From: Oceanicaulis alexandrii DSM 11625
GTDB taxonomy: Bacteria > Pseudomonadota > Alphaproteobacteria > Caulobacterales > Maricaulaceae
Reading direction: 5' to 3'
Assembly (NCBI RefSeq): GCF_000420265.1
Contig: NZ_ATUP01000001.1
Coordinates: forward strand, 248,001-312,000
DNA: 64,000 bases
Made by a program: the position numbers and the translations under genes
The notes under the pieces: model-generated
Told to the model about the DNA's origin: nothing
Seen by the model: the letters and a program-made list of their open reading frames with translations, nothing else
The model's database searches: none
Shown: positions 1 to 64,000 of the stretch, piece by piece
Layout: every line of letters begins with the position of its first letter
Position numbering within the stretch: the first letter of the stretch is position 1

Positions 1-933
1 GATTCCGCATCCGCCTGGGCCGCCTCCTCGCGCTTTTGAAGCTCCAGCTCGTAAAGCCGGGCGCGCAGCATCGTCCACGCGTTCGACCGGTTCTTGTGCT
101 GCGAGCGATCGGTCTGACACGCGACGACGATGCCAGTGGGCTCGTGGGTCAGACGCACGGCGGAATCGGTCTTGTTGATGTGCTGACCGCCCGCGCCGGA
201 GGCGCGATAGGTGTCCACGCGCACATCCTTGTCCTCGATCTCGATCTCGATGGTGTCGTCCACCAGCGGATAGGTCCAGACCGACGCGAAACTGGTATGA
301 CGGCGACCGGAGCTGTCATAGGGCGAGATGCGCACCAGGCGGTGCACGCCCGCTTCGGTTTTCAGCCAGCCATAGGCGTTCTCGCCCTTGATCAGAAGGG
401 TAATGGATTTCAGCCCGGCTTCTTCACCGGCCTGGGCCTCAATCACCTCAACCTTGTAGCCGGACTTCTCCGCCCAACGCGTGTACATGCGCGCCAGCAT
501 GGAGGCCCAGTCCTGCGCCTCGGTGCCGCCGGCTCCGGGATGGATTTCCAGATAGCTGTCATTGCTGTCCGCTTCGCCAGACAACAAGGCTTGCAGTTCA
601 GCCTTGCCGGCGCGCGCTTTAAGCCCACGCAGCGCGGTCGCCGCCTCCTCATAGAGCGCGTCATCGCTGTCCAGCTCAGCCATCTCGGCCAGCTCAAGCG
701 TATCGGCGAGGTCGGTGTCGATCTCGCGCACTTCGGTCATGGACTGGTCCAGCCGGTTGCGCTCACGCATGAGCGCCTGCGCCTCTGAGGGCCGATCCCA
801 CAAGCCGGGGTCTTCGGCCTTGGCGTTCAGTTCATCGAGTCGTTTCTCAGCCGTAGGCCAGTCAAAGACGCCTCCGTAGCAAGGCGGTGGACTGTTCGAT
901 GGCGTCTTTAAGTTCAGCGATCTCGGCGCGCAT
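1..933 (-). CDS. prfB: Peptide chain release factor 2, with programmed +1 frameshift (3' end cut by window edge)
   Basis: RF2 ends translation at UGA and UAA codons by promoting peptidyl-tRNA hydrolysis on the ribosome. The catalytic GGQ loop is visible as [16 protein letters not shown], and domain 2 and the N-terminal helical domain are recognisable. The gene is in two frames: the ATG at 933 opens a 23-codon reading frame ending at an in-frame TGA (864-862), and the rest continues in the +1 frame from [10 protein letters not shown]. About 310 codons are present; RF2 is usually about 365, so some 50-60 C-terminal residues lie outside the window. GGAG sits 7 nt before the start. It lies downstream of mrcA on the same strand, an order seen in Caulobacter relatives. 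Identification is certain; no simple uninterrupted ORF exists because of the frameshift. Confidence 0.97.
861..876 (-). promoter_or_regulatory. prfB: prfB programmed +1 frameshift site
   Basis: Read on the minus strand the site is CGGAGGCGTCTTTGAC: an internal Shine-Dalgarno-like GGAGG, a 3-nt spacer CGT, the slippery CTT codon and an in-frame TGA followed by C. This has the same layout and spacing as the classical prfB autoregulatory site (AGGGGG-UAU-CUU-UGA-C), where low RF2 lets the ribosome slip +1 and finish RF2. The frames before and after the site join exactly with a +1 shift. Confidence 0.95.
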
Positions 934-983
934 GGCGGATCTCCTGATAGTCTGGGAAAAGGGTCGGATCGGGTCGATAAACG

Positions 984-1014
984 AGGCGCAGCCCCCGGAC
1001 AAGGGACTGCGCCT
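984..1014 (-). terminator. Hairpin between mrcA and prfB, likely partial terminator
   Basis: The minus-strand arms AGGCGCAGTCCC and GGGGCTGCGCCT pair over 12 positions with one G-U, followed by CGTTTATC. The T-run is only three long, so termination is probably incomplete. It would separate mrcA from prfB. No other element was seen in the 113-nt gap. Confidence 0.5.
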
Positions 1015-1046
1015 GTTGTCATCGTGTGAAACGGCGAGGCTGAGCG

Positions 1047-3578
1047 CTAGTAAAGCCCGCCCAGTGCGTCCTCGTCATCATCATCATCGTCGTCTGCATC
1101 GTCTTGCGCGCCCGAAGAGAAGTCCACGCCCAACGCATTGGCGCCAAAGCTCAGCGTTTCCTCCGCATCGGTCTGACCGCGCTGAGGCTCGGTGCCGGGC
1201 TTGAACGCTTCCAGGATCACACCAGGACGTCCGATGACGGATGGCTCGCCGGTCTCGCGATCAATCGGCGCCAGGCTCACCCCGTCGGGCACGCGGAACG
1301 GCGCCACGGAATAGGTCTCAAGCGCCGCGCCCAGGAAATCGGCCGCCACCGGCGCGGCGACACGGCCGCCCGCCTCGCCCGAACCCAACGGCCTGGGCGT
1401 GTCAAAGCCGACATAGACGCCGACCACCAGATCAGGACTGAACCCCACAAACCAGGCGTCGTGGAAGTCATTGGTGGTGCCGGTCTTGCCGCCCAGCGGG
1501 CGGCCCAGCGAGCGCAGCGCCGTGGCGGTGCCGCGCTGAACCGCGCCTTCGAGCATATGCACGATCTGATAGGAAGTGACCGGGTCGATCACCTGCTCGC
1601 CCAACTCGGGCAATTGCGGCTCCTGAAGAGAGGGGTCATAGCCGCCGGGCACGTCACAGCCGACGCATTCGCGCTGGTCGTGAATATAAATCGTCTCGCC
1701 TGAGCGGGCCTGAACCCGGTCGATCAGCGCCGGCTCGATCAGGCGGCCGCCATTGACCAGAGCGCCATAGGCGCCGATCAGCCGCATCAGCGTGGTCTCG
1801 CCCGCGCCCAGCGACATGGCGAGCGTGGGTTGAAGGTCGTCATAAATGCCGGTCCGCTCGCCGATATCCACGATCGGCGCCATGCCCATATCCTGCGCCA
1901 GGCGCACCGTCATCACGTTCCGGGACAGCTCCAGCCCCCGCCGCAGCGTGGAGGGTCCGTAAAACACCTCCGAATAGTTCTGCGGGCGATAAAAGCGCAT
2001 CTCGGCGTCGCCCGACGCCACGAAAGGCGCGTCCAGAATGATGGAGACGGGCGTATAGTCGTTTTCAAGTGCCGCAGCGTAGACAAACGGTTTGAACGAG
2101 GACCCCGGCTGACGACGCGCCTGCACCGCGCGGTTAAACTGGCTGTGCTGGAAGGAATACCCCCCCACCATCGCCAGAACCCGGCCTGTGAACGGGTCAA
2201 TGGCGACAATGCCGCCATTGACGTCCGGCAATTGGCGCAAGCCGTAATGGTCGTCTTCAACGTTTTCTTCGGGCGCATCCTCGGCGACCAGATCTTCCAC
2301 GATGACCACATCACCCAGCTCGAAGACGTCAGACGGCCGACCAATGGCGCCGCCCGTCCGCGGGAAGCCGTTCTCATCCCGACGCGGCTCACGCGCCCAG
2401 GCCAGGGCGTAAAGCGGGATGCGTCCGCGGCTGCGGTCGGCGAAGCCGATCAGCGCATCGCTGTCCGTCATCTCCAGCACCACGGCCAGACGCCAGCCCT
2501 CATCGAGGTCTGCGGGCGGCTCAATCTCGGCCAACTGGTCCGGCCAGGCGTCAAAGTTTTCCATCCGCGCGACCGGACCGCGATAGCCGTGACGGCGATC
2601 ATAGGTCTCAAGACCGTCGCGCAGGGCCGCACGAGCGGCCAGCTGCATACGAGTGTCCAGCGTGGTGCGGATCGACAACCCGCCTTCATAGAGCTGGTCC
2701 TGGCCATAGCGGTTGAAGACTTCGCGGCGTACCTGTTCGACGAAATACTCCGCCGCCAGATACTCGTCGCCGTCCAGCCGCTCGGCGGTTTCCAGCGGCA
2801 TTTCCATTGCCGCTTCGCCCTCTTCACGACTGATGACGCCATTGGCGATCATGCGCGAGAGCACCCAGTTGCGGCGGCCAATCGCGGCTTCGGTATTGCG
2901 GGTCGGATGGTAATTGCTCGGCCCTTTGGGCAGGGCTGCGAGATAGGCCGCTTCGTGCAATTCCAGCTCGTCCAGGGATTTGTCGAAATAGTTCAGAGCT
3001 GCGGCGGCGATGCCGTAGGCGCGGTTGCCCAGATAGATCTCGTTGAGATAAAGCTCGAGGATCTGGTCCTTGGTGAAGGCGCGTTCCATCCGGCGCGAAA
3101 TGACGATCTCGCGGATTTTGCGGTCGATGCGCTGGTCCGAGCTGAAGAGGAAGTTCTTGGCCACCTGCTGGGTGATGGTGGAGCCAGACTGCAACGCCGC
3201 GTTGGGGTTGCGCAGACGCGCGATCACCGAGCGGATGCCGCCCCGGATCATGCCCAGATAATCCACGCCGCCATGATTGTAGAAATTCTTGTCCTCGGCG
3301 GACAGATAGGCGTCGATGACCAAGGGCGGGATGTTTTCGATCGGCACGAAGACGCGGTGCTCGATGGCGTATTCCTGGATCAAGCGCCCGTCGCCAGCAT
3401 GCACCCGGCTCATGATCGGGGGTTCATATTCGGCAAGCTGCTGATAATCAGGCAGGTCTTCGGTGACGCGGACCACATAGACAGCGATGGCGATTGCCGC
3501 CACCACGCCCAGAACCACCGCCGCGCCCGCACCCCAAATCAAGGCGCGCAACGCGTTTTTCCAACTCAACAGCTTCAT
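1047..3578 (-). CDS. mrcA: Penicillin-binding protein 1A (bifunctional class A PBP)
   Basis: Class A PBP that polymerises lipid II into glycan strands and cross-links the peptides. It is anchored in the inner membrane by one N-terminal helix (about residues 13-36). The glycosyltransferase domain has the catalytic glutamate in AEDKNFYNHGG (about E95) and the GSTITQQVAKN motif. The transpeptidase domain shows the SxxK serine in PGSSFKP (about residue 492), the SRN triad and the KTGT box in GGKTGTTNDFHD. The 843 residues fit the family. The C-terminus is a very acidic run of Asp encoded by a GAT/GAC tract, an unusual and possibly length-variable tail. A GAGGG ribosome site precedes the ATG. It lies downstream of the amidase gene in the same direction, suggesting co-expression for wall growth. 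Confidence 0.96.
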   Translation of the reverse strand: MKLLSWKNALRALIWGAGAAVVLGVVAAIAIAVYVVRVTEDLPDYQQLAEYEPPIMSRVHAGDGRLIQEYAIEHRVFVPIENIPPLVIDAYLSAEDKNFYNHGGVDYLGMIRGGIRSVIARLRNPNAALQSGSTITQQVAKNFLFSSDQRIDRKIREIVISRRMERAFTKDQILELYLNEIYLGNRAYGIAAAALNYFDKSLDELELHEAAYLAALPKGPSNYHPTRNTEAAIGRRNWVLSRMIANGVISREEGEAAMEMPLETAERLDGDEYLAAEYFVEQVRREVFNRYGQDQLYEGGLSIRTTLDTRMQLAARAALRDGLETYDRRHGYRGPVARMENFDAWPDQLAEIEPPADLDEGWRLAVVLEMTDSDALIGFADRSRGRIPLYALAWAREPRRDENGFPRTGGAIGRPSDVFELGDVVIVEDLVAEDAPEENVEDDHYGLRQLPDVNGGIVAIDPFTGRVLAMVGGYSFQHSQFNRAVQARRQPGSSFKPFVYAAALENDYTPVSIILDAPFVASGDAEMRFYRPQNYSEVFYGPSTLRRGLELSRNVMTVRLAQDMGMAPIVDIGERTGIYDDLQPTLAMSLGAGETTLMRLIGAYGALVNGGRLIEPALIDRVQARSGETIYIHDQRECVGCDVPGGYDPSLQEPQLPELGEQVIDPVTSYQIVHMLEGAVQRGTATALRSLGRPLGGKTGTTNDFHDAWFVGFSPDLVVGVYVGFDTPRPLGSGEAGGRVAAPVAADFLGAALETYSVAPFRVPDGVSLAPIDRETGEPSVIGRPGVILEAFKPGTEPQRGQTDAEETLSFGANALGVDFSSGAQDDADDDDDDDEDALGGLY

Positions 3579-3696
3579 CTTGCCCTCTTAGACGGCGCGC
3601 AAGGCTTGCCCGCCCCCGCCTTTTGACGCCCGCACATGGCGCTATTATGGCGTGTCTCAGGCGTCAACCCAATGACGGATTCCGCACAGCTCCGGA

Positions 3697-4932
3697 TTAA
3701 CGGGTGCTGGAGGCGCTCACCGCATTCTGGGCGATATAGCGATCAGGGCCGCCGCCCTGGCAATGAGAGAAGTGCTCATCGATGGCGGACGCCGCCGATT
3801 GCATCAGCCGCCGCCGGTCCGTGGCGCTGTTCAGACGCCGGGCGTCATTGCGATTGGTCAAAAAGCCCATTTCAAACAGGACCGCTGGCACTTCAGCGTC
3901 GATCAACACCGCAAAATTGGCGCGCATGGCCGTCTCGCGGAACAAGGGCTGCACCCGGCCGACTTCGGTGCGTAGGGCATCCGCGAAGCGTTCAGACTGG
4001 CTTTCCTTGTTGGTCAGGGACATCTCGACGAGGATGCGAGAGACCTCTTCGGGACGGTTGGGGTCCACCCAGTCGCCCTGGCTGATGGCGCGGCTGCGCG
4101 CGCGGTCCACGGCCCGGTGATTCATCGAATAGACGGTCGCGCCCTCAGGCCCCGTAGAATTGCCTGCCGAGTCTGCATGGAGGGAAATGAACAGGTCCGC
4201 CTCGGCCTGGCGCGCGATCTCGACGCGGTCATACAGGTCCACATAAACATCACGGTCCCGGGTCATGATGACCTCATAGCGCCCGGTGGCGTTCAGGATG
4301 TCGCGCAGGACCAGACCGGCCGCCAGATTGACGTCCGCCTCATCCCCGCCGCCGAACCGCGCCAGCGCGCCGGGATCACGGCCGCCATGACCGGGATCGA
4401 TCACCACGCGCACCGCTTCACAAGCCGGCGGCGCCGCCGACACGACCGCGTTTTCCACAAGGAACTGCGCCATATTGGTGCTTTCGGACGGAAAGCCCGA
4501 GGTTTGCTGAAACGCCGCGGCGCCCACAGGCGCCAGATCCACCACGGTGCGGTAGCCGCCGCCATCAGGGGCGAGCGAAAAATGATGATCAACAGTGGAC
4601 GGCGAGTTTAGCGCAAACACCAGACGCGGCGCACCGGCCTGTCCGTCAAACTGGAACCGCCCCACCAGCCCCTCTCCTTGCCCCTGTCGATTAGGCAGGC
4701 CGGGAACGCTCCACCCCGCCTGGTCAAAGGAGACCACGAGACGCGAAACCGGCTCGGCCAGCGTAAAGGCGCGCGAATCAAGCGGCGTCTCGCTTTCAAT
4801 GACGATGCGGGTGTGGGTCTCGTAAGCGCCAAAGCGCACATTCGTAATGTCAGACGCCAGCGCAGTCCCTGCGGACAACGCCAGGGCGCAAGCAACAAGA
4901 CCCGCTAAAAATCGCATTCCGACCACCACCAT
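3697..4932 (-). CDS. amiC: N-acetylmuramoyl-L-alanine amidase, AMIN plus Amidase_3
   Basis: Periplasmic zinc amidase that cuts the bond between N-acetylmuramic acid and the stem peptide, usually during daughter-cell separation. A signal peptide ends near TALAS. An AMIN localisation domain (about residues 27-140) is followed by the Amidase_3 catalytic domain. Zinc ligands and active-site residues are in VVIDPGHGGRDPGA, FISLHADS and the glutamate of AVLFEMGFLTN. The annotated ATG at 4932 gives a five-residue extension; ATG at 4917 (MRFLAGLV) is an equally good start and gives a cleaner signal peptide. It is divergent from rne and followed 118 nt later by mrcA, the same wall-gene pair as in Caulobacter. 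Confidence 0.94.
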   Translation of the reverse strand: MVVVGMRFLAGLVACALALSAGTALASDITNVRFGAYETHTRIVIESETPLDSRAFTLAEPVSRLVVSFDQAGWSVPGLPNRQGQGEGLVGRFQFDGQAGAPRLVFALNSPSTVDHHFSLAPDGGGYRTVVDLAPVGAAAFQQTSGFPSESTNMAQFLVENAVVSAAPPACEAVRVVIDPGHGGRDPGALARFGGGDEADVNLAAGLVLRDILNATGRYEVIMTRDRDVYVDLYDRVEIARQAEADLFISLHADSAGNSTGPEGATVYSMNHRAVDRARSRAISQGDWVDPNRPEEVSRILVEMSLTNKESQSERFADALRTEVGRVQPLFRETAMRANFAVLIDAEVPAVLFEMGFLTNRNDARRLNSATDRRRLMQSAASAIDEHFSHCQGGGPDRYIAQNAVSASSTR

Positions 4933-5441
4933 GCCGAAGTCCCAAACGGGCTTTGCGTCATTTTAAGTCGCGCAAATGCTCCGATAAAACCACTGTAAAA
5001 CGCCACGCCTTGAGATTCGGTTAGCGAGTCCTTACCGAGAGTCTAACACGGTGTAGCTCGCTTTTCATTGGCGACATTCTCGTGCAATGTGATTATGTTC
5101 GAGATCGGGATCAGGCGCGTTCGCGCGCCGCCCATATGAACACCCTTGAAGATCCGCCCCAGGGCGCAAATCTTCAAAGCACACAGATTTCTGGACGACG
5201 CGGGAGGGCTCACGCCCGCCGCCGGCGCCAAAAGCCAGAATGACTGGCGCTCGGGCGACGCTCCGAATCAGGACGCGCCCCTGCCCGGTTAAGGACAGAC
5301 CCATGATGCGCGCTCCCGCCGCGAGATCATCTTTAGTAAGAACAGATCGCCGCCGAGCGCGTTCCTGCAACAATCGCCGTACGTCCGAAGCCGCCTCCTC
5401 GTTGAGCGCGGCTTTCGCCATGCGGTATGGAGCGTATTTTA
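4933..5441 (+). promoter_or_regulatory. Long intergenic region / probable rne leader
   Basis: This 509-nt gap separates divergent amiC and rne. Long structured leaders are typical of RNase E genes, whose mRNA the enzyme cuts to control itself, so this is inferred to be mostly the rne 5' UTR. Short hairpins are visible, for example GCCAG-AATGA-CTGGC at 5234-5248. A weak promoter-like pair TTGGCG/GATTAT lies near 5070-5098. A 36-codon ORF (5136-5243) and a 127-codon minus-strand ORF (5065-5448) occur, but neither has convincing coding signs. No tRNA or known riboswitch was recognised. Confidence 0.4.
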
Positions 5442-8168
5442 ATGTCACGCAAAATGCTGATCGACGCCGCCCACCCGGAAGAGACCCGGGTGGTGATTGT
5501 CGACAACAATCGGGTTGAGGAATTCGATTTTGAGTCGGCTTCCAGAAAGCCGATTCGTGGAAACATCTATCTCGCCAAGGTCACGCGTGTAGAGCCCTCG
5601 CTACAGGCCGCATTCGTTGAATATGGCGGCAACAAGCACGGCTTTCTCGCCTTCAACGAGATTCATCCCGATTACTACCAGATCCCCCATGCGGATCGCG
5701 AAGCGCTGCGCGAAGCGGAAGCTGAAGCGACCGGCGATCTGAATGACGACGCTGGTCCTGACGACGACAATGACGACGCGCCGACGCCCGATGAAGACGA
5801 TCTGATCGATGAAGCGGCGCGCCGTCGCCGCTCCTTCATGCGCCGCTACAAGATCCAGGAAGTGATCAAGCGCCGTCAGGTGCTGCTGGTTCAGGTCGCC
5901 AAGGAAGAGCGCGGCAACAAGGGCGCGGCGCTGACGACCTATCTGTCGCTGGCCGGCCGGTATTGCGTGTTGATGCCCAACACCGCGCGCGGCGGCGGCA
6001 TTTCGCGCAAGATCACCAACGCGCCCGACCGCAAACGTCTGAAATCGGCGGTGTCCGAACTGGCCGTGCCTCAGGGCATGGGCCTGATCATCCGCACTGC
6101 AGGCGCAGCGCGCACCAAGGTCGAGATCAAACGCGACTATGACTATCTGATCCGGCTGTGGGAGACGATCCGCACCACGACGCTGGAATCAAGCGCGCCC
6201 AAGCTGATTTACGAAGAAGGCAATCTCGTCAAACGGGTGATCCGTGATCTCTACGACAAGGAGATCGACGAGGTGCTGGTGGAAGGCGAGGACGCGTACA
6301 AGGAGGCCAAGGCCTTCATGCGCATGCTGATGCCAAGCCACGCCAAGAAGGTTCAGCATTATCGCGACGCCACGCCGCTCTTCCTGCGCCATCAGGTGGA
6401 AAGCCAGCTCGAGGCGATCCATTCGCCTGTCGCGCAGCTGAAATCGGGCGGCTACATCGTCATCAACCCGACCGAGGCGCTGGTCTCCATCGACGTCAAC
6501 TCGGGCAAGGCGACCAAGGAACGCAATATCGAGCAAACCGCGCTCAAGACCAATATGGAGGCGGCCGAGGAAGCCGCCCGCCAGATGCGTCTGCGCGATT
6601 TGGCCGGTCTTCTTGTCATCGACTTTATCGACATGGACGAGAACAAAAACGTTCGCGCCGTCGAAAAGAAGATGAAGGACTCGCTCAAGCGTGACCGCGC
6701 CCGCCTGCAAGTGGGCCGCATCTCGCAATTCGGCCTGATGGAGATGAGCCGTCAGCGCCGTCGCACCTCGCTGGTCGAAGGTTCGAGCAATGTCTGCCCG
6801 CATTGTCAGGGCTCGGGCCATATGCGCTCGATCGAATCCAGCGCTCTGGTGGCCCTGCGCGCTCTGGAAGAGGAAGGCGTTCGCGGCCGCACGTCCAAAG
6901 CCCGCCTGCTCTGCGCGCCGGAAGTGGCGCTGTATATTCTCAACGAGAAACGCGATCATCTCACAGCGATTGAAGCGCGCTATGACATGAGCGTCACGGT
7001 GGACGCCGATGACAGCCTGATCCGTCCGGACTGCACCCTTGAGCGCCTTGAAAGCCGCAGCGAAGCGGCGCGCGCCGAAGCGAAAGCCGCCCGCGCCGAC
7101 ACCCCGCTGACCAGCGCAGCCGCTGTTGTCGCAGACATCGATGAAGACGATGACATCGAGGATGCGGACGAAGCGGAGGCGAGTGAAGAGCGTCAGGAAC
7201 GCGACGAGCGCCCGGCTCGCTCCGCCTCTGACGAGACCAATGAAGACGGCTCGAAGAAACGCCGTCGTCGCGGCCGCCGCGGCGGTCGCAATCGCCGCAA
7301 GCGCAATGACGAGGCCGGATCATCAGAGGACGCCCAGGCCGCTCTGGACGCGACCGAGGATAGCGATGGCGAATCCGGAACCGCTTCGACGTCCCGGGAT
7401 GCCGAAGCGTCCGATGAGGTCGCAGGCCTGCAAGTGATCGAACCGTCTGAATCTGAACCCTTTGGCGCTCAGACTGACGGTGAAGACACGCCGCCCCGGC
7501 GCAAACGCCCCAGCCGCCGTCGTCGCAAGCCCGCCGGCCAGAGCGAAGCGGCTCAGGATGACGCAAGTCAGGCGGAGACGAGCGCTCAGGACGCGTCCGC
7601 TTCTGAAGCGCAGGCCGAGGGCACACCGGCGGAAGCAGACAGCGCCGCCCATGCCGAGGACGCGCCAGCCAAGCCCAAGCGGAGCCGCCGCACGCGTAAA
7701 AATCCCGCCGACGACGCATCAGACGCTCCGGAGGCTCAAGCATCTGACGCAGACGCCCCGGCAGCTGCTGAGGGTGATGCGGCTGAGGACAAGCCCAAGC
7801 GACGCACGCGTCGCAAGAAGGCCGCGCCCGCCGCTGAAGCGGCTGCCGAAGGCGATGCGTCCAGCGAAGAGGCCGCTCAGACGGACGCCGACAAGCCCAA
7901 GCGCCGGACCCGCCGCAAGAAAGCGGAGCCCGCTGCAGAGGCTGACACGACCGATACGGCGGCGCGCGAAGCCATGGAGCAGGCCAGCGCGCCTGCGCCG
8001 GAGCCTCAAACCGCCAGCGAGAGCGACGCCGAACCCGCTCATAGCGAGCCGTCTGGCACGGCCCCGCAAGAGGCTGATCAGGCGAGCCAGGACGAAGGAT
8101 CAGACGAGAACCGCCCCGCGAAACGCGGCTGGTGGCAGCGCTCGTCCAAGTTCCTGGGCCTGAGCTGA
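5442..8168 (+). CDS. rne: Ribonuclease E (degradosome endoribonuclease)
   Basis: RNase E cleaves single-stranded AU-rich RNA, starts mRNA decay, processes rRNA and tRNA precursors and scaffolds the degradosome. The protein opens with MSRKMLIDAAHPEETRVV, the usual start, so ATG 5442 is preferred to the ATG 15 nt upstream. An S1 domain (about residues 35-120) contains an acidic insert rich in Asp and Glu. The catalytic metal-binding aspartates lie in SIDVNSGKAT (about 347) and DFIDMDENKN (about 396). The Zn-link cysteines are in CPHCQGSGH (about 452). The last 350 residues are a disordered tail alternating acidic stretches with repeated KPKRRTRRKK-type blocks, expected to bind RNA and partners; it ends in RGWWQRSSKFLGLS. 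A strong terminator follows. Confidence 0.96.
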   Translation: MSRKMLIDAAHPEETRVVIVDNNRVEEFDFESASRKPIRGNIYLAKVTRVEPSLQAAFVEYGGNKHGFLAFNEIHPDYYQIPHADREALREAEAEATGDLNDDAGPDDDNDDAPTPDEDDLIDEAARRRRSFMRRYKIQEVIKRRQVLLVQVAKEERGNKGAALTTYLSLAGRYCVLMPNTARGGGISRKITNAPDRKRLKSAVSELAVPQGMGLIIRTAGAARTKVEIKRDYDYLIRLWETIRTTTLESSAPKLIYEEGNLVKRVIRDLYDKEIDEVLVEGEDAYKEAKAFMRMLMPSHAKKVQHYRDATPLFLRHQVESQLEAIHSPVAQLKSGGYIVINPTEALVSIDVNSGKATKERNIEQTALKTNMEAAEEAARQMRLRDLAGLLVIDFIDMDENKNVRAVEKKMKDSLKRDRARLQVGRISQFGLMEMSRQRRRTSLVEGSSNVCPHCQGSGHMRSIESSALVALRALEEEGVRGRTSKARLLCAPEVALYILNEKRDHLTAIEARYDMSVTVDADDSLIRPDCTLERLESRSEAARAEAKAARADTPLTSAAAVVADIDEDDDIEDADEAEASEERQERDERPARSASDETNEDGSKKRRRRGRRGGRNRRKRNDEAGSSEDAQAALDATEDSDGESGTASTSRDAEASDEVAGLQVIEPSESEPFGAQTDGEDTPPRRKRPSRRRRKPAGQSEAAQDDASQAETSAQDASASEAQAEGTPAEADSAAHAEDAPAKPKRSRRTRKNPADDASDAPEAQASDADAPAAAEGDAAEDKPKRRTRRKKAAPAAEAAAEGDASSEEAAQTDADKPKRRTRRKKAEPAAEADTTDTAAREAMEQASAPAPEPQTASESDAEPAHSEPSGTAPQEADQASQDEGSDENRPAKRGWWQRSSKFLGLS

Positions 8169-8170
8169 TC

Positions 8171-8220
8171 ACGTGAACGGCGCCGGTGGTCACACTTCCG
8201 GCGCCGTTCTCACGTTTTCT
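8171..8220 (+). terminator. Rho-independent terminator after rne
   Basis: A long stem with core ACGGCGCCGG / CCGGCGCCGT, extended by ACGTGA / TCACGT, closes over a short loop and is followed by TTTT. It lies 3 nt after the rne stop. Confidence 0.85.
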
Positions 8221-8287
8221 GGCGTGCAGACGGACAGAAGGATAGACTGTTGTCTTCCGAGGCTGGCTGACACGAAGGACGCTTGCA

Positions 8288-9718
8288 TTGCGTATGCTCA
8301 CCTCTCTTAAGACCGGCGCGACCTGCATCGCCGCCGCGGTCGGTCTGGCGCTCACCAGTCTCTCAGGCGCTCACGCACAGGGCCTGATCCGGGACACCGA
8401 GACCGAGCGCGCCATGCGCGAATACACCGACCCGCTGCTGGTTGCGGCGGGGCTCGATGTGAGCGCAGTGGATTTCTATCTGGTCGGCGATATGGAGTTC
8501 AACGCCTTCGTCACCGGCGGACAGAACATCTTCCTCAACACCGGCACCATTGTTCGCGCAGAGAGCCCAAACGAAATCAAGGGCGTGATCGCCCATGAGA
8601 TCGGCCATATCGAAGGCGCCCACATCATCCGGCGCGGCGAAGCCAGCCGGGCGGGCCTGGCCACCATGGCCGCCTCGCTGGGCGTGGGGCTGATCGCAGC
8701 CCTTGCCGGCGCGCCCGATGCAGGCGCGGCGATCATGGCGTCCGCTCCGCAATTTGGTCAGCTGAACCTGCTGACCTATACCCGCGCCCAGGAAGCCTCC
8801 GCCGATCAGGCCGCCGTGCGGTTTCTCACCGAAACCGGACAATCAGGTCGCGGTCTGGTGGCGACGTTTGAACGCCTCGCTTACCAGGAACGCATCTCGT
8901 TTCAACGCCGCTGGGAGTATTTCCGCTCTCACCCGCTGTCTTCAGACCGGGTGGCGGCGCTGCGCCGCAATGTGGAAGCCTCCGACTTCGCCGATGTTCC
9001 CGACAGCGACGAGGAGATCGCCGAGCTGCAACGGCTTCAGGCCAAGATCATCGGATTCATGGCGCCGCCTGCGCAAACCTTTTCGCGCTATCCTGAAAGC
9101 GACACTTCAATCCCGGCGCGCTATGCCCGCGCAGTGGCCTATTACAAGCAAGGCCTGACCGACAACGCCGAGCGTGCGGTCAATCACTTGCTCGAGCTTG
9201 AACCCGACAATCCCTATTTTCATGAGCTCAAAGGCCAGATGCTTTATGAGAGCGGCTTTATCGACCGCTCGCTTGAGCCTTATCGCCGCTCCATTGAATT
9301 GCTGCCCGATGCGCCGCTCTTGCGCATCGGTTACGCCTCTGCGCTGATCGCCACCAATAACGAGGCGAACGCCCGTGAGGCGCTCGGCCAGTTGCGCATG
9401 GCCTTGGTGAGCGAACCGCAAAACCCCTACGCCTGGTTCCAGCGCTCTCTGGCGCACCAGCAATTGGGTGAAACCGCCATGGCCGAACTGTCCACAGCGG
9501 AACGCGCTTATGCGGTCGGCGACGAGATGCAGGCCCACATTTTCGCCACGCGGGCTCATGAAGAGCTTGAACGCGGTACTGAGGCCTGGATTCGCGCGAC
9601 GGAAATCCTGGCGGTCACCCGCCCGGACAGCCGGGAAATGCGCGACTGGAACCGCCGCGAGCGCGAACGTCAGCCAAACTTCCAACATCTGGATCGCGGC
9701 GCTCTGTTACAGCCTTAA
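8288..9718 (+). CDS. M48-family periplasmic metalloprotease with TPR repeats (BepA-like)
   Basis: Zinc metalloprotease of the BepA/YfgC type. Relatives act in the periplasm on outer-membrane protein assembly and quality control. A signal peptide ends at SGAHAQ. The zinc motif HEIGH lies in VIAHEIGHIEGAH (about residue 101), with the third-ligand glutamate probably in EASADQAA. From about residue 265 the sequence is helical and TPR-like (YKQGLTDNAERAVNHL, YAWFQRSLAHQQLGE). The chosen start is TTG 8288 because GAAGGA is 8 nt upstream; ATG 8294 is the alternative and changes two residues. It is followed by a DsbA-like gene in the same direction, fitting an envelope-folding theme. The substrate is unknown. 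Confidence 0.9.
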   Translation: MRMLTSLKTGATCIAAAVGLALTSLSGAHAQGLIRDTETERAMREYTDPLLVAAGLDVSAVDFYLVGDMEFNAFVTGGQNIFLNTGTIVRAESPNEIKGVIAHEIGHIEGAHIIRRGEASRAGLATMAASLGVGLIAALAGAPDAGAAIMASAPQFGQLNLLTYTRAQEASADQAAVRFLTETGQSGRGLVATFERLAYQERISFQRRWEYFRSHPLSSDRVAALRRNVEASDFADVPDSDEEIAELQRLQAKIIGFMAPPAQTFSRYPESDTSIPARYARAVAYYKQGLTDNAERAVNHLLELEPDNPYFHELKGQMLYESGFIDRSLEPYRRSIELLPDAPLLRIGYASALIATNNEANAREALGQLRMALVSEPQNPYAWFQRSLAHQQLGETAMAELSTAERAYAVGDEMQAHIFATRAHEELERGTEAWIRATEILAVTRPDSREMRDWNRRERERQPNFQHLDRGALLQP

Positions 9719-9798
9719 ACGGGCTTGTGATTGTGCCTGTGCGTCGAACCGCGCTAAACGCGGGGCCAAATGATTTCTGACTGATAACTGGAGTTTTC

Positions 9799-10527
9799 AT
9801 GCGCATCTTGCTGCTCGCCCTCGCCGCCGCTCTCGGCATGACCGCTTGCGCCCCGGCGCAAGAACCCGCCAATCGCGCCGAAATCGAGCAGATTGTGCGC
9901 GACTACATCCTGACCAATCCCGAGATTATCGAGGAAGCGCTGATCGAGCTGCAGCGCCGCGCCCGCCAGCGTGAACAGGACGCCATGCTGGGCGCTGTCA
10001 CCTCCAGCGAGGACCGGTTGTATGCAGACGCTCGCGACCCGGTCGTCGGCGCGGAAAACCCAGTCGTCACGGTGGTCGAGTTCTTTGACTATCGCTGCCC
10101 GTACTGCACGGTCTCCAATGAATGGATCCAGTCGGTCCTGGAAGAGCATGGCGATCAGGTGCGCTTTGTCTTCAAGGAATTCCCAATTCGCGGCGAGCAA
10201 TCCACCAACGCCTCGCGCGCCTCGCTGGCGGTCTGGCGGATCGCACCTCAATCCTACGAAGCGTTTCACAACGCCCTGATGAACGCCAGCGGCCCCCTGC
10301 CCGATGAACGGATCGACGCCTTCGCCGTCACCGCCGGCGTGGATGTGGCGGCCATGCGCGCCGAAATGGACTCAGACGAGATCACCCGTCAGCTCGGCGA
10401 TGTGCGCGAGCTGGCACAGGCGATCGGGATTACGGGCACGCCCTTCTTTATTGTCGGAGACACAGTCGTTCCTGGCGCTGACATCGAAGGCCTGGACCGA
10501 TTGGTGAATGAAGCACTGTCGCGTTAA
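9799..10527 (+). CDS. DsbA-family thiol oxidoreductase, predicted lipoprotein
   Basis: Thioredoxin-fold protein that probably makes or isomerises disulfides in the envelope. The N-terminus MRILLLALAAALGMTAC has a lipobox-like Cys, so a lipid anchor is likely. A helical segment of about 40 residues (EIEQIVRDYILTNPEIIEEAL) resembles the N-terminal dimerisation region of ScsC/Com1-type DsbA proteins. The active site is CPYC in FDYRCPYCTVS (about residue 98), and the cis-proline loop is GTPFF. The length of 242 residues is normal. It sits 80 nt after the M48 protease and before a strong terminator. Which client proteins it serves cannot be read from the sequence; the exported cysteine-bearing pentapeptide proteins farther on are possible clients. 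Confidence 0.9.
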   Translation: MRILLLALAAALGMTACAPAQEPANRAEIEQIVRDYILTNPEIIEEALIELQRRARQREQDAMLGAVTSSEDRLYADARDPVVGAENPVVTVVEFFDYRCPYCTVSNEWIQSVLEEHGDQVRFVFKEFPIRGEQSTNASRASLAVWRIAPQSYEAFHNALMNASGPLPDERIDAFAVTAGVDVAAMRAEMDSDEITRQLGDVRELAQAIGITGTPFFIVGDTVVPGADIEGLDRLVNEALSR

Positions 10528-10537
10528 TCGTGATGAC

Positions 10538-10571
10538 TGACGGCGCCGGGACAAGTCCCGGCGCCGTTTAC
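10538..10571 (+). terminator. Rho-independent terminator after the DsbA-like gene
   Basis: A perfect 12-bp stem ACGGCGCCGGGA / TCCCGGCGCCGT (10540-10551 with 10556-10567) closes a CAAG loop and ends in TTT. The core stem sequence is almost identical to that of the rne terminator. Confidence 0.85.
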
Positions 10572-10621
10572 AGCTTGTTTTCCGCTTGTGGTTAATCATC
10601 GTCCCGAACCTGGAGGGGATG

Positions 10622-11533
10622 ATGAAACACCTGACGATCCTTGTGGCCGCGTGTGCCGCGCTGACCCTGACCGCTTGCGCCAGCCGCGACGCCATATCCG
10701 CGCGCCAGGCGCCGCAACCTCTGGACACGCAGACCCTCCGTGTCGACGCCGCCAGCCCTTTCTATCACCAGATGGCGCTCGGTCCGGTCACAGGCACATC
10801 CCAGTTTTCCTGGTTCCTGCCAGAGCCCAACCGCTCGATCCTGCGCCCCCGTTTTGAAGCCGCGCTGGAGCAGGCGGGGCTCGCCGCGCCCGATCGCAAT
10901 CAGGCCCGGTATGTCATCTCGCTGGATTTTGATCAGGTCGATGGCCCTGATTTTGGCTCGCACATGGATGCAGCCCTGCTGGGACGCGTCTGGATCGAAG
11001 ATCGCCTGACCGGTCGGGTCATCCTGAACGAACCGGTTTCCGTCCGCCGCGAGGCCTATTGGCCGGGCGTCGACGAAGCCGGTTGGGCCACAGGCGAATA
11101 CTGGCGCGTTTTCAACATCTTTCCCTTTTTCTATGACAGCCCCTGGTTCAGCGTCGGGGCCCGCTGGGACACTACGTATCCGCCCTATGCAGGGCCGGAA
11201 TGGCTGCCGCTTGTTCCCATTCGTCTGCGAGAGACTGACACCGAGCTGATGGTCGGCCCGTCAGGTCGCTCTTATGGGGCCTGGTCGGGGGCGGAGCGCG
11301 CCTGGCAGGTGAACGCCCTGGTCAGCGACGCCCTCGCCGCAGCCGTCTTTCGCGGCATGGCGGATCGCGGAATGCTGCAAATCAGCCATGTCCTGCCCTG
11401 CATGGGTGGCACGGCCATGCGTGAGCATGAACTGGCGCTGCTGGGCCGCGGCGAACGCGTTTCGCGTCCGGTCTGCGCCGAGGTGCAGGACGACCTGCCG
11501 CTGGGCGCCGAAGCGCTGCGACGGTCTCGCTGA
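10622..11533 (+). CDS. Predicted lipoprotein of unknown function
   Basis: Not recognised as a named family. The N-terminus MKHLTILVAACAALTLTACAS is a clear lipoprotein signal with lipobox LTAC, so the mature protein should be anchored at the membrane from Cys19. The body (about 285 residues) has short matches in style to DUF4136-like envelope lipoproteins (YVISLDFDQVDGPDFGSH, then a WIEDRLTGRVI strand) but not enough to assign. An aromatic-rich middle section (YWRVFNIFPFFYDSPWF) and two late Cys residues (about 254 and 281) stand out. ATG 10622 has GGAGG just upstream; ATG 10619 is in frame. Its stop abuts that of the VOC gene on the other strand. It follows the previous terminator and so probably has its own promoter. 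Confidence 0.75.
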   Translation: MKHLTILVAACAALTLTACASRDAISARQAPQPLDTQTLRVDAASPFYHQMALGPVTGTSQFSWFLPEPNRSILRPRFEAALEQAGLAAPDRNQARYVISLDFDQVDGPDFGSHMDAALLGRVWIEDRLTGRVILNEPVSVRREAYWPGVDEAGWATGEYWRVFNIFPFFYDSPWFSVGARWDTTYPPYAGPEWLPLVPIRLRETDTELMVGPSGRSYGAWSGAERAWQVNALVSDALAAAVFRGMADRGMLQISHVLPCMGGTAMREHELALLGRGERVSRPVCAEVQDDLPLGAEALRRSR

Positions 11534-11962
11534 TCAGCAGGCGGGCGGCTCAGGTTTGATCCGCCCGTCTTCAAGGATCTGCCAGAACGGATTGTGCGCG
11601 ACCTCCCAAGCATGTCCGTCCGGATCAGCGAAATAGCCTGAATACCCGCCCCAGAAGACGTCTTCACCGGGTTTGAGCACAGACCCGCCCAGCTGCGCTG
11701 CCTGATCAAGAATCGGCTGCACCTCATCGCGGCTGCGCACATTATACGCAAGAGCGATGCGACCGTTCGTCGGGTTCTGACGCCCCATATCTGCGTCCAA
11801 CGCCTCGCCGCCGAACAAACCCACGATCACTCCGTTCAGATCAAAGAAGACGATCTGATCGCTCTCGGACGGCAGTGCGGACCAGCCCATCCCCTCATAA
11901 AAGGCGCGAGCGCGTGCGAGATTTGAAACCCCGAGCGTAATCATAGAAATACGTTGTTCCAT
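11534..11962 (-). CDS. VOC-superfamily (glyoxalase/bleomycin-resistance-like) protein
   Basis: Single vicinal-oxygen-chelate domain protein of 142 residues. Sequence marks are ISMITLGVSNLARARAFYEGMGW at the start, FFDLNGVIVGLFG in the middle and GYFADPDGHAWEVAHNP near the end. Such proteins are metal-dependent lyases, dioxygenases or drug-binding proteins, and the substrate cannot be told. The start MEQRIS at 11962 is chosen because GGGAGGAC is a few bases upstream; an in-frame ATG at 11986 lacks one. It ends tail to tail with the lipoprotein gene, with stop codons sharing TGATCA. Confidence 0.85.
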   Translation of the reverse strand: MEQRISMITLGVSNLARARAFYEGMGWSALPSESDQIVFFDLNGVIVGLFGGEALDADMGRQNPTNGRIALAYNVRSRDEVQPILDQAAQLGGSVLKPGEDVFWGGYSGYFADPDGHAWEVAHNPFWQILEDGRIKPEPPAC

Positions 11963-12018
11963 GGCGTCCTCCCGATACCCGGACATCTTGGAACATTATA
12001 AGAACGCGCGCAAGCGCC

Positions 12019-12813
12019 TCAGATCAGGCCCGCCAGCGGGCTCGAGGGATCGGCATAGCGTTTTTTCGGCATGCGTCCCGCCAGATAAGCGTCACGGCCC
12101 GCGATGACGGCATGCTTCATGGCCTTGGCCATGCGAACGGGGTCTTTCGCTTCCGCAATGGCGGTGTTCATCAGAATGCCGTCACACCCCAGCTCCATGC
12201 CCACCGCGGCGTCAGACGCCGTGCCGACGCCCGCATCCACGATCACCGGCACCTTGGCCTCTTCGATGATCAGGCGAATATTCACCGGGTTCTGGATGCC
12301 CAGCCCTGAACCGATCGGCGCGCCCAGAGGCATGATCGCGCAGGCGCCCGCCTCTTCCAGACGCTTGGCGTAGACCGGATCGTCCGAGCAATAGACCATG
12401 ACCTCGAACCCTTCCTTGACCAGCATTTCGGTCGCTCGGAGGGTTTCGGCCATGTCCGGATAGAGGTGCTTTGGGTCAGAGAGCACTTCGAGCTTCACCA
12501 GATCCCAGCCGCCCGCTTCGCGCGCCAGACGCAGGGTGCGCACCGCATCCTCGCCGGTGAAGCAACCGGCCGTGTTGGGCAGGAAGGTGTATTCTTTGGG
12601 ATCAATGAAATCGACGAGCCGCGGCTGGCTGGGGTCAGACAAATTCACCCGGCGCACCGCCACCGTGATCATGTCCGCGCCTGAAGCGACCAGCGCCTGC
12701 GCGTTCTGCTCATAGGTCTTGTACTTGCCGGTGCCGATGATCAGGCGTGACTTGAAACTCCGCCCCGCCACGACCAGCGGGGCGTCGTCCTGTATCTGGG
12801 TCTGGGCCGTCAT
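12019..12813 (-). CDS. thiG: Thiazole synthase
   Basis: ThiG condenses 1-deoxy-D-xylulose 5-phosphate, dehydroglycine and ThiS-thiocarboxylate sulfur into the thiazole phosphate of thiamine. The 264-residue TIM barrel shows [20 protein letters not shown], the substrate-binding [16 protein letters not shown] with its active-site lysine, and the phosphate loop in [18 protein letters not shown]. It starts 3 nt after the thiS stop, so the two are co-translated. No TPP riboswitch consensus is visible upstream. Other thi genes are not in the window. Confidence 0.96.
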
Positions 12814-12816
12814 GGC

Positions 12817-13026
12817 TCACCCTCCTCCGACAAAATGCACGATTTCGAGCCGGTCGCCGGTCTCGATTCGAATCGCGTCATAGCCGTCACGCGGCGCGAT
12901 TTCGAGATTGCGTTCGACAGCGACCTTGCGCGGATCGAGCTCAAGATGCTCCAGCAAGCCTTTCAGGCTTAAGCCTGAAGGGATTTGGCGGGTTTCCCCG
13001 TTCAGCTCGACGTCGATCTGGCTCAT
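12817..13026 (-). CDS. thiS: Sulfur carrier protein ThiS
   Basis: Ubiquitin-fold sulfur carrier of 69 residues. Its C-terminal Gly-Gly (here VGGG) is adenylated and thiocarboxylated, then donates sulfur to ThiG. MSQIDVELNGETRQIP and AVERNLEIAPRD are typical. The ATG at 13026 is preferred to a start 18 nt upstream because it matches family length. The 111 nt between it and aroQ hold a divergent promoter region without recognisable riboswitch motifs. Confidence 0.93.
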   Translation of the reverse strand: MSQIDVELNGETRQIPSGLSLKGLLEHLELDPRKVAVERNLEIAPRDGYDAIRIETGDRLEIVHFVGGG

Positions 13027-13137
13027 GACCTGCTTCCCACGCACGGGTTTGCTTGTTCACACCCCTATGAGGTCGTAGAACCAAGGCTGGCAGTCAAGGC
13101 GCGCTGGCGCCCTTCAGCCTGGCCGGAGTGAACAAAA

Positions 13138-13593
13138 GTGTCTGACCTCAAACCCGTCTTCGTGCTCAACGGCCCCAATCTCAATCTGCTGGGAACGCGT
13201 GAGCCTGAGATCTACGGGACCACCACCCTCGCCGATATCGAAGCGCTGTGCCGCCAGACGGCTGAGTCGCTGGGCGTCGGGCTGGTGTTTGAGCAGACCA
13301 ATCATGAAGGCGCGCTGGTGGAGCTGATTCATACCGCCGGCGCCAGGGGCTCGGCCATCGTGATCAATCCCGCCGCCTACACCCATACCTCCATAGCGCT
13401 GCTGGACGCGATCAAAGGGGTGGACGCGCCCGCAATTGAGGTGCATCTGTCCCAGCCTGTTGCGCGAGAGGCCTTTCGTGCTGTCTCTTATGTGTCACTT
13501 GCCGCCGCTGGCACCATCAGCGGTTTAGGCGCGCGCGGCTATGAGCTGGGGATTAGAGCCGCTGTGCAACTGGCGCAGGCGCGTGCGAAATAA
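13138..13593 (+). CDS. aroQ: 3-dehydroquinate dehydratase, type II
   Basis: Catalyses trans-dehydration of 3-dehydroquinate to 3-dehydroshikimate in the shikimate pathway. The 151-residue length and the motifs [19 protein letters not shown] (with the catalytic Tyr), [13 protein letters not shown] and [14 protein letters not shown] define type II. The start codon is GTG. It stands first in the conserved alphaproteobacterial order aroQ-accB-accC. Confidence 0.96.
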
Positions 13594-13616
13594 TGACTAG
13601 AAAGGGTAGTAAACCT

Positions 13617-14111
13617 ATGGCGTCCACCACGTCGAACCCGCAGGTCGATTCCAAGCTCGTGCGCGAGCTGGCCGATATTCTCAACGACACCGATCTTACC
13701 GAGATCGAAGTCGAAAAAGGCGAAATGCGTATCCGCGTCGCGCGCGAAATCACCGCTGCGCCCGCTGTTTACGCGACTCAGCCTGCTCCTGCGCCCATGG
13801 CTGCGGCCCCCGCGCCTGCGCCGGCTTCCGCACCGGAAGCGCCGGCTGCCGTCAGCGCCGCCGACGCGAAAAGCCATCCCGGCGCCGTGACCTCGCCCAT
13901 GGTCGGCACGGTGTATCTGCGTCCCTCTCCTGAAGCGGACCAGTTCAAGAAAGCCGGCGACAGCGTGAAGGAAGGCGACACCATCTTGCTGGTTGAAGCC
14001 ATGAAGACCTTCAACCCCATCACCGCGTCCAAATCGGGCACGCTCACCGAGCTTCTGGTCGATGACGCCCAACCGGTGGAATACGGCGAAGCCCTGTTCA
14101 TCATCAGCTAG
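13617..14111 (+). CDS. accB: Biotin carboxyl carrier protein of acetyl-CoA carboxylase
   Basis: Carries the biotin that is carboxylated by AccC and used to make malonyl-CoA. The 164-residue protein has an N-terminal helix region, an Ala/Pro hinge (about residues 48-82) and a C-terminal biotinyl domain. The attachment lysine is K130 in [15 protein letters not shown] 13617 is chosen because GAAAGGG precedes it; an ATG at 13593 overlapping the aroQ stop adds eight untypical residues and has no ribosome site. accC starts 11 nt later. Confidence 0.95.
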
Positions 14112-14121
14112 GCGGTCGCTC

Positions 14122-15471
14122 ATGTTCGATAAAGTCCTTATCGCCAATCGCGGCGAGATCGCCTTGCGGGTCCACCGGGCCTGCAAGGAAATGGGCATCA
14201 AGACGGTGGCGGTTCACTCCGAAGCCGACGCCAACGCCATGCACGTCAAGCTGGCCGATGAAAGCGTCTGCATCGGTCCGCCGCCCGCTGGCCGGTCCTA
14301 TCTCAACGTGCCCGCCATCATGGCCGCCGCCGAAATCACCGGCGCCCAGGCGATCCACCCCGGCTATGGCTTTCTGTCGGAAAACGCGCGCTTCGCCGAA
14401 ATCGTGGAAGCGCACGGCCTGACCTTTATCGGTCCGACCGCGGACACGATCCGCCTGATGGGCGACAAGATCACCGCCAAGCAAGCCGCTGTGGACGCGG
14501 GCATTCCTGTCGTTCCCGGCTCAGACGGTGCGATCACCGATATGGATGAAGCGCGCAAGGTCGCCAAATCCATCGGCTTCCCTGTGCTGATCAAGGCCGC
14601 CTCCGGCGGCGGCGGTCGCGGCATGAAAGTCGCAGAGACCGAAGATAAGCTTGAAAGCGCGCTGCAAACGGCGTCCTCTGAAGCCCAGGCGGCTTTTGGC
14701 GACGGCGCTGTGTATATCGAGAAATATCTCGGTCAGCCGCGGCATATCGAGATCCAGGTCATCGCCGACACTCATGGCAATGTGGTGCATCTGGGCGAGC
14801 GCGACTGCTCGCTGCAGCGCCGTCACCAGAAAGTGCTCGAGGAAGCGCCCTCCGTCGCCCTCGACGAGGCGGCGCGCGCCAAGATCGGCAAGACTGTGAC
14901 GGATGCTGTGAAAGCGATCGGCTATCGCGGCGCCGGCACGGTGGAGTTCCTCTATGAGAACGGCGAGTTCTATTTCATCGAAATGAACACCCGTCTCCAG
15001 GTGGAGCACCCGGTGACCGAGGCGATCACGCGCATCGACCTGGTGCGCGAGCAGATCCGCGTCGCTGCGGGCCATGAGCTGAGCTTCACCCAGGACGACA
15101 TCAAGCTGGAAGGCTGGTCCATCGAGTGCCGCATCAATGCGGAGAACCCGGAAACCTTCACGCCCTCCCCGGGCACGGTGACCGAGTTCCATGCGCCGGG
15201 CGGCCTGGGCGTACGTCTCGATAGCGCGCTCTATACCGGCTACAAGATCCCGCCTTATTATGACTCCATGATCGGCAAGCTGATCGTGCACGGGCGTGAT
15301 CGTGAGGAAGCCTTGTTGCGCCTGAAACGCGCCCTGTCCGAAATGGTCGTCAGCGGTGTCGAGACGACCATTCCGTTGCACCTGGCCCTTCTGGAAGAGC
15401 CTGCATTCCTGACCGGGGATTACCATATCCGCTGGCTGGAAAGCTGGCTGGCCAAGCGCCAGGGCTCATAA
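14122..15471 (+). CDS. accC: Biotin carboxylase subunit of acetyl-CoA carboxylase
   Basis: ATP-dependent carboxylation of AccB-biotin, the first half-reaction of fatty-acid synthesis. The 449 residues begin [23 protein letters not shown]. The ATP-grasp domain contains the glycine-rich loop [12 protein letters not shown], the metal-binding glutamate in [18 protein letters not shown] and the catalytic lysine in [11 protein letters not shown]. The upstream in-frame extension of the reading frame lies inside accB and is not used. The acetyl-CoA carboxyltransferase subunits are not in the window. Confidence 0.97.
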
Positions 15472-15487
15472 GCGCGGAGTATTTGTC

Positions 15488-16138
15488 ATGCGCGGCTTCG
15501 GCGTTCAGGAATTGCTGGCGTGCTATGCACGCGGGGTCTTCCCGATGGCGGAGTCGCGCAGCGACACCCGTGTCTACCTGTTGGAACCTGATGAGCGCGG
15601 CGTCATCCCGCTTGATGGGTTTCACATTCCCAAATCCCTGAAAAAGATAGTCCGGCGCGATGAGTTCGCCCTGACCGTCAATCGCTGTTTCGAGACGGTG
15701 GTGCGCAGCTGCGCCGCTCCCGCGCCCGGGCGCGAGGACAGCTGGATCAATGATCAGATCCTGATGCTCTATCTGGATATGCACGCCGCCGGTCACGCCC
15801 ATTCCATCGAGGCGTGGAAGGACGGCAAGCTGGCGGGCGGGCTTTACGGGGTCAGCCTGGGCGGCGCGTTCTTCGGCGAAAGCATGTTCTCGCGCGAGAC
15901 GGACGCGTCCAAGGTCGCGCTGGTGTCTCTGGTGGCGCGCCTGAACGCTGGCGGCTACACGCTGCTGGACACCCAGTTCAACACAGACCATCTCAAGCGC
16001 TTTGGGGCGCAGACGATCTCACAAGAAGCGTATCGTGAGCAGCTGGATGAGGCGATCGAGCGCTCAGCTGACTTTTTCACGCTTCCCGAGGGCGTGGCCG
16101 GCGATCAGCTTCTGCAGTCAATCACCCAGACGTCATAG
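15488..16138 (+). CDS. aat: Leucyl/phenylalanyl-tRNA--protein transferase
   Basis: Adds Leu or Phe from aminoacyl-tRNA to proteins with N-terminal Arg or Lys, marking them for ClpS/ClpAP. The 216 residues show family marks ELLACYARGVFPMAES, WINDQILMLYLDMHAAGHAHSIEAW, LAGGLYGVSLGGAFFGESMFS and LLDTQFNTDHLKRFGA. It follows accC by 16 nt and is probably cotranscribed. Its last 34 bases overlap the DUF2155 gene on the other strand. Confidence 0.95.
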   Translation: MRGFGVQELLACYARGVFPMAESRSDTRVYLLEPDERGVIPLDGFHIPKSLKKIVRRDEFALTVNRCFETVVRSCAAPAPGREDSWINDQILMLYLDMHAAGHAHSIEAWKDGKLAGGLYGVSLGGAFFGESMFSRETDASKVALVSLVARLNAGGYTLLDTQFNTDHLKRFGAQTISQEAYREQLDEAIERSADFFTLPEGVAGDQLLQSITQTS

Positions 16139-16584
16139 ACCGGATGCTCCAGCGCGTTGAGCGCCGGGTTGGATGCGAACATCCAGCCTGAGAACATCAA
16201 TTCTCCCTCCGCCTGAACGCCGAAGCCATCCGTGCGGCGGTCTTCAACCTCGACAAAAGCGAACACTTCCGGCGGCTCTTCCGGCGGGCGCTTGCGGCAA
16301 TACTGAACCGTGATCGACAGGGCGCCGAACTCGACAGCCTCGCCAATGGGGGCCTGGAAATCGCGGGTGCGGGCCGTGACCTTATCAAGGCCGCGCAACA
16401 CCACGACAGAGCCCGGCTCTGAGGTCAGCTCCGGCGCATCAGGATCATCCTGCACACGGGTCTGCGCCGATTGCTGGTTCGCCACGCCTTGTTGCATCTC
16501 GACCGGTTGCGCCAGGACAGGCGCGCCAAGGCAAAGCGCTGAGATCAAGGAGGTTGAAACAATCATTGAGCGGATCATGGTCAT
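16105..16584 (-). CDS. DUF2155 exported protein
   Basis: Exported protein of unknown function with the DUF2155 domain, found mostly in Alphaproteobacteria next to NDUFA12 and mlaD. A signal peptide ends around APVLAQ. Family features are VVVLRGLDKVTARTRDFQAPIGE, ITVQYCRKRPPEEPPEVFAFVEV, GELMFSGWMFASNPALNALEHPVYDVWVIDC. The two Cys in QYC and IDC probably pair in the periplasm. ATG 16584 is used; a TTG start at 16614 and an ATG at 16578 are also open and no strong ribosome site decides. Its 3' end overlaps aat by 34 bases. Confidence 0.85.
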   Translation of the reverse strand: MTMIRSMIVSTSLISALCLGAPVLAQPVEMQQGVANQQSAQTRVQDDPDAPELTSEPGSVVVLRGLDKVTARTRDFQAPIGEAVEFGALSITVQYCRKRPPEEPPEVFAFVEVEDRRTDGFGVQAEGELMFSGWMFASNPALNALEHPVYDVWVIDCRS

Positions 16585-16622
16585 CACTGTGTTAGGCGTT
16601 TGAGGCGAGACCAAGGCGCAGC

Positions 16623-17096
16623 TCAGGATTCCGAGCCGCCCGATCCGGACGAGCCGCGGTTCATCACCGCCTGGCCGATGAGGTCGAACATGTCCACGGC
16701 GCCCTGGGTGAAGGAGATCTCCTCCCCCGCTTGCAGCATGTCCACATCGCCGCCGGGTTCGATTTCGATGAAGACACCGCCGATCAGGCCTGCAGTGGCG
16801 ATTTTGGCGGTGGAATCCGCCGGGATCTGAATCTCGCCATTCAGCTCGAACACGGCTTCAGCGAAATAGGTGTCCTGATCGAGGCGCACTGTGGTGACCG
16901 TTCCCACCGGGACACCCGCCACGCGCACATCGGCGCCGCGGCTCAGATCGCCCACTGATGAGAAGCGGGCCGTCAGCGTATAGCCGTCAGACCCGGACCC
17001 GTCATCAATCTGGCCTTGGGCGTAGATCAGGAAGGCGCCGGCGGTGACCAGCACGAGCAGACCCAGCACGGTTTCGAGAACGGCGCCGCCACGCAT
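16623..17096 (-). CDS. mlaD: MlaD-family lipid-transport protein
   Basis: Inner-membrane-anchored substrate-binding subunit of a phospholipid-transport ABC system that keeps outer-membrane lipid asymmetry. One N-terminal helix (about residues 8-27) precedes the MCE/MlaD domain: YTLTARFSSVGDLSRGADVRVAGVPVGTV and FIEIEPGG are diagnostic. The 157 residues fit MlaD. It is 4 nt after the NDUFA12 gene and upstream of DUF2155. The permease and ATPase are not in the window, so this MlaD works with subunits encoded elsewhere. Confidence 0.93.
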   Translation of the reverse strand: MRGGAVLETVLGLLVLVTAGAFLIYAQGQIDDGSGSDGYTLTARFSSVGDLSRGADVRVAGVPVGTVTTVRLDQDTYFAEAVFELNGEIQIPADSTAKIATAGLIGGVFIEIEPGGDVDMLQAGEEISFTQGAVDMFDLIGQAVMNRGSSGSGGSES

Positions 17097-17100
17097 GAGT

Positions 17101-17514
17101 TTAATCTCCCGGTGTCCAGGATTCGTAATCGGCCGCCGTCGCCTGACGCTGACGCGCCGACCCGCCGATCAAGGATCCCGTCGGGTGATAGGCGTGCAGC
17201 GTTCCGGTCATGTTGGGTTGATGCTCTTGCTCCCAATCCTTGCGCGGCAGCGGCGCATCGGTGGGGACTTCATCAAAGGTGTGGTGCATCCAGCCGTGCC
17301 AGTCAGAGGGCACCCGAGATCCGTCGGCATAGCCGTTATAGACGACCCAGCGGCGGGTCTTGCCGTCTGCGCCCGTCCCGGCCTTGCGCTCTTGATAGTA
17401 TTTATTGCCGAACTCATCCTCGCCGACGAGCTCGCCAGAACGCCAGATCGTCCAGGCCGCGCCCGCAGACGCGCCGTTCCACCAGGTGAAGACTTTTGAC
17501 AGCAGGCCAAGCAT
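17101..17514 (-). CDS. NDUFA12-family complex I accessory subunit
   Basis: Homologue of the mitochondrial 17.2-kDa complex I subunit, present in many Alphaproteobacteria where it is an accessory part of NADH:ubiquinone oxidoreductase. Typical marks are GNKYYQER, RRWVVYNGYADGSRVPSDWHGWMHHTFDEVP and the terminal YESWTPGD. The 137 residues fit. The start ATG has GAAGGAG upstream. It heads the NDUFA12-mlaD-DUF2155 set. Confidence 0.93.
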   Translation of the reverse strand: MLGLLSKVFTWWNGASAGAAWTIWRSGELVGEDEFGNKYYQERKAGTGADGKTRRWVVYNGYADGSRVPSDWHGWMHHTFDEVPTDAPLPRKDWEQEHQPNMTGTLHAYHPTGSLIGGSARQRQATAADYESWTPGD

Positions 17515-17757
17515 GGCGTGCTCCTTCGCAAAAAATACTTGTGACCGCTATATGCCCTTGCACACCCTGCGGGTCCAGTCATGCGCCCGCAATTGGGCGC
17601 CAAATCCATGCTTTCTGCTCGCGGGCGTGGCCTCTGGGACGCTGTAATCGTCAGTTTTCCACGATCAGGTTAAGAGCGCCCTGTTCATGCTTCGACTCCG
17701 CCCCCGCTCCTCCGGTACCATCAGGGTGATTCGCGCGCCCGACTGGTAGGAGCCGTC

Positions 17758-20358
17758 ATGAGCAATCCCCGCCGCCTGTCCCGAAACGGTGTTTCGCCGC
17801 TGGATGATTTCGCCTTTCAGAGCCGACAGGCGGATAATCCCGACCCTGACGCCATCGATGAAGAGGCCGAGGTTCAGGTGCTCACGCCGCAAGGGTGGGA
17901 TACGCGCACGATCGCCGCGCTTGTCACGCTGTGCGGGGCGCAACCCGGTGAACAGCTCCATGCAGGCCATGTCCTGTCTGAGCTGGCTGAGTCGCTGGCG
18001 GAGGGTGACGCCGTCGCACACGACGAACTGCTCGCCAGCCTGTTGCACCGCGAAGCCGCGCCGGTTCCGGCGCTGTGGCGGGGCGAGAGCCTGCTGCCGC
18101 CTGAAGGCCAATCGACCATCGGCGCAGAAGGGCTGACCGAAGCCCTGCATGATCTCAACGCTGCGGAAATGGGCCAGGCCGCCGCCAATGTGGGCGCAAG
18201 GGTTCTGGCTGAACGTCTGGAAGCTGTGGCGCTGGCCTGCGTCAATTGCGACGGCGCGGACGATGAATGCTTTGACCCGCGTCGCAATCGCGCCCTGGCG
18301 CGCGCCGTGCGCGCCGCCCGACGCGACGGCGCGCCTGACCCGATGATCGAGCGCGCCATAGCCCGCGCGCGTCAGGGACTGATCACGCCTGAACAAGGCC
18401 TGTTCGCGACGCCGCCCGCGGCCGAACTGCCCGACATTCAGCTTGGGCGAGAATTTTTTGAGGCGGTCGAAAGCGACGCCGTGCTTGCAGATGGACAAAG
18501 TGCGCGCCAGGTGATGACCCGCCTGGCTGAAGCCGTCTGGACCCACGGCAAGCCCGCGCTTCATTTCAAGGAGCCGGAGTTGAGCGTCAGCCCGGCTATC
18601 GTGCTCAATCTGGCGCGCTTCATCGACGGCCAGAGCCTTGATGAAGACGGGCTGGCCTATGCGGCGCGTCTGTGGGGGCAAGTCGCCGGGCGTCAGAACG
18701 GCGCGCTCGTGATCGTTGGCCTGGGCGCGGCTCTCACCGCCCTGTCGCTCGCCTATGACAGCGAAACGGCCCGAGAACGCGCCCGACATGTTCTGACCAT
18801 ACTGCGCAGCGAATGTCCCGCGCCCGTCAGCCTGGCGCGGCCCGACCCGCTGGCTGCGGGATTCGTAGACGCAGAATCAGTAGGCGTTCACCCCCCTGCG
18901 GCCCTCGACGCCCCCGGCGGCCGTCAGTTCGCCCAGTGCGTAAGCGCGGCGCTCAGCAGCTTGTCCGAGCATGAACAGGGCATCGCCCGCCGCCATGCCT
19001 TGGGCGCTGGCGCACTGGCGGGGCACTCCGCGCCCTGGATCAGCCAGCTGGAAGCCGCAGGCGTCGACCAGGCCGGCTTCGCCCGGATCGACGCGGCGCT
19101 CAGCGACGGCGTGCCGCTACGCTTTGCGATCAATCGCTGGAGTCTGGGCGCAGAAGTCGCTCGCAGATGCGGGCTGAGCCCTGAACATTTTGACGAGGCG
19201 GGTCCTCGCCTTCTGGAAAAGCTCGGCGTGGATCCCCTCGAAGTGGTCGCCGCCGAACGCTATGTGCATGGCGCAGGACGCCTGGATGATTGCGACACGC
19301 TGCCCCCCGAACTGCGCGCCGTATTCGCAGACCCCGCCCCCGAGGCGCGACTGGCGATGGCGGAGGCCTGTGAAGAGGCGCTTGAAGGCTCAGCCAGTCT
19401 GGAACTGGCCCTGCCCGGTTCAAGCTCCATTGAAGAGCTGGGCGCCTTGATCGCCTCCAGCGCGCGGCGCGGCCTGACGGGCCTGTCCATCCGCCGTGAA
19501 GGCGATGCGCTCTATGACCTTTTGAACACGATCGAATATGAAACCGGCGATTCTGTGCGCCGTTCGGTCATCGCTGAAGAGCGTGTCGTCGAACGCGTGG
19601 TGGAGAAATATGTCGAGCGCGCCGCCGAGCGCCGCAAGCTGCCCGATCGCCGCAAGGGCTATATCCAGAAATCCACTGTGGGCGGCCACAAGGTCTACCT
19701 GCACACCGGCGAGTTCGAGGATGGCGAGCTGGGCGAGATCTTCATCGACATGCACAAGGAAGGAGCCGCCTTCCGCTCGCTGATGAACAATTTCGCCATC
19801 TCCATCTCCATCGGCCTGCAATACGGCGTGCCGCTGGAAGAGTATGTGGACGCCTATCTGTTCACCCGATTCGAACCGGCGGGCGCGGTGGGCGGCAATG
19901 ATTCCATCAAGCACGCCAGCTCGATCCTCGATTACATCTTCCGTGAACTGGCGGTGAGCTATCTGGGCCGTGAAGACCTCGCCCAGGCTGATGCCCACCC
20001 CTATGATCCCGGCGGACTTGGCAAAGGCGTCGAACAGGAAAAGCTGGTGCGCGAAGCAGATCCCGCCAGCCTGATCTCCAAGGGCTTCTCCCGCGGTCAG
20101 CTGCCCGACAATGTGGTCATGCTGGGCAGCCGGTCCAAACCGGAAAGCTCTGACAGTCCGGCCGCAGGCACGGGATTTGAGTTTGATCCCAAGCCCGCCT
20201 CAGGCGGCGGTCATGCGGGCGGCGCGTCCGTGGAGCGGCTGGAAGAGCCTGCGGTGAACTATCATGGCGATCCCTGCCCGGAATGCGGTCATTTCACCGT
20301 GATTGAAAACGCCGGGCTACTGGGCTGTGACGCCTGCGGCTGGGCGGGAAAGGTCTAG
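17758..20358 (+). CDS. NrdJ-like protein with TSCPD domain, probably a catalytically inactive reductase relative
   Basis: The 866-residue protein ends like the B12-dependent (class II) ribonucleotide reductase of Alphaproteobacteria: a TSCPD domain at about 640-745 (GGHKVYLHTGEFEDGELGEI, AISISIGLQYGVPLEEYVDA) and a terminal zinc ribbon PCPECG...GCDACG. Upstream, weaker colinear similarity to NrdJ continues: LRFAINRWSLGAEV (about 451) and MAEACEEALEGSASLELALP match barrel segments, and NLARFIDG with YAARLW resembles the middle of the barrel. The residues expected for catalysis are not there: no SCNLASLNL-type N-C-x-E loop (VSPAIVLNL instead) and no PTGTI phosphate loop. It is about 350 residues shorter than NrdJ. 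It may be a regulator, a partner subunit or a relic; the function is not known. GGAG precedes ATG 17758. Confidence 0.75.
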   Translation: MSNPRRLSRNGVSPLDDFAFQSRQADNPDPDAIDEEAEVQVLTPQGWDTRTIAALVTLCGAQPGEQLHAGHVLSELAESLAEGDAVAHDELLASLLHREAAPVPALWRGESLLPPEGQSTIGAEGLTEALHDLNAAEMGQAAANVGARVLAERLEAVALACVNCDGADDECFDPRRNRALARAVRAARRDGAPDPMIERAIARARQGLITPEQGLFATPPAAELPDIQLGREFFEAVESDAVLADGQSARQVMTRLAEAVWTHGKPALHFKEPELSVSPAIVLNLARFIDGQSLDEDGLAYAARLWGQVAGRQNGALVIVGLGAALTALSLAYDSETARERARHVLTILRSECPAPVSLARPDPLAAGFVDAESVGVHPPAALDAPGGRQFAQCVSAALSSLSEHEQGIARRHALGAGALAGHSAPWISQLEAAGVDQAGFARIDAALSDGVPLRFAINRWSLGAEVARRCGLSPEHFDEAGPRLLEKLGVDPLEVVAAERYVHGAGRLDDCDTLPPELRAVFADPAPEARLAMAEACEEALEGSASLELALPGSSSIEELGALIASSARRGLTGLSIRREGDALYDLLNTIEYETGDSVRRSVIAEERVVERVVEKYVERAAERRKLPDRRKGYIQKSTVGGHKVYLHTGEFEDGELGEIFIDMHKEGAAFRSLMNNFAISISIGLQYGVPLEEYVDAYLFTRFEPAGAVGGNDSIKHASSILDYIFRELAVSYLGREDLAQADAHPYDPGGLGKGVEQEKLVREADPASLISKGFSRGQLPDNVVMLGSRSKPESSDSPAAGTGFEFDPKPASGGGHAGGASVERLEEPAVNYHGDPCPECGHFTVIENAGLLGCDACGWAGKV

Positions 20359-20412
20359 GGTTCAGGCCTGAAACTTGCGCAGGGCAGACCGGTAACAGAC
20401 AAGGTGTGCGCC

Positions 20413-20904
20413 ATGTTGAAACAGTTTCTTTGCGTTATTGGCCTGCTTGCGGCCTTGCCGGGCAGCGCTCTCGCCCAGAACGTCAGCGAAATCGCGCGGG
20501 TTCAAGCCGGTCAGTCCTGTCCGGGCTGCAATCTGTTTCAGGCGGATCTGAGCTATCTCGATCTGCCCCATATTGACGTTTCAGGCGCCCGTCTGCGCCA
20601 GGCCGATCTCAGCCTGGCGACGATGAACCACGCCAATTTCGCACGAGCGAATCTGTCCGTCTCCAACCTATTCGGCGCGCGCTTCACAGGCGCGAGCTTC
20701 GCCTATGCCGACCTGAGCCGCGCCACAGCGGCGGGCGCCTATTTCGGCAGCGCTGATTTCACAGGGGCACGCCTCGATGGCGCGAATCTGTCCGGCGCCG
20801 AAATGGAAACCGCACGCGGCCTGACCCAGGCTCAACTCAATACAGCATGTGGCGACGCCAGCACGCTTTTACCGCCCGGCCTGAGAATTCCGCCTTGTCG
20901 GTGA
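20413..20904 (+). CDS. Exported pentapeptide-repeat protein
   Basis: A 163-residue protein with a signal peptide ending SALAQ, followed by pentapeptide repeats of the A(D/N)LxX type (FQADLSYLDL, LRQADLSLATMNHANFARANL, FTGASFAYADLSRATAAGAYF, LDGANLSGAEM) that should form a right-handed quadrilateral beta-helix. Cys pairs frame the helix: SCPGC just before it and ACGD...PPC at the end, both likely disulfides in the periplasm. The C-terminal LTQAQLNTACGDASTLLPP motif recurs in the next gene. ATG 20413 with AAGGTG upstream is preferred to GTG 20404. Function unknown. Confidence 0.85.
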   Translation: MLKQFLCVIGLLAALPGSALAQNVSEIARVQAGQSCPGCNLFQADLSYLDLPHIDVSGARLRQADLSLATMNHANFARANLSVSNLFGARFTGASFAYADLSRATAAGAYFGSADFTGARLDGANLSGAEMETARGLTQAQLNTACGDASTLLPPGLRIPPCR

Positions 20905-20944
20905 ACAGGTTCACTGCATCTTACTGCGAATTTAGTCGCCCCTG

Positions 20945-22447
20945 ATGCATAGGCGGATTACATCTATCGCCATGCCATACCGCACATTCATATTGGCTTT
21001 GGCCCTGAGCACGTGTTTGTCCGCCCCGGGACTGGCTGGCGAACCCCATCGCCGTCTCGTGATCGGCGGCGACTGTCCATCCTGTGACTTTGTTGACGCC
21101 AATCTGGCCGGCGCTCAAATGATCGGCGGCGACTTTTCCGGCGCGAACTTTTCAGACGCCCAGATTCTTGGCGCACAGCTGATCGACCTGAATCTGTCCG
21201 GCGCGAATTTCACCGACGCCACATTGTCAGAAGCCCGTTTGTCGAATGTCGAGCTGGATGGCGCCAATCTGGAAGACGCTCAGATGATGCGCTTGCGCGC
21301 GCATCAGGTCAGCCTGCGCGGCGCCAATCTGCGAGATGCGAATATGGAGGGCGGGGTTTACCTCCTCTCCGATCTCAGCGGCGCCAATCTGCGCAGCGCC
21401 AACCTGCCCGACACCGTCTTCCGGCAAGCCGATCTCAGCCAGGCCAATCTGCGTGACGCCAATCTGATGCGCGCCCACTTCTTCGGCGCCCGGCTGCGCG
21501 GCGTGGACGGGCGCGGCGGATTGTTTCGCAACGTGATCTTTGAAAACACCGATCTGAGTTTCGCCGATCTGCGCGACACCCGTTTTTCAGATGCGCAATT
21601 CATAGCGGTCAATCTGTCGTCCACCGATCTGCGCGATGCGGAAGGTTTGACGGCGGAGAATTTCCAGCATGTGTGCGGCGATGAGAATACGCGCCTGCCC
21701 TTTGACTACACGCTGACTCGCTGTTCAGAGGATGGCAGCCTGGTGTTCACCCTGCGCCGCAGTTCGGAGACTGCAGTGGCGGCTCCGGTGGCTAGCCTGG
21801 AAAGCCAGCGCGCCGAGCTGGAACGCGCCAGCGCCGAACTGGAAGCGGCCATCTCCGAAAGCGGCCAGATCATGCGCGTGCGCGAGCGTGAAATGGCGCT
21901 CGCCTTGCGCGAGGCGCTGTCAGAGCTGCGTCATGCCGCACAGGACGTGACTGTGCGCATCAACGAAACCGAGAGTTCCGACAGCGTCGAGCTGGCGATC
22001 GAACAAGCCACAGCGGAAGTGGTGAGAGACAGTCTGCGCGTCGCCGCTCGCGCTCTGGCCGAAGCTCAGGCCAATGGCGATCTGGATCAGGTGGACTGGA
22101 GTTTCGATTTCCATCCCACCGAGCTGGGAGACCGCATTCGACTGATCCTGGAGCAAAGCGGTCCAGCCCCCAAACCTGTCGCACCGCCCATGACGCTGGA
22201 CGGCGCGCCGCCTGCGCCGCCCAAACAGCCCAACCCGCGTTCCCATGCCGAGCTGGCGGAGCACGAAGCTCGCCGCATGGAGCAAGCGGCGGACCAAGCA
22301 CGGCGGCGGGCCGAACAAGCTGCCGAGCAAGCCCAGCGCCAGCAAGAGGCCGCCCAGCGTGCTGAAGAGCGCCGCCGCGAACGCGAAGCGCGCAATGAAC
22401 GCCCCCAGCCGCCGCAACCGCCTCGTCCGCCTGAAAACGAAGGCTGA
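20945..22447 (+). CDS. Exported pentapeptide-repeat protein with C-terminal coiled coil
   Basis: A 500-residue paralogue of the preceding gene. After a signal peptide (PGLAG) comes DCPSC, then about 14 pentapeptide repeats (residues about 40-225), then VCGDENTRLPFDYTLTRC. Unlike its neighbour it continues with a helical segment (about 260-400), a proline-rich linker and a charged Arg/Glu/Ala/Gln coiled coil ending in a Pro tail. This could reach across the periplasm or bind the cell wall, an inference only. ATG 20945 is used; ATG 20972 (MPYRTFIL) is also possible and gives a shorter signal peptide. A shared terminator follows. Confidence 0.82.
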   Translation: MHRRITSIAMPYRTFILALALSTCLSAPGLAGEPHRRLVIGGDCPSCDFVDANLAGAQMIGGDFSGANFSDAQILGAQLIDLNLSGANFTDATLSEARLSNVELDGANLEDAQMMRLRAHQVSLRGANLRDANMEGGVYLLSDLSGANLRSANLPDTVFRQADLSQANLRDANLMRAHFFGARLRGVDGRGGLFRNVIFENTDLSFADLRDTRFSDAQFIAVNLSSTDLRDAEGLTAENFQHVCGDENTRLPFDYTLTRCSEDGSLVFTLRRSSETAVAAPVASLESQRAELERASAELEAAISESGQIMRVREREMALALREALSELRHAAQDVTVRINETESSDSVELAIEQATAEVVRDSLRVAARALAEAQANGDLDQVDWSFDFHPTELGDRIRLILEQSGPAPKPVAPPMTLDGAPPAPPKQPNPRSHAELAEHEARRMEQAADQARRRAEQAAEQAQRQQEAAQRAEERRREREARNERPQPPQPPRPPENEG

Positions 22448-22461
22448 AAAGCCTCAAATAC

Positions 22462-22494
22462 AAAAACGGCGGGTCAGTGACCCGCCGTTTTCAT
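22462..22494. terminator. Bidirectional terminator between pentapeptide gene and aspS
   Basis: The palindrome ACGGCGGGTCA-G-TGACCCGCCGT has AAAAA on the left and TTTT on the right, so it can end transcription from both convergent genes. Confidence 0.85.
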
Positions 22495-22516
22495 TTCTGC
22501 AGCAGGGGGTGACCCC

Positions 22517-24334
22517 TTAGCTGTCTTTCTTGGCCTCGGGCGTCACGGTGCGCAGGTGCAGTTCGCGCAGCTGGCGCATCTCCGCAGGGGCCGGCGCATT
22601 CATCATCAGATCGCGCGCCTGCTGGTCTTTCGGGAACATCACGACTTCGCGCAAATTGTCCTGATCGGCCAGGATCATCACGATCCGGTCCACGCCCGGC
22701 GCAATGCCGCCGTGCGGCGGGGCGCCGTAACGGAAGGCGTTCAGCATGCCGCCGAAGGCCTCTTCCACGACATCCTCGCCATAGCCAGCGAATTCAAACG
22801 CTTTCAGCATCACGTCCGGACGGTGGTTCCGGATGGCGCCTGAAGACAGCTCGATGCCGTTACAGATGATGTCGTACTGCCAGGCCTTCATCCCCAGAAG
22901 CGTTTCATGGTCGTTCTTGTCGAGCGCCATGAACTCATCGGGATCCATTTGCGGCATGGAGAACGGGTTGTGGGAGAAGTCGACCTTCTTGTTGTCTTCA
23001 TCCCATTCATACATCGGGAAATCGACGACCCAGCAGAAGCGGAAGACGTTCTCTTCAAACAGGTTCAGTTCCTGGCCGACCACATTGCGGGCCTTGCCGG
23101 CGAAGCTGGCGAACGCGGACGGCTCGCCCGCGGCGAAGAACACGGCGTCGCCCGCTTCAAGACCGAGCTGGGTGCGCAAGGCCTCGGTGCGCTCCGGACC
23201 GATATTCTTGGCGATGGGGCCGGCGCCGGCCAGCGCGCCCTCTTCTTCACGCCAGAAGATATAGCCCAGCCCCGGCTGGCCTTCCTTCTGCGCCCAGGAA
23301 TTCATCCGGTCGCAGAACGCGCGGCTGCCGCCCTTCGGCGCCGGGATCGCCCAAACCTCGACCTTGGGGTTCTTCTCGATCATGCCCGCAAAGACCTTGA
23401 AGCCGGACCCGGCGAAATGCTCGGTGACGGCTTCCATCTCGATCGGGTTGCGCAGATCAGGCTTGTCAGAGCCATATTTGCGCATGGCTTCAGCATAGGG
23501 AATGCGCGGGAAAGCCTCGTCAGGGACTTTGCGGTCGTCGGCGAATTCACGGAACAGACCGGCCAGAACCGGCTCCATCACGCCAAAGACCTCATCCTGG
23601 GTGACGAAGCTCATTTCCATGTCGAGCTGATAGAACTCGCCCGGCGCGCGGTCGGCGCGGGCGTCTTCGTCCCGGAAGCACGGTGCGATCTGGAAGTAGC
23701 GATCAAAGCCCGACACCATGATCAGCTGTTTGAACTGCTGCGGCGCCTGGGGCAGCGCATAGAACTGGCCCGGATGCAGGCGCGACGGCACCAGGAAGTC
23801 GCGCGCGCCTTCCGGTGAAGACGCGGTCAGGATCGGCGTCTGGTATTCGGTGAAGCCCTCATCGACCATGCGGCGACGCAAGGAGTCGATGATCTTCGAG
23901 CGCAGCACGATGCGCTTGTGCAGGCTTTCCCGGCGCAGATCGATATAGCGGTGCTTCAGGCGCACTTCTTCTGACCAGTCCGGCTCGCCGAACACGGGCA
24001 GCGGCAGCTCTTCAGCGGCGGACTGAACCACAAGGTCCTCGACCAGCAATTCGATCTCGCCGGTGGGCAGGTTGGGGTTGATCGTGTCCTCAGAGCGCGC
24101 CACGACCTTGCCGGTCACGGTGACGACGCTTTCCGCGCGCATCCGTTCCAGGGTCGCGAAATTGGGATTATCAGGCTCCAGCACGCATTGGGTCAGACCG
24201 TAATGGTCGCGCAAATCCACAAACAGCAGACCGCCATGGTCGCGCTTGCGGTGGATCCAGCCGGACAGCCGCGCAGTTTCGCCCATCTGGGCTTTGCGCA
24301 GCTCTCCGCAAGTATGGGTGCGATAAGCGTGCAT
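22517..24334 (-). CDS. aspS: Aspartyl-tRNA synthetase
   Basis: Class II synthetase charging tRNA-Asp. The 605-residue bacterial-type enzyme has an N-terminal OB-fold ([22 protein letters not shown]), the motif 2 region ([25 protein letters not shown]), the GAD insert and motif 3 ([14 protein letters not shown]). Whether it also charges tRNA-Asn depends on genes outside the window. ATG 24334 is followed directly by [13 protein letters not shown], the usual start. Confidence 0.97.
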
Positions 24335-24484
24335 GGAAAATCGTCCGTTTCAATTGGGCGGTCGAGAAGCGGTTGGAAAAGGAACGTTTGCACCTGCTCT
24401 GTCAAGACATGCAACAGAGTAAAGAGCGTCGCGCTGCACACGAAGCGCTTGTGAGACCGGGCGAACACATCAATTTTGACGCTC

Positions 24485-25204
24485 ATGCGCGCGACGCTTT
24501 TTCATACCGGGTTCTGGACGCTGGCGGGATCGCTGGCCATTGCCTGCGCGCCGCTGCTGCTCTGGCCCGGCCGACAGGCGGCGGTCTGGGCGATCGGCGC
24601 CTTCTCAAGACTGTTCCGGGGCTGGCTGCATGTATGCGGCGTGAATCTCGAATATCGCGGGCTTGAGCATATCCCCGCCGATCAGCCCGTCATCTTCGCC
24701 GCCAAGCATCAATCGTATGGCGACGGGCTATGCCATATCGCCCGCGACCCCGGCCTCGCCTATGTGATCGGCGATCACATGCTGCGCTTTCCGCTGGTCG
24801 GGCTGTATCTGCAGCGCGCGGGCGCCGTGGTGGTGGACAATGATGCGGGCCGACGCGCCACAGGCGCGCTTGATGCCGGCGCGGCGCAGCTGGCGCGCGA
24901 TCAACGTTCGGCCCTGATCTTTCCTGAAGGCGGCCTGACGCCGGTGGGCGGCGGGCGACGCTTTCGAAAAGGCGTGCACCGTCTGGCGCATGCCCTGGAC
25001 CGTCCCGTCATCCCCGTCGCCACCAATCTTGGGTGTTTCTGGCCTGAGCAGGACAAAGTGCTGCATCCAGGCACAGCCGTGATCGAATTTCTGCCCGCCA
25101 TGGCGCTCGAGGCTGATAGCCGCGCCTTCATGAGTGCTCTGCAACAGAGGGTTCAGGACCACACGCGCACGCTTGAAGCTGAAGCGCTGGCCAAGCGCCC
25201 GTAA
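24485..25204 (+). CDS. plsC: PlsC-family 1-acylglycerol-3-phosphate acyltransferase
   Basis: Membrane acyltransferase that adds the second acyl chain to lysophosphatidate. The 239 residues contain an N-terminal hydrophobic segment (about 9-30), the catalytic H-x4-D in AKHQSYGDG and the substrate loop FPEGGLTP. A TTG at 24476 is open but ATG 24485 is the natural start. It is divergent from aspS. A second PlsC-type protein lies 0.9 kb downstream and shares the AKHQSxGDG and FPLVG segments. Confidence 0.9.
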   Translation: MRATLFHTGFWTLAGSLAIACAPLLLWPGRQAAVWAIGAFSRLFRGWLHVCGVNLEYRGLEHIPADQPVIFAAKHQSYGDGLCHIARDPGLAYVIGDHMLRFPLVGLYLQRAGAVVVDNDAGRRATGALDAGAAQLARDQRSALIFPEGGLTPVGGGRRFRKGVHRLAHALDRPVIPVATNLGCFWPEQDKVLHPGTAVIEFLPAMALEADSRAFMSALQQRVQDHTRTLEAEALAKRP

Positions 25205-25344
25205 GGCGAGAACCGGCCATACGCCGCCTCAACTTTCGTGCATGGATGCGAGACCCCCAAGCATCCGCGCCCGCAAGCGCACCTCCTTTGCACCGCCCCA
25301 TCTCCCTCCCCTTCCCGGAAGTCATACAAGCGCTGGACCAAAAA

Positions 25345-25362
25345 TGAGTGAACGCTCACTCA
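25345..25362. promoter_or_regulatory. Palindromic operator 1 upstream of tetR
   Basis: Near-perfect 18-bp palindrome TGAGTGAACGCTCACTCA. It recurs with one base changed 57 nt downstream. Size and symmetry match sites bound by TetR-family dimers, and the tetR gene starts 134 nt after it, so binding by that protein is inferred. Confidence 0.75.
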
Positions 25363-25365
25363 GTG

Positions 25366-25394
25366 TTGACTCGCCCGCCAGGCTCCGCCATGAT
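25366..25394 (+). promoter_or_regulatory. Candidate promoter of tetR-plsC-MFS
   Basis: TTGACT (25366-25371) and CATGAT (25389-25394) are separated by 17 nt. The expected start point near 25401 would fall at the edge of the second palindrome, so bound repressor would block initiation. The -10 match is 4 of 6. Confidence 0.5.
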
Positions 25395-25401
25395 GCAAAT
25401 G

Positions 25402-25419
25402 TGAGTGATCGCTCACTCA
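25402..25419. promoter_or_regulatory. Palindromic operator 2 upstream of tetR
   Basis: Perfect 18-bp palindrome TGAGTGATCGCTCACTCA, 57 nt from the first copy, covering the probable transcription start of tetR. Confidence 0.75.
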
Positions 25420-25496
25420 TTGGCTTAATCGCTCTAGAGTAAGTACTGGTCTCACCCATCAGCGCCACAAGTTCAGGGCGCATCAAGGAGGTTCAC

Positions 25497-26111
25497 ATGG
25501 CGGACGACGCTCTCCCCGGAATCCCCGATCCCCGCGGGGTGACCGCTGTGGACGGCACCGCCAAGGCGCGGATCGAACGCGCGGCCCTGGTGCTGTTCGC
25601 GCAACATGGCGTGGACGCGGTGTCCACCCGTGAGATCGCCAGTGCGGCTCAGGTGGCCGAAGGGTCGATCTACCGCCATTTCAAAAGCAAGGAAGTGCTG
25701 GCCGAAGCCCTGTTCGAAGCGATCCACTCGCGTCTGTTTGATCTGGTCGAGACCGCGCTGAGCGAAGCGGTCAACTTTGAAGACGCCGTCACGCGTGTGG
25801 TGGGTGTCTATTGCCAGGCCGCTGATGAAGACCCGGCGCTGTTTGAATACCATCTCATCCACATGTTCCGCTTTGGCCGCACAGACCGCGCGGGCCGCCC
25901 CGACCCGGTGACCCTGATCGCCCAGGCCATCGCCCGCGCCATGGACAATGGGGATTGCCCGCCCGGCGACCCCGAGCTGAAGGCCGCCATGGCGCTGGGT
26001 CTTGTCTTGCAACCCGCCGCCCACCGCATGGCCGGGCGCCTGACAGGCCTGATGACAGACAATGCGCCAGCCCTGGCGCACGCCGCCCTGGCCGCTCTGA
26101 AAACGGATTGA
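25497..26111 (+). CDS. TetR/AcrR-family transcriptional regulator
   Basis: A 204-residue repressor with an N-terminal helix-turn-helix: AALVLFAQHGVDAVSTREIASAAQVAEGSIYRHFKSKEVL (about residues 22-62). The C-terminal ligand-binding domain is unassigned. AAGGAGG lies 5 nt before ATG. It is the first gene of an operon with an acyltransferase and an LplT-like carrier, and two palindromes overlap its promoter region, so it probably represses its own operon and responds to a lipid or acyl-CoA ligand (inference). Confidence 0.92.
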   Translation: MADDALPGIPDPRGVTAVDGTAKARIERAALVLFAQHGVDAVSTREIASAAQVAEGSIYRHFKSKEVLAEALFEAIHSRLFDLVETALSEAVNFEDAVTRVVGVYCQAADEDPALFEYHLIHMFRFGRTDRAGRPDPVTLIAQAIARAMDNGDCPPGDPELKAAMALGLVLQPAAHRMAGRLTGLMTDNAPALAHAALAALKTD

Positions 26112-26148
26112 GCCCTTCTCTTCACCGACGTCTCAAGGAGGATGCGCC

Positions 26149-26862
26149 ATGGTTCGCTCCGCCGCCTATTTCGTCGCCTACTGGCTGATCACCGCCGTGT
26201 TCGCCCTCGCCTGCTCCCTGCTGGCCCTGTTGCCAGGTCGCAAACCGCTTGCCTATGGCATCCAGCTTTATGGCTCCGCCCAGCGCGTCGCGCTGTTCTT
26301 CATCGCCGGGATCAGCATCGAGGTGCGCGGCAAGGACCGCTTGCCGCGAGAGCCCAGCGTCATCGCCGCCAAGCATCAAAGCTGGGGCGACGGCTTTGTG
26401 ATGATTTCCGAACTGGCCCAGCTGTCCTTCGTGGCGGGCGATCATCTGTACAAATTCCCTTTGGTCGGCCGCATCCTCAACAAGCTCGGGGCCATCGTCC
26501 TGTCCAATGGCGGCGGAGACGACGCCCGCGCCCGGATGAACGACAGCCTGGACATGCTTCGGCATGAGCGCCGTGACGTGCTGATCTATCCCGAAGGCCA
26601 TCTGGCCGCGCCGGGCGAGAAACACGCCTATCGCAAGGGCGTCTGGCACCTCTACGCTGACCTGAACCGCCCGTGCACGCCGGTCGCCACCAATCTAGGG
26701 CTGGCGTGGAACCAGCAATCCTTTCGCAAGACGCCGGGCCGCGCCGTTGTGGAGTTTCTCGATCCCATCGAGCCCGGCCTTGAGAAAGATGAATTCATGG
26801 CGCGCCTTGAGGCCGTGATTGAAGCGCGCACCGACGCGCTGGTGAAGGAGGGGCTGACATGA
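26149..26862 (+). CDS. PlsC-family acyltransferase in TetR-controlled operon
   Basis: A 237-residue acyltransferase with N-terminal membrane segment (about 6-28), H-x4-D in AAKHQSWGDG and the YPEGHL loop. AAGGAGG precedes the ATG. It is followed with a 4-base overlap (ATGA) by the MFS carrier. In E. coli the carrier LplT and the acyltransferase Aas import and re-acylate lysophospholipids, so this pair may do the same, although the acyl donor-activating domain of Aas is absent here. Confidence 0.9.
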   Translation: MVRSAAYFVAYWLITAVFALACSLLALLPGRKPLAYGIQLYGSAQRVALFFIAGISIEVRGKDRLPREPSVIAAKHQSWGDGFVMISELAQLSFVAGDHLYKFPLVGRILNKLGAIVLSNGGGDDARARMNDSLDMLRHERRDVLIYPEGHLAAPGEKHAYRKGVWHLYADLNRPCTPVATNLGLAWNQQSFRKTPGRAVVEFLDPIEPGLEKDEFMARLEAVIEARTDALVKEGLT

Positions 26863-28166
26863 GCCTGAAAATCGTCTCGACCCTGATGACCCAGCGCCGC
26901 TTCCTGCCGCTCTGGCTGGCGCAAACCCTGGGCGCCTTTAACGACAATCTGTTCCGCTATGCGCTGGTGGCGCTCGCCACCTATCAGGGCTGGACGGTGT
27001 TCGGTCTCGACAACGCCGTCATGGTGCCGCTGGCCGCCACGGCCTTCACCGTGCCTATCTTCGCCTTCTCCGCCATCGCCGGACAGGTGGCCGACCGCTA
27101 CGACCGCACCAAGATCATGCGCATCGCCAAATTCGCCGAGATCATCCTGATGGTCCTGGCGGCGATCGGCTTCCTGTTCCAGCTGCCGCTGGCGCTGCTC
27201 CTGACCCTCTTCCTGATGGGCGTGCAGTCGACCTTCTTCCTGCCGGCGCGCAATTCCGCCCTGCCCTCCCTGATGGAGCCGCACGAGCTGGTCCCCGCCA
27301 ATGCAGCGCTGTCCGGCGCCATCAATGTGGCGATCCTGTCGGGCGCCATTGGCGGCACCTTGCTGATCGCGCCGGACTGGGGCGTGCCGCTGATCAGCGC
27401 GCTTCTGGTGGTCATGGCGGTGCTGGGCTGGATCGCCATGCGCCAGCAAACCCCGGCGCCGGGCGGCAATCCCGATCTGAAAGTCCGCTGGGGGCTGCTG
27501 GGCGTCCTGTGGGAGACCCCGCGCATGCTCGGTCACGCCCTGCGCGCGCCTGAGGTGCTGCGGCCTCTCCTGGGCGTCGCCTGGTTCTGGATGCTGGCGG
27601 CGGCGGTGATCACCGTGCTGCCATTGTTCACCCGCGATGTTCTGAGCGCCGATGAAGGCGTAGTGGCGGTCTTCCAGCTGATCTTCACCATAGGCGCTGC
27701 GCTCGGGGCCGTGATCTGCGGCGCGCTGTCAAAATCGGGCGATGCGCTGCGCTTCTCCCTGATCGGCGCGATCCTCTTGACCGTCTTCCCCCTCGACATC
27801 GCGCTGTACACGATGAACCGGGCGCCGGGGCTTGAGCTGATCAACGCCGCAGACTTCCTGTCCGACCGCGAGAACTGGCGCATCCTCTTTGATCTGACCC
27901 TCTCCGCCGTGGGCGGCGGGCTGTTCCTGGTGCCGTTGCAGGCCATGGCTCAGCGCCGCGCCAAGGCGGAGATGCGCGGGCGGCTGCTGGCGGCGTCGGG
28001 CGTGCTCAACGGGCTGGGCGGCACATTGGGGCCTTTGGTGCTTCTGATCATCGGCGCGGTCAGCGCGCCGCTGCAAACCGCCTTCGTCTTCGTCGCCCTG
28101 GGATCGCTGGGAGCGGTCGCCTTCATTATCTGGCGCATGCTGTCGCGACGAAAAAGCCCTCAGTGA
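26859..28166 (+). CDS. MFS transporter, LplT-like
   Basis: A 435-residue carrier with about 12 hydrophobic segments. The opening LAQTLGAFNDNLFRYALVAL and the segment SAIAGQVADRYDRTKIM resemble LplT and the carrier half of MFS-acyltransferase fusions, which move lysophospholipids across the inner membrane. Translation is coupled to the acyltransferase gene by a 4-base overlap. Another substrate cannot be excluded. A small hairpin CCCTCAG/CTGAGGG overlaps the stop. Confidence 0.85.
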   Translation: MSLKIVSTLMTQRRFLPLWLAQTLGAFNDNLFRYALVALATYQGWTVFGLDNAVMVPLAATAFTVPIFAFSAIAGQVADRYDRTKIMRIAKFAEIILMVLAAIGFLFQLPLALLLTLFLMGVQSTFFLPARNSALPSLMEPHELVPANAALSGAINVAILSGAIGGTLLIAPDWGVPLISALLVVMAVLGWIAMRQQTPAPGGNPDLKVRWGLLGVLWETPRMLGHALRAPEVLRPLLGVAWFWMLAAAVITVLPLFTRDVLSADEGVVAVFQLIFTIGAALGAVICGALSKSGDALRFSLIGAILLTVFPLDIALYTMNRAPGLELINAADFLSDRENWRILFDLTLSAVGGGLFLVPLQAMAQRRAKAEMRGRLLAASGVLNGLGGTLGPLVLLIIGAVSAPLQTAFVFVALGSLGAVAFIIWRMLSRRKSPQ

Positions 28167-28212
28167 GCTGAGGGCTCGCCAAACCGCTCTCTTCGGTATA
28201 TTCGAGCGGGCC

Positions 28213-29367
28213 ATGGAATGGATCGCCGATACTGAGTCCCTGGCCCAAGCGTGTGCGAAGCTGCGTGAAGCCGAGTTTGTCGCCGTAGACACCGAGTTTA
28301 TGCGCGAGAGCACGTTCTGGCCGCAGCTGTGCCTGATACAGGCGGCGGGCGACGAGACCGAAGTGCTGATCGACCCGCTGGCCGAAGGTCTCGACCTTCA
28401 GCCCTTCTATGACCTGCTGACAGATCAGAGCGTCATGAAGGTGTTTCACGCCTGTCGGCAGGATCTGGAAATCTTCTTTCACGAGGGCGGCGGGCTGATC
28501 CCGAAACCGCTGTTTGACAGCCAGATCGCCGCCATGGCCGTGGGCCTGGGCGATTCCGTGTCTTACGACAATCTGGTGCGTGCGCTGGTGAAGGTGAATC
28601 TCGACAAGGGCTCGCGTTTCACCGACTGGTCGCGCCGCCCGCTGTCTGACAAGCAAAAGGAATATGCGCTCGCGGATGTGACCCATCTGCGCGACCTGTT
28701 CCCGATCCTGCGTGAGAAACTCGCCAAAGTGGGCCGCGAAGCCTGGCTGGCCGAGGAGATGAAAACCCTCACCGACCCGGCCACCTATCAGATGCATCCT
28801 GAAGACGCCTGGAAGCGTCTGAAACTGCGCAAGACCACCGCGAAATGGCTGGCGGGGCTGAAGGCCGCCGCCGAATGGCGCGAGACCGAAGCGCAGACCC
28901 GCGACATTCCCCGCTCTCGCATCATCAAGGATGACGGCCTGTACGAGCTGGCGCACGCCAGCCCGACCTCGCTGGATGACCTGAAGAATCTGCGCGCCGT
29001 GCCCAAGGGCTTTGAACGCTCCAAGCCCGCCGAGCGCCTGATCGCGATCATGCAAGAAGCGCTGGCCGACCCCAAAGCCTATGCGCCCAAGGTGGACAAG
29101 CCCGAAGCCAGCCCGCCCAATCTGGGGCCGATCATCGAAATCCTGAAAGTCTTCCTCAAGGTCGTCTCCGAGCAGGAGGGCGTCGCCAGCCGGCTGATCG
29201 CCACCGTGCCCGATCTCGAGAAGCTCGCCGCCGACGACGAGGCTGACATTCCCGCCCTCAAGGGCTGGCGCCGCGACGTGTTCGGCGCCGAAGCCCTGCG
29301 CCTCAAACGCGGCGAGATCGCCCTGGTGCTGGAAAACGGCAAGGTCGAGGCTGTCGAGCTGGAATAG
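28213..29367 (+). CDS. rnd: Ribonuclease D
   Basis: 3'-5' exonuclease that trims tRNA and other small RNA 3' ends. The DEDDy exonuclease domain is visible as FVAVDTEFMRE (Asp, Glu), VFHACRQDLEIFF (Asp) and the final KEYALADVTHL (Tyr, Asp). An HRDC domain follows in the second half. The 384 residues match bacterial RNase D. ATG 28213 is 46 nt after the MFS stop, so read-through from the operon upstream is possible. Confidence 0.94.
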   Translation: MEWIADTESLAQACAKLREAEFVAVDTEFMRESTFWPQLCLIQAAGDETEVLIDPLAEGLDLQPFYDLLTDQSVMKVFHACRQDLEIFFHEGGGLIPKPLFDSQIAAMAVGLGDSVSYDNLVRALVKVNLDKGSRFTDWSRRPLSDKQKEYALADVTHLRDLFPILREKLAKVGREAWLAEEMKTLTDPATYQMHPEDAWKRLKLRKTTAKWLAGLKAAAEWRETEAQTRDIPRSRIIKDDGLYELAHASPTSLDDLKNLRAVPKGFERSKPAERLIAIMQEALADPKAYAPKVDKPEASPPNLGPIIEILKVFLKVVSEQEGVASRLIATVPDLEKLAADDEADIPALKGWRRDVFGAEALRLKRGEIALVLENGKVEAVELE

Positions 29368-29380
29368 CGGTTTCGCTATG

Positions 29381-29592
29381 GGTCCCCGGATCAAGTCCGA
29401 GGACCGAAATGCTAAGCCCGGCCCTCTCGGCCTTCGGACTTGATCCGGAGGCCCTTGAGAGGGAGTAGCGCTGCTCGTGGTTGATGTTTCAGCATTTCAT
29501 ACTCCCTCTCTCTCCCGGCGAAGGCCGGGACCCAGAGATCATCAAGCGCTGCACATCCGGCTCTGGATCCCCGCCTGCGCGGTGAAAGAGAT
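29381..29592. repeat. Cluster of intergenic inverted repeats
   Basis: Three inverted repeats are nested here. CGGATCAAGTCCGA (29387-29400) pairs exactly with TCGGACTTGATCCG (29434-29447). GAGAGGGAGTA (29457-29467) pairs with TACTCCCTCTC (29500-29510). CCCGGCGAAGGCCGGG (29514-29529) is followed by CCCAGAG and a later CTCTGGATCCCCGCC. The last type resembles short palindromic elements dispersed in alphaproteobacterial intergenic DNA. No gene is visible in this stretch. Confidence 0.7.
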
Positions 29593-29606
29593 CGTTCAAA
29601 TCCCAA

Positions 29607-29638
29607 ACAAAAAGCCCCGGTCCATGACCGGGGCTTTT
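29607..29638. terminator. Bidirectional terminator between rnd and pccB
   Basis: An 11-bp stem AAAGCCCCGGT / ACCGGGGCTTT with a 5-nt loop, with A-run before and TTTT after, serves both convergent genes. Confidence 0.85.
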
Positions 29639-29660
29639 CAAACATTCAGCGAGACATTCC

Positions 29661-31193
29661 CTAAAGCGGAATATTGTCGTGCTTCTTCCAGGGATTGGTG
29701 AGCTCTTTGCCGCGCAGGGTGCGCAGGGCCTTGATCAGGCGGTGGCGGGTGTTGTGAGGCTGGATCACATCATCCAGGAAACCGCGTGAGGCGGCCACGA
29801 ACGGGTTCGCGAACCGGTCTTCGTATTCCTTCACATGCTCGGCCATCTTGTCCGCGTCACCCAAATCCTTGCGGTGGATGATTTCCGCGGCGCCCTTGGC
29901 GCCCATCACCGCGATTTCCGCCGTCGGCCAGGCATAGTTCACATCGCCGCGCAAATGCTTGGACGCCATCACGTCATAGGCGCCGCCATAGGCCTTGCGG
30001 GTGATGACGGTGAGCTTCGGGACGGTGGCCTCGGCATAGGCGAACAACAGCTTCGCGCCATGCTTGATCAGCCCGCCATATTCCTGCTTCGTCCCCGGCA
30101 GGAAGCCCGGCACGTCCACAAAGGTGATCAGCGGAATTTCAAACGCATCGCAGAAGCGCACAAAGCGCGCGGCCTTCTTGGAGGCGTCAATGTCCAGAAC
30201 GCCGGCGAGGCTGAGCGGCTGGTTCGCCACAAAGCCCACGGTCTGGCCCTCCAGTCGGCCAAAGCCCACCACGATATTGGTGGCGTAATCGGGCGCGATC
30301 TCGAAGAAATCGCCCTCATCGGCCACTTTGGCGATCAATTCCTTGATGTCATAAGGCTTGTTGGGGTTCGGCGGGACCAGCGTATCCAGGCTGGGCTCGA
30401 CGCGGTCTGGCGCGTCAAAGACCTCGCGCACGGGCGGGTCTTCACGGTTGGAGGCGGGCAGGAAGTCGATCAGGCGGCGCACCTGGACCAGCGCCTCGAT
30501 ATCGTTCTCGAACGCGCCTTCGGCGACGCCGGATTTCTTGGCGTGAACGGAGGCGCCGCCCAGCTCTTCATGGGTGACGATCTCGTTGGTGACGGTTTTC
30601 ACCACGTCCGGGCCCGTCACATACATGTAGGAGGTGTCCTTCACCATGAAGATGAAGTCGGTGATGGCGGGCGAATAGACATCGCCGCCCGCGCACGGCC
30701 CCATGATGACGGAGATTTGCGGAATGACGCCCGAAGCCAGCGTGTTACGCTGGAATATCTCGGCATAGCCGCCCAGCGCGTCCACGCCTTCCTGGATGCG
30801 AGCGCCGCCGGCGTCAAACAAGCCGATGATCGGCGCGCCGTTTTTCAGCGCCGCGTCCTGAACCTTGCAGATCTTGCGCGCATGAGCGGCGGACAGAGAG
30901 CCGCCGAACACGGTGAAATCCTTGGCGAACACATAGACCAGACGGCCATTGATGGTGCCCGAGCCCGTGACCACGCCGTCGCCGGGGATTTTCTTCTCGG
31001 CCATGCCGAACTCGGTGCAGTCATGTTCGACGAACATGTCGAACTCTTCAAAACTGCCCTCGTCCAGAAGCACGTCCAGACGTTCGCGCGCGCTCAGCTT
31101 GCCCTTGTCATGCTGGGCCTTGATGCGGGCTTCACCCCCGCCCATGCGGGCCGCTTCACGTTTCGCGTCGAGCTGTTCCAGGACGGCTTTCAT
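29661..31193 (-). CDS. pccB: Acyl-CoA carboxylase beta chain (propionyl-CoA carboxylase type)
   Basis: Carboxyltransferase subunit that moves CO2 from biotin to propionyl-CoA or a similar acyl-CoA. The 510 residues include the N-terminal crotonase-like half ([52 protein letters not shown]) and the second half ([45 protein letters not shown]). ATG 31193 ([20 protein letters not shown]) is preferred to one 15 nt upstream by length and GGGAG spacing. The biotinylated alpha chain is not in the window, and substrate choice between propionyl-CoA and others is not proven. Confidence 0.92.
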
Positions 31194-31275
31194 CAGCCAC
31201 ACTCCCAAGATTATTATTCATTATGCGCTTGCTAGCACCGGTTCGCGCTCCTGTGCAAATGTGCTGTAAAGCCAG

Positions 31276-31320
31276 CAAGACCCCGAGGCTCCCACCATCA
31301 AGCAGGGCCTCGGGGTCTTG
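31276..31320 (-). terminator. Long hairpin downstream of the chemoreceptor gene
   Basis: A perfect 14-bp stem CAAGACCCCGAGGC / GCCTCGGGGTCTTG with a 17-nt loop lies between the chemoreceptor stop and pccB. The following T-run is poor, so it may act as a weak terminator or as an RNA-stabilising end. Confidence 0.55.
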
Positions 31321-31348
31321 TCTGACCCATTTGTCTCAGGGTTGAGTG

Positions 31349-33658
31349 TCAGGCTGCGTTGGCGGCCTGTGACAACTCTCCTCCCGGAGCGCGCCGATAC
31401 TGGTCGAGCACCGAATTCAGATAACGCTCCATGGCGTCCAGGGCGGACCGCTCCATAGAAAGCTGAAGGCGCGTAATCCGCTCGGTGCTGCCTGCAATGC
31501 GAACAAAGACAGGCTCATGGTCCGGCAGGGTCAACTGACACCGCGTCCCTGACTCCATGGCGATATTCCCCTCAATCTCCACAATTGCAGGAGAAATCCT
31601 CATGATCGTGACCGGTTGCCTTTGCCCCCTCACCTCCAGATGGGCTGCGATATGAACAGGCTGGGGCGCAATGGCGTCACGCGTGCTGCTATCGCCGATG
31701 CCGTCGAGGAAGCTTCGCACCTCTTCTGAAAGCACCGATGCCTCTTCGCTGAGGCTGGAGGACGCCGTACGGACTTCCTGAGACGCTTCACGCGCGACCG
31801 CGCCGGCCACATTCACTTCTTCGATTTCACTTGTGATTTGTCCTGACTGATCCGCAAGCGCCCCCGCAGAGCGCGCAATTTCGTCTGTGGCGGCGCGCTG
31901 CTCTTCAGCGGCTGCAGCAACCGTCTCCGCCACCTCGTCCAGCGCCAGGATCGAGGACTGGATATCTTCCATCGCTTGCGTGGCGGTTGATGAGAGACTG
32001 GTGATGGATTTGATCGCATCGCCAATTTCATCCGTGGCCCGGCTCGTCTGTTCGGCCAGAGATTTGACCTCGCTGGCCACCACGGCGAAGCCCTTGCCTG
32101 CTTCACCGGCGCGCGCCGCTTCGATGGTCGCGTTAAGGGCCAGAAGATTGGTCTGGTCCGCGATCTCATTGATCAGGGACACAATACTGGACACCTGGTC
32201 GATCGCTTCGCCCAGCCGACCCACATCGGCGCCAGCTTCATCAGCTCTGTCTTTCACTGATTTGCTCATCTGGGAGGTGCGCGTCGCCTGTTCCCCGATT
32301 TCGGCGACTGAGGCGTTCATCTCCTGAGCGGCCGAGGCGATGGTTTCGATCGCCTGTTGCGCCTGCACCATTGCGCGGGCCACGGAATTCGCCTTGGCGT
32401 GAGTCTGGTCGGCGGCCTTTTCCATATTTTGCGCCGTACCGCCCATGGAGGACGAGGATTGGTCAAATCGCTGCATGACCCCGGCCGTGGATTTGCCGAA
32501 CATCGCCACAAGCTGATCAATCGCATCCTGACGGTGCCGCTGCTCCTGAACCTTCACCAGGCGCTCTTGCTCAAGCTTGACGCGATCCCTGGAATTCTCC
32601 GCCAGCACGAACAACGCCCGCGCCATGGCGCCCATCTCGTCATGTCGGTCAACGCCTGGAACTTCGGTCTCCAGCCGCCCCTCCGCCAGATTGGTCATGG
32701 ACGCAGTCAACGCAGTGACCGGCGTGACAATCGAGCGAATAAGCACGAAGGCGGCGGCGGCGCCCAGGGCGACCGCAAGCGCAAGAACTAATCCGATCTG
32801 GACAAACGCGGCCGCTTTAGCGGCCACCAGCTCATTCAAGGCCATTGTCTTGGAGTGGTTGGCCACCTCCACCATGGCGTTAATGGCGGTCATGGAAGCG
32901 GGCACGCGTTGATCAAAAAACGCACTATTGGCGCTTTGCTCTTCAGACATGGCCTGCGCCAGCAAATCCAGCCCCGTGTCGAACCGCTCCAAACCCTCAG
33001 GCAAACGCATGGACGGAGCCTCAAGCAAACTCGCCAGACGTGAGGCTTCCTCGATTTCCAACCGGGCGCCCGCCAGGTCGGTTGCGTTCAGATCATCCAA
33101 AAAGCGGTTCGCCAGATTGCGAGCTTGAGCGATGTGAAACAGCACAGTCATGACGCCTGGGTCTGTCCCTGAGCCGAGCTGCACCGCTTGAAGGTCCTGC
33201 GTCATCCGCTCTCCGGTCTGACGCAATTGCTCCTCAACAATCAGGTTTCGCTCCACACGCTCTCGCGCCATGAGCTCAAAGGCCTGGCGCAGCGCTGCGA
33301 GCTCCTCGCCTGCAGACTGCAACGCCGTTCGATAGGCTTCGTCAGGAGCAACATCGAGCGCCTCGGCCTGAGCCTGCTCAACAGCCTCGAACAAGGCCTG
33401 GGTCGCGTCAAAACGCGCTTGGGTGTTACGTGCGGCGTACTCCTTCGCCCCCCCGATGAAGTCCGTGGTACGGACTCTCAGCATATCCGCCGCCTCAACT
33501 TCCAGAGAGGCGGTCTCGTAATGCTTAAAGGCGGATGTGATCTGGTTCAGGCTGAACAAGGCGCTCGTTGCGATCAGCACAAGGCACAGACCCAAAACCG
33601 ACAATCCGACGACAATCCGCCGGGAAATCGGCCAGTTTCTCATGATGCTTGCAAGCAC
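31349..33658 (-). CDS. Methyl-accepting chemotaxis protein, with C-terminal extension
   Basis: Transmembrane chemoreceptor of 769 residues. TM1 is about 14-36, a large helical periplasmic sensor spans 37-283, TM2 is about 284-307, HAMP about 308-360, then the coiled-coil signalling domain with the hairpin tip ([20 protein letters not shown]). About 85 further residues (from 685) follow the signalling domain, PilZ-like in length and style but without the RxxxR and D/NxSxxG c-di-GMP motifs. GTG 33658 has GAGGAG 7 nt upstream and is preferred to ATG 33643. It is the last gene of the LOV kinase operon, 4 nt after the response regulator. Confidence 0.92.
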
Positions 33659-33662
33659 GGGA

Positions 33663-34031
33663 TCACTCCTCGCTCAGTGAATTCACAAGTGAGACAAGTT
33701 CGCTGTTTTCGAACGGTTTGCGGATCGTCGCGTCCGCAAGGTTCTGACTGGCGGACAGCGCGTCTTCAGCGTCAATCAGGGCGCCGCCGCCGGATATCGC
33801 GATCAGCTTTCCCGCCAACCCGCCTGCGCGCAATTGCTCCAGCGTTTCCAGGCCATCCTGTTCCGGCATCAGCATGTCCACGACCGCGATATCGGGTCGG
33901 CAGCGCCGCGCAACCTCGATACCGGCGACACCGTCGGCCGCTTCTTCAATCTCGTGCCCGGCACGACTGAGTACACCGGCGATGGATCGCCGCACTCCAG
34001 GGACATCGTCAACAATCAAGACCTTGGCCAT
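33663..34031 (-). CDS. Single-domain response regulator
   Basis: A stand-alone receiver domain of 122 residues. The acidic pocket is D8/D9 in LIVDD, the phosphorylated aspartate is D52 in VVDMLMPE, S80 lies in AISGGG and K105 in RKPF. There is no output domain, so it acts like CheY-type or phosphotransfer receivers. It is encoded between the LOV histidine kinase (9 nt apart) and the chemoreceptor, so it is probably the kinase's partner. Confidence 0.92.
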
Positions 34032-34040
34032 ATCAGACTC

Positions 34041-35150
34041 CTAAAGATGAGGGGCGTTGGAAGATGGAAACCGTAGTTCAAAACAGGCGCCCTTTGCGCG
34101 GGGCAGAAGTCGCACTTGGCCATGAGCTCGCGAGACCAGGTCAAAAACCACATACAGGCCGAGCCCAGCGCCTTTGCCGGCGGCTTTGGTCGTAAAGAAA
34201 GGCTCGAAAATCTTGTCCGCGACCTCAGGGCTCACGCCGGGTCCGTCATCCTCAACCGTGAGGACCAGATCGCTCTTGTCTGACTGCAGGCGAAGCGTGA
34301 CGTCCCCGGCGCTGCCCATCGCATGCGCGGCGTTCAGAATCAGATTCGTCAGGATCTGCTGCAGTCCTGCGCGCGACAGGTCACGTACAGCCAGCTCCTC
34401 AGTCGCCTCATTCGTGAAGGTCACCTGGACCGAGCTCGCAAGAGACCGTTTCACAAACGCCAGCGCGTCAGCAATCGCCGGCGCCAGAACCAGCTGCTCG
34501 CCGGCCTGAGGCGATGTGCGCGTATATGTGAGAATCTCAGCGACAAGATCCCGCGCATCACGGGCGCTCTGAACCATCAGGTCCAGATCCGCTCTGGATT
34601 GAATCGCATGTTCGGGCAGGTCCTCAGCAACGAGTTCCGGCAAGGAAATCAGCGGCTGGAGCAAATTGTTGATCTCGTGCGCCACACCGCCCGCAAGACG
34701 CCCTAGCGCCTCGATCTTTTGACGGTGATGCTCGGCGAGACGGGCGGCGCGAATCTGCGTCACGTCGTGCTGCAACCCGATATAGGCGCGCACCGTTCCG
34801 CGTGGCCCGCAGAGCGGCGACAGATGGAGCGCATTCCAGAACGTCTCGCCATTCCTGCGATAATTGAGCAGATCAATACGAAGGGACTCGCCCCGGCGAA
34901 TGGCGTTTCGCATTGCGCTAATCGCATCAGGGTCTGTATCAGGCCCCTGCAGGAAACGGCAGTTTCGACCGATCACCTCGTCCCGACGATACCCGGTCGT
35001 ATCCAGAAAAGCCTGATTGACGAAGGTCAAAGGGCCATCTGGATGCGACATGTCGGCTATGGTGATACTGACTTCGCACGCTTCGATCGCCTGCCCTAAA
35101 AGATTGGCGTCTGGAAGATCGACAGGGGGAGAGATCTCAAGATTACGCAT
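34041..35150 (-). CDS. LOV-domain histidine kinase (blue-light sensor)
   Basis: Soluble sensor kinase of 369 residues. The N-terminal PAS domain is a LOV domain: GRNCRFLQGPDTDP with the flavin-adduct cysteine at about C64, plus LLNYRRNGETFWN and GLQHDVT, the FMN-binding Asn and Gln positions. Next comes a HisKA domain with the phosphorylated His (about H158) in GGVAHEINNLLQPL, then an HATPase_c domain with N box (LILNAAHAM), DDGPGV and GKGAGLGL. It is not of the HWE type seen in Caulobacter LovK. ATG 35150 with AAGGAG upstream fits better than 35177. It heads the operon with the response regulator and chemoreceptor. Confidence 0.93.
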   Translation of the reverse strand: MRNLEISPPVDLPDANLLGQAIEACEVSITIADMSHPDGPLTFVNQAFLDTTGYRRDEVIGRNCRFLQGPDTDPDAISAMRNAIRRGESLRIDLLNYRRNGETFWNALHLSPLCGPRGTVRAYIGLQHDVTQIRAARLAEHHRQKIEALGRLAGGVAHEINNLLQPLISLPELVAEDLPEHAIQSRADLDLMVQSARDARDLVAEILTYTRTSPQAGEQLVLAPAIADALAFVKRSLASSVQVTFTNEATEELAVRDLSRAGLQQILTNLILNAAHAMGSAGDVTLRLQSDKSDLVLTVEDDGPGVSPEVADKIFEPFFTTKAAGKGAGLGLYVVFDLVSRAHGQVRLLPRAKGACFELRFPSSNAPHL

Positions 35151-35257
35151 GGCGCCCGAACACTCCTTCGGACGCATTTCGCGCGCATAAGATTAACGGT
35201 AAGTGCCGCTAGTGATCCCCTGAGGGGAAGCCGCCTGGCTCGCAACAACTTAAGGAA

Positions 35258-35998
35258 TTACACTTCTGCCTCATCAAGCGCCCGCATCACGGTCTCGCAG
35301 GCGATCAGATCGCGCTTGCGATTGGCGGCGGCCAAAGCGGCCTCTGAATCCTCGCCCCAGCGTTCGGTCTGGTAATCGTCATCCACGCGCGCGGCGGTCC
35401 AGACGGCCTCTGCGTCGGCCTCACCTTCCAACAATGCAAACGCCAGAATCGCCGAGCCGAGAATTGGCGTGGCGCTGACCAGCGCCGTCAACCGGAGATC
35501 ATCCTGGGCCAGCGCCCGCGCCTTCAGCGCCTCGATCGAGCTTTCAGGCTGCTCCAGCGCCAATACGGTCGCGGCCGCGTTGAGCGGTGCGTCCAGAGCG
35601 GTTTTCGCCCACTCAAGATACGGATCCCACAGTTCAGCCTGTCGCGCGGCGAGACCGGACTCGTCGGCGCGATGGCTCAAAAGATCTGTGCGTCCGAACT
35701 TCGCCACTTCCTCCGCAGCGCCCTCGCGCACGCCTTCGATACGGTCGAGCGCCACATGCAGGATGCGCGTGATCGGCATGGTGAAGGGATCGATCACTGT
35801 CTCCTGCGCCGACCATTCCGCCGCCAGCGCCTGAGCCAGCGTTTCGGACGGCACTTGCAAGGCGCGCTTGGCGGGAGTTTTCACCGGGCGTCCGTCCAAA
35901 AGCACCGACCAGCCGCCTTCGCCGGGCTGAAGGCTGACCTCTTTGTAGAACCGTTTGGGCAATTCGCGGTTTTCCGCCTTGGCTTTCGACATGCTCAT
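35258..35998 (-). CDS. ATP12-family chaperone for F1-ATPase assembly
   Basis: Homologue of the mitochondrial Atp12 chaperone, which helps assemble the F1 alpha subunits. Of 246 residues, KRFYKEVSL, GWSVLLDGRPVKTPAKRAL and VIDPFTMPITRILHVALDRI are the family marks. It overlaps the HAD-gene stop by 4 bases (ATGA), giving coupled translation. This order after rluC and a HAD phosphatase is conserved in related bacteria. Confidence 0.92.
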   Translation of the reverse strand: MSMSKAKAENRELPKRFYKEVSLQPGEGGWSVLLDGRPVKTPAKRALQVPSETLAQALAAEWSAQETVIDPFTMPITRILHVALDRIEGVREGAAEEVAKFGRTDLLSHRADESGLAARQAELWDPYLEWAKTALDAPLNAAATVLALEQPESSIEALKARALAQDDLRLTALVSATPILGSAILAFALLEGEADAEAVWTAARVDDDYQTERWGEDSEAALAAANRKRDLIACETVMRALDEAEV

Positions 35999-36684
35999 GC
36001 CGCGCTGTCTCCATGCTCTGCAAAGGCGTCGAGCGCCGCATTGAGGTGTTCAAATTCATCATGGATGGAATGAGCGCCGCCCTCGGCGATCTCGTCATGG
36101 GTGTGAAAGCCCCAGGAGACGCCCAGCGCATGGGTTTTCGCCGCGCGCGCCATCAGCATGTCCCAGCTGGTGTCGCCGATCATCACGGTGCGCGACGCGT
36201 CGACTCCGGTTTCCTTCATCGCGTCCAGCACCATGCGCGGATTGGGCTTGCCCGCCCCGCCATCCACGGTCTGAAGCGTCTGGAAATGCTTGTGAAGGCC
36301 ATGATGCTCAAACACGATATCCAGCCCGCGCCGCGCCTTGCCCGTGGCGACGCCCAGCAGCCAACCTTCATCGGCCAGGCGTTCCACGGTTTCGCGAGCG
36401 CCCTCATAGAGCGGTTCTGAGAAGCCGTCCTGGGCGCGCATCTCCACAAAGGCCTGCTTGTAGAAATTGGCGAGTTCGGGAATGCGTTCGGCGGGATAGT
36501 CGGCCGGCGCCAGACGCAGCACGGCTTCGGTCAGCTCCAGCCCCACGATCATACGCACCTTGTCATAGGGGATCTCGCCCAGCCCGGCACGGTCAAAGGC
36601 GCGGGTCATGGCGCGGTGGATCACCTCGCGGCTGTCGACCAGCGTGCCGTCCACGTCAAAGACGGCGAGCTTGAGCTCGTTCAT
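35995..36684 (-). CDS. HAD-IA family phosphatase (phosphoglycolate phosphatase-like)
   Basis: Haloacid-dehalogenase superfamily hydrolase of 229 residues. The nucleophile motif is FDVDGTLVDS (motif I), a Lys in GVATGKARRGL is motif III and GDTSWDMLMARAAK is motif IV. A cap between motifs I and II fits the phosphoglycolate/beta-phosphoglucomutase subgroup, but the substrate is not predictable. It overlaps both neighbours by 4 bases in an rluC-HAD-ATP12 run. Confidence 0.88.
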   Translation of the reverse strand: MNELKLAVFDVDGTLVDSREVIHRAMTRAFDRAGLGEIPYDKVRMIVGLELTEAVLRLAPADYPAERIPELANFYKQAFVEMRAQDGFSEPLYEGARETVERLADEGWLLGVATGKARRGLDIVFEHHGLHKHFQTLQTVDGGAGKPNPRMVLDAMKETGVDASRTVMIGDTSWDMLMARAAKTHALGVSWGFHTHDEIAEGGAHSIHDEFEHLNAALDAFAEHGDSAA

Positions 36685-37658
36685 GTGAGCGCCTCTTCAA
36701 CCAGCATCAGATTGTCGTCGGGGTTAAAGCCCAGCGCGTCAAAACTGTCGGCCATATGGCGCGGCAAATCCGCTTCCAGCACCAGAGGCGGCTGACCGTC
36801 GCGCGGAATCTCGATCTTGCGCGCATGCAGGTGCAGCTTGCGCGACAGGCCTTCAGGGTCGGGATAATCGCACGGGTATTTGCCATCGCCATAGATGGAA
36901 TGCCCCAGGGCCTGCATGTGCACGCGCAGCTGGTGCGTGCGTCCGGTTTCGGGCCGCAGCACGACCCAGCTCACGCGTTGGCCGGCATTATCGGCCACAG
37001 CATAACGGGTCAGCGCATGCTGGGCGCCCTCTTCGCCATGGTGGGCGCCGACCATCAGCTCACGATCGCCTTCGGTGGACTTCTTGATGAAGCCCTTGAT
37101 CTCGCCGGCGCGCGGGGTGGGCACGCCCAGACAGACCGCCCAATAGGTCTTTTTCACATCGCGGGTCTGAAACAGGCGCGCCAGCGATTTGGCGCTTTGC
37201 GCGGTCTTGGCGACAACCATCACGCCGGAGGTGTCTTTATCGAGCCGGTGGACCAGACGCGGTTTCTGATCGCCCTTGCCGAACGCCTGCAGCAGATGAT
37301 CGAGATGCATCTTGATCTTGGAGCCGCCCTGCGCCGCCAGCCCCGGCGGCTTGTTCAGCGCGATCAGATGCTTGTCCTGATAGATCACCAGAGAACGGGC
37401 ATAGGCGGCGTCATCGCGATTGATCGCGGGCGCTTCGCTCTGCTCGCCGGGTTCCGGCATGGGCGGAATGCGCACGGACTGGCCCGCGCTCAGGCGCTGA
37501 CTGCCCTTGGCCCGGCCGCCCTCGACGCGGATCTGGCCCTTGCGCAGCAATTTCTCGATCATGCCATGGCTGACATGGGGGAAATGTTTCTTGAACCAGC
37601 GATCGAGACGCATCTCGTCTTCGTCGGCGGTCACGTCTTTGGTCTGAACTCCGCTCAT
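36681..37658 (-). CDS. rluC: 23S rRNA pseudouridine synthase, RluC type
   Basis: Makes pseudouridines in 23S rRNA. The 325-residue protein has an N-terminal S4 RNA-binding domain (MRLDRWFKKHFPHVSHGMIEKLLRKGQIRVEGGRAKG) and a catalytic domain with the active-site Asp in RLVHRLDKDTSGVMVVAKT. RPETGRTHQLRVHM is also conserved. The start MSGVQTKDV at 37658 overlaps the crcB stop. RluC or RluD-like specificity is not certain. Confidence 0.9.
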   Translation of the reverse strand: MSGVQTKDVTADEDEMRLDRWFKKHFPHVSHGMIEKLLRKGQIRVEGGRAKGSQRLSAGQSVRIPPMPEPGEQSEAPAINRDDAAYARSLVIYQDKHLIALNKPPGLAAQGGSKIKMHLDHLLQAFGKGDQKPRLVHRLDKDTSGVMVVAKTAQSAKSLARLFQTRDVKKTYWAVCLGVPTPRAGEIKGFIKKSTEGDRELMVGAHHGEEGAQHALTRYAVADNAGQRVSWVVLRPETGRTHQLRVHMQALGHSIYGDGKYPCDYPDPEGLSRKLHLHARKIEIPRDGQPPLVLEADLPRHMADSFDALGFNPDDNLMLVEEALT

Positions 37659-38041
37659 GCGGCAAATACCTTTCGCGCCAGGATGAGCCCGGCGAACACA
37701 GCGACCATCGAGGCCATCAGCGTTCCGCCCGCATACATCGCGGCCATTACATAAGTCTTGCGCTCCACCATCACCATGACGTCGAGGGAGAAGGCGCTCA
37801 TCGTCGTGAACGCACCCAGGAACCCCACGCCCAGCGCATAGCGCAGCTCGGTAGCGTCCGGCCGCCCGGCCAGCGCCAGCCAGCCCACCAGGCCGCCCAG
37901 GAGGAAACAGCCCAGCACATTCACCGTGAAGGTGCCGTACGGCCATTCCGGCCCGATCAGGCGCATTCCCGCCTGATTGACGACATGCCGCGACACCGCG
38001 CCCAACGCGCCGCCCAGCGCTATGAGAAGCACATGTTGCAT
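37655..38041 (-). CDS. crcB: Fluoride exporter CrcB/Fluc
   Basis: Small inner-membrane fluoride channel of 128 residues with four hydrophobic segments. The marks GTFTVNVLGCFLLGGLVGW and GFLGAFTTMSAFSLD are diagnostic. Two copies dimerise to make the pore. No fluoride riboswitch is recognisable in the 78 nt before it. Overlaps rluC by 4 bases. Confidence 0.92.
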   Translation of the reverse strand: MQHVLLIALGGALGAVSRHVVNQAGMRLIGPEWPYGTFTVNVLGCFLLGGLVGWLALAGRPDATELRYALGVGFLGAFTTMSAFSLDVMVMVERKTYVMAAMYAGGTLMASMVAVFAGLILARKVFAA

Positions 38042-38119
38042 GGGCGAGAGGGTTAGGCGTGTGAGCGCGCTGGCGCAAGAGGATCAGGCGGTGGGGAATG
38101 AATTATGAGACGGCAGCGC

Positions 38120-39436
38120 CTAATCCCCGCGTTTCGCGCGGTCGGCGCGCACAGCGCGAAACCGCTCTAGCCGCTCCAGCAGCGCGGCTTCGCGGCCCTG
38201 GGGTTTGGGCTCGTAGAAGGTGGGGGGCTTGCCCATTTCGGTCGGGAAATAGTTCTGGCCCGAGACGCCGCCTTCCACATCGTGGTCGTACTCATACCCT
38301 TGGCCATAGCCCACCTCTTTCATGAGCTTGGTGGGGGCGTTGAGGATATGGGCGGGCGGCATCAGGGAGCCGGTGCCCTTGGCGGTGCGCAGGGCGGCTT
38401 TCCAGGCGGAATAGACCGCGTTTGATTTGGGCGCGCAGGCGATGTGAACGACCGCCTGGGCCAGCGCCAGATCGCCTTCGGGACTGCCGAGGAATTCATA
38501 GACATCCTTGGCCGCCAGCGCGGCATGTACGGCGCCGGGATCAGCGAGGCCAATCTCCTCATTCGCCATGCGCACAATGCGCCGCGCCAGATAGAGCGGG
38601 TCCTCGCCGGCGCTGAGCATCCGCGCCAGCCAGTAGAGCGCCGCATCCGGGTCCGAGCCGCGCACGGATTTGTGGAGCGCCGAGATAAGGTTGTAATGCT
38701 CCTCGCGGTCCTTGTCGTAGACCGGGGCGCGCTTTTGCAGCACCGAGGACAGGTCCTTGAGATCGAGCGGCGCCTCGGGTTTCAGCGCGATCAGTTCTTC
38801 CGCCAGATTGAGCATGTAGCGTCCGTCGCCATCAGCCATGGCGATCAGGCCTTCACGCGCGTCTTCGGTGAGGGGCAATGTCGTCCCCTCCTCGGCCTCG
38901 GCGCGCCTGAGCAGTTTTTCCAGCGCCTCGGCGTCGAGGCGTTTGAGCACCATCACCTGACAGCGCGACAGCAAAGCGGCGTTCAGCTCGAAACTGGGAT
39001 TCTCGGTGGTGGCGCCGACAAGGGTGATGATCCCTTCCTCGGCGACCGGCAGGAAGCCGTCCTGCTGGGCGCGGTTGAAGCGGTGTATCTCGTCCACGAA
39101 CAACAGCGTGCCCCATCCCGCCTGACGCCGGGCGCGGGCGCGTTCAAAGGCTTTCTTGAGATCGGCGACGCCGGAGAACACCGCCGAGATGGCGTCAAAT
39201 TCCAGCCCCGCCCGCTCGGCCAGCAGGCGCGCAATGGTGGTCTTGCCAACGCCGGGCGGCCCCCACAGGATCAGCGATGACAAGCGCCCCTGCGCCAGCA
39301 TGCGGCCCAAAGGACCGTCGGGGCCCAGCACATGGTCCTGGCCGACCACGTCTTCGAGCGTTTGCGGGCGCAGTCGGTCGGCCAACGGACGCGGCGCCTC
39401 GGTTTCAAGTCCGGCGGAAGAAAACAGATCACTCAT
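38120..39436 (-). CDS. rarA: Replication-associated recombination protein A (AAA ATPase)
   Basis: RarA/MgsA is an AAA+ ATPase related to clamp loaders that acts at stalled forks. The 438 residues include Walker A (GPPGVGKTTIARLL), Walker B (LFVDEIHRFNRAQQD), sensor 1 (GATTENPSFELNAALLSRC) and the C-terminal tetramer region. ATG 39436 matches the family start MSDLFSS. It is the first of a run of minus-strand genes including crcB, rluC and ATP12. Confidence 0.94.
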   Translation of the reverse strand: MSDLFSSAGLETEAPRPLADRLRPQTLEDVVGQDHVLGPDGPLGRMLAQGRLSSLILWGPPGVGKTTIARLLAERAGLEFDAISAVFSGVADLKKAFERARARRQAGWGTLLFVDEIHRFNRAQQDGFLPVAEEGIITLVGATTENPSFELNAALLSRCQVMVLKRLDAEALEKLLRRAEAEEGTTLPLTEDAREGLIAMADGDGRYMLNLAEELIALKPEAPLDLKDLSSVLQKRAPVYDKDREEHYNLISALHKSVRGSDPDAALYWLARMLSAGEDPLYLARRIVRMANEEIGLADPGAVHAALAAKDVYEFLGSPEGDLALAQAVVHIACAPKSNAVYSAWKAALRTAKGTGSLMPPAHILNAPTKLMKEVGYGQGYEYDHDVEGGVSGQNYFPTEMGKPPTFYEPKPQGREAALLERLERFRAVRADRAKRGD

Positions 39437-39499
39437 GGCGCGGACTATGGGCTAAGCTGGGGATTGTTCGCAAATGTTCTAGCCAGTGGAGCACGCGTC

Positions 39500-39916
39500 A
39501 TGCCCCAAGCGCCCGCCCGCCACTCGGTCGCGCCCTATCTGTCCGTCCGCAACGGCCTTGAGGCGATCAGGTTTTACGAGACCGCCTTCGGCGCCGAAGA
39601 AGCCGAACGCTATGAGTTCGAAGGCAAGCTTGGCCATGCCGCCCTGCGCATCAATGGCGGGGTCATCTTCATGGCGGACGAATTTCCCGAACACGAGGCG
39701 ATGACCGGCAATGTGGCGCCGCCGACGCTGGAGGGCCGCACCACCTTCACCATCAGCCTGCAGGTGGATGATGCGGACGCCTGGCACTTACGCGCCGTTG
39801 AGGCCGGATGCATCTCCATCCGGGACGTCACCGATGAATTCTTCGGCCGTCACGGCAAGGTGCGCGACCCGTATGGCCATGTCTGGTCGCTGGTGACGCT
39901 GAAGTCGGCGGACTAG
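39500..39916 (+). CDS. VOC-superfamily protein (PhnB-like)
   Basis: A 138-residue glyoxalase-fold protein of the PhnB-like group, with VAPYLSVRNGLEAIRFYETAFGAEE and the end segment KVRDPYGHVWSLVT. The start ATG 39500 is 9 nt after GTGGAG; a longer reading frame upstream lacks support because it lies in the rarA promoter region. Substrate unknown. It converges on the small membrane-protein gene. Confidence 0.85.
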   Translation: MPQAPARHSVAPYLSVRNGLEAIRFYETAFGAEEAERYEFEGKLGHAALRINGGVIFMADEFPEHEAMTGNVAPPTLEGRTTFTISLQVDDADAWHLRAVEAGCISIRDVTDEFFGRHGKVRDPYGHVWSLVTLKSAD

Positions 39917-39922
39917 AGCGCC

Positions 39923-40126
39923 TTAAGCGTCCGGGCCCACATTATAGTGATTGCCCACCAGCATGATGGTCAGCAAGCCGCCGGCGATAATGCTGGCGAA
40001 GCCGAACCAGGGCTCCCAGTTCAGGGCGTAGGCCAGAGCCAGAACCACGAAGCCCGCCAGAACCGGCAAGGCCCAGAGCGCGAGGGTCAGCTTGGAGATG
40101 GGACGGGGCGTCGGGGCGTCGGACAT
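39923..40126 (-). CDS. Small two-helix membrane protein, function unknown
   Basis: 67 residues, MSDAPTPRPISKLTLALW then two hydrophobic stretches (about 15-35 and 42-60) and the end VGNHYNVGPDA. Not recognised. GGAAAG lies 8 nt before the start. A longer in-frame reading frame exists upstream but looks non-coding. Confidence 0.7.
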   Translation of the reverse strand: MSDAPTPRPISKLTLALWALPVLAGFVVLALAYALNWEPWFGFASIIAGGLLTIMLVGNHYNVGPDA

Positions 40127-40232
40127 GGGGCGGTCTTTCCAGCAAGACTGCGTCAAACCGCAGTCAAAGGTTCTCTTTTGGGCGTTAGGGCTGTATATGG
40201 CCCGGCTTGCTTGAACAAGAAACCCTGATCCC

Positions 40233-40607
40233 ATGGCCGATCTACATCTGGAAATCTCGAAGGACTTCACCTTCGACGCTGCGCACCATTTCGAGCACAA
40301 GGACGCCAGCCATCCGTTTTCACGGATGCATGGGCATTCCTTTGCCGGAACCGTGACGCTGACCGGACCTCGTGCGGCCGAAAGCGGCATGGTGCGCGAT
40401 TTCTGGGAGATCGACGCCGAGATCAACAAGATCCGCGATCAGCTCGACCACCGCCTTCTCAATGATGTGGAAGGCCTCGAACACCCCTCGCTCGAAGCCA
40501 TCGCCTTCTGGGTGTTCGAACGCCTTGAGAAGACCCTGCCCGGTCTGACCGCCGTCGAGATTCGCCGTCCCAGCTGTGGCGAAAAGGCTGTGGTGCGTCG
40601 GGGTTAG
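40233..40607 (+). CDS. 6-pyruvoyl-tetrahydropterin-synthase-family protein (QueD/PTPS-like) lacking the catalytic Cys
   Basis: T-fold enzyme of 124 residues, similar to 6-carboxytetrahydropterin synthase (QueD) and PTPS. Zinc-ligand histidines are in DAAHHF and RMHGHSF, and the catalytic Asp-His-type motif is LDHRLL. The Cys expected four residues before HGH (HKCGRLHGH in QueD) reads HPFSRMHGH, so it is Phe here. A late CGEK motif has Cys in a different place. The enzyme may therefore catalyse a different pterin reaction, or none. It lies opposite a pteridine-reductase-like SDR and near folB, which suggests pterin chemistry. Confidence 0.83.
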   Translation: MADLHLEISKDFTFDAAHHFEHKDASHPFSRMHGHSFAGTVTLTGPRAAESGMVRDFWEIDAEINKIRDQLDHRLLNDVEGLEHPSLEAIAFWVFERLEKTLPGLTAVEIRRPSCGEKAVVRRG

Positions 40608-40627
40608 GACCTGCCCCCCGTAATGCG

Positions 40628-40706
40628 CATCGAACCCAGAGGGTTCGCTAGGCCAAAGGCCGCCCGCAGCGAAGCGAGGATCGTCACGCCTTAAGGGCGT
40701 GACCCC
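40628..40706. other. Three small hairpins between convergent genes
   Basis: CGAACCC/GGGTTCG (40631-40647), GGCC/GGCC (40651-40661) and GTCACGCC/GGCGTGAC (40683-40703) follow each other. None has a good T-run, so these are likely 3' UTR structures or weak terminators for the PTPS-like gene and the SDR gene. Confidence 0.45.
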
Positions 40707-40708
40707 AA

Positions 40709-41476
40709 TCAAAGCGCCTCGAACACGTCCCGACTGAGCCTTGGGTCAAAATGCTGACCGCCATCCACGCACAGAGTCTGCCCCGAGACGGAGGGCGTGT
40801 TCACGAAAAAGCGCAGCGCCGCGACCAGATCCTCCGGCGTCGAGCCCTTCTTGAGCGGCGTGTCGTCATGGACCCGCTCGAACTCGGCTTCGGAATGATG
40901 CGCGCTCGGCAGCGTCAGCCCCGGCGCGATGGCGTTCACCCGCACTTTGGGCGACAGCGACTTCGCCAGCATCTCCGTCATGGTTTTCAGCGCGGCTTTT
41001 GAGAGCGTGTAAGAAAAATAATCCGCGTTGAGATTAAAGAGCTTGTAATCGAGCACATTGACCACGCAGGCCCGCTCCAGCCCCTGCCCGGCTAGCGCCT
41101 TGGTCAAAAGCGCCGGAGACAAGGTGTTCGCGGTCATGTGCCGATGAAAACTGTCTGCGCCCAGATCTTCGAGCTGGTCTTGTTCAAACACCGACGCGGA
41201 ATTGACCAGCACGCCCACCGGCCCCAGCGCTTCATTGGCGCGGGCGATCAGCCCCGCCGCCTCTTCAGGCTGTGAGAGGTCCGCACCCAGAGCAATCGCC
41301 TTCACGCCGCTCTCTGACAACTCGGCCGCCAGCGCTTCTGCCTCGTCTGACGAGCTGTTGTAATGGATGATCACATCATGACCGTCCGCCGCCAGCGCCT
41401 CGATGAAAGCGCGGCCCAGACGCTTGGCGCCGCCTGTGACCAGGGCGGCGGGTTTGTCGCAGGTGTAATCGCTCAT
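40709..41476 (-). CDS. SDR oxidoreductase, pteridine-reductase-like (FolM type)
   Basis: Short-chain dehydrogenase of 255 residues. It has the cofactor motif TGGAKRLGRAFIEAL (TGxxxRxG), the catalytic YxxxK in YFSYTLSKAAL and NSASVF as the second motif. The GGAKRLG opening and position near folB suggest a dihydropteridine/dihydromonapterin reductase like FolM or PTR1, but this is inferred from resemblance and location. It is divergent from folB (96 nt). Confidence 0.85.
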   Translation of the reverse strand: MSDYTCDKPAALVTGGAKRLGRAFIEALAADGHDVIIHYNSSSDEAEALAAELSESGVKAIALGADLSQPEEAAGLIARANEALGPVGVLVNSASVFEQDQLEDLGADSFHRHMTANTLSPALLTKALAGQGLERACVVNVLDYKLFNLNADYFSYTLSKAALKTMTEMLAKSLSPKVRVNAIAPGLTLPSAHHSEAEFERVHDDTPLKKGSTPEDLVAALRFFVNTPSVSGQTLCVDGGQHFDPRLSRDVFEAL

Positions 41477-41572
41477 GATAATCCTATCTGCACTCTGTCA
41501 GCCCTCAGCGGTTTGGCGCGCCGGCAATCCGGCTTATACCGCTGTCAGAGAGATGGATGTAGAGGCCGCCTT

Positions 41573-41986
41573 ATGAAACTCGACGCTCTGGCTGCACAAA
41601 ACGCCGCGAACCCTCGCCCCGATTATGCGGGCGAACGGGTGAGCGTGCGCGTCAACCGCCTGCGCCTTGAGGCGGAAGTGGGCGTGTATGATTCAGAGCG
41701 CGGCCGCAAACAGCCCCTGGAAATCAGTCTGGAAGCGGAAGTCGCGCCCGAGGCCACCCACCCCCACGGCGCTTTGGGCGACGCAGTCAATTACGCCGCC
41801 ATGGCCGAAACCGTGCGCCAGATCGTCGGCGCCGCCCATCATGATCTGCTGGAAGATCTGGCCCAAATCATCGCCGACACCCTGTTCGCCGATCCGCGCG
41901 TCAAACGCCTTGATCTGACGCTCGACAAGCTGACGGCGCTGGAGGATGCGCAGAGCGTGGGCGTCAGCCTCAGTCGCTGGCGCTGA
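41573..41986 (+). CDS. folB: Dihydroneopterin aldolase
   Basis: Converts dihydroneopterin to 6-hydroxymethyl-dihydropterin in folate synthesis. The 137 residues include VRVNRLRLEAEVGVYDSERGRKQPLEISLE, DAVNYAAMAETV and LLEDLAQIIADTLF, typical of FolB. The ATG 41573 is preceded by AGAGG, and the reading frame is open much farther upstream, which is not used. It precedes uvrC by 31 nt on the same strand. Confidence 0.88.
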   Translation: MKLDALAAQNAANPRPDYAGERVSVRVNRLRLEAEVGVYDSERGRKQPLEISLEAEVAPEATHPHGALGDAVNYAAMAETVRQIVGAAHHDLLEDLAQIIADTLFADPRVKRLDLTLDKLTALEDAQSVGVSLSRWR

Positions 41987-42017
41987 CGACTCAGTCCTTC
42001 GCGCCTATCTTAGGCCC

Positions 42018-43928
42018 ATGGTCAAAGCCAATCGCCCCGACGCTCCGCCGCTAGACAAGACTTCTGACGCTGGCCCCAAGCCGGCGCCGAAGGAGTATCG
42101 CACCGGTCCGGAGATCATCGCCGACTATGTGAAGAACCTGTCCCAGGGACCGGGCGTCTACCGCATGTATGGCGCGGACGGCGAAGTCCTTTATGTGGGC
42201 AAGGCGAAAAAGCTCAAGAACCGGGTTTCGAGCTACGCCAAGTCCGGCGGCCACACCAATCGCATCGCCCTGATGATCTCGCTGACGCGATCCATGGAGT
42301 TCGTGCTCACGCGCACCGAGACCGAAGCGCTGCTGCTGGAAGCGAACCTGATCAAGCGCCTGAAGCCGCGCTTCAACATCCTGCTGCGCGACGACAAGAG
42401 CTTTCCCTACATCCTGATCCGGCGCGAGCATGAGAGCCCGCAGCTGGTCAAGCATCGCGGAGCCCGCAAGGCCAAAGGCGATTATTTCGGCCCCTTCGCC
42501 AGCGCCGGCGCGGTCAACAACACGCTGAACACGCTGCAAAAGGCGTTCGGAATCAGGACCTGCACCGACAGCACATATGAGGCTCGCACGCGTCCCTGCA
42601 TGCTCTACCAGATCAAGCGGTGCGCCGGGCCGTGCGTCGACCTGGTCAGCCCGGCTGACTATGACGAGCTGGTGCGCGAAGCGAAGGATTTCCTGTCAGG
42701 ACGCTCCAACGCCCTGCGTCAGCGGCTGCAGGACGAGATGACCGAGGCGTCAGAGACGCTCGATTTCGAGACCGCCGCCAAGCTGCGCGACCGTATCCGC
42801 GCCATCGCCGCCGTCACAAGCCAGCAAGACGTCAATCCCGATGGCGTTGAAGAGGCGGACGTGATCGCCCTGCATCAGGAGGGCGGGAAGACCTGCGTAC
42901 AGATCTTCTTCTTCCGCGCCGGTCAGAACTGGGGCAATCGCTCTCTGTATCCAAAGCACGAAGCCGATGCCTCCACCGATGAAATCCTCGCCGCCTTCAT
43001 CGCCCAGTTCTATGACGACAAACCCGCCCCGCGTCTGATCCTGACCGGAGAAGACCCGCAGCAATCCGAGCTGCTGGCTGAAGCGCTGAGCTTGCGCGCC
43101 GGGCATTCCGTGGAGATCAAGACGCCGCTCCGCGGCTCGAAAAAGGCGCTGGTCGAAGCGGCGGAGCGCAACGCCAAGGAGGCCCTTGGCCGGACGCTGG
43201 CGGAAAGCCAGTCCCAGGCGAAATTGCTGGACGGTGTGGCGAAGGTTTTCGAACTCGAAGAGCGCCCCGACCGGATCGAGGTTTATGACAACTCCCACAT
43301 TCAGGGCACGAACGCGCTCGGCGCCATGATCGTGGCAGGTCCGGACGGCTTTGATAAACAGAGCTATCGCCGGTTCAACATGAAGGGCGACGACGCGGCC
43401 ACCAATGATGACTTCGCCATGATGAAGGCGATGCTCCGGCGCCGTTTCATGAGGCTGCAGAAAGACCGAGAGGACGGCGCGCCGGTTCCCGACCTGATTC
43501 TGATCGATGGCGGCAAGGGTCAGCTCTCCTCGGTGATGGAGGTGATGGAAGAGCTGGGCGTGGACGATGTGGCGGTCGCCGCGGTCGCCAAAGGACCGGA
43601 CCGGGATGCAGGACGTGAAGTCTTCTACATGCCGGGCAAGCCGCCGATCCGCATGGCGATGAATGATCCGGTGCTCTATTACCTGCAGCGCATTCGTGAC
43701 GAGGCCCACCGCTTCGCCATTACCGGCCACCGGGCCAAACGCGCCAAGCAGATGCGCGAAAATCCGCTAGACGACATTGCGGGCGTCGGGGCCAACCGTA
43801 AAAGCGCATTGCTGAAGCATTTCGGCTCGGCGAAAGCAGTCTCTCGCGCCAACTTGGCGGATCTGGAAGCGGTGGACGGCGTCTCCAAGGCGCTGGCCCG
43901 CAAAATCTACGAGCATTTTCATGAATAG
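42018..43928 (+). CDS. uvrC: Excinuclease ABC subunit C
   Basis: Nuclease of nucleotide excision repair that cuts both sides of a lesion. The 636 residues have the GIY-YIG domain (GPGVYRMYGADGEVLYVGKAK), the UVR segment (FETAAKLRDRIRAI), the RNase-H-like domain (IEVYDNSHIQGTNALGAMIV, DLILIDGGKGQLS) and two helix-hairpin-helix motifs (IAGVGANRKSALLKHFG). ATG 42018 fits the usual start. Its end overlaps pgsA by 8 bases. Confidence 0.97.
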   Translation: MVKANRPDAPPLDKTSDAGPKPAPKEYRTGPEIIADYVKNLSQGPGVYRMYGADGEVLYVGKAKKLKNRVSSYAKSGGHTNRIALMISLTRSMEFVLTRTETEALLLEANLIKRLKPRFNILLRDDKSFPYILIRREHESPQLVKHRGARKAKGDYFGPFASAGAVNNTLNTLQKAFGIRTCTDSTYEARTRPCMLYQIKRCAGPCVDLVSPADYDELVREAKDFLSGRSNALRQRLQDEMTEASETLDFETAAKLRDRIRAIAAVTSQQDVNPDGVEEADVIALHQEGGKTCVQIFFFRAGQNWGNRSLYPKHEADASTDEILAAFIAQFYDDKPAPRLILTGEDPQQSELLAEALSLRAGHSVEIKTPLRGSKKALVEAAERNAKEALGRTLAESQSQAKLLDGVAKVFELEERPDRIEVYDNSHIQGTNALGAMIVAGPDGFDKQSYRRFNMKGDDAATNDDFAMMKAMLRRRFMRLQKDREDGAPVPDLILIDGGKGQLSSVMEVMEELGVDDVAVAAVAKGPDRDAGREVFYMPGKPPIRMAMNDPVLYYLQRIRDEAHRFAITGHRAKRAKQMRENPLDDIAGVGANRKSALLKHFGSAKAVSRANLADLEAVDGVSKALARKIYEHFHE

Positions 43929-44502
43929 CCTTCTGCGCCACTCGCCTAACGCCCTGACCCTGGCGCGGGCTCTCGCCGGGCCGCTCGGCGCCATCTTGCT
44001 GGTGCAAAGCTCTCAGGCCAGCGTGGAAAGTGAGGCTGTGCGTCTGGGGCTTTTCGCCGCTCTGATATTCATCATCGCTGCGCTGACAGACTGGCTCGAT
44101 GGCTGGCTGGCGCGCCTTCTGAACGCGGAAAGCGCGCTCGGCGCCTTGCTAGACCCGATCGCCGACAAATGCCTCGTGGGCGCTTATCTGATCGCCTATT
44201 GCGCGATCAGCGGTTTTGACGCCTATCTGGTTTTGCCCGTCCTGGTCATTGTGGGACGTGATGTCGCAGTTACGGTCCTGCGCTTTGTTCGCCCCTCTCC
44301 TGGCACACTGCACGTGACACTCATGGCGAAGACCAAGACTGCGCTGCAAATGCTTATAACTGCAGCCCCTTTTGTGTTGATCTCTATGGGCTTTCGCGAT
44401 GTGGCCGCCTGGTATCATTACTGGATCGGCGCGGTCTGGTTCCTGGCGCTGGTGACCGCCTGGTCAGCCTGGCCTTATTGTCGAGCCGCACTCAGACATT
44501 GA
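43921..44502 (+). CDS. pgsA: CDP-alcohol phosphatidyltransferase (phosphatidylglycerophosphate synthase type)
   Basis: Inner-membrane enzyme of 193 residues. The signature D-G-x2-A-R-x8-G-x3-D-x3-D is visible in DWLDGWLARLLNAESALGALL followed by DPIADK. Because it follows uvrC, as pgsA does in many proteobacteria, phosphatidylglycerophosphate synthesis is the likely role. Four to six hydrophobic segments are predicted. Translation is coupled to uvrC by the 8-base overlap. Confidence 0.9.
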   Translation: MNSLLRHSPNALTLARALAGPLGAILLVQSSQASVESEAVRLGLFAALIFIIAALTDWLDGWLARLLNAESALGALLDPIADKCLVGAYLIAYCAISGFDAYLVLPVLVIVGRDVAVTVLRFVRPSPGTLHVTLMAKTKTALQMLITAAPFVLISMGFRDVAAWYHYWIGAVWFLALVTAWSAWPYCRAALRH

Positions 44503-44603
44503 GCAGCGATCACCGCAGTGGTGAAGCGAGCTGTTAACCATCCCGGCACGAGTGTCACTGTGCGCTGAACGGGCGCGATTCACAGTCAGCTTTGCAGGGC
44601 CCC

Positions 44604-45962
44604 ATGTCCTATTCGATTGATTTCAAAACCCGCGTCGCCTTCATGAAAATCGAGGAGGAGGAACGGGAATTGTTGCGGCGGCTCAAGCCGGTCATAGAGC
44701 GTGAGTTCCCGTCCATTCTTGATGCGTTTTATGAACACCTCAAAGGCTGGCCAGAGATCTACGGCATGTTCGGCGGCGAGGCTGGCGTCAAGCACGCCCG
44801 ATCCAAGCAGCTGGAGCACTGGCTCAGGATCGCTGACGCCAAGTTTGACGAGGACTACGCCCGCTCCGTAACGGCGATCGGCAATGCGCACGCCCGTTTG
44901 AAGCTCCAGCCGCAATGGTATTTCGGCGCCTACAACTTCCTGATGATGGACCTGATCCAGGCCGTGCTCGACGAGCGCCGCAAACAGGGCGGCCTCAACG
45001 GTTGGCGCAGCCATGCTGAAGCGGCCCGCAAGCGGGTTTCGGTTCTGGTCAAAGCGGTCATGCTCGATATGGAGCTGGTGCTGAGCGTCATCTATGAGCG
45101 CCAGAACGAAGAACGACTGGAGATGTTTGACACGCTCGCCAACGAGATGGAGGCCCAGATCGGCGTCATCTCCGATACACTGGCGAAAACCTCCACCCAT
45201 CTGGCCGACAGCGCGCGCACCATGGCGAAGGACGCCGAGACCTCGTCTCAACAGGCCTCAACCGTCGCCGCCGCCGCCGAAGAAGCCACGGCGACCGCAC
45301 AGAGCGTAGCGGGCGCCTCGTCAGAGCTGACCAAGGCCATCCAGGAAATCTCCTCCAGCGCCGGTGAAGCCGCGGACGGGTCCTCGAAAGCCGCCGAGCA
45401 GGCTGAGAAGACTCGCATAACCATGAACACGCTTGATGAGGCCGCCCAGAAAATCGGTGAGATAATCACCCTGATTACGGGCGTCGCGGAGCAGACCAAC
45501 CTGCTGGCGCTGAACGCCACAATCGAAGCCGCCCGCGCCGGAGACGCCGGCAAGGGCTTTGCGGTCGTGGCCAGCGAAGTGAAATCCCTGGCCGGTCAAA
45601 CCGCCAAGGCGACCGACGAAATATCACAACAAATCAACAACATCCAAACCGTTGTGAAGAGCGCGGTCGAAGCCATCGAGGATGTGGCCCGCTCCGTCGA
45701 TCGCGTGAATGGGGTCTCCACCTCAATTTCCGCTGCGGTCGAAGAACAGAACGCTGCGACCGCCGAGATCAGCCGCAACACCGAGCAGACCGCCCAGAGC
45801 GCCGGTTCCGTGTCACAGACGATAGTGGGCGTGCTGAGCAGCGTGCAAAGCACCGCCAGCTCTGCTCAAGGCCTGGTGCAGTCGTCAGACGACCTCGGGC
45901 GACAGGCGGACAAGCTGCGGGAAGACGTGGCTCAATTCCTCAAGCGTCTGAGAGCCGCCTAG
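44604..45962 (+). CDS. Globin-coupled-sensor methyl-accepting chemotaxis protein
   Basis: Soluble aerotaxis-type receptor of 452 residues. The N-terminal globin domain (about 20-160) has the proximal haem histidine at about residue 96 in [21 protein letters not shown]. The MCP signalling domain follows, with the tip [21 protein letters not shown]. There is no membrane segment. ATG 44604 (MSYSIDFKT) is chosen; a TTG at 44592 is unlikely. It would sense oxygen, or possibly NO/CO. It converges with xseA so closely that the stop codons overlap in CTAG. Confidence 0.94.
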
Positions 45963-47416
45963 AACAGGCTACCCTGATCCGGATTGGCCTGGCGCTTCTT
46001 CGCTTTAGGCGCAGGCTTTGGCTTCGCTGGCGGGGTCGGAGACGGCGCTGCGGCGGGAACAGAGGGCTTACCGTCAATCACCGCCCGGCGCTCAACGTCG
46101 TCAAAGACCAGCGACACCGCTTGACCGGCTGCAAGCGCTGCGCCCTGACGCACCAGCGCGCCGTTCTCGTCCTTGACCAGCGCAAAGCCGCGCTTGAGGA
46201 CGGATTTGTGCGACAGGGAGTCAAGCCGAGCGCCCAGGCCTGACAAGGTCCGCTCCTGGTCTGACAGTTCACGCCGGAACGCCTGGTCCAGACGGACGCC
46301 CGCCTGATTGAACCGCTCGCCTTTCAGCGCCAGATCGCGCCGGAGCGCCGCCGGGCGCATCTGAAGCGCGGCGGTCTGCAGGCGGTTGCGCTTGCGCTCC
46401 AACCCGGTCTGCGCGGCGCCATTGAGGCGGCTGGCGATGAAGTCGAGCTTTTGCGCATTCTCATTGAGCATCGCCTTGGGACTGGGCAGACCCCGTGAGG
46501 CGGATTTGAGATCGGCGGCCTTGCGGTCCAGCCCGCGCACCAGCGCGCTCATCAACCGGGCGCTGGTGGTGGAGATGCGTTCGGCCAGCTCACGCCGGAC
46601 CGGCACCGCGATCTCCGCCGCCCCGGTGGGCGTGGGCGCACGCCGATCTGACGCATAATCGATCAAGGTGGTGTCGGTTTCATGCCCCACAGCCGAGATC
46701 AAGGGGATGCGAGACGCCGCGGCGGCGCGCACCACGCTCTCCTCGTTAAAGCACCACAAATCCTCGATGGAGCCCCCGCCCCGCGCCACGATCAGCAAAT
46801 CGGGCACAGGGACGGGCCCGCCCGGCGTGATGGCGTTGAACCCCTCGATGGCGCGCGTGATCTGCTCGGCGGCCTTGTCCCCTTGCACCAGCACCGGCCA
46901 GAGCAGCACATGGGTGGGGAAGCGATCCTCCAGTCGATGCAGGATGTCGCGGATCACGGCGCCTGTGGGCGAGGTCACCACGCCGATCACGCGCGGCAAA
47001 TAGGGCAGAGCCTGCTTGCGATCGGGCGCGAAGAGGCCCTCAGCGGCCAGCGCCTTTTTGCGCGCCTCCAGCAGCGCCATCAGGGCGCCCTCGCCCGCCG
47101 GCTCCATGCGCTCGATGATCATCTGGTATTTGGAGCGCCCCGGGAAAGTCGAGAGCCGCCCTTCAGCGATCACTTCGAGGCCTTCCTCGGGCCGGAAATT
47201 GAGGTGGGCGGCCACGCCCTTCCACATCACCGCGTCGATGACGGCCTTCTCGTCCTTCATGTCCAGATAGACATGGCCGGACTTGGCGATTGTCACGCGC
47301 CCCAGCTCGCCACGCACCCGCACATGGTCATAGGCCTGCTCCACCGTGCGCTTGAGCGCGTTGGAGAGCTCGGAGACGGTGTATTCGGGCGTATTGGAGG
47401 CGCTGGCGTCAGTCAT
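45959..47416 (-). CDS. xseA: Exodeoxyribonuclease VII large subunit
   Basis: Large subunit of the single-strand exonuclease that yields short oligonucleotides. The 485 residues have the N-terminal OB-fold ([36 protein letters not shown]), the catalytic region with [14 protein letters not shown] and [15 protein letters not shown], and a long C-terminal helical part ending in a lysine-rich, proline-rich tail (GSLF). The start ATG 47416 fits. The small subunit gene is not in this window. Confidence 0.95.
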
Positions 47417-47550
47417 GGGCTCACCCTAGCTGCGGATTCGGACGGCGTGTACCGCTCAGGCGCCGTTGACGTGCGGCCTTCCCGAGGCCATTCAGCAGGC
47501 ACCAAGGATATCGGGCGCAGCGATTGCGCCAAAGACGGCAAGGGCGGCAC

Positions 47551-48843
47551 ATGAATATTCTCATCATCGGATCGGGCGGCCGTGAGCACGCCCTGGCCTG
47601 GAAAATCGCTCAGAGCCCGCTGGTGGACACGGTCTGGTCCGCGCCGGGCAGCGTCGCGCTGGATCAGATCGGTCCGTGCTTTGACGTCCAGCCCGATGAT
47701 CTGGAGGGTTTGCAAGCGCTTGCGTTGCAGCTGGAGCCGGACCTGATTGTCATCGGTCCCGAAGCGCCGCTGGCGCTCGGCGCGGCGGACATGCTGCGCG
47801 CGCGCGGATTTGACGTGTTCGGCCCCAACAAGGAACCCGCGCAACTGGAAGCCTCCAAAGGCTTTTCCAAGGATCTGATGGCGAAGCTGGGCGTCCCGAC
47901 CGCCGCCTATGGCCGCTTCACCGACGCCGGCAAGGCCAAGGCCTTTCTGGAGACGCTGGACGCGCCGTATGTGCTCAAGGCCGATGGCCTGGCCGCCGGC
48001 AAGGGCGTGGTGATCGCCCCCACCCTTGAGGAGGCCAAAGCCGAAGCCGAAGACATGCTGTCGGGCAAGTTCGGCGACGCCTCGGCCGAACTGGTCATCG
48101 AGGAGTTCATGCATGGCGAGGAAGCCAGCGTCTTCGTGCTGACCGATGGCGTGAACCGCATCACCCTGCCCGCCTGCCAGGATCACAAGCGCCTTCTGGA
48201 TCATGACGAAGGCCCCAATACCGGCGGCATGGGCGCGTACTGCCCCGCCCCGGTGATGACGCCTGAGCTGATGGCGCAAGTGGATGAAGAGATCGCTGCG
48301 CCCATGCTCGACGGCCTCAACCAGGCCGGCCATCCCTATCAGGGCGTGCTTTACATCGGTTTGATGATCACCCCAGAAGGCCCCAAAGTGGTTGAGTTCA
48401 ATGTCCGCTTTGGCGATCCGGAGTGCCAGGTTCTGATGGCGTCCATGCAGGACGACATCGTGCCGGTGCTCCTGGCCTGCGCGACGGGCGGCATGCCCGA
48501 ACGCGATTTCCAGTCCCTGCTGCCTGCTGCGGATCAGGCCCTGCCGGCTGCGACTGTTGTGCTGGCGACCAGCGGCTATCCCGGCGCCTACGCCAAAGGC
48601 TCGGTGATCCAGAACGTGAAAGCCGCCGGCGAGATCGACGGCGTCACCGTGTTTCACGCCGGAACCGGCACCAATGACAATGGCGACCTGATCGCCACGG
48701 GCGGTCGTGTGCTCAATGTGACCGCTGTCGGCGATGACCTGAAACAAGCCGTAGAGCGGTGCTACAAGGCCGTGGACACGATTGACTGGCCCGAAGGCGT
48801 CTGTCGCCGCGACATCGCCTGGCGAGCCCTCAACCGCGAGTAA
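47551..48843 (+). CDS. purD: Phosphoribosylamine--glycine ligase
   Basis: GAR synthetase, second step of purine synthesis. The 430 residues start MNILIIGSGGREHALAWKIA and show the ATP-grasp region VLKADGLAAGKGVVIAP, EASVFVLTDG and VVEFNVRFGDPECQVLM. The ATG 47551 is the family start with AAGGG before it; the frame is open 27 nt further up. The GNAT gene begins 8 nt later. Confidence 0.97.
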   Translation: MNILIIGSGGREHALAWKIAQSPLVDTVWSAPGSVALDQIGPCFDVQPDDLEGLQALALQLEPDLIVIGPEAPLALGAADMLRARGFDVFGPNKEPAQLEASKGFSKDLMAKLGVPTAAYGRFTDAGKAKAFLETLDAPYVLKADGLAAGKGVVIAPTLEEAKAEAEDMLSGKFGDASAELVIEEFMHGEEASVFVLTDGVNRITLPACQDHKRLLDHDEGPNTGGMGAYCPAPVMTPELMAQVDEEIAAPMLDGLNQAGHPYQGVLYIGLMITPEGPKVVEFNVRFGDPECQVLMASMQDDIVPVLLACATGGMPERDFQSLLPAADQALPAATVVLATSGYPGAYAKGSVIQNVKAAGEIDGVTVFHAGTGTNDNGDLIATGGRVLNVTAVGDDLKQAVERCYKAVDTIDWPEGVCRRDIAWRALNRE

Positions 48844-48851
48844 GGCATACT

Positions 48852-49367
48852 ATGGACGCCACCCGGATCACGATCAGCACGCCCGAGGACCAGGACGCGC
48901 TTCTTGCGCTTTATCCGCGAGCCTTTCCAGAGGAAGACCTGACGGGGCTGGTCGCGGCTCTGCTCAGCCACCCCGACGTCTTGTCCCTGACCGCCTGGAC
49001 AGGACTCAGCATTGCCGGGCACGCCGCGCTGACCCGATGCTCCGTCACTGAGAGCGATGCGCGTGTGGCTCTGCTGGGGCCGCTCTGCGTGGCGCCGGAA
49101 GCCCAGCGTCAGGGATTGGGCCGCGCCTTGATCGAAGAGGCGGCTCATCAACTGGAAGCTGAAGGCGTGAGCGCAATGCTGGTGCTGGGCGATCCCGATT
49201 ATTATGCCTTGCGCGGCTTTGATCAGGTCAGCCCGATCGAGCCGCCTTATCCGCTCAAACCGGAATGGCGCGACGCCTGGCGTATGAGAACTCTAAGCCC
49301 GCAGGCGCCCGAGCGCGGGACCTTGCAAGTCCCCGCGCCCTGGGCCGATCCGGCGCTTTGGTCCTAA
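48852..49367 (+). CDS. GNAT-family N-acetyltransferase
   Basis: A 171-residue acetyltransferase of the YhbS-like group. The acetyl-CoA loop is APEAQRQGLGRALIEEA (the Q/R-x-x-G-x-G/A pattern), followed by LVLGDPDYYALRGFDQV. It starts 8 nt after purD and is probably cotranscribed. The substrate is unknown; the end meets the protease gene tail to tail (4 nt apart). Confidence 0.88.
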   Translation: MDATRITISTPEDQDALLALYPRAFPEEDLTGLVAALLSHPDVLSLTAWTGLSIAGHAALTRCSVTESDARVALLGPLCVAPEAQRQGLGRALIEEAAHQLEAEGVSAMLVLGDPDYYALRGFDQVSPIEPPYPLKPEWRDAWRMRTLSPQAPERGTLQVPAPWADPALWS

Positions 49368-49371
49368 GCCG

Positions 49372-50760
49372 CTAAAGCGACAGCGTCCGTGAGAACCGCT
49401 CACCCTGGCGTTCGATTTCCATCGGCCAGTTTTTCTCGCCGTCCAGATCGCGCAAGACCCGGTTGAGGTCGATCAGGGTTTCGATCCGCTCTTCATTGAT
49501 GGAGAGAATGCGGTCCCCCGGGCGGAACCCGAAATACGCCGCCGCTGAGCGACGCGTGACGCCAGAAACGAGCACCCCATCCATAAAGGGGTCAATGCCA
49601 TTCTCTTCATTAAAGGCGGGACTGAGCTGGACCAGCTCGGCGCCGTGAAGCGGATTTTCACCGGAAATATCCATCCGGGCGCCCTCAACCGCGCCGGGCG
49701 CCGGTTCCGCATCCACATTCAGCACACGCTCACGTCCGTCACGCAGCACGGTCAGCGCAGCGCTATCGCCAATCATGCGGGTCGCAAAGCGGAACCGTGC
49801 GCCGATCTCGTCATTGACCTCGACGCCATCCACCGCAATCACCACATCGCCCTGTTCGAGCCCGGCGCGGTCCGCCGCGCCGCCCTCCCACAGATCCGCG
49901 ACGATCGCCCCGCGCGGACGGTCCAGCCCCAGAGAGCTGGCGAGGTCCTGAGTCACGGGCTGCAGGCGGGCGCCCAGCCAGGGCCGGATGATCTCGCCAT
50001 CCACCAAAGCCGCTTCGACCACAGTGCGCACCATTTCAGAGGGAATGGCGAAGCCAATACCGTTTGATCCGCCAGAGCGCGAAAAGATCGCGGTGTTCAC
50101 GCCGATCAGCTGACCATCCATATCCACCAGGGCGCCGCCGGAATTGCCCGGATTCACCGCCGCATCGGTCTGGATGAAGAAGGCATAGTCGGAAATGCCC
50201 ACATCCGTGCGCGCCAGCGCCGAGACAATGCCGCTGGTCACCGTCTGCCCCACACCGAACGGATTGCCGATGGCGAGCACCAGATCGCCCACTTCGCTAT
50301 CACCAGCGTCATCATACGGCAGGACGGGCAAGGCCTCGTCCGTGCTGATCTTGAGGACGGCGAGATCCGTACGCTCGTCCGCCAGCAGCAACTCCGCTTC
50401 AAACTCGCGCCGGTCTGACAAGACGACGCGCAGATCCTGCGCGCCCTGAACCACGTGGTTATTGGTGACGATGACGCCGCTGGCGTCCACGATCACGCCG
50501 GACCCCAGTGAGTTCACCTCACGCTCACGCACTTGCGGGCCGAAGAAACGCTCGAAAAAGGGATCGCCCGCGAACGGCGTGCGTTGAGCGATGACCCGGC
50601 GCGAATAGACGTTCACCACCGCAGGCGCCGCCTGACGCACCACGGGCGCAAAGGACAACTGAACCTGAGCCTGTGTGTCAGGAACGGCGCGCTCTTGCGC
50701 CGTAACCGGCGCGATGAGAGCCGCACTGGCTGCAAGCGCGAGGGACAGGGTTCGGAACAT
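49372..50760 (-). CDS. Do-family periplasmic serine endoprotease (DegP/DegQ-like)
   Basis: HtrA-type protease/chaperone of the periplasm. The 462 residues start with a signal peptide (ending near VTAQE), then the trypsin-like domain with catalytic His (VTNNHVVQG), Asp (RTDLAVLK) and Ser (NPGNSGGALVD), and two PDZ-like domains at about 260 onward (the second is short and less typical). Three Do genes occur in some relatives, so the choice between degP and degQ is left open. GAGGAG is near the ATG at 50760. Confidence 0.93.
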   Translation of the reverse strand: MFRTLSLALAASAALIAPVTAQERAVPDTQAQVQLSFAPVVRQAAPAVVNVYSRRVIAQRTPFAGDPFFERFFGPQVREREVNSLGSGVIVDASGVIVTNNHVVQGAQDLRVVLSDRREFEAELLLADERTDLAVLKISTDEALPVLPYDDAGDSEVGDLVLAIGNPFGVGQTVTSGIVSALARTDVGISDYAFFIQTDAAVNPGNSGGALVDMDGQLIGVNTAIFSRSGGSNGIGFAIPSEMVRTVVEAALVDGEIIRPWLGARLQPVTQDLASSLGLDRPRGAIVADLWEGGAADRAGLEQGDVVIAVDGVEVNDEIGARFRFATRMIGDSAALTVLRDGRERVLNVDAEPAPGAVEGARMDISGENPLHGAELVQLSPAFNEENGIDPFMDGVLVSGVTRRSAAAYFGFRPGDRILSINEERIETLIDLNRVLRDLDGEKNWPMEIERQGERFSRTLSL

Positions 50761-50785
50761 GGAGCAATCTCCTCAGGGTAAGCCT

Positions 50786-50808
50786 GTAATGACAAAGCAA
50801 ATGTCAGG
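50786..50808. promoter_or_regulatory. Inverted repeat upstream of the Deg protease gene
   Basis: TGACA (50790-50794) and TGTCA (50802-50806) face each other across 7 nt, in the divergent gap between the protease and DUF1232 genes. It could be an operator or a chance repeat. Confidence 0.35.
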
Positions 50809-50920
50809 CCGATGTAGGATGGCCAACCGGGCCTGAACAGAGGCTGAGCAATTACGATTTCGCAAGATCGACACCCAACACGTCAGAATTTGGGCTAAAC
50901 TGCTCAGGAAGGGAAACGTC

Positions 50921-51445
50921 ATGCGCAACACGATCAATCGTCTGATATTCCGTCGCGGCAAAGGCGAGAAAACTCTGGCGAAAATCCAGGAAAAGGCCGA
51001 GGCGGCCTACACTCCGCTCTATCGGGAGGGACGGACGCCTGCGCTGGACCGCGCCGAAGAGCTGGCCCTTCAGCGCGTGGCCGAGGCGGCTGAGCGCACC
51101 GAAGACGAATTTGCGCGCGACGAAGCCAAGGTCGAAGCCGGTTTCTGGCCGAAGGTCCAGCGAGTCGCCCGGCAAATCCCGTTCCTGGAAGATCTGGTGG
51201 CCGCCTATTACGCCATGCGTGACCCGGAAACGCCGCTCCGGGTGCGCGCCGCCCTCGCCCTGGGCCTGCTCTACTTTTTGTGGATCTTCGACATCATTCC
51301 CGATTTTCTCGGCTTCGTCGGATACGCCGATGACGGCACCGTGCTGACCACGATCATCCTGCAAGTGGGCGGCGCGATCACGGACGCCCACCGCGCCAAG
51401 GCGCGCGAGGCTCTGGGCATGGCCACGCCTCAGTCAGACCCGTAA
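50921..51445 (+). CDS. DUF1232 (YkvA-like) protein
   Basis: A 174-residue protein with the DUF1232 segment (LGLLYFLWIFDIIPDFLGFVGYADDGTVL) at about residues 108-140, next to one or two hydrophobic stretches. The N-terminal half is charged and helical. Such proteins occur widely as membrane-associated proteins of unknown function. AGGAAGGGA precedes the ATG. Its last 12 bases overlap the regulator gene on the other strand. Confidence 0.85.
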   Translation: MRNTINRLIFRRGKGEKTLAKIQEKAEAAYTPLYREGRTPALDRAEELALQRVAEAAERTEDEFARDEAKVEAGFWPKVQRVARQIPFLEDLVAAYYAMRDPETPLRVRAALALGLLYFLWIFDIIPDFLGFVGYADDGTVLTTIILQVGGAITDAHRAKAREALGMATPQSDP

Positions 51446-52168
51446 ATCCTCACCGTTCCAGATGTGCTTGAACTCATCGAGCGGGCGCAGCCTGAACCGC
51501 GTACCGGTCAGGCTGGCCGCCTGTATGCGATCACAGCGGAAGGTCCGCGGCTCGCCTCGGAAATGATCAAAGGCGATGACGTACCAGACCGGATATTTCA
51601 GCAAAAGATAGTGAGGCTCGATCTGACGCTCTGACATCTCCAGGTCTTCGCGCTGATAGCGAATCTCGAGCCGCTCCTTGTCCATGAAGGCCTGATGCAA
51701 CGCCTTGATCACCAGATCAGGCGGCGGCGATGCGCTCACCTGAACGAAGGTCGATGCGGTCACCCCCACGAGTATCCTCGATTTCAGGGCCTCCACCCTC
51801 TCCCGTTTATCCGCAGAGAAGGACGCAATGAGCTGCCGTCTCACACTCTCAAGGCTCGCCAGAAAGATCGGCGAGCCCATTTTCTGAGCGACTTCGATGC
51901 CTATGAGAAGGTCGACCGCTTCAGCGTAAGCGAGATTCAGCCGCCCCACGCCCCATCGACGGTCAAGCCGAACGCCGCCCCCTCGCCCGCGATCAGCCTC
52001 GACAGGCAGCCCTTGTTCACGCAAGAGCGCCAGATCACGCGCCAGCGTACGCTCGCTGACGCCAAGCTGCTTAGCCAGATCCTTGATGATGCAGAACGGC
52101 TCGGCCTTCAGCTGCGCGGTCAGCCGCTCAAGCCGTTGCAGGCGATTGGATGAATTTGACCGGGGCAC
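51434..52168 (-). CDS. YafY-like transcriptional regulator (HTH plus WYL domain)
   Basis: A 244-residue regulator. The N-terminal HTH_11-type winged helix is RLERLTAQLKAEPFCIIKDLAKQLGVSERTLARDLALL (about residues 12-50), followed by a middle linker and a C-terminal WYL domain (LKYPVWYVIAFDHFRGEPRTFRCDRIQ). The only in-frame start after the last stop context is GTG 52168, with no ribosome site, so the mRNA may be leaderless. It is divergent from a VOC gene (80 nt), the usual neighbour of such regulators. Confidence 0.85.
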   Translation of the reverse strand: MPRSNSSNRLQRLERLTAQLKAEPFCIIKDLAKQLGVSERTLARDLALLREQGLPVEADRGRGGGVRLDRRWGVGRLNLAYAEAVDLLIGIEVAQKMGSPIFLASLESVRRQLIASFSADKRERVEALKSRILVGVTASTFVQVSASPPPDLVIKALHQAFMDKERLEIRYQREDLEMSERQIEPHYLLLKYPVWYVIAFDHFRGEPRTFRCDRIQAASLTGTRFRLRPLDEFKHIWNGEDLRV

Positions 52169-52248
52169 AAAACTAATACGACATAAAATGTTATATTTGC
52201 CAATAGCGTCGCGGCTCACAAACCTATCGTCACTTGGGAGATTTTGAC

Positions 52249-52611
52249 GTGCAGATGAACTATTTCGTCGCCGGGACGAACAATATGGCGGCTGCCACAG
52301 CCTTCTACGATCAGCTCTTCGGCCATTTCGGCATCGCGCAGGCGGCGCGGACCGAGCGCATGACCTACTGGCTGGGAGAGGGTTTCGCGTTCGCTGTCGC
52401 TGAACCCTTTGACGGCGAGCCTGCAACACATGGCAACGGGACCATGATCGGCTTCAATGTCGGATCTGCGGATCAGGTGGACGCACTCTATCGGAAAGTT
52501 CTTGAACTCGGCGGCTCGGATGAAGGCAAACCCGGACAGCGCGGGCCGTATTATTCCGCGTATGTAAGAGATCTCGACAACAACAAGATCTGCTTGAACG
52601 CCACGGTCTAG
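52249..52611 (+). CDS. VOC-superfamily protein, probable target of the WYL regulator
   Basis: A 120-residue glyoxalase-like protein (MNYFVAGTNNMAAATAFYDQLFG, SAYVRDLDNNKICLN). GTG 52249 has GGGAG 8 nt upstream and is chosen; ATG 52255 would be too far from it. It lies divergent from the regulator across an AT-rich promoter gap. Its enzymatic role is unknown. Confidence 0.84.
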   Translation: MQMNYFVAGTNNMAAATAFYDQLFGHFGIAQAARTERMTYWLGEGFAFAVAEPFDGEPATHGNGTMIGFNVGSADQVDALYRKVLELGGSDEGKPGQRGPYYSAYVRDLDNNKICLNATV

Positions 52612-52624
52612 ACACCTGCAAACG

Positions 52625-52657
52625 AAAAAGGGCCGCATCCAGAAGATGCGGCCCTTT
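52625..52657. terminator. Bidirectional terminator between VOC gene and rplQ
   Basis: The stem AAAGGGCCGCATC / GATGCGGCCCTTT (loop CAGAA) has A-run before and T-run after, so it can end both the VOC gene and the ribosomal-protein cluster. Confidence 0.87.
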
Positions 52658-52679
52658 ATTCAGTCGAGAGTGCGAAGAC

Positions 52680-53099
52680 CTAGTCTTCAGCGGCCTCGGC
52701 CGCCTCTTCGCGCGCACGGTCGGCGGCGCCTTTGGCGGACGGATCGCGATCAACCAGTTCGATCACAGCCATCGGAGCGTTGTCGCCATGACGGAAGCCG
52801 GCTTTCAGAACGCGGGTGTAACCACCCTGACGCTCCTGGTAGCGCGGGCCGAGGGCTTCAAACAGCTTGGCCACCTGATCCTTGTTGCGGATCTTGGAGA
52901 TCGCCTGACGGCGAGCGTGCAGATCACCGCGTTTGGCCAGGGTGATGAGCTTGTCCATGATCGGCTTGAGCTCTTTGGCCTTCGGCAGGGTGGTGACGAT
53001 TTGTTCGTGCTCGATCAGCGACGCGGCCATGTTGGCGAACATGGCGCGACGGTGGGTCGAGGTGCGGTTAAGCTTGCGGTGGGCGACGCCATGACGCAT
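52680..53099 (-). CDS. rplQ: 50S ribosomal protein L17
   Basis: 139 residues with the L17 start [20 protein letters not shown] and a charged alanine/glutamate C-terminal tail that is longer than in E. coli (127). Last gene of the alpha operon after rpoA, ended by a strong terminator. Confidence 0.97.
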
Positions 53100-53146
53100 C
53101 GGTGTTCTCCTTCAATCCCGGTTAGGGACGCCTCGCGGCGCGCCTC

Positions 53147-54166
53147 CTAGATTTGATCCTCATATTTTTTGGCGAGATCTTCGATGTTCTCCGGCGGCCA
53201 GTTCGGCGCGTCCATGCCCAGATGCAGACCCATCTGTGCGAGAACTTCCTTGATCTCGTTGAGCGATTTGCGACCGAAGTTCGGGGTGCGGAGCATTTCC
53301 GCCTCGGACTTCTGAATGAGGTCGCCGATATAGACGATGTTGTCGTTCTTCAGGCAATTCGCCGAACGCACGGACAGTTCCAGCTCGTCCACCTTTTTGA
53401 GGAGGGCCGGGTTGAAGTCCAGCTCGGGTTTGTCGTCTTCCGCCGCACGGGCTTCGGACGGCTCTTCGAAGTTCACGAAGATCTGGAACTGGTCCTGCAG
53501 GATGCGCGCAGCATAAGCCACGGCATCTTCAGGGGTCACAGCGCCGTTGGTTTCGACTTCCAGGATCAGCTTGTCATAGTCGAGCACCTGACCTTCACGC
53601 GTGTTCTCCACGCGATAGGCCACGCGCTTGACCGGGCTGTACAGCGCATCCACGCCGATGAGGCCGATCGGGGCGTCTTCGGGACGGTTGCGGTCAGCCG
53701 GGACATAGCCTTTGCCGGTGTTCACGGTCAGGACCATGCGCACGTCCGCATCCTCGTCGAGAGTGCAGATGACGTGATCCTTGTTGATGATCTCGACGTC
53801 GGCGGTCTCTTCGATGTCTGCGGCGGTCACTTCGCCCGGGCCCTGCTTTTTCAGGGTCAGACGCTTGGGACCTTCGCCATGCATGCGCAGAGCGACCTGC
53901 TTGAGGTTCAGGATGATGTCGGTGACATCTTCCCGCACGCCCTTGATGGACGAGAACTCGTGCAGCACGGAATCAATCTGCACGGCCGTGATCGACGCGC
54001 CCTGCAGCGAGGACAGCAGAATACGGCGCAGCGCATTGCCCAAAGTCATGCCGAAGCCGCGCTCGAGCGGCTCAGCAATGATTTTGGCTTGGCGCACCGG
54101 ATCAAAGCCAGGTTGGACTTCCGGCTTCATCGGGCGGATCAGTTCCTGCCAGTTCTTCTCAATCAC
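53147..54166 (-). CDS. rpoA: RNA polymerase alpha subunit
   Basis: Assembles RNA polymerase (N-terminal domain) and contacts UP elements and activators (C-terminal domain). The 339-residue form starts [12 protein letters not shown], the family start. It uses GTG 54166, 8 nt after GAAGGGG; ATG 54172 and GTG 54175 add only two or three residues. The N-terminal domain includes [22 protein letters not shown], and the C-terminal domain ends in [14 protein letters not shown] and [19 protein letters not shown]. Confidence 0.97.
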
Positions 54167-54229
54167 GGACATCACCCCTTCAGGCGTGCGGCGCGACAGT
54201 CATAGGGACTGCGCGCCGGACCAAAGTCG

Positions 54230-54257
54230 TCAATCAACGCATTACGGCGTTGATTGA
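54230..54257 (-). other. Hairpin between rpsK and rpoA
   Basis: Perfect 11-bp stem TCAATCAACGC / GCGTTGATTGA with a 6-nt loop. It sits in the 93-nt gap between rpsK and rpoA. There is no T-run, so it may be a processing or stabilising site. Confidence 0.55.
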
Positions 54258-54259
54258 AT

Positions 54260-54649
54260 TTAGACGCGGCGGCGCTTCGGCGGACGGCAGCCATTGTGCG
54301 GAATCGAGGTCACGTCGTGGATCGTCGTGATCGTGAAACCGACAGACTGCAGCGCACGCAGCGCAGACTCACGGCCCGAACCCGGACCAGAGACTTTCAC
54401 TTCCAGCGTCTTCACGCCGTGCTCTTGCGCTTTACGGCCTGCATCTTCAGCAGCAACCTGCGCAGCATACGGCGTGGATTTACGCGAGCCCTTGAACCCC
54501 ATGGCGCCAGCCGACGACCAGGAAATCGCATTTCCCTGCGCATCGGTGATGGTGATCATGGTGTTGTTGAAGCTGGCGTTCACGTGTGCGACGCCGGCCG
54601 TGATATTCTTGCGCTCGCGGCGGCGGACGCGGGACGGTTCTTTTGCCAT
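54260..54649 (-). CDS. rpsK: 30S ribosomal protein S11
   Basis: 129 residues with the S11 marks [46 protein letters not shown] and the end [11 protein letters not shown]. Fits the family length and order in the alpha operon. Confidence 0.97.
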
Positions 54650-54661
54650 TACCCTGCTTCC

Positions 54662-55030
54662 TTATTTCTTCTTGCCGGCGATCGGCTTGGCCGGGCCTTT
54701 ACGGGTGCGCGCATTGGTGTGCGTGCGTTGACCGCGGACCGGAAGGCCGCGGCGATGACGCAGACCACGATAGCAACCCAGGTCCATCAGACGCTTCACA
54801 TTCACCGCAACTTCGCGGCGCAGATCACCTTCAACGGTGTATCCACCGTCGATGGCTTCACGGATCTGCAGAATTTCTGCGTCGGTGAGCTGGCTCACAC
54901 GTTTTTCGGCGGGGATCCCCACCTTGTCACAAATTTCCGTCGCCATAGCCGGGCCGATGCCGTGGATATAGCGCAGCGCGATCGTGACGCGCTTGTTGGT
55001 CGGAATGTTGACGCCGGCGATACGTGCCAC
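54662..55030 (-). CDS. rpsM: 30S ribosomal protein S13
   Basis: 122 residues beginning [15 protein letters not shown], with [25 protein letters not shown] near the end. First gene of the alpha operon, with its own promoter just upstream. Confidence 0.97.
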
Positions 55031-55135
55031 GACGCTCTCCTTGTCTCATCAGCCTTCGCACAGAAGACGGCGAAAGAGCGCAACCGGAATGGCGGCGCTT
55101 GTTTCGACGTCTGCCCCTGCGAGCGAAGGGCGCTT

Positions 55136-55162
55136 ATTATAGGCGCTCACCAGTCACGTCAA
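55136..55162 (-). promoter_or_regulatory. Strong promoter for the alpha operon (rpsM-rpsK-rpoA-rplQ)
   Basis: On the minus strand TTGACG (55162-55157) and a perfect TATAAT (55141-55136) are 15 nt apart, consistent with the alphaproteobacterial pattern TTGACGS ... GCTANAWC. The start point near 55129 is about 100 nt before the rpsM start. It lies in the 192-nt gap after adk, so it would let the alpha operon be expressed independently of the spc genes upstream. Confidence 0.75.
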
Positions 55163-55222
55163 CCGCGAGAGGAAGCCACCCGTCCTGTTTTTCCAGACCA
55201 TGCTGATCTGGAAGCTGCTCTT

Positions 55223-55786
55223 TTATTGGCCGAGCGCGGCTGCAATACGTGCAGCAACCTCGTCCATCTCACCCATGCCGTCCACATCAGACAGTTTGCC
55301 CTGCCCCTCATAATAGGGAATCAGCGGCGCGGTCTGGGCGTTATAATTCTCAAGCCGCACTTTGAACGCCTCGACAGTGTCGTCGGCGCGGCCCTCTTCA
55401 GCGGCGCGTTTTTCCATACGCGCCACCAGCTCGTCCTGGTCCACCACCAGCCGCAAGACCGTGTCGATCTGCGTGCCGCGTGATTGCAGGAGTTCATCCA
55501 GCGCTTCGGCCTGGGCCACGGTGCGCGGGAAACCGTCGAAAATGGCGCCGCCGGCGATTTCAGCCTCCGGCAGACGTTCCTCGATCAGTGCGATGACGAT
55601 GTCATCGGAAACCAGGTCGCCCCGGTCCATAATGCCTTTGACCTTCTGGCCCAACTCGGTGCCTGCGGCGATAGAGGCGCGCAGCATGTCGCCGGTGGAC
55701 AATTGCAGCCATCCGTAATCAGCGACCAGACGTTTGGCTTGGGTGCCCTTGCCCGCGCCAGGCGGTCCGAACAGTACCAGATTCAT
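55223..55786 (-). CDS. adk: Adenylate kinase
   Basis: 187 residues. GPPGAGKGTQAKRL is the P-loop, STGDMLRASIAAGTELGQ the AMP-binding segment and DGFPRTVAQAEALD the next. The short LID domain fits the short form common in proteobacteria of this group. It overlaps secY by 4 bases. Confidence 0.97.
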   Translation of the reverse strand: MNLVLFGPPGAGKGTQAKRLVADYGWLQLSTGDMLRASIAAGTELGQKVKGIMDRGDLVSDDIVIALIEERLPEAEIAGGAIFDGFPRTVAQAEALDELLQSRGTQIDTVLRLVVDQDELVARMEKRAAEEGRADDTVEAFKVRLENYNAQTAPLIPYYEGQGKLSDVDGMGEMDEVAARIAAALGQ

Positions 55787-57126
55787 CTCTTGCGCCCCTT
55801 CAGCTTGGTCTTCTTGATCAGGCCTTCATACTGGTGGGCCAGCAGATGGGACTGGATCTGACCAACCGTATCAAGCGTCACCGACACCACGATCAGCAGC
55901 GAGGTGCCGCCAATGTAGAACGGGATGCCGGAAACTTGCGCCTTCAGGAACTCGGGCAAAACACAGACAATGGTCAGATACGCCGCCCCGATGACGGTCA
56001 GACGCGAGAGCACATAGTCGAGATATTCCGCCGTCCGCTTGCCAGGACGGATGCCCGGCAAGAAGCCGCCATACTTCTTCAGATTATCCGCGGTGTCTTC
56101 CGGATTGAAGACCAGCGAGGTGTAGAAGAAGGTGAAGAAAATGATCAGCGAGGCGTAGAACGCCAGGAACAGGGGCTGCCCCGGGCCCAGCAGGGCGACG
56201 ATGGTCGTCATCCATTCCGGACCGGTGGTGGAGAAACCCGCCACAGTCGCCGGCAGCAAGAGCAGCGACGAGGCGAAGATCGCCGGGATCACGCCGGCCG
56301 TGTTCAGTTTGAGCGGCAGGAAGCTCGATTCGCCGCCCATCATGCGGTTGCCCACCTGACGCTTGGGATACTGGATCAAGAGCCGGCGCTGGCTGCGCTC
56401 CATGAACACCACGAAGGCCAGCACGACGATGATGCCGATCAGCATGGCGATGATGACGCCGCCGGGAATGGCGCCCGAAGCGCCCTGTTGCAGCGCATTG
56501 ACCAGCGCGCGGGGCAGCTCGGCCACAATGCCGGCGAAGATGATCAGGGACACGCCATTGCCCACGCCGCGTGCGGTGATCTGCTCACCCAGCCACAGCA
56601 GGAACATGGTGCCGCCCACCAGGGTCGTCACGGTGGTGATCAGGAAGAACGGTCCGGGATTGATCGCGATGGAGGCGCCGTCGGTCACCGTCTGCATGCC
56701 GATGGCGATGGCGAACGCCTGAGCGCCGGCCAGAACCACGGTCAGATAGCGTGTGTATTGGTTGATCTGCTTGCGACCCGCCTCGCCGCCTTCTTTTTTC
56801 AAGCGCTCGAGCGACGGCACGGTGGCCGCCATAAGCTGCATGATGATGGAGGCGGAGATATAGGGCATCACGTTCAGCGCGAAGATCGCCATGCGCTCGA
56901 CGGCGCCGCCGGACATCATGTTGAACATGCCCAGCACGCCCTGGCTTTGCTGCTGGAAGGCCAGCGCAAATTGCGAGGGGTCGATGCCCGGCACAGGCAC
57001 AAACGTGCCGATACGGTAGATGACCAGGACCAGGAGCGTGAACAGAATGCGCTTCTGCAGCTCCTTCGCTTGGGCGAACGCCCCGAAATTCATGTTCTGG
57101 GCGAGCTGTTCAGCGGCTGACGCCAT
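55783..57126 (-). CDS. secY: Preprotein translocase subunit SecY
   Basis: Main channel protein of the Sec translocon, 447 residues with ten transmembrane segments. Marks are RILFTLLVLVIYRIGTFVPVPGID, GIMPYIS-type MPYISASIIMQL, SLERLKKEGGEAGRKQINQYTRY and FNPEDTADNLKKYGGFLPGIRPG. It ends in KKTKLKGRKR. It is separated from rplO by an 82-nt gap that contains a hairpin. Confidence 0.97.
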   Translation of the reverse strand: MASAAEQLAQNMNFGAFAQAKELQKRILFTLLVLVIYRIGTFVPVPGIDPSQFALAFQQQSQGVLGMFNMMSGGAVERMAIFALNVMPYISASIIMQLMAATVPSLERLKKEGGEAGRKQINQYTRYLTVVLAGAQAFAIAIGMQTVTDGASIAINPGPFFLITTVTTLVGGTMFLLWLGEQITARGVGNGVSLIIFAGIVAELPRALVNALQQGASGAIPGGVIIAMLIGIIVVLAFVVFMERSQRRLLIQYPKRQVGNRMMGGESSFLPLKLNTAGVIPAIFASSLLLLPATVAGFSTTGPEWMTTIVALLGPGQPLFLAFYASLIIFFTFFYTSLVFNPEDTADNLKKYGGFLPGIRPGKRTAEYLDYVLSRLTVIGAAYLTIVCVLPEFLKAQVSGIPFYIGGTSLLIVVSVTLDTVGQIQSHLLAHQYEGLIKKTKLKGRKR

Positions 57127-57167
57127 ATCGGTCGGATGCTCCCTGAGAAAGCCCTCAAAGCGCGGAG

Positions 57168-57194
57168 GGACCGCTTCCAGTTAGGAAGCGGTCC
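57168..57194 (-). other. Hairpin between rplO and secY
   Basis: Perfect 11-bp stem GGACCGCTTCC / GGAAGCGGTCC with a 5-nt loop, lacking a T-run. It may be a processing or attenuation site between ribosomal and secretion genes of the spc operon. Confidence 0.55.
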
Positions 57195-57208
57195 GTCTCA
57201 ACGCCAGC

Positions 57209-57691
57209 TTATTCGGACTGGTCTTTGGCGGATTTGGCGGTGACGGTGACTTTACCGCCAGCCTTTTCCACAGCTTCGATCGCCGGCTTGGAGCCGCCAG
57301 CCACCGTCAGGTCCAGTTTCGCGGTCAGTTCGCCGCCGCCAATCACTCGCACGCCGTCCTTGGCGCGGCGAATGACGCCAGCCTTGATCAGAGCGGCGGC
57401 GTCGACAGGCGCTTTCGCGTCCAGCTTGCCGGCGTCCACTGCCGTTTGCAGGCGGCCCAGGGTCACTTCAGCGAACGCCAAACGGTTCGGCTTGTTAAAG
57501 CCGCGCTTGGGCAGACGTTGATAGAGCGGCATCTGACCGCCCTCAAAGCCCTTGATGGCGACACCCGAGCGAGACTTCTGGCCTTTAACGCCGCGTCCGC
57601 CGGTTTTGCCTTTGCCAGAGCCGATGCCACGGCCGACACGCGTACGCGATTTGGTCGCGCCGTCGTTATCGCGCAGTTCATTCAAGCGCAT
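57209..57691 (-). CDS. rplO: 50S ribosomal protein L15
   Basis: 160 residues, with the typical start [43 protein letters not shown]-like opening and [18 protein letters not shown]. Order and length fit. Confidence 0.97.
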
Positions 57692-57721
57692 CGTTCGTCT
57701 CCTTGGTGAGAGGGCGCGGGA

Positions 57722-57916
57722 TTAACCGCGCTCCTCCACAATCTCAACCATGTGGGCGACCTTGCGGATCATGCCCCGCACGGACGGGGTGTCCTCAAGC
57801 TCGCGCTCGCGGCCGATCCGGCCCAGGCCAAGACCCTTGAGGGTCGCGGCCTGGTCCTTCGGACGGCGGATGGGGCTGCCGGTTTGGCGCACCACCAGGG
57901 TTTTTTGTTCAGCCAT
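57722..57916 (-). CDS. rpmD: 50S ribosomal protein L30
   Basis: 64 residues, beginning [34 protein letters not shown], which is typical of L30. Lies between rpsE and rplO as usual. Confidence 0.96.
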
Positions 57917-57925
57917 GCGTCCCTC

Positions 57926-58507
57926 CTAGGATTCGATGGCTTCAGGTGAGCTGGCGCCATCTTGGCGACGCTCAACCAGATCAGCGACCTTGATGCCACG
58001 CTTGGCGGCCACCGAACGCGGGCTGTTCTGGGCTTTGAGGGCCTCGAACGTTGCGCGAACCATGTTGTACGGGTTGGACGAACCGGTCGATTTTGCGACC
58101 ACGTCCTGAACGCCGAGCGATTCCAGCACCGCACGCATCGGACCGCCGGCGATGACGCCGGTGCCCGGAGGCGCGGAACGCAGGATCACCTTGCCGGCGC
58201 CCCAACGACCTTTTGCATCATGGTGCAGGGTGCGGCCTTCACGCAGCGGCACGCGCACCATCATCTTCTTGGCTTCTTCGGTCGCCTTGCGGATGGCTTC
58301 CGGCACTTCACGCGCCTTGCCCTGTCCGAAGCCGACGCGGCCCTTCTGGTCGCCGACCACCGCGAGAGCGGCGAACTGGAAGTTCCGGCCGCCTTTCACG
58401 GTTTTGGCGACGCGGTTGATCTGGACCAGCTTGTCGACCAGTTCCGGTTCGGCGTTATCGTCGTCCCGGCGGCGGCGATCGCGGCCGCGATTGTCTTCTC
58501 GTGCCAT
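57926..58507 (-). CDS. rpsE: 30S ribosomal protein S5
   Basis: 193 residues with [41 protein letters not shown] and the C-terminal [26 protein letters not shown]. An alpha-proteobacterial charged N-terminal extension is present ([15 protein letters not shown]). Confidence 0.97.
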
Positions 58508-58518
58508 GCGTTCGCTCC

Positions 58519-58872
58519 TTAGAAGTTCAGACCGCCCTCGCGAGCGGCGTCTGCGAGCGCTTTAACACGCCCGTGGAAGATGTAACCGCCGCGGTCGAAC
58601 ACCACGTCGATCAGACCTCTTTCCTTCGCCCGTTCTGCGACGCGCTTGCCGACTTCGGCAGCCGCTTCGACACCGTTCGAAGAGATCTTGGCGTCTTTCT
58701 CCAGAGTGGAGGCCGACACCAGGGTCACGCCGTTCGCATCGTCGATGATCTGGGCGTAAATATTCTTTGAGGAACGGAACACCGACAAACGCGGTCGTCC
58801 ATTGCCCATTTTGCGGAGCCGGGTGCGCGTGCGCTGAGCGCGGCGCCGCATGGTTTCTGCAGCATTTTTCAT
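58519..58872 (-). CDS. rplR: 50S ribosomal protein L18
   Basis: 117 residues. [32 protein letters not shown] and [26 protein letters not shown] are the L18 marks that place it at the 5S rRNA. Confidence 0.97.
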
Positions 58873-58883
58873 CGCCTGGCCCC

Positions 58884-59417
58884 TTACTTCTTCTTGCCTT
58901 CCTTACGACGGACATATTCGTCGGAATACTTCACACCCTTGCCTTTGTAAGGCTCAGGCGGACGGAATTCACGAATTTCCGCCGCGGTTTGACCCACGGT
59001 TTGGGCGTCAGCGCCCTCAATGGTGATCTCGGTCGGTTTCGGCGTCGCAATTTTGACGCCCTCACGCGGCGTGTAGATCACGTCGTGCGAGAAACCGAGC
59101 GAAAGCTTGAGATCCGTGCCCTGCATTTGGGCGCGGTAACCAACACCGACCAGCTCAAGGTTCTTTGAGAACCCCTGAGTGACGCCTTGCACCATGTTTT
59201 TGATGCGGGCGCGCGCGGTGCCGTACATGGCTTTCGCGAATTTTGTGCCGTCAGCCATTTCGACCGTAATGGCGTTGTCCTCTTGCTTCAGACGCACGCA
59301 TGCGGGCGCTTCGAAGCTGAGTTCGCCTTTCGGGCCTTTGACCGACACCTGAGCGCCAGTGATATTGGCGGTCACCCCGGCGGGGATTTCGACAGGCAGT
59401 TTGCCTAGACGCGACAT
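58884..59417 (-). CDS. rplF: 50S ribosomal protein L6
   Basis: 177 residues from [46 protein letters not shown] closes it. A longer reading frame exists upstream, but ATG 59417 is the family start. Confidence 0.97.
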
Positions 59418-59436
59418 AGTTCTAGCCTCCCTGTCT

Positions 59437-59835
59437 CTAGCTGACGTGGCAAAGGATTTCGCCGCCGACATTCTTTGAGCGCGCCAGTGCATCGCTCATA
59501 ACGCCTTGCGGAGTCGAAATGATGGCGATGCCCAGGCCGTTCATGACGAGCGGCAGATCGCGCACCTTGCGGTATTCGCGACGGCCCGGCTTGGACACGC
59601 GTTTGATCTCGGAGATCACCGGCTGGCCTTCATGGTATTTCAGTTCTATTTCGAACTGCTTGAAGCCCTTGGCGTCGGTGGTCTCGGTGTAACCGCGGAT
59701 GAAGCCCTCTTCCAGAAGCACTTCGAGCACGCGGCCACGAAGTTTGGAAGACGGGGTCACCACATTGCTCCGCTTGCGCATGAGCGCGTTACGGATGCGG
59801 GTCAGCATATCGCCGAGAGGATCGTTCACGGACAT
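59437..59835 (-). CDS. rpsH: 30S ribosomal protein S8
   Basis: 132 residues. [23 protein letters not shown] opens it and [27 protein letters not shown] ends it, both typical of S8, a primary 16S rRNA binder. Confidence 0.97.
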
Positions 59836-59846
59836 CTAAATCCCTC

Positions 59847-60152
59847 CTACCAGCTCGACTTGACCATGCCCGGGATAAGCCCGTGGCTGGCCAGCTGACG
59901 CAGCGCGATGCGCGACATCTTGAGCTTGCGGTAATAAGCGCGCGGGCGGCCGGTCACCTGGCATCGGTTACGGATGCGGGTCGGCGCCGAGTTGCGCGGC
60001 AACGAGGCCAGCTTCAGTTGCGCTGCAAAGCGCTCTTCAACCGGCTTGTCCGTGTCGCGTGCGATCGCTTTCAGCGCTTCGCGCTTGGCGGCGAAACGCT
60101 GAGCCAGGCGCTGGCGCTTGAGATTGCGTTCGACTGCACTCTTCTTAGCCAT
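59847..60152 (-). CDS. rpsN: 30S ribosomal protein S14 (zinc-independent form)
   Basis: 101 residues, [21 protein letters not shown] to [13 protein letters not shown]. The CxxC zinc motifs of the short form are missing, so it is the C-minus type usual in Gram-negative bacteria. Confidence 0.96.
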
Positions 60153-60171
60153 TCAGTTCTTCTCCTCGCGT

Positions 60172-60192
60172 GCGAGACCCTCACGGTCTCGC
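60172..60192 (-). other. Hairpin between rplE and rpsN
   Basis: Perfect 8-bp stem GCGAGACC / GGTCTCGC with a 5-nt loop in the 52-nt gap. It lacks a T-run; processing or stabilising role possible. Confidence 0.5.
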
Positions 60193-60204
60193 TCTCCTGC
60201 TGCG

Positions 60205-60765
60205 TTAGTTCGAAAACGGAAAATCGAACTCGGCCAGCAGGGCCTTCGCTTCTTCATTGGTGTTAGCCGTAGTGCAGACAACAATGTCCATACCGCGGAT
60301 TTTCTCGACCTTGTCGTAATCGATCTCGGGGAAAACGATATGCTCTTTCAAGCCCATCGCGTAATTGCCCCGGCCGTCAAAGCTCTTGCCGTTCAGACCG
60401 CGGAAGTCGCGGACGCGCGGCAGAGCAATGGTCACCAGACGATCAAGGAATTCGAACATGCGATCCTTGCGCAGGGTGACTTTGGCGCCAATCATCTGCT
60501 CTTCGCGCAGCTTGAAGCCGGCGATGGAGTTCTTGGCGATCGTACCGACCGGCTTCTGGCCAGCGATCAGTTCGAGATCTGCGAGCGCGCCGCGGATTTT
60601 CTTGGAATCCTGAGCAGCCTCGCCGACGCCCATGTTGATCACGACCTTATCCAGGCGCGGGATCATCATTTCATTGGCGTAACCGAACTTTTCTTTCAAA
60701 GTCGCGCGGATTTCCTCGCGATACTTCGTTTTCAGGCGCGGTTCGTATGCAGCAACGTCAGCCAT
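60205..60765 (-). CDS. rplE: 50S ribosomal protein L5
   Basis: 186 residues. [21 protein letters not shown] and [27 protein letters not shown] are typical of L5, which contacts 5S rRNA. It overlaps the end of rplX by 8 bases, giving coupled translation. Confidence 0.97.
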
Positions 60766-61072
60766 CGATCACCTCACCGGATTTCTTGGCCACGCGAACC
60801 TTCTTGCCGTCTTCAATCTTGAAGCCCACACGGGTGGCTTCGCCAGATTTCGGATCGGCCAGAGCCACGTTGGACACGTGGATGGACGCGTTTTTCTCAA
60901 CAATACCGCCCGGGGCCGTTTGGGTCGCGCGCTGGTGGCGCTTGACCACGTTGACGCCCGACACCACCACACGATCTTCTTTCGGAAGAACCTGGGTGAC
61001 CTCGCCGGTCTTACCTTTGTCGCGACCGGTCAGAACGATGACCTTGTCGCCTTTTTTGATCTTCGCAGCCAT
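60758..61072 (-). CDS. rplX: 50S ribosomal protein L24
   Basis: 104 residues starting [25 protein letters not shown], a KOW-type ribosomal protein. Lies 2 nt after rplN. Confidence 0.97.
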
Positions 61073-61074
61073 GG

Positions 61075-61443
61075 TTACAGGACCTCCGGCGCGAGGGAGA
61101 CGATCTTCATGTGGCTCTTGGCGCGAAGTTCACGAGGAACCGGGCCGAAGATCCGGGTGCCGACCGGCTCGTTGTTGGTGTTCAAGATCACAGCCGCGTT
61201 GCCGTCGAAACGGATGACGCTGCCGTCACGACGCTTGATGTCGCGAGCGGTGCGCACGACGACGGCCTTGCGGACATCGCCCTTCTTAACGCGGCCCTTG
61301 GGCGTGGCTTCCTTGACCGAGACGACAATGATGTCGCCGACGCCTGCATAGCGGCGTTTCGCGCCGCCCAGTACTTTGATGCACTGTACGCGGCGGGCCC
61401 CGGAATTGTCGGCCACGTCCAGATTAGTTTGCATCTGGATCAT
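61075..61443 (-). CDS. rplN: 50S ribosomal protein L14
   Basis: 122 residues starting [37 protein letters not shown], with [43 protein letters not shown]. Length and sequence are those of L14. Confidence 0.97.
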
Positions 61444-61485
61444 CGCTAATCCTCCGTTATCAGTGGATCATCCACCGGGCCAGGC

Positions 61486-61722
61486 TTACGCCTGCTCGGA
61501 GACGATCTCCCACCGCTTCAGCTTCGACTTCGGCGAGCACTCCTGGATTTGGACGCGCTCACCCACTTTGATCGCGCCCGACTCGTCGTGGGCGTGATAT
61601 TTCTTCGTACGGCGCACGGTTTTACGCAGCAGGGGGTGCAGGAAGGTGCGCTCAACGCGCACGATCACGGTTTTTTCCTGCTTGTCGCTCACCACGACGC
61701 CTTGAAGGATGCGCTTCGGCAT
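61486..61722 (-). CDS. rpsQ: 30S ribosomal protein S17
   Basis: 78 residues, [42 protein letters not shown]-type start. It is a primary 16S rRNA binder. Order and length are as expected. Confidence 0.97.
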
Positions 61723-61736
61723 GGACCCAAGCCCCC

Positions 61737-61931
61737 TTAATTTTCAAGCGCGCGGCGACGCTGATCCGTTTTGACCCGGGCGATATCCCGGCGGATCTGC
61801 ATAAAGCGCGCAGTGTTTTCCAGCTGGCCGGTGGCCTGTTGGAAACGCAGGTTGAACTGTTCTTTTTTCAGCTTGAGGAGTTCGTCCTGAAGCTGATCGT
61901 CGCTAAACGCGCGGACGTCTTCGGCTTTCAT
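61737..61931 (-). CDS. rpmC: 50S ribosomal protein L29
   Basis: 64 residues, two-helix protein starting [31 protein letters not shown] and ending in RRRALEN. Sits between rplP and rpsQ, as in other bacteria. Confidence 0.96.
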
Positions 61932-61943
61932 TCTTCCCTCCTC

Positions 61944-62357
61944 TTACTCACCCGGACGGGTGACGACTTTGGTCTTGATCGGAAGCTTGGCTGCGCCGAG
62001 GCGCAGGGCTTCGCGGGCGACATCATCCGGAACACCGTCGATCTCGAAGATGATCCGGCCAGGCTTGACTTTGGCCACCCAGTATTCGGGTGAGCCTTTA
62101 CCTTTACCCATCCGGACTTCGGTCGGCTTCTTGGAGACCGGCAGATCCGGGAACACCCGGATCCAGACGCGACCAGCCCGTTTCATGTGACGGGTGATGG
62201 CGCGACGGGTCGCCTCGATCTGACGGGCGGTGATCCGCTCCGGCTCAACCGCTTTCAGGCCATAAGAGCCAAAGGTCAGCGTAAAGCCGCCCTTGGCCTG
62301 ACCGTGGATGCGGCCTTTATGCGCCTTGCGGAATTTGGTGCGCTTCGGCTGAAGCAT
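61944..62357 (-). CDS. rplP: 50S ribosomal protein L16
   Basis: 137 residues starting [19 protein letters not shown], with [46 protein letters not shown]16 helps position tRNA at the A site. Confidence 0.97.
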
Positions 62358-62378
62358 GGTTCTACTCCCTCGTTCCGC

Positions 62379-63083
62379 TTACGCCGCTTGACGGCCAGAG
62401 CGTGCGCGCTGCTCGCCAGAGTCGAGCATGCGGCGCTCTTGCGCCATCGGGTCATGTTCCATGATCTCGCCTTTGTAGATCCAGACCTTGATGCCGATGA
62501 TGCCCATCGCGGTCTTGGCTTCAGCGAAACCATAGTCGATGTCCGCACGCAGGGTGTGCAGCGGAACCGAACCTTCAGAATACTTTTCAACGCGCGCGAT
62601 CTCGGCGCCGCCCAGACGGCCGCCGCACATGATCTTGCAGCCCAGTGCGCCCATGCGCATGGCCGTCTGCAGGGAGCGCTTCATGGCGCGGCGGAACGCC
62701 ACGCGGCGCTCGAGCTGCTGAGCCACGCTCTCTGCGACCAGGGTCGCATCGACTTCCGGCTTGCGCACTTCGACGAGGTTGAGGAACACTTCGCCGTCAA
62801 CCATCTTCGAGACCTTGCGGCGCAGCTTCTCGATGTCCGCACCCTTTTTACCGATCACCACACCCGGACGAGCCGTGTAGATGGTGATGCGGCATTTCTT
62901 GTGCGGGCGCTCGATGATGATGCGCGACACAGACGCGTTCTTGAGTTCCTTTTTGAGGAAGTCGCGAATGCGCAGGTCTTCGTGCAGCAGGTCCGCATAC
63001 TCGTCGCCTTTGGCGAACCAACGCGATTCCCACGTGCGGTTGATGCCGACGCGAAGGCCGATCGGATTAACCTTCTGACCCAT
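62379..63083 (-). CDS. rpsC: 30S ribosomal protein S3
   Basis: 234 residues starting [24 protein letters not shown]. The KH domain ([23 protein letters not shown]) and the C-terminal domain ([36 protein letters not shown]) are visible. The ATG overlaps the rplV stop by one base. Confidence 0.97.
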
Positions 63084-63463
63084 TAGGCGGCCTCCTCAAC
63101 TTCGCGCACGACGATCGTCAGCTCGGAAAACGGCTTCAGGATCTTGGCGCCGCGACCACGCGCACGGGCGCGGAAGCGTTTCATGACCAGGTTCTTGCCC
63201 ACATAGGCCTCGGACACGACCAGAGAGTCGATGTCCAGACCGTGGTTGTTTTCCGCGTTGGCGATGGCGCTCTCGAGCACCTTCTTGACGTCGGCGGAAT
63301 GACGCTTGCGCGAAAATTCCAGGTCAGCCAGAGCGCGTTCAACCTTCTTGCCACGGATCAACTGGGCGATCAGGTTGAGCTTCTGCGGGCTGATGCGAAG
63401 CATGCGCAGTTTTGCACGAGCTTCGTTGTCCGCGACGCGGCGGGGATTTGCAGCCTTGCCCAT
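63083..63463 (-). CDS. rplV: 50S ribosomal protein L22
   Basis: 126 residues, with [37 protein letters not shown] and a C-terminal beta-hairpin region that lines the exit tunnel ([25 protein letters not shown]). Confidence 0.97.
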
Positions 63464-63466
63464 CGC

Positions 63467-63745
63467 TTACTTCCTCTTGGCTTTCTTGTCCGCCGCGTGG
63501 CCGTAATAGGTCCGAGTCGGAGCAAATTCGCCCAACTTGTGACCGACCATCTCTTCGGAGACGAGAACCGGAATGAATTTGTTGCCGTTGTGGACCTGGA
63601 AGGTCAGACCCACAAACTGCGGCATGATCGTCGAGCGACGCGACCAGGTTTTGATCGCCTGCTTGCGGCCGGCATCATGAGCAGCATCGGCTTTCTTCAG
63701 GAGGTATCCGTCGACAAACGGACCTTTCCAGACAGAACGAGGCAT
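63467..63745 (-). CDS. rpsS: 30S ribosomal protein S19
   Basis: 92 residues starting [22 protein letters not shown], with [40 protein letters not shown]. Part of the 30S head with S13. Confidence 0.97.
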
Positions 63746-63759
63746 GGCGCAGCCGTCCC

Positions 63760-64000
63760 TTAGCGTTTCTTGCGCTCGTGGCGCGAGCGAATGATGAATT
63801 TATCGGTGGATTTGTTCGACCGGGTCTTGCGGCCCTTGGTCGGTTTGCCCCACGGGGTGACCGGGTGACGACCGCCCGAGGTGCGACCTTCGCCGCCGCC
63901 ATGGGGGTGATCAACCGGGTTCATGGCCACACCGCGAACCGCCGGACGCTTGCCCATATGGCGCTTGCGGCCGGCTTTACCCAGATTGGTGTTCAGGTGG
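63760..64000 (-). CDS. rplB: 50S ribosomal protein L2, C-terminal part (start cut by window edge)
   Basis: The visible part reads [29 protein letters not shown] and ends [16 protein letters not shown], the C-terminal end of L2, which supports peptidyl transfer. About 80 of some 275 residues are present; the 5' part of the gene and the rest of the S10 operon lie outside. Confidence 0.96.

Follow-up and report, generated by a model that had tools for sequence, protein, structure and literature searches.

A predicted catalytically dead NrdJ homologue at the ancestral nrdJ locus of Oceanicaulis alexandrii, with a strongly conserved TSCPD module

The gene and its locus

The window analysed here is a stretch of 64,000 nucleotides from Oceanicaulis alexandrii DSM 11625, in which a single uninterrupted frame on the forward strand (17758..20358) encodes a protein of 866 aa; the preliminary description had rightly called it one long ORF. 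The open frame, a match to the NCBIfam model of alphaproteobacterial NrdJ (PRK07562; E 5.7e-117, best over residues 392–862) and a motif alignment point to a catalytically dead homologue of this class II ribonucleotide reductase (RNR), with the match scoring 392 bits against a model cut-off of 1737. The Pfam TSCPD domain is found at residues 638–732 (E 1.1e-8). Across 28 loci with named records, relatives of the barrel region come from Oceanicaulis, Alkalicaulis, Marinicauda, Glycocaulis, Woodsholea, Maricaulis and unnamed alphaproteobacteria, the nearest being two Oceanicaulis strains at 84–85%.

Residues 1–585 (17758..19512, +) are a remnant of the class II N-terminal region and barrel; compared with canonical NrdJ, the part preceding the TSCPD module is some 315–380 residues shorter and the whole protein some 320–400. 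It had been proposed that the last 420 residues align with the reductase and that the first 300 are divergent. The C-terminal homology stands, but it is not confined to that part: the N-terminal part can be aligned to NrdJ from its start, Pfam Ribonuc_red_2_N occurs at E<=0.1 in eight of 24 aligned relatives (a Pfam scan at this threshold did not find it in the window protein itself), and the predicted structure superposes on NrdJ over residues 1–589, with the RNR barrel fold of a functional class II enzyme retained in the model. Within the remnant lies a helical hairpin (residues 173–206; 18274..18375, +) resembling the N-terminal domain of YebC/TACO1 (PF20772, E 2.3e-4). It recurs at E<=0.1 in 24/24 aligned short homologues of the window's kind (best 9.7e-6) and in all eight canonical NrdJ scanned (e.g. 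L069, L091 and L096), with every score, in short and canonical forms alike, under the Pfam cut-off. At two loci of genus g7 (L035, L036), BLAST against the window protein skips approximately residues 402–521, as if the barrel remnant had been eroded further.

Next come a charged ERVVE-type stretch and a basic linker (601–627; 19558..19638, +), predicted with low confidence to be helical; the TSCPD module (628–742; 19639..19983, +), which reaches a pLDDT of about 83–95 when modelled alone; a variable linker (743–833; 19984..20256, +), mostly of low model confidence; and a terminal four-cysteine putative zinc ribbon (834–866; 20257..20355, +), which in the alignment lacks both redox cysteines of canonical NrdJ. 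TSCPD module and four-cysteine ribbon are together the hallmark of NrdJ that the window protein appears to retain.

Pfam matches and synteny place DUF2155 and MlaD genes (16105..17096, −) and an NDUFA12-family gene (17101..17514, −) upstream and two pentapeptide-repeat genes (20404..22447, +) downstream, flanked in turn by the syntenic markers aat (15488..16138, +) and aspS (22517..24334, −). The neighbourhood accC-aat-DUF2155-(MlaD)-NDUFA12-X-pentapeptide-aspS is common to relatives in whole or in part, and because canonical, short and TSCPD-only genes share it, X is the ancestral nrdJ slot, which the window gene occupies. In relatives this slot holds an intact NrdJ, a dead form, a barrel-less TSCPD protein of ~275 aa, or nothing. 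NDUFA12 was present in the short flanks of 49/62 short, 7/20 canonical and 7/7 TSCPD-only loci (four of the last also with aspS), these flanks being mostly 1–4 kb, so that a missing neighbour is uninformative. All ten genomes chosen for lacking the protein have NDUFA12, nine with a pentapeptide gene within its flank, and no nrdJ-like gene was found near NDUFA12 in these ten.

The rest of the Oceanicaulis genome holds no second match to the window protein at E<=0.001. A single barrel there exceeds the Pfam cut-off, in a 651-aa frame for class I NrdA, and NrdB lies some 3 kb from it. A search for a full-length nrdJ, proposed as a check in the preliminary description, thus turned up class I NrdAB and no further NrdJ. 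Duplication of a functional NrdJ, the origin suggested there, is ruled out: the genome has no second NrdJ, catalytic or otherwise, and synteny puts short forms exactly where canonical nrdJ sits in other genomes.

Loss of catalytic residues and constraint on the frame

The motif alignment comprised 20 canonical (1188–1270 aa) and 62 short (752–1050 aa) homologues. Together with seven TSCPD-only loci, these were fetched as 30 loci from the search of relatives and 60 chosen regions, leaving out L002–L005 (duplicate rows of the window's own genome) and loci without a TSCPD hit, and the counts therefore describe a subset of the 136 matching genomes. One short form (L052) has its module interrupted by a run of N and is counted among the 62 but excluded from the module identities; another locus (L064) stops at a contig end.

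Five elements of the canonical enzyme are each present in 20/20 canonical and 0/62 short sequences: the N-C-x-E loop with the radical cysteine, the HACF cysteine, the ACNL cysteine, the PTGTI motif, of which single residues recur by position in short forms, and the C-terminal redox cysteine pair. The HACF and ACNL cysteines are the active-site redox pair. All four cysteines at the zinc-ligand positions of the terminal ribbon, conversely, are present in 62/62 short forms; the matching of ribbon positions to the redox pair of Loderer et al. is our own. In the window protein the NPCSE loop is deleted just upstream of VSPAIVLNL (277–285; 18586..18612, +), a segment previously taken for the N-C-x-E stretch itself; it aligns instead to canonical TACNLASLNL, the second redox-cysteine loop, with serine in place of the ACNL cysteine. 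The PTGTI phosphate loop is indeed missing, as had been noticed, and PDPLA (362–366; 18841..18855, +) stands there instead.

Frequent disruption of the frame, as expected of a pseudogene, was looked for and not found: the 62 short loci, chosen as frames, are open over 752–1050 aa, and the matches listed for relatives include one short form (G074) with a stop inside the match. Ratios of dN/dS, a further check proposed earlier, gave omega of 0–0.13 in the module, 0.07–0.45 in the barrel and 0.20–1.3 in the linker (NG86, eight pairs), values that are rough because dS is high outside the module (0.7–1.2 in the barrel). By its sequence, then, the window gene encodes an NrdJ-derived protein that lacks the catalytic residues of a class II RNR on an intact and constrained ORF, and the suggestion of a pseudoenzyme kept intact is borne out by residues absent from all 62 short forms and omega well under 1.

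Conservation of the TSCPD module

Among 20 canonical enzymes (190 pairs) the TSCPD module has a mean pairwise identity of 0.842, against 0.623 for the barrel, and the linker one of 25%. Mean module identity is 0.879 among short forms (61 rows), 0.835 between canonical and short forms, and 0.731 and 0.722 between TSCPD-only proteins and canonical and short forms respectively (88 of 89 rows, without L052); modules of canonical relatives are 76–90% identical to that of the window. The barrel, by comparison, evolves fast and unevenly, much faster than the module in the eight pairs. The constant part of the series is the TSCPD module, and not the zinc ribbon, since the four barrel-less proteins examined from one small-genome family (f102) lack the ribbon.

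The DNA encoding the module (19639–19983) also has low synonymous divergence in Maricaulaceae short forms: at fourfold codons of an Oceanicaulis-like trio it is 0.19, against 0.54 in the barrel, and it is also lower in three wider sets. Of three canonical sets, two show a small drop, as does family f4, and the third a moderate one, as does f2. An antisense ORF (19420–19998, −) overlaps this DNA. The low divergence could reflect codon bias, recombination or an element at the nucleotide level.

Distribution and separate losses

A homologue at E<=1e-10 was found in 136/149 relatives among the matches listed, with 80 genomes carrying short and 55 canonical forms (some of them fragments), one undecided (G029) and 13 without, assignments that are a reading of frame length and clade; among these matches, short forms occur in four families of the order. 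Genus g8 and part of genus g21 have lost the gene. All 149 relatives have an RNR barrel match among the matches listed, and 142 have NrdB, the seven without it including incomplete assemblies and also G096, rated 100% complete. Of the short-form genomes, 61/80 show two barrel segments only, as from one NrdA, among the matches listed; G068 apparently has two NrdA copies, and in 18 others the PF02867 segments outnumber those of one NrdA, with a second frame of class II length in at least ten of those 18. In ten short-form genomes (G020, G042, G056, G063, G072, G081, G094, G105, G106 and G110) a further class II-like barrel, matched end to end, lies elsewhere in frames of 743–850 aa, perhaps a later acquisition.

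In a class-wide sample, TSCPD was found in 260/385 genomes among the matches listed, and two small-genome families, f102 and f13, carry it in barrel-less proteins. The four f102 proteins examined (272–274 aa) have lost the zinc ribbon too; of the three from f13, two (278 aa) keep a four-cysteine ribbon and one is cut by a contig end. These seven TSCPD-only genomes and G364, which belongs to a different part of the class, all encode class I NrdA and show no other barrel at E<=0.001, except for G364's decayed short-form frames. Very short TSCPD proteins were also seen in G507 (C24, 42044–42271; L057) and G336 (C8, 118859–119092), in frames of 104 and 136 aa, with Pfam E-values (2e-24 and 5e-22) far better than those of NrdJ-borne domains. 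Viral-labelled contigs (L183–L196 except L191, and L200) encode stand-alone CRD proteins of 215–255 aa with all six tail cysteines, like a split NrdJb; many of these contigs are only 4–7 kb, and host contamination is therefore possible.

Mapped onto an rpoB tree of 49 genomes, the short forms require three changes, two of them forced by starred branches, but a single clade uniting the order's 21 short forms is not rejected by rpoB on its own (p-AU 0.247). The decayed barrel of G364 scores 112 bits to canonical enzymes against 52 bits to the nearest other short form, and no syntenic neighbours were seen in its locus flank; we read it as a separate loss of catalysis. The TSCPD-only families are placed elsewhere on the rpoB tree, where long branches meet, and by our count would add one or two further losses. 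Catalysis was thus probably lost at least three times, perhaps four or five.

What the retained gene may do

Our preferred reading, to which we give a probability of about 0.8, is that the original alphaproteobacterial nrdJ sits at this locus, that its catalysis would have been lost in place once class I NrdAB was able to supply dNTPs, and that the gene would have been retained for a task of its C-terminal TSCPD module that involves no radical chemistry. The observations behind it are a frame without catalytic residues that is intact and constrained and keeps its predicted fold, at the canonical nrdJ locus, with a module that recurs in intact, dead and barrel-less genes; that class I preceded the loss is our inference. 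The constancy of the module is why we read canonical NrdJ as already bifunctional, with a reductase half that would be dispensable once class I was present, and it suggests a selected role for the module that needs no reductase chemistry. Lineages lacking the gene count against any indispensable role. Tentatively, we favour a docking or ligand-binding role for the module in replication or the supply of DNA precursors. Its numerous invariant polar residues might form the binding face; the barrel remnant would be no more than a scaffold or oligomerisation core, and the ribbon a structural knob.

Regulation of the true enzyme, as once proposed, cannot mean NrdJ, because none is left in the genome; only class I NrdAB could be meant. 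A dead barrel pairing with NrdA, or sensing dNTPs, and so tuning NrdAB would agree with the barrel fold kept in the model, with the RNR barrel in 149/149 relatives (among the matches listed) and NrdB in 142/149, and with the inactive large-subunit homologues that have taken new roles in cytomegaloviruses (PMC5469499, in part). A barrel that evolves much faster than the module, and seven genomes that keep the module without any barrel, make this unlikely. Nucleic acid or ribosomes are the targets of YebC/TACO1, and the basic linker, the YebC-like hairpin (24/24 aligned short forms at E<=0.1), the basic stretch RRKLPDRRK and the four-cysteine ribbon (62/62) might together serve such binding; the hairpin, however, is a resemblance in sequence that scores below the Pfam cut-off, and the four f102 proteins have neither ribbon nor barrel, and hence no place for the hairpin, which leaves this role similarly improbable.

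Were the gene merely a relic not yet lost, the fast and uneven evolution of its barrel, its absence from some lineages and the stop in G074 (among the matches listed) would be expected, but an omega that stays under 0.5 in the barrel itself and is 0–0.13 in the module, presence in four families of the order (among the matches listed) and a module no less conserved than that of canonical enzymes render simple decay very improbable. Most improbable of all is an electron carrier whose terminal ribbon, NrdJb-like, would serve class I NrdA or some other class II enzyme as reductant: NrdJ ribbons do shuttle electrons (PMC5704485, in part), and 18/80 short-form genomes have extra PF02867 segments among the matches listed, yet both redox cysteines are missing in 62/62 short forms, and the sequence largely refutes the idea. 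The window protein does not qualify as an NrdJb-type electron-transfer partner, as the redox pair of the six cysteines is missing and the genome has no separate NrdJa.

The balance favours an alphaproteobacterial NrdJ that was always two proteins in one, a module with its own strongly selected function and a dispensable reductase. With class I NrdAB present, the barrel could be eroded or deleted and the module kept, which is what is seen separately in the order to which the window belongs, in a second order and among lineages with small genomes. On this view, what is annotated as "NrdJ" in Caulobacter would be no reductase. At one locus evolution has run its own separation experiment more than once: enzyme and module, dead enzyme and module, module alone, and nothing. 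A gene of this order automatically named "vitamin B12-dependent ribonucleotide reductase" may be no reductase, which matters for B12 dependence inferred from genomes. The TSCPD domain is better conserved than the adjoining catalytic barrel (84% against 62% in 20 canonical enzymes), yet the literature searched yielded no role for it, nor any paper joining "TSCPD" with "ribonucleotide reductase".

Comparison with known systems

Genus g28 (family f3, genomes of 4.0–5.2 Mb), which we infer to be Caulobacter, has short forms in 4/4 genomes among the matches listed, and Caulobacter may therefore carry the dead form. None of 14 control genomes matches PRK07562 above its cut-off, compared with 1906 bits for a canonical relative. 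The Caulobacter vibrioides control matches below the cut-off; it is a weak control, since five unrelated ones match as well and another class II enzyme is a possible source. CCNA_01966 is listed as NrdJ in nucleotide reduction (PMC6538847, in the portion available). If Caulobacter does carry the dead form, the function of the module could be addressed in a model organism where its own reductase half would not interfere.

The cytomegalovirus RNR homologues UL45 and M45 are class I. These inactive large-subunit homologues have been kept for another role, in host signalling (PMC5469499, in part), and the window protein appears to resemble them as an RNR homologue without reductase activity, differing in being bacterial, of class II and in retaining its C-terminal module. 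Closer to the TSCPD-only forms is NrdJb, the split CRD subunit of the NrdJa+b type that serves a separate NrdJa (PMC5704485, in part): both are a CRD without a barrel, but the seven TSCPD-only genomes have class I NrdA only and the redox pair is missing. In the Cys-rich C-terminal domain of class II RNR, six fully conserved cysteines are all needed for electron transfer, as far as the available part of Loderer et al. (2017; PMC5704485) goes; the window protein ends in a domain of the same kind with the four zinc-ligand positions, and the two redox cysteines are gone. The nearest known system is alphaproteobacterial class II NrdJ itself (PRK07562; Rhodobacter sphaeroides NrdJ, PDB 7b9p/7b9q), with which the window protein shares its locus in several lineages, domain order, the barrel fold in the model and four ribbon cysteines, and from which it differs in having no radical cysteine, no active-site or C-terminal redox pair, no N-C-x-E loop and no PTGTI, all features of a functional NrdJ.
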